NCBI GenBank assembly: GCA_012031415.1
Contig: JAAUTN010000030.1
Span: 1-33,756, forward strand
DNA: 33,756 nucleotides
Origin: Leptolyngbyaceae cyanobacterium SM1_4_3
GTDB lineage: Bacteria > Cyanobacteriota > Cyanobacteriia > Elainellales > Elainellaceae
Direction: 5' to 3'
This document shows positions 1 to 33,756 of this stretch, piece by piece. A program made the translations under genes and the position numbers. Under the pieces are notes generated by a model, which saw only the letters and a list, made by a program, of their open reading frames with translations, did not search any database and was not told the origin of the DNA. Position 1 is the first letter of the stretch, and the number at the start of each line of letters is the position of its first letter.

Positions 1-2
1 GG

Positions 3-631
3 AGAACCGGACGGAGAATTGTTCAAGAGTTGGTTCAGAGAATATACCTGTTCGGGCATTGGTGCGCGATCTGGAGAAGGGACGACAGATTCTACCTGCT
101 GAAGCTGAGTTAGTCTTGGGTGACGTGTTGCAGCCTGAGAGTTTGAGAGGGGCAATCGCCGACTGTACTGTACTTCTTTGTGCAACAGGAGCCAGCCCTA
201 GCTTAGACCCAACAGGTCCTTACAAAGTAGATTATGAAGGCAGCAAAAATTTAGTAGGCGCAGCAAAAGTGGCTGGAATTGAACAGTTTGTGTTTGTTTC
301 CTCGCTATGCACTTCTCAGTTTTTTCACCCGCTCAATCTATTTTGGCTAATTTTGGTGTGGAAGAAACGGGCAGAGGAGTATCTGCAAAGCAGTGGTTTA
401 GCTTATACGATTGTGCGGCCGGGAGGGCTGAAGAACGAGGATAATAGCGATCGCATCGTCATGTCCAGCGCAGACACGCTGTTTGATGGCAGTATTCCCC
501 GTACAAAAGTAGCGCAAATTTGTGTAGAATCGCTGTTTCAACCTGCCGCCCGCAACAAAATTGTAGAAATTGTGGCAAAACCGGAGGCTGCTATGAAGCC
601 ATTTGAGGAGTTGTTTGCTAGCATAGCTTGA
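3..631 (+). CDS. NAD(P)-binding atypical SDR reductase, 5'-partial, with apparent frameshift
   Basis: This is the C-terminal part of an NmrA/atypical-SDR-like NAD(P)-binding protein, cut by the window edge. The frame ending at 631 carries family features: VRALVRD after the first beta strand, GDVLQPESL, the ATGA stretch, KVDYEGSKNLV and the YTIVRPGGL motif. Reading from position 3 in another frame gives RTGRRIVQELVQR, the expected dinucleotide-binding start of the same protein. It joins the downstream frame (NIPVRALVRD) if one A is restored at about 39-43. A TTG at 59 could be called as a start but would remove the cofactor-binding region. Proteins of this kind are often annotated only as epimerase or NAD(P)H-binding proteins, so the substrate cannot be inferred. 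The frame loss is probably a sequence error; a true pseudogene is possible. Confidence 0.75.
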   Translation, partial: NRTENCSRVGSENIPVRALVRDLEKGRQILPAEAELVLGDVLQPESLRGAIADCTVLLCATGASPSLDPTGPYKVDYEGSKNLVGAAKVAGIEQFVFVSSLCTSQFFHPLNLFWLILVWKKRAEEYLQSSGLAYTIVRPGGLKNEDNSDRIVMSSADTLFDGSIPRTKVAQICVESLFQPAARNKIVEIVAKPEAAMKPFEELFASIA

Positions 632-662
632 TTGAAATACAAGCAAAAAGGTAGCCGACTCA

Positions 663-1373
663 GTGCGTCCATCGCCCTCTCAAGCTTCCGAAAAGCTTTC
701 AGCCGCCGAGCAAGAGCAAAGTTCTGGTTCCCTCTGGCACTTTCTAATTATTTTGAGTATTGCGGGCATGAGCCTGATGCTCCTGTCTAAGGACTGGCAA
801 GGGAGTTTAAATGGGCTGCCCCTTGATCCAAACTGGAATGGACACCCGATCCCGTTGGCAATGCGGGGCGGTGATCCTTACATTCGAGCGTTGATGCGAA
901 CGATTTCTGTGAGCGAGTCTAGCGATCCTCAGCCTTACTCAATTTTGTATGGAGGCGATCGCATTCAAGACCTCAGCCGTCACCCCGATCGCTGCATTCC
1001 AATTGTTGCGGGTCCAAATGTGGGCGACTGTACGACCGCAGCAGGGCGCTACCAATTCCTTACAACGACCTGGTTAGAGAAGGCTAGGGAATATCATTCG
1101 CAGCCTCCTGTCGTTCTATTTCGTAAAACCTATAGCTTTGCTCCAGAATTTCAAGATCAGGTCGTTTACGACTGGCTGACCGACTCTCAAGCCTGGGGAG
1201 TTGATCTGTCAGCATTACTCAGGTCAGGCAACATTGAGGAAGTACTGCAAATTCTTTCAGGCACCTGGACAAGCCTCGGCTATGGCATCGAACCCAACGC
1301 CATGACTGCTAGTTTGCCAGAGGTGTACCATGAGTTGCTCAAGGAAGAACTTCAAAACGCAGGACAGCTTTAG
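663..1373 (+). CDS. Membrane-anchored lambda-R-like muramidase/lytic transglycosylase
   Basis: A 236-aa protein starting with GTG and preceded by a weak AAGG-type ribosome site. Residues about 26-42 form one hydrophobic segment, suggesting an N-terminal membrane anchor with the rest in the periplasm. The region from residue about 75 resembles phage lambda endolysin R and related lysozyme-like domains: a Glu in an SES context at residue 85 (where lambda R has its catalytic Glu in SEG), then YGGDRIQDLSRHP, AAGRYQF at about 126-132, and a FAPEFQDQVV stretch. The domain would cleave peptidoglycan glycan strands. There is no holin, spanin or other phage gene nearby, so a housekeeping cell-wall role is more likely than a prophage remnant. 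It lies 31 bp after the SDR gene on the same strand and may be co-transcribed with it. Confidence 0.7.
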   Translation: MRPSPSQASEKLSAAEQEQSSGSLWHFLIILSIAGMSLMLLSKDWQGSLNGLPLDPNWNGHPIPLAMRGGDPYIRALMRTISVSESSDPQPYSILYGGDRIQDLSRHPDRCIPIVAGPNVGDCTTAAGRYQFLTTTWLEKAREYHSQPPVVLFRKTYSFAPEFQDQVVYDWLTDSQAWGVDLSALLRSGNIEEVLQILSGTWTSLGYGIEPNAMTASLPEVYHELLKEELQNAGQL

Positions 1374-1400
1374 CGGCACGAGCAAAAAGTCTACAGTCAG

Positions 1401-1946
1401 CTAATCTTCAAAAATTTTGGTAGGCAAACCGTCAATACTCTTTTGATTTTTATTGTGCCAATATTGCTCAATGCCGCTGTTGCCTTTCTTTTCTGCCCAG
1501 TCAATCAGTGTTTCTCGCTGTTGTTTGAATTCGTAGAGCGGTACTCCAAAGCCACAGGACGTTTGAGCCGCTTCAATGTCTAGCACAATGACTTGGCGTT
1601 CTCCAGGAATAGCCTCAAACAGCGAGTAAAATTTCTGCCACTCTGAATGCCTGGGACGGATTGCTTTACCCTGCCCATAGAGTCGCAAAATTAATGGCTG
1701 TTCAGTGAAACTGCAAAACATAACTGTTAGCCGACCGTTTTCGTGCAGGTGAGCGGCTGTCTCATTTCCACTCCCGGTCAAATCCAAGTAGGCAACGGTT
1801 TTAGAATCAATGCACCGAAAAGTATCAATGCCTTTTGGCGACAAGTTCACTCGTCCCTCAATCGGGGCAGAAGCTGTGAAGAACAGCTTTTGTTCTGCAA
1901 TAAATTCTTGCAGGGCTGGAGTTAATTTGCTGTAGAACTTAGCCAT
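1401..1946 (-). CDS. Pyridoxamine 5'-phosphate oxidase-like FMN-binding protein
   Basis: A 181-aa soluble protein of the PNPOx-like split-barrel superfamily. The N-terminal pattern (FIAEQKLFFTASAP, GRVNLSPKG, TVAYLDLTGSGNETAAHL) is typical of the cyanobacterial group annotated as pyridoxamine 5'-phosphate oxidase family proteins, which bind FMN or a related flavin and usually have unknown substrates. It is not the canonical PdxH of vitamin B6 synthesis, which has different active-site motifs. The gene ends 27 bp from the convergent lysozyme-like gene. It lies 45 bp downstream of the metal-sensor gene on the same strand, so the two may be co-transcribed. Confidence 0.8.
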   Translation of the reverse strand: MAKFYSKLTPALQEFIAEQKLFFTASAPIEGRVNLSPKGIDTFRCIDSKTVAYLDLTGSGNETAAHLHENGRLTVMFCSFTEQPLILRLYGQGKAIRPRHSEWQKFYSLFEAIPGERQVIVLDIEAAQTSCGFGVPLYEFKQQRETLIDWAEKKGNSGIEQYWHNKNQKSIDGLPTKIFED

Positions 1947-1991
1947 AGAAATCTAGCTACACGATGTCAACTCTACTTGACAATATCAGAG

Positions 1992-2366
1992 CTATGGAAG
2001 GAACCGATCTAAGGCTGCCTTTAACTCTTCAATTTCACCTTCAATGTTGCCTTCTTTGGCGGCCCGTCCCACGCACTCTGTCAAATGTTCGTCTAGGATG
2101 ATTCGCGCAACTCGATCTAGCCCTCCACGCACGGCGGCGATTTGTACCAATACATCTGGACATGGACGGCTCTCCTGAACCATGACCTTGATGCCGCGAA
2201 TGTGTCCTTCGATTCGCGAGAGCCGATTGATGATTCGGCGCAAGGACTCTTCACTATGGATATGAGGGTGGTTGGGCTGGTCTTCGTGAGCATGATCGGC
2301 GTGAGAGTGGTCGATCGCTGAATGTAGAGGTAACTCAGAAGCTGCCATGTTGGTACGATTGTTCAC
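1992..2366 (-). CDS. CsoR/RcnR-family metal-sensing repressor, InrS-like
   Basis: A 124-aa all-helical DUF156 repressor. Residues Cys69, His94 and Cys98 have the spacing (25 and 4) of the metal-binding residues of CsoR. His37 lies 32 residues before Cys69, the spacing of the additional His ligand described for the cyanobacterial nickel sensor InrS. The first 37 residues are His-rich (HSHADHAHED, HPHIH), also in keeping with nickel handling. Proteins of this family bind operator DNA as tetramers and release it on metal binding, typically derepressing an efflux gene. No exporter gene is visible within the window, so the target may be distant. Copper or cobalt sensing cannot be excluded from sequence alone. 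Confidence 0.85.
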   Translation of the reverse strand: MNNRTNMAASELPLHSAIDHSHADHAHEDQPNHPHIHSEESLRRIINRLSRIEGHIRGIKVMVQESRPCPDVLVQIAAVRGGLDRVARIILDEHLTECVGRAAKEGNIEGEIEELKAALDRFLP

Positions 2367-2399
2367 GTTTTCTCGATTCTATCCTAGACGCTCGTTCTC

Positions 2400-2409
2400 G
2401 ACCGGGGTC
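2400..2409. promoter_or_regulatory. Candidate CsoR/InrS-type operator (GACC-GG-GGTC)
   Basis: A short G-tract with 4-bp inverted arms lies 33 bp upstream of the metal-sensor ATG. CsoR/RcnR-family operators are commonly short G/C tracts flanked by inverted arms, so autoregulation is plausible. The site is short and the call is speculative. Confidence 0.25.
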
Positions 2410-2704
2410 AAAATTATTCTCTCAAGCCTATTTCATACAGACTAAGCAACACAATAGCTAGAATTTGACTAGATATGGCGACTCATAAGCTTTAAGGGAT
2501 ACGATTTTTCGCGAACTAACACCACAACCTTGTTAGACGCACCTTCCTAAGTCAGGATCGCTGTATCTTTTCTTAGAAGTTCAGCCTTTTAGCTACGTCG
2601 TTGAACTGACATCAACCGACGATTGACCCACATTTGCTCTGTGGTTATCAGTAGACGCTATGCAGATCTGTGATTTTTTCTCTTGCTTACAACGCTTACA
2701 ACCT

Positions 2705-3853
2705 ATGATGATTCGTATCTTTGTGCTGTTTTTGGTGACAGTCTTGACGTTTGGGACGCTTCGAGTTGCTCCTGCGGGGGCAATTCCAACCTCTCTAATG
2801 GGTCAAGTTTTGGCACAGGCTCCTTCTGCTGCGGCTAGCACTGAAAGTTTTGTAGCAGCGGCTGTCAATCAAGTCGGACCCGCTGTTGTGCGGATTGACA
2901 CAGAACGAACTATCACCCGGAGTGTTGATCCGTTCTTTAATGATCCGTTTTTCCGTCGTTATTTTGGTGGGGCAGCCCCTCAACCCTATGAGGAACGCCA
3001 AATCGGTCAGGGGTCAGGTTTCATCATTGACAGCAGTGGAGTTATTGTGACCAATGCCCATGTTGTTGATCGGGCGGATAGCGTTAGGGTGACACTCAAA
3101 GACGGGCGCACGTTTTCTGGAGAAGTGCGCGGTTCGGATGAGGTGACAGATTTGGCAGTTGTCAAAATTGAGGGAGACAATTTGCCTGTCTCACCATTGG
3201 GTGATTCTGATCAGGTGCAGGTTGGAGATTGGGCGATCGCCGTTGGAAACCCGCTCGGACTCGACAACACCGTTACCCTGGGAATTGTTAGTACGCTAAA
3301 CCGCTCTAGCGCCCTGGTTGGAATTCCTGACAAGCGATTAGAGTTTATTCAAACGGATGCTGCTATTAACCCCGGCAACTCTGGCGGACCACTGCTGAAT
3401 GCGCGAGGGGAAGTGATTGGAATTAACACGGCGATTAGAGCAAATGCAAATGGGATTGGCTTTGCGATTCCAATTAACTTAGCGAAGGATATCACCGATC
3501 GCCTGGCTAGAGGTGAAAGTGTTTCCCATCCATACTTAGGAGTACAGATCGCCACGCTTACACCAGACTTAGCCAAGCAAAATAACGATGATCCCAATTC
3601 CAGCATTGTCCTACCTGAAGTTAATGGGGTTCTAATTGTTGGAGTAATGCAAAATACGCCTGCGGCTCAAGCTGGGCTGCGTCGAGGTGACGTGGTTACT
3701 CAGGTCGATGGGCAAGCCGTAACGACGGCTGACCAACTGCAAACTCTGGTTGACCGGAGTGGAGTGGGCAGAACCCTGCGGCTGAGAGTACAGAGGGGCG
3801 ATCGCACCCAGCAAATTTCTGTTCGCACAGCCGAACTTCAGCCTACTCCCTAG
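2705..3853 (+). CDS. HtrA/DegP-family serine protease with signal peptide and PDZ domain
   Basis: A trypsin-like periplasmic or membrane-anchored Deg protease involved in degrading or refolding damaged proteins under light and heat stress. Numbered from the ATG at 2705, the catalytic triad is His119 (TNAHVVD), Asp149 (TDLAVVKI) and Ser226 (NPGNSGGPL). One PDZ domain follows, from about residue 275 (HPYLGVQIA) to the C-terminus, ending in QPTP. The N-terminus [17 protein letters not shown] is a signal peptide or anchor; an upstream in-frame ATG at 2660 would add 15 residues in front of it, so 2705 or 2708 is preferred. Cyanobacteria have three paralogues (HhoA, HhoB, HtrA), and I cannot say which this is. 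The gene converges on rpoC2. Confidence 0.92.
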
Positions 3854-3888
3854 ATAGCTGCATAGCTCTACGCGCCTACCTTAGAACC

Positions 3889-3941
3889 CGTTTTAGTATG
3901 AAAGCGAAAGCTTCCATACAGCAGGGCTTTACACTAAAACG
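3889..3941. repeat. Nested inverted repeat downstream of the HtrA gene
   Basis: Outer 9-bp arms CGTTTTAGT (3889-3897) and ACTAAAACG (3933-3941) are perfectly complementary. They enclose a second hairpin at 3898-3917 with a GAAA loop and one mismatch. It lies 36 bp past the protease stop codon. It may act in 3'-end formation of the protease mRNA, though it lacks a clear U-tract. Confidence 0.5.
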
Positions 3942-4002
3942 TCTTGGCTGGGGGCTGGCAACAACACATCCATAAGATATGTCGGTAGTCATATTGACTA
4001 GA

Positions 4003-4041
4003 ACATTTTAGTGGCGTGGCTCCGTCGCGCCACCAAAATGT
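4003..4041 (-). repeat. 14-bp-arm inverted repeat in the convergent spacer
   Basis: Arms ACATTTTAGTGGCG (4003-4016) and CGCCACCAAAATGT (4028-4041) are complementary apart from one position. That position is a G-U pair in the minus-strand transcript but a mismatch in the plus-strand transcript, so the hairpin is better formed in the minus-strand RNA, which reads out of rpoC2. It may be a secondary terminator or a mobile short repeat. Confidence 0.45.
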
Positions 4042-4062
4042 CCACGATCTAACCACAGCTAT

Positions 4063-4102
4063 AAATAAAGAGGGTGAGGAATATTCCTCACCCTCTTTAT
4101 TT
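4063..4102. terminator. Bidirectional terminator, perfect 20-bp inverted repeat
   Basis: Positions 4063-4082 and 4083-4102 are exact reverse complements, with an A-rich left and T-rich right margin. The stem begins 23 bp beyond the rpoC2 stop and gives a U-rich tail on either strand. This is the expected terminator for the rpoB-rpoC1-rpoC2 operon and also serves the convergent protease gene. Confidence 0.88.
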
Positions 4103-4125
4103 GTCCTTTACAACAGCTTTGAGGC

Positions 4126-7100
4126 TTATTCCTCCTCCTCCTCGTCTAGCTCATCATCCTCAAAATCATCATCCAGGATGGGAGAGTAAGAATCTTCTTC
4201 GTTCTCTTCCGGGTTGCCAAAGCTAAAGCTAGGACGGGCAACTTCAGGTTCTGAATCTTCTCGCACGCTACGTAAGCCCTCTGGCGGCGGGAAGACATCA
4301 AAGCCTCCCTCTAGCTCATAGGTACGAGCAGTGCGATCGTCCAAAACGACATCTTTGAGATCGACATCATCATCAAAAACGCTGCCATCGAAGCTTAAAT
4401 CCAGGTCAGGGCTACCCACTTCTTCATAAGCATTGAAGCCAGTACCTGCTGGAATCAAGCGACCAATGATTACGTTTTCTTTCAAACCTCGCAACCAATC
4501 TGACTTTCCTTCGATCGCCGCTTCCGTTAGAACCCTGGTAGTTTCCTGGAAGCTAGCAGCCGAGATAAAGCTATCCGTATTCAAAGAAGCCTTCGTGATC
4601 CCCAGCAGCATCGGTGTATATTCAGCAGGCGCACCGCCTGTAATAGACATAGCCTCGTTGACCTGCTCAATCTGGTGCATATCAACCAGCTCGCCCGGAA
4701 GCATACTGGTATCGCCACCGTCGTCCACTCTGGCTTTTGAGGTCATCTGCCGCACAATCACCTCAATATGTTTGTCAGAAATGTCAATGCCCTGAGACTG
4801 GTAAACAGACTGCACCTCATTCACCAGGAAGTTTTGCACCTTCTCCAAACTGATCAAGGCAGACTCATGAACGCCTCGCGTTTCCCGGTGAAGTTTGAAG
4901 AAGACTTCTAGGATTTCGTGAGGGTTAGCAGGACCGTCGGTGAGCGGTTCCGCTGCCAACACTTCCTGTCCGTCCACGACGATGACATTTTGACCAGGGC
5001 CAATGGGGTATTCCGTAATCACACCGTCTGCTTCAATAATTTTGACCTCGACGGTTTCATCGTCGCTATAAACGACTTGAGCCGTACCTGGTCGAGCCGC
5101 TAAAATGCACGCTTCTTTTGGCTTACGGGCTTCCAAAAGTTCTTCAATTCGGGGTAAACCCTGAATGATGTCTCCAGTTTTTGTCCGTTCAAATACCAAC
5201 AGCACCAGGTTGTCGCCCCGCTGCACCAAATCTCCGTCATCAATGTGTAGAACCGCGCCAGGCGACACTCGATAAGGGCGGGCAATTCGTAATGTTACGC
5301 TTTCGCCTGTCACCTGAACAACTTGCCCCGACTCTTCTAATCTGATTCCTGGAGCGATTTCTGTCGCAGAGACAAGCAAATCACCCCGCTGCACAGTTGC
5401 CTGTTTGCCGTTCAAGTCCACGCTAACGCGATCGACATCACGCACGACAAGAATTCGTCGAATTGCTTCTGCGCCTTCTCGAATACCGCGAATTTCGCCA
5501 GCTTCCTTACACTGAATTTCAGTCCGAGCAACGACGGCACCTGGTGCAATTTGGTCTCCATCTTTGACCAGAATTCGAGTTTGAGTGCTGCCCTGGGTCT
5601 GGTCGGCTGCTACGTCTCGGCGAATCACGAGTGATTCTAGAATAACTAACTGCAAGCGCAGCGACTCTGGGTCCGATTCGTCAGGAACAAGCTCAATATC
5701 TGCCGCCAGTTGAGGAGCATCTTTGTCAATTTCCAGTATCAGTTGGGTCCGCAGCAGTTCCAAGCCTTCGACCGATTTAACCCGCTCACCATCCTTGTAG
5801 GGAATGCGTTGAATTGCTCGAAGCTGAATGGAGCGTCCCGCTTCCTCATTGGTCGATTCTTGACTTGGTACCGAGGGGATATCTGGAACAGCAAACTCGG
5901 TGACGGGACGCAATAGCAGTGCTGGACCTTCAGGAGTTTCTACGTATTCAACGTAACGGAGATCACTAACGGTCAGTCCTGGCATGACTTCTTGCCCTGG
6001 GTTGGCAATCGAGCCATCCTTATTCATCACTGCTTCGGGATTGTCTGCCATGTGCAGTTCACCGGGCTTGATCACGATTTCGCGCAGAATATCGTTTTTC
6101 TGGGTGACTTCGACGACTCCGTTGCTTTGGCAGAAAATGTCTTTAACGACTTCTGTCCCAGCCTCGACATACTGACCATCCTCGACCAGCAGCAGTGAGA
6201 TGTCCTTGTTAACCTCGTGAGATTCTTCTGGAATCCACAGCAAAGTTCCACCACTAACAACCTCGTAGCCCTGCTTGGCTTTACCTCGCTTAGCAACCTC
6301 TACGCCAGAGTACTTAATGATTCCGCCCGTTTGAGTGTGGTAGCGATCGTCAATTAGTTCAGCAACAACCTGGTTATTCGTTACTTTAGTGCCAGGGGTA
6401 GCAATTAGAGAGAAGCGCTGGTTGTAGGGAGTCTCGATCAGGTAGTGTTCCCGACCCTGGAAACTTTCAGCATGAACTTTAGCCTGATCTAGCAGAACAG
6501 AGGCAGTAATAATCTCAACTTCGCGTCCGCCTTTGCCTTCAGTTTCTTGAGGGATACGAACAACTCCACCGTGTTCTGTTACCAGCTTGGTTTCTGCCAG
6601 GATGCTGCTGGCTTCAACGCGATCGCCATTCTTAACCACAGGTTCTGCGCCAGGAGGCAAGTTATAAACTTCACCCGAAAGAATCCAGACTAAGCCACCT
6701 CGCTGAGCAATTCGGGTAGTATTGCCCTGACGATCTTTCTTCTCTTCTGGAACAAGATCGGCAAACTTTACCTCACCTGCCAGGTCAGAAGCAACGTCTT
6801 TAGTCGCTTTTTCTGTCACCTTGCGAACCCGACCTGCGGCAGGCATTTCAGCTACCATCTGTCCTGCCTTGACAGCAGTCCCTTCCGGCGCAAACAGGAT
6901 AGAGCCGGAAGGAATCGTGGACGTTTCCTTCTCACCGCTAGCAGATTCAACGGTAACATCAACCGTCGCTTCCATGATCAGTGCATCTTCACCGTGACGG
7001 GTACGGAACGCCCGCGCTCTCAGTTGCTTCGGTTTAGACAGGCGCACTACGCCATCAAACGATGCCCGAATTTGAGGTACTGTTTCACCCGTGAAGGTAC

Positions 7101-8157
7101 CGCCCGTATGGAAAGTTCGCATGGTGAGCTGCGTTCCTGGCTCACCGATGGATTGTGCAGCAATGATCCCGACGGCTTCACCCAAGTCAACCATATAGGC
7201 ATGGGCTAAGCTCCAGCCATAGCAGTGCTGGCAGACTGAGCGAGTAGCTTCACAGGTAAGGGGCGATCGCACCACCACCTCACTAAGTCCTAACTTGCCT
7301 ACCAGTTGAGCCAAATCATCAGAAATAGCTTGGTTGCGGGGTGCAACGACTTCACCCGTTTCCGGATGAATGATGTCTTGAGCGATAACTCGACCCAGTA
7401 AACGATCTTTCAACGGAATCAAAACCCGCTCACCATCTGTCATGCTGCGAACGGGAATCCCCCGTTGGGTACCACAATCTAACTCTCGAATAATTACATC
7501 CTGGGAAACATCCACCAAACGACGAGTCAGATATCCAGAGTCCGCTGTTCGCAGCGCCGTATCTACCAAACCTTTACGTGCGCCGTAGGAAGAAATAATA
7601 TACTCTGTTACAGTTAAGCCTTCTCGGAAGTTGGTTTTAATCGGCAAGTCAATAATTTCCCCTTGCGGGTTTGCCATCAGACCGCGCATCCCCACCAGCT
7701 GACGCACTTGAGAAATGTTTCCGCGCGCTCCAGAGAACGCCATCATGTAAACCGAGTTCAGCGGATTGCTAGACTCAAAGTGCCGCACTACTTCATCTTT
7801 CAATTCTTCGCTGGTATCGTTCCAGGTATCAATTACCTTCTGGAAGCGTTCGACTTCAGTAATATCGCCTCGGGTGTAGCGCGTTTCAGTTTGACGAATT
7901 TCCTCTTCGGCAGCTTCTAGTAAGCGGCGCTTGCTGGGTGGAACCTGCAAGTCATCTACACTAATCGAAACTCCCGCCTTGGTCGCGTATCGAAACCCTA
8001 AATCTTTCAGCTCATCTGCCATCTGAGCCGTCCGCGCCGTGCCATAGTTAGTAAATGCCCAGGCAATCAGCCTGCGTAGCTGTCCCTTATTAACAACACG
8101 ATTACGGAAAATAAATTCTTGCTCTGGCTTTTGAGTTGAATTTTGCTCTGCCATCAT
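4126..8157 (-). CDS. rpoC2: DNA-directed RNA polymerase subunit beta' (C-terminal part)
   Basis: A 1343-aa subunit carrying the C-terminal portion of the bacterial beta' subunit, which in cyanobacteria and plastids is encoded separately from rpoC1. The N-terminal third contains [35 protein letters not shown] and [21 protein letters not shown], the region that includes the trigger loop and bridge-helix contacts. The long middle section with repeated barrel-like segments corresponds to the large cyanobacterial SI3 insertion. A conserved C-terminal part ([32 protein letters not shown]) is followed by a very acidic tail. Length is normal for cyanobacteria. The start has two adjacent ATG codons (8157 and 8154) with GGAG just upstream. 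It is the last gene of the operon. Confidence 0.98.
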
Positions 8158-8257
8158 TTGTCTCCGCCCTATAAAGAATAGCGATTAGCGATCAGCAGTC
8201 AAGCGCAATTCAGCTAACTGAGTTGCAGCAGACCGCTGACGACCGGATTACCTCGGC

Positions 8258-10128
8258 TTAAACCAAAGCATTTTGAATTGTTCGGTTGTAGATGATGCGC
8301 CCGGGAGTGGTTCGGATGTATTGGGAAATCCGGTTTCCTTCTGCATCCTCTCGAACCCGGCGAAACTTGTAGTATCTTGTGACCGTGCCATCTGACGATT
8401 TTTCTTCTTTCAGCACCTCGTTGCCTGAACCGCCATCTTCAACTGCGCCCTCAAACCGCACCCAGACATAAGCGTGAATGTCTACCACCCCTGTTCGTAG
8501 GCCAAAATTGCGTCATCCAGAGTTGAGAAATAGCGACCTGCGCCTTTCTGCTCAATTGGGTTTTCGGCAGTCAGGTAGTAACATCCCAGTACCATGTCTT
8601 GGCTAGGGGTAACGATAGGCCGACCTGTCGCTGGAGAGAGAATATTGTTTGATGCCAGCATCAGCAGCCTGGCTTCAGCCTGAGCTTCTAGAGAGAGAGG
8701 GACGTGTACCGCCATCTGGTCACCGTCAAAGTCTGCATTGAATGCAGGACAAACCAACGGATGGATCTGGATAGCACGCCCCTCAACCAAAATTGGCTCG
8801 AACGCCTGAATGCCCAAGCGGTGAAGCGTTGGAGCTCGGTTTAGCATCACAGGATGCCCTTCGATCACTTCTTCCAACACATCCCAGACGCTAGGATCGT
8901 TGCGTTGAATCAGTTTTTTTGCTGCTTTGATGTTGTTAACTAAGCCCTGGCGAATCAGTCGATGAATCACAAAGGGTTGGAACAACTCAATCGCCATCTC
9001 TCTGGGCAGACCGCACTGGTGAATCTTCAGCTTGGGGCCGACCACGATTACAGAACGCCCCGAATAATCGACCCGCTTACCCAACAAGTTTTGACGGAAT
9101 CGACCCTGCTTTCCTTCAATAATGTCGGAAAGAGACTTGAGGGGTCGGTTGTTTGCTCCAACGACAGTACGACCGCGACGACCATTATCAATCAGCGCAT
9201 CTACGGCTTCTTGCAGCATCCGTTTCTCATTACGGACGATGATTTCAGGAGCCAAAATCTCCTGGAGACGAGCCAAGCGGTTGTTTCGGTTGATGACACG
9301 GCGGTAAAGGTCGTTTAAGTCAGAGGTGGCAAATCGTCCACCATCTAGCTGCACCATCGGGCGCAGATCGGGCGGAATCACGGGGATCACCGATAGCACC
9401 ATCCACTCAGGGAGCGATCCCGTTGCAATAAAATTATCGATTACCCGCAGACGCTTAATCAGCTTGGCGCGTTTTTGTCCTTTTGCCGTCGCAATCTCTT
9501 CCCGTAGCTGCTCTGCTTCTGCTTCCAGACTTAGGTCTTGCAGCAACCGCTGGAGAGCCTCTGCGCCGATGCCAACTTCAATGCCTGTAAGCTGAGAATC
9601 TTCGCTGTAAAGCTGGTCTTCAATCTCAATCCACTGGTCTTCGGTGAGAAGCTGCTTGTAGGTGAGGTTCTCAGCATTACCGGGGTTTAGCACCACGTAG
9701 GCGTTGAAGTAAACAATTTGCTCTACATCCCGCAGCGGCATATCTAGCAAGATCGCCATATAGCTAGGGATGCCCTTGAGATACCAAACGTGAGCCACAG
9801 GAGCGGCGAGCTTGATATAGCCCATGCGATGACGGCGAACGCGAGATTCTGTCACTTCCACGCCGCAACGTTCACAGACAATTCCCCGGTGGCGAACTCG
9901 CTTGTATTTACCGCAATGGCATTCCCAATCTTTTGCTGGGCCAAAAATTCGCTCACAGAACAGTCCATCCATTTCCGGCTTCAGCGTCCGGTAGTTAATG
10001 GTTTCGGGTTTGGTCACTTCACCAACCAGCATTCCGTTAGGAAGAGTTCGCTCTCCCCACTGGCGAATTCGCTCTGGTGACGCTAGACCAATCTTGATAT
10101 AGTCAAACCGCTGTTCTAGCTTCGGCAT
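8258..10128 (-). CDS. rpoC1: DNA-directed RNA polymerase subunit gamma (beta' N-terminal part), apparent frameshift
   Basis: The N-terminal portion of beta'. It contains the zinc-ribbon cysteines ([20 protein letters not shown]) and the catalytic Mg-binding motif NADFDGD at about residues 464-470. The first frame stops at 8482 after AYEQGW. The next frame, open from 8488 to 8258, begins [11 protein letters not shown], the normal continuation of RpoC1. Restoring one C on the plus strand at 8485-8486 (GGG rather than GG in the mRNA) gives 624 codons including the stop, the usual length for cyanobacterial RpoC1 (about 625 aa). Because the subunit is essential, a sequencing error is more likely than gene loss. 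The ATG at 10128 has AGGAAA about 10 nt upstream. Confidence 0.95.
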
Positions 10129-10183
10129 TGCTAATAATTTCCTCTTTATCCTGGCAATTCATACAAACCCGTTGTCAGGCGTA

Positions 10184-10219
10184 AGCAGTCAGCTATGTGC
10201 AAGCTTGTAACTGACTGCT
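10184..10219. repeat. 9-bp inverted repeat in the rpoB-rpoC1 spacer
   Basis: AGCAGTCAG (10184-10192) and CTGACTGCT (10211-10219) are perfect inverted arms around an 18-nt loop. They lie between the rpoB stop and the rpoC1 ribosome site. The structure would form in the operon mRNA; it has no U-tract, so processing or stability is more likely than termination. Confidence 0.45.
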
Positions 10220-10237
10220 GCCCTGACCATTAGCTGC

Positions 10238-13200
10238 CTAATCTTCTACTTCTTCCATTTCGTCGCGAGAAATCGATTCGTAGGTGGGGCGAGATGGAGT
10301 GCGACGATTGCTTACATCTGCCATCAGGTCAACTTCAACGTCCCGGCTGGTTCCGTCTTCCTTGGTTTCCAGCTTGTGAGCTGCGATGTCCAAGCAAAGG
10401 GATTGAAGCTCACGCATCAATACCTTGAAAGACTCTGGGGTTCCGGGGCGAGGAATTGCCTTGCCTTTGACGATCGCATTGAGCGCTTCGTTGCGTCCTT
10501 GCATATCGTCTGACTTAACAGTTAACAACTCTTGCAGCGTGTAAGCCGCGCCAAAAGCCTCCAGCGCCCAAACTTCCATTTCACCAAAGCGCTGACCGCC
10601 TTGCTGCGCCTTACCGCCTAAAGGCTGCTGAGTAACCAGCGAGTAAGGTCCAGTAGAACGAGCGTGAATCTTGTCATCGACCAGATGCACCAGCTTCAGC
10701 ATATAGGCTGCGCCTACCGTTACAGGGCGATCGAAAGGTTCACCCGTCCGACCGTCATACACCTGAATCTTGCCTGGTGTGTCAGGGTTAAACACCCAGT
10801 CCTGACCCGTTGTGGACCGAGCTTCCTGGATCTTGCCGTGCGTGGTTGTTCGCGATGCCTCTTCGCCGTACATTTCGTCGAAAGGAGTCATCTTGAAGCG
10901 CACACCCAGGTTGTGTCCAGCCCAACCGAGCAGGCATTCAAACACCTGTCCCACGTTCATCCGGGAGGGAACGCCCAGAGGATTTAGCACGATATCGACC
11001 GGAGAGCCATCTGGCAGATAGGGCATATCTTCTTTGGGCAAAATCCGGGAAATAATACCTTTATTGCCGTGCCGACCTGCCATCTTGTCGCCGACCTGAA
11101 TCTTTCGCTTCTGGGCGACATAGACACGGACGACCATGTTGGCACCGGGAGGAAGCTCATCTCCCTGTTCGCGGGTAAACTTCCGGACATCTACAACGCG
11201 ACCTTTTTCGCCATTGGGAACGCGCAAAGAATTATCGCGCACGTCTCTGGCTTTTTCACCAAATATTGCCCGCAACAGCTTTTCCTCTGGCGGTTGATCA
11301 GACTCTCCTTTGGGAGTGACCTTACCCACCAAAATGTCTCCTGCTTCTACCCAGGCTCCAATCCGAATGATGCCGTCTTCATCTAGCTGACGCAGAGCAT
11401 CCTCACCCACGTTGGGAATTTCACGGGTGATTTCTTCAGGTCCAAGCTTGGTCTGACGAGCTTCGATCTCGTACTTCTCAATGTGAATGGAAGTATAAAC
11501 ATCGTCGTAAACCAGCCGTTCGCTGATTAAGATAGCATCTTCGTAGTTATAGCCTTCCCACGGCATATAAGCGACGATAACGTTCTGCCCAAGTGCAATT
11601 TCACCACCCTCGGTGGCAGAACCGTCTGCCAAGACTTGACCCGTGACAACGCGATCGCCTACAAACACAATCGGTCGCTGATTCAAACAGGTGTCCTGGT
11701 TGGAGCGCTGATATTTTTGCAACAGATGCTCTACTTCCTTACCGCCAGCGTTTCTAACTCGGATACAGTCAGCATCGACATAAGAAATCTCTCCATCCGA
11801 ACGACTGATTGTAACCATGCCAGAGTCACGCGCTGCTTGAGCCTCTAATCCAGTACCGACTAGAGGACGCTCAGGACGCAGCAGTGGAACTGCCTGCCGC
11901 TGCATATTAGAACCCATTAGTGCTCGGTTCGCGTCATCATGCTCTAGAAAAGGAATCAGTGAAGTCGCTACCGAAATGATTTGTACAGGCGAAACTGCCA
12001 CGTAGTCAACTTCGCTAGGTGTGGTTGTGGTGAAGTCTTGACGGTAGCGAACAGCAACAGACTCCCCCAGAATGTAGCCATTCTCGTCTACCGGGATATC
12101 TCCTGGCGCAACTCGCAAATCGTCTTCTTCATCTGCCGTCATATAGAGAGGCGACTGCTCCTTGAGAACCCGTCCATTCTCAACAGGGTAGAAGGGCGTT
12201 TCAATAAACCCGTAAGCATTAACGCGAGCGTGGGTTGCGAGGGAACCAATTAAGCCTGCGTTTGGACCCTCAGGAGTCTCAATGGGGCAAATGCGTCCGT
12301 AGTGTGATGGGTGAATGTCTCGCACCGCAAAGCCTGCCCGTTCACGAGTTAAACCACCGGGTCCAAGGGCACTGAGGCGACGCTTGTGCGTCAACTCCGC
12401 CAGCGGATTGGTTTGATCCATAAACTGCGAGAGTTGAGAAGAACCAAAAAATTCTTTAATCGCAGCAACCAGAGGCTTGGGGTTGACCAGTGAAGCCGGA
12501 GTCAGAGAGTCAGCATCAGAAACAGTCATTCGTTCCCGGATGATGCGCTCCAAACGGTTCAAGCCAACCCTGACCTGGTTTTGCAGCAGTTCGCCGACTG
12601 AGCGAACTCGACGATTACCCAGGTGGTCGATATCATCCACGCTGCCAATGTCAAACTCTAAATTGATTAGATAATCAATTGCCGCCAGGATGTCTTGAGG
12701 CGTTAATACCCGCGTTGCTTCGGGAACACTGAGTCTGAGCTTGCGGTTAAGTTTGTAGCGGCCTACTCGCCCCAAGTCATATCGCTTTGGATCAAAGAAG
12801 CGAGAGTCTAAAAGCTGTTGTCCACCCGAAACCGTAGGAGGTTCACCAGGACGCAGTTTGCGGTACAGTTCCATCAACGCCTCTTCTTCGCTGAACTGTC
12901 CCTCCTTCTCAATCGTTTTCTGGAAATATTCGGGGTGGCGCAGCGCATCAAAAATTTCTCCGTCGCTCAAACTCAGCGCTTTTAACAAAACCTGAGCCGA
13001 TAGCTTGCGTGTCTTATCGATACGAACCCAAACCAGGTCATTTTTATCCGTCTCAAACTTCAGCCAGGCTCCCCGATTAGGAATTAAGCTGGCATTGTAA
13101 GTGCGTCGCCCGTTTTTGTCCGTCTCGGCTTTGTAGTAAACTCCTGGGCTGCGAACAATCTGATTGACGATGACTCGCTCTGCACCGTTGATAATAAAAG

Positions 13201-13537
13201 TTCCCCGGTCGGTCATCAGCGGCAAATCTCCGATGAAGACTTCTTGCTCCTTAATTTCTCCGGTTTCTTTATTGATTAGCCGAGTTGGAACATACATTTG
13301 AACGGCATAGGTACTATCTCGCCGTTTTGCCTCATCAACATCATATTTTGGACGTTTGAGCTTGTAATCCTTTCCCAGGAAGTGCAGTTCCAGTTTGCCT
13401 GTATAGTCGGTTATGGGTGAGAAACTTTCTAATTCTTCGATCAGTCCTTCTTCTAGAAACCAGCGAAAACTAGCCCGTTGAATCTCAACTAGATCTGGCA
13501 GAGCGAAGGCGGGTGCAGTTTGGATTAGGTTATTCAT
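10238..13537 (-). CDS. rpoB: DNA-directed RNA polymerase subunit beta
   Basis: A 1099-aa beta subunit of RNA polymerase. Conserved regions visible in order are the N-terminal [24 protein letters not shown], the rifampicin-pocket region ([30 protein letters not shown]), [20 protein letters not shown], the active-centre stretch [15 protein letters not shown] and the C-terminal [27 protein letters not shown] at 13558 would add seven residues. The ATG at 13537 is preferred because AAGGAG lies just upstream and the protein then begins [11 protein letters not shown], as relatives do. It is the first RNA-polymerase gene of the operon, with its own promoter. Confidence 0.98.
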
Positions 13538-13578
13538 GCGTCTCCTTGAACGGGTCACGCTCAGGGCGAGTCCCAGAT

Positions 13579-13605
13579 ATTATAGTATCTACGCGGATAT
13601 GTCAA
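13579..13605 (-). promoter_or_regulatory. Sigma-70-type promoter of rpoB
   Basis: On the minus strand, an exact TTGACA (plus 13600-13605) is followed by overlapping -10 candidates: TAATAT after 17 bp and an exact TATAAT (plus 13579-13584) after 15 bp. Transcription would start at about 13572 or just downstream, leaving a leader of roughly 35 nt before the rpoB ATG. Confidence 0.7.
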
Positions 13606-13975
13606 CAAAAAAGTTCAGACCTCAAAGCAAGAGGACTGAAGCCAGGTCGAAACTAGATAGGTTTGGTCTTAGCTGAAAAGCTTTGGATGAGTTCCAATAT
13701 CGGAGAGTAGCTTGGGGTAGTTCATTCGTAGCTAGAGGGCACCACGCTTGGCGGAACGGCAAAACTTTGTCTAAAAGGTCATTGGACAGAGACTCCGCTA
13801 GCTTATGTGAACCTTCAGGGACAAAACATCTGGGATGTGGATCTAACTGCTAATTCACAACCTTTACTTTTGTCAATGGCTTTCAATGATTGTACACACC
13901 TAAACACCATTATGTCGCAAGCATTTCAATTCGTGTTGCCAGTTTTCTGGCAAGGTTGAGTCGAGATTGATACGG
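13606..13975. other. Intergenic region between tatD and the rpoB promoter
   Basis: About 370 bp lies between the tatD stop and the rpoB promoter. A plus-strand frame stays open from 13732 to the TGA at 13957, but it has no good start or recognised motif. I see no RNA gene or convincing hairpin here. Confidence 0.4.
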
Positions 13976-14829
13976 TTAGCCGATCGCCAGAGGACGGGGC
14001 AGGTCGGGAACATTGACTAGAGTTTGGCTTTCGCTTGCCGTAGGATGAGGCAGTGACAACCTAAACAGACAACAAGCGTTTGCTGTAGTTTGGGTGGCAA
14101 TTTCCTCCAGTGAAACTTGGCGCAAACGAGCAACTTGCTCAGCTACGTGGCGGACGTAGGCAGGTTGGTTGCGTCGTTCGCCACGCTTTGGCACTGGCGA
14201 CAAGAAAGGGCAGTCAGTCTCAATTAGGATGCGATCGCTGGAACCATTTGCGCTGAAGCCTGCACCTGAAGGGCATTCTTAAAAGTCACAATGCCGCTGA
14301 AGCTGATATAAAACCCCAAATCTAGAAACCACTGGGTTTCTTCGGGGGTGCCACTCCAGCAGTGCATCACGCCTTTGACTGGTCCATGCTGATCCCAGAA
14401 AGAGCGCAACAGCTCTGCCATTGCATCGGCAGCATCGCGGCAGTGGACAATAACTGGCAAATCAAGCTGTTGGGCGATCGCCAACTGAGCCATAAAGACG
14501 GTCTCTTGCTGCTCGCGATTTTCAGCTTTGTAAAAGTCTAATCCGGTCTCTCCAATTGCCACGACTCTAGAATCGGATTGAGCCAGAGCCAGAATTCGTT
14601 CAGCCGAATTAGCCTCCCATTTTTCTACATCCAGCGGATGTAAACCCACTGCAAAAGATAATTCAGGGAACTGATCGGCAATAGATTGAATGCTGGTGAA
14701 CTCAGTTGGTTCGACGCAGGAATGCACTAGATGCACAACCCCGACCTCCCGCCAATTTTGAGCGATCGCCACCAAGTCAGGCTGAAAACTCTCAAAATTG
14801 AGATGAACGTGGGTATCAATTAGCTGCAT
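13976..14829 (-). CDS. tatD: TatD-family metal-dependent hydrolase/deoxyribonuclease, apparent frameshift
   Basis: TatD enzymes are metal-dependent 3'-exonucleases of the amidohydrolase fold. The N-terminal fragment carries the metal ligands [22 protein letters not shown] and HCWSGT. Its frame ends at 14224 with a foreign tail (AIAS). The next frame, stopping at 13976, supplies [16 protein letters not shown] and the normal C-terminus. Restoring one base at about 14239-14241 (CCC rather than CC in the mRNA) gives [22 protein letters not shown], including the last metal-binding Asp, and a full-length 284-aa protein. The start is set at the ATG at 14829 ([12 protein letters not shown]) with AGGA upstream; an earlier in-frame start at 14868 would add a nonconserved leader. 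It sits between rpsT and rpoB, a common cyanobacterial order. Confidence 0.9.
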
Positions 14830-14894
14830 ATTTTCCTGCGGCTCGAATCTGCTAAAACCTTCATCCAACTCTAAGGAGCGCTCCTGAAAAGCAC

Positions 14895-15209
<315 letters not shown>

Positions 15210-15261
15210 TCAGGTTTATTAGTTGGTTGCTTAGGGGAGACTTGGAATACTTACAGTGACT

Positions 15262-15281
15262 AATCATTCTAGCGAATGATT
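15262..15281 (-). promoter_or_regulatory. Inverted repeat overlapping a possible rpsT -10 box
   Basis: AATCATTC (15262-15269) and GAATGATT (15274-15281) are perfect arms around TAGC. On the minus strand the repeat includes TAGAAT, a good -10 sequence about 65 bp upstream of the rpsT ATG; the -35 match is poor. It could be a promoter with an overlapping operator. Confidence 0.35.
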
Positions 15282-15476
15282 TGAGAAATTGCCAGACAAG
15301 CAAGTCTAGCATCTGTTGCAACAATACATATCATCGGAAAATCCAGGTTAAGCTAGATGCATACGGGTTTAGAATAGCGGCTGTAACCGCTAGAATTTAT
15401 GAGGCTTAGCAACCCTCAGAACTTGTTGGAGTTGAGCGGGTTATTCCGGGTTTGGCATTTCTAAATTAAAGTGGCA

Positions 15477-16793
15477 ATGCTGCGAATTATTACTCAGCGG
15501 TCTGAAGCACGAACCGAATTGCGGCGGATCTGCGATCGCACCCACGATGACCAGGTTGTCCACAAAGAGGCAACTGTTCGGGAAGTGCTTCAATCGGTCA
15601 AACGTCAGGGAGATCGTGCCCTGCTGCACTACACGGAAGAGTTTGACCGACAGCTTCTTAAGCCTGAGGAGTTGAGGGTTAGCGGTTCAGAGCTTGATGC
15701 AGCCTATCAGCAGGTCTCAAAGGAGTTGCTGAACGCAATTCGATTAGCCTGCCATAACATTGAAGCTTTCCACCGCCAGCGCGTTCCTAAAAGCTGGGTG
15801 CAGTTTGGGGATCACGAGGTTGTTTTAGGAAAGCGCTATACCCCCGTAGATCGAGCAGGGCTTTATGTTCCGGGGGGGCGAGCCGCTTACCCCAGCACAG
15901 TGTTGATGAACGCCATTCCAGCAAAGGTGGCAAAGGTGCCGCAAGTTGCCATCGTGACACCACCGGGTCCAAGCAAGGCGATTAACGCTGCGGTTTTAGT
16001 AGCAGCACAGGAAGCAGGCGTACAGGAAATCTACCGAGTGGGCGGGGCCCAGGCGATCGCCGCTCTTGCCTACGGCACCGAAACGATTCCCAAAGTAGAT
16101 GTCATCACGGGTCCGGGCAATATTTATGTCACCCTGGCGAAAAAGCTGGTTTACGGCACGGTTGGGATTGACTCTCTAGCTGGACCATCAGAGGTGCTAA
16201 TCATTGCAGACAGCACGGCTAATCCTGCTCATGTTGCGGCAGATCTGCTGGCACAAGCAGAGCATGACCCATTAGCCGCCGCAATTTTGCTTACCCCAGA
16301 CTCAGGACTGGCGCGGCAGGTAGTGGCAGAGGTTGAGAAGCAACTGATTAACCATCCCCGCAGTTTGTTGACGGAGAAGGCGATCGCCCACTATGGACTT
16401 GTGGTAATTGTCGATTCGCTTTCCACAGCGGCGGAACTATCTAATGAGTTTGCGCCAGAACATTTGGAGCTAGAGGTTGCTGACCCCTGGAGTTTAATTG
16501 AAGAAATTCGTCATGCGGGAGCGATTTTCCTGGGTTGTTCTACCCCTGAAGCGGTTGGAGACTACCTGGCAGGTCCAAACCATACCTTACCTACGTCTGG
16601 CTCAGCCCGCTATGCCTCTGCGCTTGGGGTAGGAACCTTTATGAAATCTTCTAGTTTGATTCAGTATTCTCCCGCCGCACTTCAGCAGGTTGCGGGGGCG
16701 ATTGACGTTCTAGCTCAGGCTGAAGGTTTGCCCTCTCACGCTGATTCGGTCAGGCTAAGAATGCAGGATATGCGAGACGAGGAGCTACCGTAG
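15477..16793 (+). CDS. hisD: Histidinol dehydrogenase
   Basis: This enzyme catalyses the last two steps of histidine synthesis, oxidising L-histidinol to L-histidine with two NAD+ and a bound zinc. The 438-aa sequence shows YVPGGRAAYPSTVLMN, GGAQAIAALAYGT, TGPGNIYVTLAKKLVYG, AGPSEVLI, AEHDPLAAAIL and NEFAPEHLEL, covering the NAD-binding, catalytic and zinc-ligand regions. The ATG at 15477 (MLRIITQ) is preferred over an in-frame GTG two codons earlier. It is transcribed alone here, divergent from rpsT, and its stop is only 4 bp from the stop of the convergent next gene. Confidence 0.97.
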   Translation: MLRIITQRSEARTELRRICDRTHDDQVVHKEATVREVLQSVKRQGDRALLHYTEEFDRQLLKPEELRVSGSELDAAYQQVSKELLNAIRLACHNIEAFHRQRVPKSWVQFGDHEVVLGKRYTPVDRAGLYVPGGRAAYPSTVLMNAIPAKVAKVPQVAIVTPPGPSKAINAAVLVAAQEAGVQEIYRVGGAQAIAALAYGTETIPKVDVITGPGNIYVTLAKKLVYGTVGIDSLAGPSEVLIIADSTANPAHVAADLLAQAEHDPLAAAILLTPDSGLARQVVAEVEKQLINHPRSLLTEKAIAHYGLVVIVDSLSTAAELSNEFAPEHLELEVADPWSLIEEIRHAGAIFLGCSTPEAVGDYLAGPNHTLPTSGSARYASALGVGTFMKSSSLIQYSPAALQQVAGAIDVLAQAEGLPSHADSVRLRMQDMRDEELP

Positions 16794-16797
16794 AAGC

Positions 16798-17226
16798 TTA
16801 AGCCTGGACTGACTTGCTGCTCAAAAACCGCTGGAGTCGAAGCAGGCTTACCGTCTGTCCGAGACCCAGCGGCAAAATTGAGACTCCTGCCAAGCAAGAC
16901 TGAATCCAGCCCTCACCCCAGTACCATTCGTGGTATCCGTCAATGCCCTGGCTCAGCAACAGGCGTAAACCATTTGGCTCAGATAATTCGACCTGATGCC
17001 GAATGGCTACAGGTCCGAGCCAGCTTGTGTAGATAGCACCTGAAACTAGCTGATCGGGAAGCCCCGCTGAGAAGGTCTGTGGAGCGAGCCACTGCTGAAA
17101 CTCAGCCGGACGAAGAAGGCTATGGCGAATCTCTGTTTCTGAAGCCTTGACTTCAATGCGGAGATTACTTTGTTGAAAGATTCCTAGCATATCAACCGAA
17201 GAAAGCAGTCTCCTCCAGTATGACAC
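16798..17226 (-). CDS. Conserved hypothetical protein, SRPBCC/polyketide-cyclase-like
   Basis: A 142-aa protein with a pattern like SRPBCC ligand-binding proteins: an N-terminal strand (FQQSNLRIEVKASETEIRHSLLRPAEFQQWL), central strands (GAIYTSWLGPVAIRHQVE) and a C-terminal helix. The function is not known. It begins with GTG 6 bp after the bgtA stop and is probably the last gene of that operon. An ATG at 17190 is an alternative start that would remove 12 residues. Confidence 0.65.
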   Translation of the reverse strand: MSYWRRLLSSVDMLGIFQQSNLRIEVKASETEIRHSLLRPAEFQQWLAPQTFSAGLPDQLVSGAIYTSWLGPVAIRHQVELSEPNGLRLLLSQGIDGYHEWYWGEGWIQSCLAGVSILPLGLGQTVSLLRLQRFLSSKSVQA

Positions 17227-17232
17227 TTGGGG

Positions 17233-18009
17233 CTAGAGGATCTGCGAGAGGAATTTCTGCGTCCGCTCTTCTTTAGGATTTTGGAAAAACTCTTCGGGCG
17301 TAGCTTCTTCTACCAGCACACCGCTGTCCATTAGCACGACGCGATCGGCGACTTCTCGCGCAAAACCAACTTCGTGAGTCACGCATACCATCGTCATCCC
17401 AGAATTAGCCAGGGTTCGCATTACGTCCAGCACTTCCCGCACCATCTCAGGGTCAAGAGCGGAGGTGGGTTCGTCAAACAGCATAATTTTGGGCTGCATA
17501 GCCAGGGCACGAGCGATCGCCACCCGCTGTTGTTGTCCTCCAGAAAGCTGCCCTGGAAACTTGTGCGCTTGCTCCAGAATGCCCACTCGCTCTAGCAATT
17601 GCAGTGCGACTTCTTCTGCCTTTGCTTTGGGCCAGCGACGCACCCAAATGGGCGAGAGTGTGACATTTTTCAAAACTGTTAAATGAGGAAACAGGTTGAA
17701 CTGTTGGAACACCATTCCTACTTCGCGACGGATAGTCTCAATGTTCTTCAAGTCATGGGAAAGCTTAATGCCATCAATTTCAATGCTTCCTTTTTGGTAG
17801 GACTCTAGCGCATTAAAAGTGCGAATAAAGGTAGATTTACCGGAGCCCGAAGGTCCCATTACGACAACCACTTCGCCCTTGTTAACGGTCAAGCTGACCC
17901 CGCGCAAAACGTGAAAGTTGTTGTCGTACCACTTTTCAACGTCTCTCGCGATGATGACTTTTTCCGAACTAACTTCGGGCTGAATGGTATCAGTTTGAGC
18001 TTGGGTCAT
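17233..18009 (-). CDS. bgtA: Amino-acid ABC transporter ATP-binding protein
   Basis: A 258-aa cytoplasmic ATPase of the polar amino-acid transporter family (GlnQ/HisP type). Walker A is GPSGSGKST at 52-60, the signature LSGGQQQR at 155-162 and Walker B IMLFDE at 175-180, followed by the H-loop VTHE. It would energise the NatG-NatH permease encoded upstream. In Anabaena the equivalent ATPase, BgtA, is shared by more than one amino-acid transporter; the symbol here rests on that family resemblance and gene order. It is separated from natH by a 159-bp spacer. Confidence 0.9.
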
Positions 18010-18168
18010 TTTATTTATTTCCTCTGAGGCAATAGGAGTGCGTCCTGTTAAAGGATTTTTGAAATCGTTGATGTTACTAGATTCTATCGTTTGAGCAGCG
18101 AACTGTTCTACTTGCTTTACACGTCAACATACCGCTGCTAGAAGTCTTTAAACTGTTAGCAATTACAC

Positions 18169-19392
18169 TTAACGCTGTCCAGTTCCCAGTTGTCTTTCAA
18201 GACGACGACTGGCTAGCGCCATTGCATAGCAACAGCAGAAATAGATCACCGTGTCAAAGGCGTAGACTTCCTGGTAGCGCCCCAGAAAATTAGGGTTGGA
18301 CAAAATAGATTGAGAAATTCCTAACAGTTCGGCAAAACCGACGATGGCGAGCAAGGAAGTGTCTTTAAATAAACTGATGAACTGACCCACAATGGTTGGA
18401 ATAACGGCTTTAAGTGCCTGCGGTAGGATAATTAGAACTGTCACCAGAGGAGCGCTAAGCCCCAGGGCTTTTGCGGCTTCAGATTGCCCTCTGGGAATGG
18501 ACTGCAAACCACCCCGCACGTTTTCGGCGAGATAGGCCGCGCTGAAGAGCGTTAGACCTGCGATCGCCCGTACCACCCGATCAATTCGCACATTCGGTGG
18601 CAAGACTAGCGGTACTAGCAGCGATGACATAAACAGAATCGTGATTAGCGGCAATCCTCGAATGATTTCGATGAAGCCAATCGACATCCAGCGGACAACG
18701 GGTAAATTGCTCTGTCGTCCCAGCGCTAGCAAAACTCCTAGTGGGAAGGAGAGAACAATACTGACAATCGCGGTGAGTAGCGTTAGCAACAGCCCGCTCA
18801 GGTCATCGAGCCTGACTTCTTGAAGAAACAAGCCTCCGCGAATCAGTCCAAAGACAACAAAGAAAATTCCTAACCAGATCAACGGCAGCCAGGAAACCAG
18901 GGTTGGAAATCGTTGTCCAATGCGTTGTCCAGCAAAGGCGGCGGCAACGCTCACCCCCAGTATTGCTAGAAGCAAGAGACTGGTGTTGAGGCTCACCGGA
19001 ACTGCCAGTGCCACACAAATAGCCGCAATAACGCCTAAAACAACCAGCCCAGTTTGGTTGAATAGCCAGGTTGAGCGAGCTAAAATTCCCCAGGTTAGTC
19101 CGGCTGAGAGAGCAATGATGCCCAGTACCGTCCAGGGTCGCCACATCAGTTGAGCAGGATAGCGTCCCACAAAAAACAGTCTCAGGTTGGCTGAGATGAC
19201 TTGCCATTGCGCTTGAGTGAAGATCCAGTTGAGCAACCCGTAGGCTAACCAGGCGATCGCCCCCAGGCAAACAACCGTCAGAATGGTGTTAGACCAGTCG
19301 CTAAACAGATTTCTCTTAGCCCATGCTACGGGGCTAATCTGAGCAGTCGGAGGAGCCGAAAGCGCTGATGGCTCTGGGTTTGTCGTGGTCAT
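18169..19392 (-). CDS. natH: Amino-acid ABC transporter permease, NatH-like
   Basis: A 407-aa inner-membrane permease of the HisM/GlnP superfamily. An extra N-terminal membrane region precedes the conserved core. The C-terminal half holds the EAA-type loop contacting the ATPase (GQSEAAKALGLSAPLVTVLIILPQALKAVIPT). The long N-terminal extension is typical of the second permease in AapJQMP/NatFGH-type systems. The ATG at 19392 is preferred; a TTG three codons upstream is also in frame. It lies 33 bp after natG, consistent with co-transcription. Confidence 0.87.
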   Translation of the reverse strand: MTTTNPEPSALSAPPTAQISPVAWAKRNLFSDWSNTILTVVCLGAIAWLAYGLLNWIFTQAQWQVISANLRLFFVGRYPAQLMWRPWTVLGIIALSAGLTWGILARSTWLFNQTGLVVLGVIAAICVALAVPVSLNTSLLLLAILGVSVAAAFAGQRIGQRFPTLVSWLPLIWLGIFFVVFGLIRGGLFLQEVRLDDLSGLLLTLLTAIVSIVLSFPLGVLLALGRQSNLPVVRWMSIGFIEIIRGLPLITILFMSSLLVPLVLPPNVRIDRVVRAIAGLTLFSAAYLAENVRGGLQSIPRGQSEAAKALGLSAPLVTVLIILPQALKAVIPTIVGQFISLFKDTSLLAIVGFAELLGISQSILSNPNFLGRYQEVYAFDTVIYFCCCYAMALASRRLERQLGTGQR

Positions 19393-19425
19393 GAGAGTCA
19401 AAGGTAGAAGAACACGGGCAGCAAC

Positions 19426-20583
19426 TTAACGTTCTTTAAGCTGAACAGAGCGGTTAAAGGTATTCATTCCTAACGAAATGATCAGGTTGATAGCCAGGTA
19501 AGTTGCCATGAGGATCAGGATCATTTCGATGGTGCGTCCAGTCTGGTTAGAAGTTGTAAAGGATGTGGCATACACGTCGGCATATCCTACCGCGATCGCC
19601 AAACTAGAATTTTTTGCCAGGTTCAAATACTCACTGGTCAGCGGTGGAATCATCACCCGCAACGCTTGGGGAAAAATCACCAGTCGCATGGCCAATCCCG
19701 GCTGCAACCCCAACGCTCTGGCCGCTTCCCACTGACCTTTGGTGACGGATTGAATTCCCGCTCGAACGACCTCGGCGATAAAGGCAGCCGTGTAAAAGAC
19801 CAGTCCAAATAACACCGCTCCAAATTCTGGTGAGAGGTTTAACCCGCCCGTAATCGCGTTATCAGAGAGGTTAGGTCGCTCCCATTGAAGCCCAAAGACC
19901 AGAGCCAGCAGAGCCAAAACGCCGATGACAATCAAGATCAGTTGGAGCGATCGCCCCGACTCTCCTCGTTGCACCATTACCATGACGCGCCGCCGCCAAA
20001 CAATCAAAGCTAACACTGCACTGACCAGCAAAAACGCAACCGATAGCCAGGTTTGCAGCGTTCCTGACGGCCAGGGCATATCTACCCCGCGCTGAGTCAG
20101 AAAAATTGGCCCTGGAAGACGAGGTGGATTTTGGAGATCGCCAGGAAGATTGAGGAAAACTGCAAAATACCAGCAAAATAATTGAAGCAACAGAGGAGTG
20201 TTGCGGAAAAGCTCCACATAGGTGCCAGCAATCTGCCTGAGCAACCAGTTATCTGAAAGGCGAGCGATTCCCACGGTGATTCCAACCACCGTTGCCAGAA
20301 TAATCCCCAGAATCATGACGCGCAATGAATTGACGAGTCCGACTAAAATAGCCCGACCATAGGAATCGCTGGGGGTATAGGGAATCGGCGTATCGCCAAT
20401 ACCAAATGAGGCAGCCCGTCCCAAAAAGTCAAACCCAAATGTAATACCTAGAGCCTGAAAGTTACGAGCGATGTTGCTCCCCAGGATCAACATGACTGTG
20501 ACAAACACAATCACTGCTATCACCTGACCCACAACTTTAAGAACGCGATCGTCACGCCAAAGTGGAATCTTTTCTTCATCCAT
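19426..20583 (-). CDS. natG: Amino-acid ABC transporter permease, NatG-like
   Basis: A 385-aa membrane permease forming a heterodimer with the NatH-like protein. The first membrane span is VVGQVIAVIVFVTVMLILGSN. The core has ARLSDNWLLRQIAGTYVELFRNTPLL and, near the C-terminus, the EAA loop GQWEAARALGLQPGLAMRLVIFPQALRVMIPP. The start is taken as the ATG at 20583 (MDEEKIPLWRDDR). The frame is open up to an ATG at 20703, but that longer version would translate through the strong hairpin at 20622-20657 and gives a nonconserved Ser/Arg-rich leader. Confidence 0.87.
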   Translation of the reverse strand: MDEEKIPLWRDDRVLKVVGQVIAVIVFVTVMLILGSNIARNFQALGITFGFDFLGRAASFGIGDTPIPYTPSDSYGRAILVGLVNSLRVMILGIILATVVGITVGIARLSDNWLLRQIAGTYVELFRNTPLLLQLFCWYFAVFLNLPGDLQNPPRLPGPIFLTQRGVDMPWPSGTLQTWLSVAFLLVSAVLALIVWRRRVMVMVQRGESGRSLQLILIVIGVLALLALVFGLQWERPNLSDNAITGGLNLSPEFGAVLFGLVFYTAAFIAEVVRAGIQSVTKGQWEAARALGLQPGLAMRLVIFPQALRVMIPPLTSEYLNLAKNSSLAIAVGYADVYATSFTTSNQTGRTIEMILILMATYLAINLIISLGMNTFNRSVQLKER

Positions 20584-20621
20584 TGATCTATATTGACTGA
20601 TTGATCGAGAATATTGGGAAG

Positions 20622-20657
20622 GGGCTGGAAGTCGGGAAACACTCCGACTTCCAGCCC
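20622..20657 (-). terminator. 14-bp hairpin between natF and natG (attenuator or mRNA-stability element)
   Basis: GGGCTGGAAGTCGG (20622-20635) and CCGACTTCCAGCCC (20644-20657) are perfect arms with an 8-nt loop. The hairpin is GC-rich and lies about 110 bp after the natF stop and 39 bp before the natG ATG. No U-run follows, so partial termination or 3'-end protection of natF mRNA is more likely than full termination. Confidence 0.55.
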
Positions 20658-20766
20658 GATCGACCTGTAAGGATTGACTCACCATGTGGAGAACACACCA
20701 CAAAAAATCTGTGGCTTAGGCAATTGAAAATTGCTGTAACGCTAGCTCTTGTCTACTGGTTTAGCT

Positions 20767-21819
20767 TTAGCGGAAAGGAGGTGAGTAGAGCAAGCCACCA
20801 TTTGTCCAGAGTTCGTTAGGACCGCGCTCTAGCCCAAACGGTTCACCAATATTGCGCTCATAAATCTCGCCATAGTTACCCACTGCTCTCACTGCACGAG
20901 CTGCGAAGTCGTTGGGCAAACCCATGTCTGATCCTAAACTTCCTTCCAACCCCAAGAAAGTCCGAACGCTTGGATCTTCACTATTCTCAAATTCGCCGAT
21001 GTTTTCAGCGGTAATGCCAAACTCTTCAGCCTGGATCAAAGCGTAGGTAATCCATTTCACTGCATCAGACCACTGCGTATCACCATTAGCAACGGCTGGG
21101 CCAAGTGGCTCTTTGGACATCACCACGTCTAGGACTACGTGATCGTCGGGAGTCGGTAGAGTTTCACGACGAGCCGTAAGCTGAGAGCGGTCGGAGGTTA
21201 CACCCTGGCAGCGTCCTTGGGCATAGGCTGCATAAACAGCGTCTTCATCATCGAATACGATTGGAGTGAACTCAGCACCAATTTTTCGCATCTGGTCGGT
21301 TAGGTTCAACTCGGTTGTAGTGCCCGACTGAACACAGATAGACTGACCTGCTAGCCCTTCTAAGGCTGTAATGCCGCTAGCGGTGGATACCATCATGCCC
21401 TGACCATCGTAGAAGGTGGTAGGTGAAAATTCCATGCCAACAGAGGTGTCGCGGCTAATGGTCCAGGTCGTGTTGCGAATTAGCACATCTACTTCGCCCG
21501 ACTGAACGGCAGTAAAGCGTTCTTGGGCGCTGAGGTTACGATATTCAACCGCTTCGGGGTCATCAAACATGGCAGCGGCGATCGCCTTGCACAGGTCAAC
21601 GTCCATTCCCGAATATTCGCCCGTCTCATTGACGAAACTAAACCCAGGTAGCTGACCGTTTACGCCACAAACCAGAGAGCCTCGACCCAAAACAGTAGCC
21701 AGACGACCGCTAGATTCTTCGCCCTCCCCGGTTCCTGCCGTATCGGATGAAGAACTACAAGCCGCTATTGGTGCTACGGCAAGCATCATTGCCAATAGCA
21801 GAGAACCCCACTTACTCAT
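20767..21819 (-). CDS. natF: Amino-acid ABC transporter substrate-binding lipoprotein, NatF-like
   Basis: A 350-aa solute-binding protein of the SBP_bac_3 family (AapJ-like subgroup). From the ATG at 21819 the N-terminus is a lipoprotein signal (MSKWGSLLLAMMLAVAPIAAC), with the Cys in a lipobox-like IAAC, so it is probably lipid-anchored. The core has the amino-acid-binding pattern GVNGQLPGFSF, YSGMDVDLCKAIAAAMF and EVDVLIRNTTWTISRD. In Anabaena, NatF with NatG, NatH and BgtA makes the N-II transporter for acidic and neutral amino acids; substrate preference here is inferred from that order. A longer start at 21846 is in frame but would precede the signal peptide. Confidence 0.88.
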   Translation of the reverse strand: MSKWGSLLLAMMLAVAPIAACSSSSDTAGTGEGEESSGRLATVLGRGSLVCGVNGQLPGFSFVNETGEYSGMDVDLCKAIAAAMFDDPEAVEYRNLSAQERFTAVQSGEVDVLIRNTTWTISRDTSVGMEFSPTTFYDGQGMMVSTASGITALEGLAGQSICVQSGTTTELNLTDQMRKIGAEFTPIVFDDEDAVYAAYAQGRCQGVTSDRSQLTARRETLPTPDDHVVLDVVMSKEPLGPAVANGDTQWSDAVKWITYALIQAEEFGITAENIGEFENSEDPSVRTFLGLEGSLGSDMGLPNDFAARAVRAVGNYGEIYERNIGEPFGLERGPNELWTNGGLLYSPPFR

Positions 21820-22171
21820 ATAAATCTCACTCACTAATGTCAACAAACAGAGATTAGTATTGGCACAATAGCAGATTGTCTGAAGTAGCTGCCCAAACGC
21901 TTAACAGGACTCAATCTGCACAGCAGACATAGGATCAACGAGCCTTGAGCTTCGCCTCTGCCGCCCAAGAGGAGAGCCTGATAAACAGGAACAAACCGAA
22001 CTCCAGCTACTGCACTGAACTGTACTACCATCCAATGCTTTCGGCTTTCTGTTTGTATCTAATTGCACAATTCTCTGCCCCTACATAGACGCTAAATTGC
22101 GTAGAAGGGCTTGAGAAGAGTGAGAAGTTACATGAGTGAAGTGCAAAAATACTTAATTTTTTGAAGCTGGT
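21820..22171. promoter_or_regulatory. natF upstream region with possible NtcA-like site
   Basis: About 350 bp separates natF from the next gene upstream. On the minus strand, GTG-N8-TAC (plus 22055-22068) matches the nitrogen regulator NtcA consensus GTA-N8-TAC at five of six positions. No well-spaced -10 box follows, so the call is weak. A 63-codon open frame at 21840-22031 looks spurious. Confidence 0.2.
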
Positions 22172-22381
22172 CTAGCGACCTTGAGCCAAATCTCGAATCA
22201 GCGGCAGTCTGGACTGAATGTAAGCACTGAGCGCATCCAGTTCATGATGGTCAAGCGATCGCTCAGAGCGAACCTGACGCAACAACCACTGCACTAGACT
22301 AGAATCATCCAAACTTAAGAGAATGTTGGTTTGAGTCGTCTCGACCAAAGCCCAGAGTTGCCTCAACATCAAAGGAGTCAT
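22172..22381 (-). CDS. Small conserved hypothetical protein
   Basis: A 69-aa protein, largely helical, beginning MTPLMLRQLWALVETTQTNILLSLDDSSLVQWLLRQV when read from its ATG at 22381. From memory it resembles short proteins widespread in cyanobacteria with no assigned function. There is no signal peptide or membrane segment. It stands alone on the minus strand between the porin gene and the transporter operon. Confidence 0.65.
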   Translation of the reverse strand: MTPLMLRQLWALVETTQTNILLSLDDSSLVQWLLRQVRSERSLDHHELDALSAYIQSRLPLIRDLAQGR

Positions 22382-22647
22382 AGCGACCTTCCGTTCTTAA
22401 GCTTTCCTTTATTTTTCCCAAGATACCCGAATTTTGAGGGGAGTAGGATTCAGATCACACAAGACGAAACAAGAGTTACAAAACGCTTTACAAACTGATC
22501 GATAACTTGACTCAGAGCGTTTATGTTAAGAAAAGCAACATTTCCAGCTTAAAGGAAGTTGCCCTTTGCGATTCAACCTACCCCTTCCGTGCAGATACAG
22601 CAAACCGCACCTGCACAGAAGTTGTTGAGAAATATTAAGAGAGCAGT

Positions 22648-24519
22648 TTAGAAGGCAAACTGTGCCCGCAGGTTCCCCACGAAAATGGTTGGATTATCGC
22701 TAAAGTTATTGGCATTGCCAATCACATAGAACGCAGGAACCAGCGAAATATTGTCGGTTAGCGGGTAGTAATATGTCGCTTCAAATTCATATTGCACTCC
22801 GCCATCACCCCCGCCCGACACCAAAAACTCACGACCATCCAGCACAGAGAAAGGAATCATGTACGAAAGCGTTGCCAGTGCGCCCTCTTTCCCTAAATCA
22901 GGGAAAGCCAGCCCCGCCTGAAATGCCTGAGCATCTACATCTCCCGGCTCAATGTGCGTGATGCTGTAGGTGTATCGGCTAAAAATTCCGATACCAGGCG
23001 TAATCAACCAATCGAAATTGATATTAAATGTATCGGCAGTCGCGTCGTTCAAGCCACCACCCGCTCCATCGTCTAAAAGTCCATAGATGGGTTCTCCAGG
23101 TGCTCCACCCACTTGTCCAAATACAGCATTGAGGTTGGAGCGATTGTACAGCAACCGCACATTGAAGGTACTGCTAGGCGAGTAAGTGATTTCAGCGGTC
23201 AGGGTGTTTGTCCCGCCAAATAAACCTTCATCTGGATTAGAGGAAGTTCTAAACAAGTCACTGGGGAGAAATTCGTTATTTTCACCCAGGTAACCTACCC
23301 CCAGGCGAAACTGGTCGCTAAGTTGCCACAGCGCCACTGCACCTGAACCGCGATCAATCGTGTTAAGCAGCGTGCTGCCGATTGAATTAAAGCTGCTAGT
23401 GCCGTTTAGGAAGAAGGTGAAGTTGTTGGCATCAAAGTAGCGATACCAGTTAACTCTGGGGCCAACTATGACTTGCACATCGTCACCGACGGGAAATTCA
23501 TAAAATAGCTCCCGGATGATTACGGTGACATCACCTATATCTACTCCAGCCGTCTGGTCGGTATAGGGCACCCCAAAAGTGTTGTAAAGACCTGCCGAAG
23601 CAAAAACATTCGCGGGTGAGTCTCCATTGCCCACCGCTAGCTGTGTCACCAGATTATCTCGCCCTGTAAAAGAAGTATTGAGTGTTAGCCAGACCAGATT
23701 GCTGAAGGTGATTTCTGGGTCGTCGGTGACTTCTGCGGTCAGGGGTCTACCTGTAACCGGATCTCGTCCTGCGGGTCGGATGACGGGAGGAGCAGTGATG
23801 TCAGACGTTTCTACTTGAATGTCTCCGTCTGCAAAAGCTCCGGTGAGGTTAAACCAAACCAGACCACTGAGGGTTGTCGTGGTAGAGAACTGGTTTGCTT
23901 CGAGTTCGGCAGTTTGGGCTTCCAGGGCATCCACTCGACCACGCAGACTGGCAAGCTCTGCGGCAAATTCTTCCTGGAGACGCTCAATGGTTGCTAAGTC
24001 TTCACGGGTTGCTGCGTCTTCTAACCCTACGGCAATTAGCTCGTTTACTCGGTCGAGACAGGCATTTAGCCCCGCTGCAAATTCGTAGCGAGTCAGGGCC
24101 CGATCGCCCCGATAGGTGCCATCGGGGTATCCAGCAATACAGCCATAGCGTTCTACCAGAGATTGCACGGCTTGAAAGGCCCAGTCGGTTGGCTGAACGT
24201 CAGATAGTTGGGAGACTGAGGTGAGTTGAGACATCGCCCTTTGGGAGGTATCTGCCGAAGCGGTTTGTCTGATCGAGGAAGATGACTCCGTTTCGGCTAA
24301 AGGAGAAGTGCGATCGCCATTCTCTGCAATTCCCGCAAGAAATTCTGCTGACGTTATTTCTGTCGCAAGTGTCTCAGTCGTAGATGCTGCTTGCGGCTTA
24401 GTTTTTTGGAGAATTAAGCGAGTTTCAGTTTCGCGGGCGATCGCCTCCCCTACACCAACCCAATAAAAAGCCAAAGCTGCCGCGTTCAGCAGCAGCATTT
24501 GCCAAAGGTACTTATGCAT
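22648..24519 (-). CDS. Cyanobacterial iron-uptake-type porin with SLH domain
   Basis: A 623-aa outer-membrane porin of the cyanobacterial OprB/SomA type. After a signal peptide (residues about 1-27, ending GEAIA) there is a Ser/Thr-rich linker, then an SLH domain at about 100-160 (LSDVQPTDWAFQAVQSLVERYGCIAGYPDGTYRG) that binds the peptidoglycan layer, a coiled-coil segment (REDLATIERLQEEFAAELASLRGRVDALEAQ) and a long beta-barrel ending in QFAF with a terminal Phe. Many such proteins are annotated as iron uptake porins; some pass inorganic ions more generally. The ATG has GAGG about 8 nt upstream. Confidence 0.9.
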   Translation of the reverse strand: MHKYLWQMLLLNAAALAFYWVGVGEAIARETETRLILQKTKPQAASTTETLATEITSAEFLAGIAENGDRTSPLAETESSSSIRQTASADTSQRAMSQLTSVSQLSDVQPTDWAFQAVQSLVERYGCIAGYPDGTYRGDRALTRYEFAAGLNACLDRVNELIAVGLEDAATREDLATIERLQEEFAAELASLRGRVDALEAQTAELEANQFSTTTTLSGLVWFNLTGAFADGDIQVETSDITAPPVIRPAGRDPVTGRPLTAEVTDDPEITFSNLVWLTLNTSFTGRDNLVTQLAVGNGDSPANVFASAGLYNTFGVPYTDQTAGVDIGDVTVIIRELFYEFPVGDDVQVIVGPRVNWYRYFDANNFTFFLNGTSSFNSIGSTLLNTIDRGSGAVALWQLSDQFRLGVGYLGENNEFLPSDLFRTSSNPDEGLFGGTNTLTAEITYSPSSTFNVRLLYNRSNLNAVFGQVGGAPGEPIYGLLDDGAGGGLNDATADTFNINFDWLITPGIGIFSRYTYSITHIEPGDVDAQAFQAGLAFPDLGKEGALATLSYMIPFSVLDGREFLVSGGGDGGVQYEFEATYYYPLTDNISLVPAFYVIGNANNFSDNPTIFVGNLRAQFAF

Positions 24520-24631
24520 CTAATCCTCACACCAAGATTTATGGAATTTGAGGATGAACTTAGCAAAGGCACTCAGGGGGATATGTAATCTTAGCTACAA
24601 GAGAACGTCTAAAATCAGAAATGTCACCAAT

Positions 24632-24698
24632 GCATCATTTGATCCGGGCACCATTTGATTCGGGCATTATTTAATCGGAGCATTATTTGATCCGGGCA
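24632..24698. repeat. 16-bp tandem repeat, four units
   Basis: Four head-to-tail 16-bp units start at 24632, 24648, 24664 and 24680. Units 1 and 4 read GCATCATTTGATCCGG and GCATTATTTGATCCGG; units 2 and 3 differ at a few positions. A partial fifth unit runs into the stop codon of the TetR-fusion gene. The array lies 113 bp upstream of the porin ATG. Confidence 0.85.
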
Positions 24699-26000
24699 TT
24701 AAAAGCCTTCTGGGTCTTGCCCCGCAGGAGGAACAAGTTTGGCTTTAGGTTTTTGATCCAACTGAACTGCCTGCTGTAACGCAGCCTTTTCCCTGGCTCT
24801 TTGAACATAAGGCTGTAGCTGCGTGACAGCCCAACCGCTGAGAATACTTAAACCGTCCAGACTCATGCCCTTCAACAGCATTTCTACGCACCAGGTTTGC
24901 CGTGCCTGCTCAATTTGTAGCGATTGTCCGGATGGCGTAGTCAAGTTTTCTACCCAAATCTGCCAGCGCAGCCGAAGTTCTACTTCTGAAATTGGGCTTC
25001 CTGCTTCATTCAGAAATAGCGCAGACTGAGTATCCTTGCGGGTTTTGAGCCATTGTGTCAGGGGATTACGAGTCGCCGAGCCATAGCGCTGTCCCATGAT
25101 CCACTGATTCAGGGGAACTTGACGAAACGTTCCTTGATTAATCTGAAGCAGATGTTGATGGATGTCTTGAACGTAGTGCGATCGCCGCAGCCCAGAAACC
25201 TCTGAAGGACTTAAACCTGCCCCAAACAGAACATATGCCAGGGCATAGTCTTGAGTATCTAGCTTTTTTGCTCGCTGTAAGATTACGTGAACCAGGCTAG
25301 CAGGCAAGTCAGCCGTGCTTTGTTTTGGACTTGCCAAACCAGGCTGAACTTCATTGGTGTCATCTGGTTTATCAAGCGTTGAGCGGTCGCCAGGTTGTTC
25401 TGAAGCCAGCATACTGCCTCGAAGCAATAGCTTTACCAGATCAGTGATGAAATCGTGGCGATCGCCCCAAAGCTGGTGAAATTCGCTAGTCAATTCCAAC
25501 ATGGCATATCCTAACAGCGCCAGGTTGAGGAATCCAGCCAGCTTTTCTACAGAAAAGTAATCTAGCGACTGCTCCTGAAGCACCGTTGCTAAATATTGCG
25601 CCGTGTAGTGATTGACCTGATTTAGCCCATGACCTAATGCCTGTCGATTTTCCAGAGAATATTTACCCGCCTCGCCAATTAGCGATCGCACAAGTTCTGG
25701 CATCTGATCTAGCTTCTGCAAACATTTTCCACCATAGGTACTAAACGCCTGAGCCACATCATCCGCATCGTTTGCCGTTTGCCCTAGAGATTCTCCCAAG
25801 CGAGTAAAAATTCGCGTGTCTTCAATTACCGCTAAGAGCAAGCCATGCTTGTTGCCAAACTGCCGAAACAGCGTCACTTCATTCACATCTGCTAGCTCAG
25901 CAATTTGTCGAGTCGTCGTCTCAGTAATGCCTTGAGCCGCAAATAGCTGAAGCGCCGCCTGAATCAAACGCTGTCGAGTTGAACTAGGTTGATGACTCAT
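24699..26000 (-). CDS. TetR-family regulator fused to a degenerate tyrosine-recombinase-like domain
   Basis: A 433-aa protein, about twice the usual TetR length. Residues 8-60 are a TetR helix-turn-helix (RQRLIQAALQLFAAQG, TTRQIAELADVNEVTLFRQFGNKHGLL) and residues about 65-200 a helical ligand/dimer domain. After a polar linker (about 200-230), residues 231-405 resemble the catalytic fold of tyrosine recombinases: FGAGLSPSEVSGLR, then QGTFRQVPLNQW, IEQARQTW, LSILSGW and PYVQRARE. The first catalytic Arg position appears to be Ser264 and the usual HxxR His is Glu364, while Arg367, Trp390 and Tyr398 remain, so recombinase activity is unlikely. It is divergent from the desaturase gene and probably represses it and itself. 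The domain assignment is by eye. Confidence 0.7.
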   Translation of the reverse strand: MSHQPSSTRQRLIQAALQLFAAQGITETTTRQIAELADVNEVTLFRQFGNKHGLLLAVIEDTRIFTRLGESLGQTANDADDVAQAFSTYGGKCLQKLDQMPELVRSLIGEAGKYSLENRQALGHGLNQVNHYTAQYLATVLQEQSLDYFSVEKLAGFLNLALLGYAMLELTSEFHQLWGDRHDFITDLVKLLLRGSMLASEQPGDRSTLDKPDDTNEVQPGLASPKQSTADLPASLVHVILQRAKKLDTQDYALAYVLFGAGLSPSEVSGLRRSHYVQDIHQHLLQINQGTFRQVPLNQWIMGQRYGSATRNPLTQWLKTRKDTQSALFLNEAGSPISEVELRLRWQIWVENLTTPSGQSLQIEQARQTWCVEMLLKGMSLDGLSILSGWAVTQLQPYVQRAREKAALQQAVQLDQKPKAKLVPPAGQDPEGF

Positions 26001-26008
26001 TGGAAAGA

Positions 26009-26025
26009 TGCAAGTGGTACTTGCA
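26009..26025. promoter_or_regulatory. Operator 1, perfect palindrome TGCAAGT-GGT-ACTTGCA
   Basis: Seven-bp perfect arms with a 3-bp centre, 9 bp upstream of the regulator ATG and overlapping the -35 box of the desaturase promoter. Its size and symmetry suit a TetR dimer. Binding here could block both divergent genes. Confidence 0.7.
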
Positions 26026-26049
26026 TTTGCACGGGAACATTGCTATGCT
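26021..26049 (+). promoter_or_regulatory. Candidate promoter of the desaturase gene
   Basis: TTGCAT (26021-26026) and TATGCT (26044-26049) are separated by exactly 17 bp. Each matches four of six consensus positions of a sigma-70-type promoter. Transcription would start at about 26056, inside operator 2. Confidence 0.5.
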
Positions 26050-26054
26050 GAGAA

Positions 26055-26071
26055 TGTAAGCAACACTTGCA
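26055..26071. promoter_or_regulatory. Operator 2, TGTAAGC-AAC-ACTTGCA
   Basis: It matches operator 1 at 12 of the 14 arm positions, including an identical right arm. Its centre is 46 bp from that of operator 1. It lies at the predicted transcription start of the desaturase gene. Confidence 0.6.
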
Positions 26072-26197
26072 CTCTTCTTTTACTGTAACGGTATTCCTAC
26101 CGCGTGAAGCCAAACTAACGAAAAGGAAAATTTAACTTCCTCCAGTGGCTTTCCTGAGTGGGCTGGATTGATGCAAGGCACTTTCTAAGGAAGATTT

Positions 26198-27058
26198 ATG
26201 ACTTCTAATTCTATTCATGCTGCCCCCGACAGCGGCGAGTCTCTGGTGCTAAATTGGGTAAACGTCATCTTTTTTGGCACAATCCATCTTCTGGCCCTGC
26301 TGGCTCCCTGGTTTTTCTCCTGGTCGGCTCTGGGTATAGCTATCTTTTTGCACTGGTTGCTTGGCAGCATTGGCATCTGTCTAGGCTATCATCGCCTCCT
26401 GACACACCGTAGCTTTCAGGTGTCTAAACCGCTGGAATACGTTATCGCTACCATTGGCGCACTGGCACTCCAGGGAGGTCCTATTTTTTGGGTTTCTGGG
26501 CACCGCCAACATCACCTCTACACCGAAGATGAACACAAAGATCCCTACGCTGCCAGTCGCGGATTTTGGTGGAGTCATATGCTCTGGTTACTTTACCCTC
26601 GTGCCCAGTTTTTCAAACGGGAAACCTATCAAAAGTACGCGCCTGATCTAGCTCGTGACCCTTACTATCGCTGGCTCGATCGCAACTTTTTGCTACTGCA
26701 AATTCCCCTCGGATTGCTGCTTTTCGCTCTAGGCGGTTGGTCTTTTGTAGTCTACGGCTCAATCTTGAGGGCAGTGTTACTCTGGCATAGCACTTGGCTG
26801 ATTAACTCTGCCACTCACATGACTGGCTACCGCTCCTTTGAAGTAAAAGACGGATCTCGGAATCTCTGGTGGGCAGCCCTGCTTACCTACGGGGAAGGCT
26901 GGCACAACAATCATCACGCTCATCCGAATGTGGCCAAAGCAGGCTGGAAATGGTGGGAATTGGACATTACCTGGTGGGCGATTCAAGCGCTAAGAATGAT
27001 GGGTTTAGCGAAAAAAGTAGTCACGCCGCCTCAAACACCAGTCTCTATCAATCAATAA
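26198..27058 (+). CDS. Acyl-lipid/acyl-CoA-type fatty-acid desaturase, delta-9 (DesC-like)
   Basis: A 286-aa integral-membrane di-iron desaturase that introduces a double bond into a fatty acyl chain, controlling membrane fluidity. The three histidine boxes are HRLLTH (65-70), HRQHH (102-106) and HNNHH (236-240), with hydrophobic spans between them. The compact length and box pattern match the cyanobacterial delta-9 (DesC) group. It is transcribed divergently from the TetR-like fusion, with two palindromic operators around its promoter, and ends at a strong terminator. The exact regiospecificity cannot be read from sequence. Confidence 0.9.
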   Translation: MTSNSIHAAPDSGESLVLNWVNVIFFGTIHLLALLAPWFFSWSALGIAIFLHWLLGSIGICLGYHRLLTHRSFQVSKPLEYVIATIGALALQGGPIFWVSGHRQHHLYTEDEHKDPYAASRGFWWSHMLWLLYPRAQFFKRETYQKYAPDLARDPYYRWLDRNFLLLQIPLGLLLFALGGWSFVVYGSILRAVLLWHSTWLINSATHMTGYRSFEVKDGSRNLWWAALLTYGEGWHNNHHAHPNVAKAGWKWWELDITWWAIQALRMMGLAKKVVTPPQTPVSINQ

Positions 27059-27242
27059 CTTACAGTGCTTCGCGCTGGAGTGCGTTTAGATTCTTTGTTG
27101 ATGTAAGGTTGTTTGATTTTGCGCTGAGGATTGCAGATTAAATAACCTGTGGGGCAGGTGAGACACCCACTCGGACGGGGGCAAAATACCCAGCTTCATA
27201 TAAAAACGGTATAAGTCCTGTAAATGTAGAATCAACAATGCA

Positions 27243-27280
27243 AAAAAGACTCTGCTCTATGCGTGGAGCAGAGTCTTTTT
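27243..27280. terminator. Bidirectional rho-independent terminator
   Basis: A perfect 15-bp stem, AAAAAGACTCTGCTC (27243-27257) and GAGCAGAGTCTTTTT (27266-27280), with an 8-nt loop and U-runs on both strands. It lies between the desaturase gene and the convergent 183-aa gene and can serve both. Confidence 0.88.
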
Positions 27281-27302
27281 AAGTTTCCACACATTGAAAT
27301 AT

Positions 27303-27854
27303 CTAGACTTTCTGAGGAAATACAGCCTTTCTTTGTAAAAGCCAACTTGGTGCAGATAGTCCAAGCCCTGAACGATTAGAAGTATTTTGTATGGAAAAAG
27401 ATTCTCGCTGCACATAACTGACGCAACCTTCGCCTTCACCAGAGTCAACGTCATAGGTGAAGGCACTTTGACCCTTGTTAGACTGGCGGTTGAGATGAAA
27501 GATAAAGTCAAATGGGGCATACTTCAGCCCTAATAACTCACCATCCATAAAGTGCAAGGCGGGTGAGTCAGGAAACCTAACATCATCTGATTCGCTATAT
27601 CTGTTGTTGAGAAATTTGAAAAAAATCTTTAGCCCTTGAACAAGTCCAATAGTTTCAAATCCTTGTCCAGAAAGGATAGAGGCATCATAGCTAAAGAACC
27701 CTTCAAAGGTTTTACCCGCTAATAAGCCAGAACTGAGTTGTACTTTGAAGTCACAGGTAGTAGCACCCCATTCCCCTTTGGCATTAATAGAAGCGGTTTT
27801 TGAAGGTGCTTTGGCGATCGCCACTGTCGGTTTTGGGTTGAGATTAGTACTCAT
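27303..27854 (-). CDS. Hypothetical protein with secreted-beta-protein-like core but no signal peptide
   Basis: A 183-aa protein of unknown function. The central part (FEGFFSYDASILSGQGFETI, then VRFPDSPALHFMDGELLGLKY and FTYDVDSGEGEGCVSYVQ) resembles the beta-rich core of many cyanobacterial PEP-CTERM and related proteins by eye, with the motif pattern Gly-x-Phe-Ser-Tyr-Asp and Phe-x-Asp-Gly-x-Leu-x-Gly-Leu. The N-terminus MSTNLNPKPTVAIAK is polar and there is no C-terminal anchor, so it looks cytosolic or exported by a non-Sec route. It is a single gene ending at the shared terminator. Confidence 0.65.
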   Translation of the reverse strand: MSTNLNPKPTVAIAKAPSKTASINAKGEWGATTCDFKVQLSSGLLAGKTFEGFFSYDASILSGQGFETIGLVQGLKIFFKFLNNRYSESDDVRFPDSPALHFMDGELLGLKYAPFDFIFHLNRQSNKGQSAFTYDVDSGEGEGCVSYVQRESFSIQNTSNRSGLGLSAPSWLLQRKAVFPQKV

Positions 27855-28070
27855 TTTTACCGTATATTGCTCTACGCGATTAAGTATGGGTGCAACTGCA
27901 ACTTGCTAGCAGCCCTTATCGAGGCACGACGGATAGGAGGAGTTTGGAGCAAGCTGATCAGGTAAGCACTCTAATAAAAGCATATTTACTGGCAGGGCAT
28001 TAGGCTACAGGCTTAATACGGACTTGAATCAAATAATACACAAGCTGTTTAAGTAGTTGCACCAGTATCT

Positions 28071-28934
28071 TCAAGGCGTATTGACAGCAAAAATGTCTGG
28101 AACAGCCGATAGTCCCTTGTAAGCAAGAATTTCCTTAGCAGGTTTGCGATCGCCATTACAAGCAATTCGCCGAGGGGCATCTAGCAACTGAATAGAAAAG
28201 CCGAAGCTACTGTATAGCTCAATAATTCGATCTGTTGCCTGATTTGAGGCCACAACGGGGCCGTTATGATGCTGTAACCATTCTGCTAGCCGAATTTGGT
28301 CTTGCCACTTAAAGTCGTTTGCACTGTATTTGGTGAACTCTACATCATAGGGCGGGTCAGCATAAACGAAGTCATCGGAGTGAGTTGGCAGCCTTGTGAA
28401 ATCCATTGAGACAAACTCAAATTTCTTCAAAGCATTGATGTAAGACAAAAAATTTTCAACGTAGTGAATCGTTTTGTATCGACCAAAAGGAACGTTAAAC
28501 TGGTTGCTGTTATTAAATCGACATAGCCCATTATATCCGGTGCGATTCATAAAATAGAACAGCTTGGCTGCATCCAAACTGTCTGCCTGGTCATTACGAA
28601 CTAATTCATTGAACCTTTGCCGACAAAAATAGTAATAGTCAGAATCATTCTTTAAAGGGATATCAATCAGCAGCCCTTTTTGTAGCCAGCGGTAAAAGTT
28701 GATTAAATGCGAGTTTAAATCATTGAGTAAAGCTGACTCAGGCTGTAACCCCAGCGCAACAGCCATCCCTCCTACAAAGGGTTCTACTAATCTGAAGCTG
28801 GAATGCGACCCCTGGCTGACATCTCGAAGAGATCGCCAAATCCTCCTTAAAACTGGCACTAACCAGCGCTTCCCGCCGGCCCATTTAAGAGGAGGACTCA
28901 AAACTTCATCTCTGGCTAATAAAGCTTGAGCCAC
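28071..28934 (-). CDS. Dam-like DNA adenine-N6 methyltransferase
   Basis: A 287-aa D12-class methyltransferase that transfers a methyl group from S-adenosylmethionine to adenine. The order is PPLKWAGGKRWLVP (14-27), the SAM-binding EPFVGG (51-56), RTGYNGLCRFN followed by FNVPFGRYK (131-154) and the catalytic DPPY (193-196). The NGLCR/NVPFGRYK segment is strikingly like E. coli Dam, so GATC is the likeliest target. It has no adjacent restriction gene and therefore looks solitary. The GTG start at 28934 has GAGGAGA upstream. Cyanobacteria often carry solitary GATC methylases, and HIP1 (GCGATCGC) contains GATC. Confidence 0.9.
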   Translation of the reverse strand: MAQALLARDEVLSPPLKWAGGKRWLVPVLRRIWRSLRDVSQGSHSSFRLVEPFVGGMAVALGLQPESALLNDLNSHLINFYRWLQKGLLIDIPLKNDSDYYYFCRQRFNELVRNDQADSLDAAKLFYFMNRTGYNGLCRFNNSNQFNVPFGRYKTIHYVENFLSYINALKKFEFVSMDFTRLPTHSDDFVYADPPYDVEFTKYSANDFKWQDQIRLAEWLQHHNGPVVASNQATDRIIELYSSFGFSIQLLDAPRRIACNGDRKPAKEILAYKGLSAVPDIFAVNTP

Positions 28935-29246
28935 GAGTTCTCCTCATATCAAAAAACACAACTGCTGGGAAGATCTGCAAAGCGTCAAACATTTTTGTAA
29001 TGATTTTGCCGTTCTTTGTTGGTTCGGTGCTAGCTTTCTTTAAACATTATTAATCTAGCTTACTCGCCGATCTCGAGCAATCCCATACGCAGAAATAGAG
29101 TCACCTACGATCTCACCTAATCGAGCATCAGCTTATCGACATATTTCTTGACCTACCCAAACAGCGCTCTCTCCACTAAGGAAGATGCATTGCTCCACTC
29201 TCTCCTGAGAGGTTAGAAGCAGAGATCAGGAGGTTAAGTTCACAAA
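28935..29246. other. Divergent intergenic region with gntP ribosome site
   Basis: About 310 bp lies between the divergent methyltransferase and permease genes and must hold both promoters. An ideal ribosome site, AGGAGGT (29228-29234), precedes the permease ATG by 12 nt. I find no clear -35/-10 pair or operator. Confidence 0.5.
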
Positions 29247-30614
29247 ATGTCACCGTTTTCATTGGTTTTTATTGCGGTCTTAGGAGTTGCATTTCTCTTA
29301 TTTCTTGTAATTAAAGTTCGACTTCAGGCATTTGTTGCGCTACTGTTATCCAGTTTTCTGATTGCGTTACTAGCCAGGGTTCCGCTGCAAGATATTGCAG
29401 GTGTGATTCAAGAAGGAATGGCTAACACGATGGGCTATATCGCCATTGTGGTAGGTCTGGGTACGATGTTTGGCGAAATGTTGCGAGTAACGGGAGGTGC
29501 AGAACGACTCGCAGACACGCTAGTTGGCAGTTTTGGTAAAGAGCGTGCCCAGTGGGCACTAGCACTAACAGGGCTTATTGTGGCGATACCTGTCTTTTTC
29601 GACGTGGGTCTAATTATTTTGATTCCACTGGTTTATAGTTTGGCACAGCGAACAGGACGTTCTCTCCTATATTATGCGTTGCCCCTGGCAGCAGGGCTAG
29701 CCATCGCTCATAGCTATATTCCTCCAACGCCGGGACCCGTTGCGGTTGCTTCGCTGCTCGGAGCAGATCTAGGTTGGGTCATTCTATTTGGGATAATCGC
29801 GGGGGTTCCTGCCGTAATCGTCGGTGGAATTTTCTTTAGCAAATACATTGCTGGAAAAATTCATGTCGAAGTGCCTCAATACATGATGCTGGAAAATCAA
29901 ACTCAACAAACTGAAGATGATTTTTCTAGAGTGTCCAAAGAGCCGCCCAGTTTTGGAGTAATTATTTCAATTATTGCAATTCCACTCGTGTTGATTTTGC
30001 TCAATACTATTGCTGGAGTTGTGTTGCCCGAAGATAACTTTGTGCGTAATCTATTGGTATTTTTGGGACATCCGTTTAGTGCTTTGTTAATTGCGGTACT
30101 GCTAGCCTTTTACTTCTTAGGAATTCGACACGGATATTCTCGTGCCCAAATTCAAGATATCGCGACCCGTTCTTTAGAACCCGTTGGTTTAATCATTCTG
30201 GTGACGGGTGCAGGTGGCGTTTTGGGGAGAGTCTTAGTTGAAAGTGGAATTGGCGATGCCCTCGCCGAACTGATGGCCGCATCCAATTTGCCAATTATTT
30301 TTCTGGCTTTCCTGATTGCAACGGCAGTACGGGTTTCTCAAGGTTCTGCAACCGTCTCAATGGTGACAGCAGCAGGCATCATGGCTCCAGTTGTTGAGGC
30401 AGGCAACTTTTCTGCCCCTCTAGTAGGGTTGATTACGATTGCGATCGCCTCTGGAGCCACTGTACTTTCCCACGTCAACGATTCCGGTTTCTGGCTAGTT
30501 AACCGCTACCTCGGTATGACCGAAGCAGACACCCTAAAATCTTGGACTGTCCTGGAAACAATTCTGGGCGTAGTCGGCTTTTTAGTCGTGTTTATAATTA
30601 GCTTCTTTGTCTAG
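29247..30614 (+). CDS. Gluconate:H+ symporter, GntP family
   Basis: A 455-aa inner-membrane transporter of the GntP family, which takes up gluconate or related sugar acids with protons. It is hydrophobic throughout with about 12 likely spans. Family features include QEGMANTMGYIAIVVGLGTMFGEML, HSYIPPTPGPVAVASLLGADLG, VTGAGGVLGRVLVESGIGDAL and SGATVLSHVNDSGFWLVNRYLGMTEADTLKSWT. The gene is followed by a gluconokinase on the same strand, supporting gluconate as the substrate. The strong AGGAGGT ribosome site fixes the start. Confidence 0.92.
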   Translation: MSPFSLVFIAVLGVAFLLFLVIKVRLQAFVALLLSSFLIALLARVPLQDIAGVIQEGMANTMGYIAIVVGLGTMFGEMLRVTGGAERLADTLVGSFGKERAQWALALTGLIVAIPVFFDVGLIILIPLVYSLAQRTGRSLLYYALPLAAGLAIAHSYIPPTPGPVAVASLLGADLGWVILFGIIAGVPAVIVGGIFFSKYIAGKIHVEVPQYMMLENQTQQTEDDFSRVSKEPPSFGVIISIIAIPLVLILLNTIAGVVLPEDNFVRNLLVFLGHPFSALLIAVLLAFYFLGIRHGYSRAQIQDIATRSLEPVGLIILVTGAGGVLGRVLVESGIGDALAELMAASNLPIIFLAFLIATAVRVSQGSATVSMVTAAGIMAPVVEAGNFSAPLVGLITIAIASGATVLSHVNDSGFWLVNRYLGMTEADTLKSWTVLETILGVVGFLVVFIISFFV

Positions 30615-30632
30615 TTCGTCCAGTAGTAGTGA

Positions 30633-30669
30633 GTAATGAGTAAAACTTCGATTACCCATTACTCATTAC
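30633..30669. repeat. Inverted repeat in the permease-kinase spacer
   Basis: GTAATGAGTA (30633-30642) and TACTCATTAC (30660-30669) are perfect 10-bp arms with a 17-nt loop. The TAATGAGTAAT-type units resemble short dispersed repeats common in cyanobacterial spacers. It may tune relative expression of the two genes. Confidence 0.55.
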
Positions 30670-30698
30670 CCTCTCTATAAAATCAAAAATCAGATTCT

Positions 30699-32230
30699 AT
30701 GAATTCAACTTACTTTATTGGTGTTGATGTAGGTACAACCAGTACTAAAGCAATTGTTTTTTCTGCCTCAGGTGCAAGTAAGGGTGCTGGCAATCAAGGA
30801 TATCCTTTGCTGACTCCTCATCCATCTTGGGCAGAGCAGGAGCCAGAAGCTATCTTCACCGCTGTTATTGCTGCGGTTCGCGATGCCGTTAATCACGCCC
30901 GAATCGCAGCGTCAGAAGTGACTGCGGTTGGCTTTAGTGCAGCAACCCACAGCCTGATCGCAGTAGACCCTAAGGGCTATCCGCTGACTCACAGTATCAT
31001 CTGGGCGGACAACCGAAGTACCCCTCAAGTGGAGCGTCTGAAGGGCAGCGGAAAAGGATACGAACTCTATCAGCGCACGGGCGCACCTACGCATCCCACT
31101 TCTTTAGTGACAAAGCTGCTGTGGATGCAGGAACACGATCCGGAGACGTTCAGTAAAGCTGCCAAGTTTGTATCTCTTAAAGAGTACGTTCTCCATCAAC
31201 TCTTTGATGAATACGTGGTGGACTACTCTATTGCTTCTGCAACAGGCCTGTTTAATCCTGAACAGCTAGATTGGGATGAAGAAGCACTGGCGATCGCAGG
31301 GTTAAAGCGATCGCAGCTAAGCCAACTTGTGCCAACTACTCACATATTACGAGGTCTCAAACCCCGTTACGCAGAAGCAATGGGTTTAGCGATTGATACT
31401 CCAGTGGTGGTAGGTGCAAATGACGGAGCGCTAGCAAACCTGGGTGTCGGAGCAATTACCCCAGAACAGATAGCAATCACGATTGGTACAAGTGCTGCGG
31501 TGCGAACTGTTGCTCACGAACCGCTGATCGATCCAAAAGAACGTACTTTTTGCTACGCACTCACTAAGAACCATTGGGTAATTGGTGGCCCGTCAAACAA
31601 TGGTGGAATCGTGTTGCGCTGGCTGCGAGATCAGTTCTGCCAGGCAGAAATAGTGCAGGCGAGGCAGCTAGGAGTTGATCCTTATGATCTGATGATTCAG
31701 TCGCTGCGACTGTTTCTGCCGGAGCGGAAGGATTAATCTTTTTACCCTTTCTATCAGGCGAACGAGCGCCCTACTGGAATGCCAATGCAAGAGGCTCATT
31801 TTTTGGGTTGGGACTTCACCATCAGCGATCGCACCTGATTCGAGCGGTTTTGGAAGGCGTACTGTTTAGTGTCTACAGCATCTACTTGGCGCTGCAAAAC
31901 CTGACAGGCTCAGCACAGGTGATTCGAGCATCAGGTGGCTTTGCTCGGTCAAAGGTCTGGAGACAAATGATGGCTGATTTGTTTCAAGCAGAAGTTTTAG
32001 TTCCAGAAGTGTACGAAGGCAGCAGTTTTGGTGCAGCAGTGCTGGCTATGTATGCGGTCAACCTCATAAAGAACCTTGAGGAGGTTCAGCAGCTAATTCG
32101 TATCACCTACCGCCATCAACCCAATACTGTCCATGCATCTACGTATCATGAACTGTTTGAAATTTACGAACGTCTTTACCAAAATACAGTTGAGGAAGCC
32201 GCTCGTTTAGCTGCTTATCAGGTGAAGTAG
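30699..32230 (+). CDS. Gluconokinase, FGGY family, apparent frameshift
   Basis: An FGGY-family sugar kinase predicted to phosphorylate gluconate to 6-phosphogluconate, feeding the oxidative pentose phosphate or Entner-Doudoroff route. The N-terminus has the phosphate-binding FIGVDVGTTSTKAIVF and the central region has IWADNRS and TIGTSAAVRT. The first frame stops at 31736 after a foreign tail (RLFLPERKD). The frame that carries SAGAEGLIFLPFLSGERAPYWNANA and ends at 32230 is its true continuation. Restoring one base at 31700-31703 gives 511 codons including the stop, a normal length. The break is probably a sequence error. It lies 84 bp after the permease gene. Confidence 0.9.
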
Positions 32231-32659
32231 CTGCAAATTAGTATGCTTTTGTTGGTCTAAAAGTTTAATTCGGAATCATAAAGTTCAGGGGAATCACGGT
32301 TTCTCAAATCGTCTGACCCCAAACGAGTTTCGCCCCAAAAAACAGGTAGTTAAAGTTTCCGTAATTTCAACTATTTTTGGCAGTTGAACACCAAAGAGTA
32401 CCTACTATTTTTTACCGAATTCCTATCCAAACTTTGTCCAGGTTTATCTAGTTTGGCGACTGCTCCACCTAGACTAGAGAGTAGGCAGTAGCAAAAGCTA
32501 CTTAATCAAATGTATGAGAGATCACTTTCGCATACTTGCTAAATCGCCCTCATTCCTCTGATCGTCAAAGTCGCGAGACAGAACATGATTCGCCCCATAA
32601 TCGTGCCTCGCGGCTAAAACCTGTCAACACAACTTGAATAAATTTTGGAGACATCCAGC
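32231..32659. other. Upstream region of the PEP-CTERM gene
   Basis: About 430 bp without a gene. It contains a small hairpin AGTAGC-AAAA-GCTACT (32487-32502). A GGAG at 32647-32650 is the ribosome site of the next gene. I see no convincing promoter or RNA gene. Confidence 0.4.
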
Positions 32660-33538
32660 ATGGTAAAGGCTCTTACGCGAGTTTTATTGGGAACTGTTGC
32701 GTGCTTGAGTATAGGGGCGATCGCCAGCCCATCTCACGCAGCAATACTCAACCCCCAAAACATCACTTTTGACACGTCCAACTACAAAACCTACACAGGT
32801 GGATCTAACGGCACTTTTTCCGTCAATAATTCCAGTGCGGCTGTAGCAGCCTTACAAGACAGTGACCCTACCTCCAATGTAGAACTGTGGCAGTCCACTG
32901 AAAGCCCCACTGCTAACGTTGGTTTCAGCGGCACGCTTAGTAACCACACCGTAACAGTGCAGAGCGTTACAGCCGCTGACTGGGCAGCGTTTGGCAATCA
33001 ATGGATGAATGACTTCATCGCCTCAAATAGCCAAATGAGTAGTCTCTGGTCAACCTTGAACCCTAACCTCAAGGCAGTGGCACAATCCTCCATCATCACA
33101 TCTGGTTTACCTAGTTCTGGTGATCCCAATGTAGGTTCACTCACTTTAGACAGTGATACAGGAGAGCTAAAGCTAGACCTAATTGGACACTTCGATCTAA
33201 GACCCAGAATTTTGGCAAGGCAGTATACTACTGGAAACACGACCTGGGATTCTATTTTGCTTAACCTTACAAAGGCAACTCAAGGACCAGTTCAAGCGAG
33301 TGAAATTGCCAAAGTAACGATCGGAAATAACACCTACTACGCCTACAGTTTCAACGCAGCTTCGACTGGAGTTGCTACCAACGATGGCAGCGAGTCTTAC
33401 ACCGGTCGCTACTCCTGGACAAAGACATTGGCAGTCGCACCTCCCCCTGAATCTACACCTGAGCCTTCTTCTGTCGTAGGATCTGTTCTTGTTGCGGGAT
33501 CTCTCGTAGCCTTGCGGAAGCTCAAACCCAAAGCGTAG
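32660..33538 (+). CDS. PEP-CTERM sorting-domain exported protein
   Basis: A 292-aa secreted protein of unknown function. A Sec signal peptide (MVKALTRVLLGTVACLSIGAIASPSHA) is followed by a Ser/Thr/Asn-rich beta-type region and a C-terminal PEP-CTERM signal: the PEP motif in TPEPSSV, a short hydrophobic span (VVGSVLVAGSLVAL) and a basic tail RKLKPKA. Such tails are recognised by an exosortase, which anchors or releases the protein at the cell surface or extracellular matrix. The ATG at 32660 is chosen because GGAG lies 9 nt upstream and the signal peptide starts there; an in-frame TTG at 32645 is less likely. Confidence 0.88.
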   Translation: MVKALTRVLLGTVACLSIGAIASPSHAAILNPQNITFDTSNYKTYTGGSNGTFSVNNSSAAVAALQDSDPTSNVELWQSTESPTANVGFSGTLSNHTVTVQSVTAADWAAFGNQWMNDFIASNSQMSSLWSTLNPNLKAVAQSSIITSGLPSSGDPNVGSLTLDSDTGELKLDLIGHFDLRPRILARQYTTGNTTWDSILLNLTKATQGPVQASEIAKVTIGNNTYYAYSFNAASTGVATNDGSESYTGRYSWTKTLAVAPPPESTPEPSSVVGSVLVAGSLVALRKLKPKA

Positions 33539-33562
33539 AGATTTTACTCCTTTTCCACTAAG

Positions 33563-33607
33563 AGATCAGGGATGCAACCCCGCTAAGTGGAGTTGCATCC
33601 CTGATCT
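33563..33607. terminator. Rho-independent terminator after the PEP-CTERM gene
   Basis: Perfect 16-bp arms AGATCAGGGATGCAAC (33563-33578) and GTTGCATCCCTGATCT (33592-33607) with a 13-nt loop, followed by TTT on the plus strand. It lies 24 bp after the stop codon. Confidence 0.85.
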
Positions 33608-33608
33608 T

Positions 33609-33755
33609 TTAATACCTGATCGTCAACTGGGAAGGGAGTAAACTAGTCATTGGTTTGCAGACAGCAATCAAAATTGCTGCTCTGATAGGTTCACCTGCGC
33701 TTGCTGCTGACCAGTTTTCTATTGTTGCTTGAGCATGAGGCGAACCTTGCTGAGA
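33609..33755 (-). CDS. Possible C-terminal fragment of a minus-strand gene
   Basis: A minus-strand frame is open from the window edge to a TAA at 33609-33611 (48 codons), ending immediately beside the terminator stem. That placement would suit a convergent gene sharing the terminator. The sequence has no recognised motif, and the opposite strand also has a fairly long open stretch here, so this may be chance. Confidence 0.25.
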   Translation of the reverse strand, partial: SQQGSPHAQATIENWSAASAGEPIRAAILIAVCKPMTSLLPSQLTIRY

Positions 33756-33756
33756 A

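Follow-up and report, generated by a model that had tools for sequence, protein, structure and literature searches.

The regulator gene described here lies on the minus strand in a window of 33,756 nucleotides (the whole stretch of Leptolyngbyaceae cyanobacterium SM1_4_3 DNA that was analysed) and encodes a TetR protein fused to a domain which, on the basis of structure prediction, is a tyrosine-recombinase catalytic core with its fold kept and its chemistry lost. It is likely to be a dedicated regulator of the adjoining desC2-type desaturase gene, acting through two tandem putative operators, O1 and O2 (Table 1); judged only from where these sites lie, it probably represses that gene. The likely target, the tandem operators and the promoter enclosed by them go beyond an earlier, sequence-only reading of this DNA. 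The arrangement points to a dedicated switch for membrane lipid unsaturation in many cyanobacteria.

Domain organisation of the regulator

The gene is a 433-aa open reading frame with an ATG start. The sequence-only reading had proposed a TetR repressor fused to a tyrosine-recombinase-like domain, and the fusion was borne out by Pfam, in which both TetR_N (residues 12–58; E 3.4e-13, 49.6 bits against a cut-off of 24) and Phage_integrase (residues 238–392; E 1.1e-9, 38.8 bits against a cut-off of 27.1) score above their cut-offs, the latter also being matched in 47 of 56 relatives. The NCBIfam matches to TetR and XerC/XerD are partial and far under cut-off, and a plasmid-borne relative is annotated merely as a TetR/AcrR family regulator. 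An AlphaFold2 model of the whole protein, for which the input was an alignment of 56 relatives, has a mean pLDDT of 84, with a low-confidence linker at residues 198–226. Residues 3–200 of the model match TetR structures with Z scores of 15–17 and include the all-helical ligand/dimer domain; by structure comparison the fold of this domain resembles those of FadR, DesT and further TetR proteins, the DesT structure with palmitoyl-CoA (3lsj) being amongst the matches.

Table 1. Features of the regulator–desaturase locus (positions in the window)
Feature	Position	Strand	Basis or remarks
Regulator gene	24699..26000	-	TetR half, residues 1-200; variable linker, about 198-228; predicted dead tyrosine-recombinase core, about 231-416
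Predicted dead tyrosine-recombinase catalytic core, residues 231-416	24753..25310	-	PF00589; XerA Z 20.9; catalytic set missing
TetR_N helix-turn-helix, residues 12-58	25827..25967	-	PF00440
Operator O1 (putative), TGCAAGTGGTACTTGCA	26009..26025		Conserved across 90 regions; genome's only perfect match
Predicted -35 of desaturase promoter, TTGCAT, inside O1	26021..26026	+	Column conservation
Predicted extended -10, TGCTATGCT, 17 bp past -35	26041..26049	+	-10 register in 73/86 loci
Operator O2 (putative), TGTAAGCAACACTTGCA; predicted transcription start near 26056	26055..26071		Conserved palindrome
Predicted DesC2-type Delta9 acyl-lipid desaturase gene, 286 aa, probable target	26198..27058	+	PF00487; histidine boxes; divergent neighbour

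A recombinase core without its catalytic residues

Residues 228–433 modelled alone gave a mean pLDDT of 91. The best structural match of this C-terminal domain is XerA (Z 20.9 over 174 residues, rmsd 3.6), after which rank XerH, Tn1549 Int, Cre and lambda Int, with the repressors SroF (Z 13.5) and MrpR/YopR (up to 12.4) lower in the order. With a profile of the segment as query, the archaeal XerC-like protein 4a8e was retrieved at 6.7e-8, and the profile searches returned no family other than tyrosine recombinases; model and profiles thus agree with the recombinase fold proposed earlier for the segment.

The catalytic positions were placed via the 4a8e profile alignment, which is less sure in the loop containing Q289. 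At these positions the window protein has S264 (first Arg), Q289 (Lys), E364 (His), R367 (second Arg), W390 (His/Trp) and Y398 (Tyr), that is S-Q-E-R-W-Y against the catalytic set R-K-H/K-R-H/W-Y. Ser264, Glu364, Arg367 (in QARQTW), Gly389-Trp390 and Tyr398 are all found where the sequence-only reading had put them, and the loss of catalysis which it had suspected for this protein extends over the family, the full set being present in 0 of 99 proteins. Arg stands at position 264 in 4 of the 99. Position 367 is split almost evenly between Arg (45) and Gln (46), and Tyr is kept at position 398 in 74, with Leu or Phe there in about a quarter of the relatives. An active recombinase was rejected on these residue counts across the 99 proteins, and the regulator, going by its sequence, is almost certainly not a recombinase.

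No core-binding domain precedes the catalytic core, a disordered linker and the TetR domain standing there instead. Mean pairwise identity is 56% in the recombinase-like domain, 48% in the TetR ligand domain and 11% in the linker; the C-terminal domain is conserved without catalytic residues and has therefore been under selection for another role. After the VPL strand it carries a family-specific stretch, NQWIMGKRYGSYTxNPLTQWLKSRKD, in place of a shorter recombinase segment. Its net charge is near-neutral (mean +0.4), and its conserved basic residues include R293 and R305.

Distribution and history of the fusion

In a survey sample of 244 genomes drawn from the phylum, the C-terminal domain is present in 25, with one copy each and always as part of a long fused frame. 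The TetR half that goes with it is found in 27 of the 244 and is fused in 25 of these 27, the lone forms being those of genomes G010 and G028. The fusion is found, as a single uninterrupted frame, in dozens of genomes of cyanobacteria; a chance fusion or assembly artefact was rejected given its conservation across many independent genomes. On the tree, the lone TetR protein of G010 is placed among fused proteins, suggesting loss of the domain. Loss is likewise suggested by the shortened protein of G017, which retains the first domain residues (VADLPDATVHSLLQHAKK), although the contig stops at that point and the desaturase is broken too. The tree positions of the lone TetR protein of G028 and of the proteins of G037 and G226 are unsure, these lying on long branches.

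A further genome with the fused regulator is G037, which comprises one contig (4,659,019 bp), encodes six homologues of Delta9 desaturase and is taken here to be Gloeobacter violaceus PCC 7421. Six Delta9-desaturase homologues have been published for Gloeobacter violaceus (PMC2593844).

A scan of viral contigs returned no relative of the regulator, and an origin as a phage gene was rejected on that basis; a plasmid gene was rejected in the same way, since the plasmid collection holds one copy only, on pP742403 of Gloeothece citriformis PCC 7424 (NC_011730.1), with a desaturase gene adjoining. On this mobilizable plasmid the desaturase–regulator pair (locus L119, 3292–5573) lies near a gene for an orange-carotenoid-protein N-terminal domain, and the pair can therefore move as a unit. 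A further regulator, on a contig titled Candidatus Gracilibacteria (L056), groups with those of Hydrococcus and Cyanosarcina; this is probably a mislabelled or contaminated cyanobacterial contig.

The neighbouring desaturase gene

Of 106 loci, a set with some same-species duplicates, 94 have a fatty-acid (Delta9) desaturase gene as the divergent, immediate upstream neighbour of the regulator, and no other conserved partner gene stands beside the regulator in these 106 loci. Histidine box 3 of the window desaturase is an exact fit to clade Delta9-1, with R for K in box 1 and L for A in box 2; clade Delta9-1 of Chi et al. is the DesC2 (sn-2) clade. The other desaturase paralogue in the genome (L112) fits clade Delta9-2, the DesC1 clade. 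Typed by motifs alone, the neighbour is a candidate DesC2-type Delta9 desaturase, for which sn-2 specificity is predicted.

Elsewhere in the window, a GntP permease gene (29247–30614) adjoins an FGGY sugar kinase which is split, on the plus strand, into an N-terminal domain (30699–31736) and a C-terminal domain (31808–32230); the split reflects either a frameshift in sequencing or a gluconate-type kinase gene that is broken. Also present is a gene for a D12-class adenine DNA methyltransferase (28071–28934, minus strand), which has no restriction partner among the scanned neighbours.

Putative tandem operators and the predicted promoter between them

The intergenic region contains two 17-bp palindromes of the form TGYAAGYnnnRCTTGCA. 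Allowing up to two mismatches, the palindrome is found in 90 of 90 non-redundant intergenic regions, against 0.25 expected from shuffles, and the O1–O2 distance is 46 or 47 bp in most of them. In the 7.8-Mb genome of the window there is a single strict match to the motif, and the relaxed motif is found only as the O1–O2 pair. Across the 40 genomes searched for both TetR type and motif, a tandem pair of strict motifs is present in 22 of the 26 with the regulator's TetR type and in 0 of the 14 without it. Motif sites elsewhere in the genomes are rare, isolated and near the frequency of a reversed control pattern, and a regulon beyond desC2 was rejected for this reason. A second DesC2-type gene, in G001 (L118), is without the operator.

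The protein would be expected to bind the palindromes, which stand at the expected place in all 90 regions, and the operator is assigned to the TetR half because lone-TetR relatives retain it. G010 and G017, in both of which the C-terminal domain is missing, keep both operators; the operator pair can thus exist without the domain, and a strict link between the domain and the second operator was rejected. The most divergent lone-TetR locus (L114, 3160–3380; G028, contig of 3,046,682 bp) keeps O1 and the promoter layout, and its O2 is degenerate at best.

Between the operators, the conserved columns mark a TTG at -35, inside the O1 right arm, and TGnTAnnnT as an extended -10; column conservation across the intergenic region brought out no third DNA motif at constant spacing from the operators. 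The -10 lies at the exact register in 73 of 86 loci, where shuffled spacers would give 3.1 and the reverse strand gives 3. The predicted desaturase promoter is enclosed, with O1 over the -35 and O2 over the predicted start. With transcription beginning there, desC2 would carry a leader of about 142 nt (26056–26197), in which there is no Rfam match to an RNA element.

In G037 the regulator is followed by the desaturase on the same strand, the two operators occupy the gap between the genes, upstream of the desaturase, and the predicted promoter is TTGCAT-17-TACGAT. With the gene order altered and the operators still upstream of the desaturase, the operators appear to follow the desaturase promoter; this arrangement is the best evidence for that promoter as the probable target.

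Proposed mechanism and alternatives

In the mechanism we propose, TetR dimers would bind the two tandem palindromic operators through their helix-turn-helix domains and, by covering the -35 and the predicted start, would keep RNA polymerase off desC2; it is this placement of the operators which implies repression. The regulator's own gene is probably controlled too, autoregulation being suggested by the position of O1, 8 bp upstream of the regulator start codon. By analogy with DesT and MadR, the TetR half would come off the DNA on binding a hydrophobic ligand, which is probably an acyl chain carried by ACP, CoA or a lipid. Such a ligand is plausible given a ligand-domain fold close to FadR and DesT; acyl-CoA-binding TetR-type repressors of desaturase genes are known, namely DesT (with palmitoyl-CoA) and MadR (PMC8872791).

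Two operators would hold two dimers and hence four C-terminal domains, the number in a recombinase synapse, and for this reason our preferred guess is a clamp: the C-terminal domains would most likely tie one dimer to the other or grip the intervening DNA. A role in assembly is nevertheless a tentative proposal, to which we give somewhat less than an even chance. The fuller picture, in which four dead cores assemble in a synapse-like manner on O1/O2 and lock the desC2 promoter, having been inactive as enzymes since early cyanobacterial history, is doubtful; the early date is proposed because both the fusion and the loss of catalysis are already seen in the probable Gloeobacter protein. Were this picture true, the assembly of a recombination machine would have been retained as a transcription lock. 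One point against the proposed mechanism as a whole is that the O1–O2 dyads are 46–47 bp apart, about 4.4–4.5 turns, which would put the two dimers near opposite faces of the DNA.

The C-terminal domain could instead be a second DNA-binding module which grips promoter DNA between or beside the operators, in the manner of the phage dead-recombinase repressors. The sequence-only reading had suggested either a DNA-binding or a multimerising role for it. DNA-binding cores share the fold, among them the repressors MrpR and SroF; MrpR attaches to DNA but does not recombine it (PMC10516654), and basic residues such as R293 and R305 are conserved. We nonetheless give this reading only a minor share of the probability, since true recombinases complete their DNA clamp with a core-binding domain that is missing here and no conserved motif accompanies the operators and promoter; the near-neutral net charge of the domain may also tell against it. 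It is also somewhat improbable that the domain is a sensor or partner-binding module (for lipid, temperature or protein) with no part in DNA assembly: the recombinase fold has no known sensing role and the desaturase is the sole conserved adjoining gene, although such a module would suit a domain that is better conserved than the TetR ligand domain, has a conserved stretch of its own past the VPL strand, and is missing from some lineages which still have both operators.

As to the direction of control, activation of desC2 is unlikely. O1 stands at the edge of the -35 and some TetR proteins do activate, but sites that overlap the -35 (O1) and the predicted start (O2) are placed as repressor sites usually are, and the good extended -10 of the predicted promoter would need no helper. 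Most improbable by far is a still-active recombinase or topoisomerase with a shifted active site; although the window protein retains R367, W390 and Y398, it has other residues in place of the first Arg, the Lys and the His, the Tyr gives way to Leu or Phe in about a quarter of relatives, and no relative has the full set. We thus retain repression by the TetR half, with the C-terminal domains tentatively assigned to assembly, as the preferred reading.

Comparison with known systems

Work on how cyanobacteria control their desaturases has centred on a few signalling kinases in model strains. If true, a dedicated regulator with one target and a defined pair of operators would give direct experimental access to membrane unsaturation in many lineages of the phylum, and would present a recombinase domain under selection without chemistry inside a cellular rather than a phage transcription factor. 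A search of openly accessible literature returned no description of a TetR–dead-recombinase architecture or of a TetR regulator of desC2. Phage dead-recombinase repressors and TetR desaturase repressors are each known; their joining in a cellular, widespread and apparently single-target regulator of desC2 was not found described in that literature.

We know of no recombinase domain on regulators of the DesT, FabR, MadR and FadR type. The window protein resembles these four in its TetR_N domain, its TetR ligand-domain fold, its palindromic operator (putative here) and the nearby desaturase gene, whereas they are plain TetR proteins of about 200 aa. The second half of Mce3R is a second TetR unit. 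Mce3R (about 400 aa; 9b7y) is, like the window protein, a TetR regulator of about twice the usual length, but the second half of the window protein is a predicted recombinase core. XerA, XerC, XerD and XerH have the same catalytic-core fold and are closest by both profile and structure; the window protein differs from them in its missing catalytic set, in having no core-binding domain, and in the family-specific stretch given above. In MrpR (YopR) of prophage SPbeta and SroF of phage phi3T, a dead tyrosine-recombinase fold is reused for repression (PMC10516654), and these repressors and the window protein alike have the recombinase fold without the full catalytic set (MrpR residues: PMC10516654 Table 3). 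MrpR and SroF are phage proteins with core-binding and catalytic domains and no TetR domain, whereas the window protein has the catalytic core only, is expected to read DNA through its TetR module, and is the product of a cellular gene.
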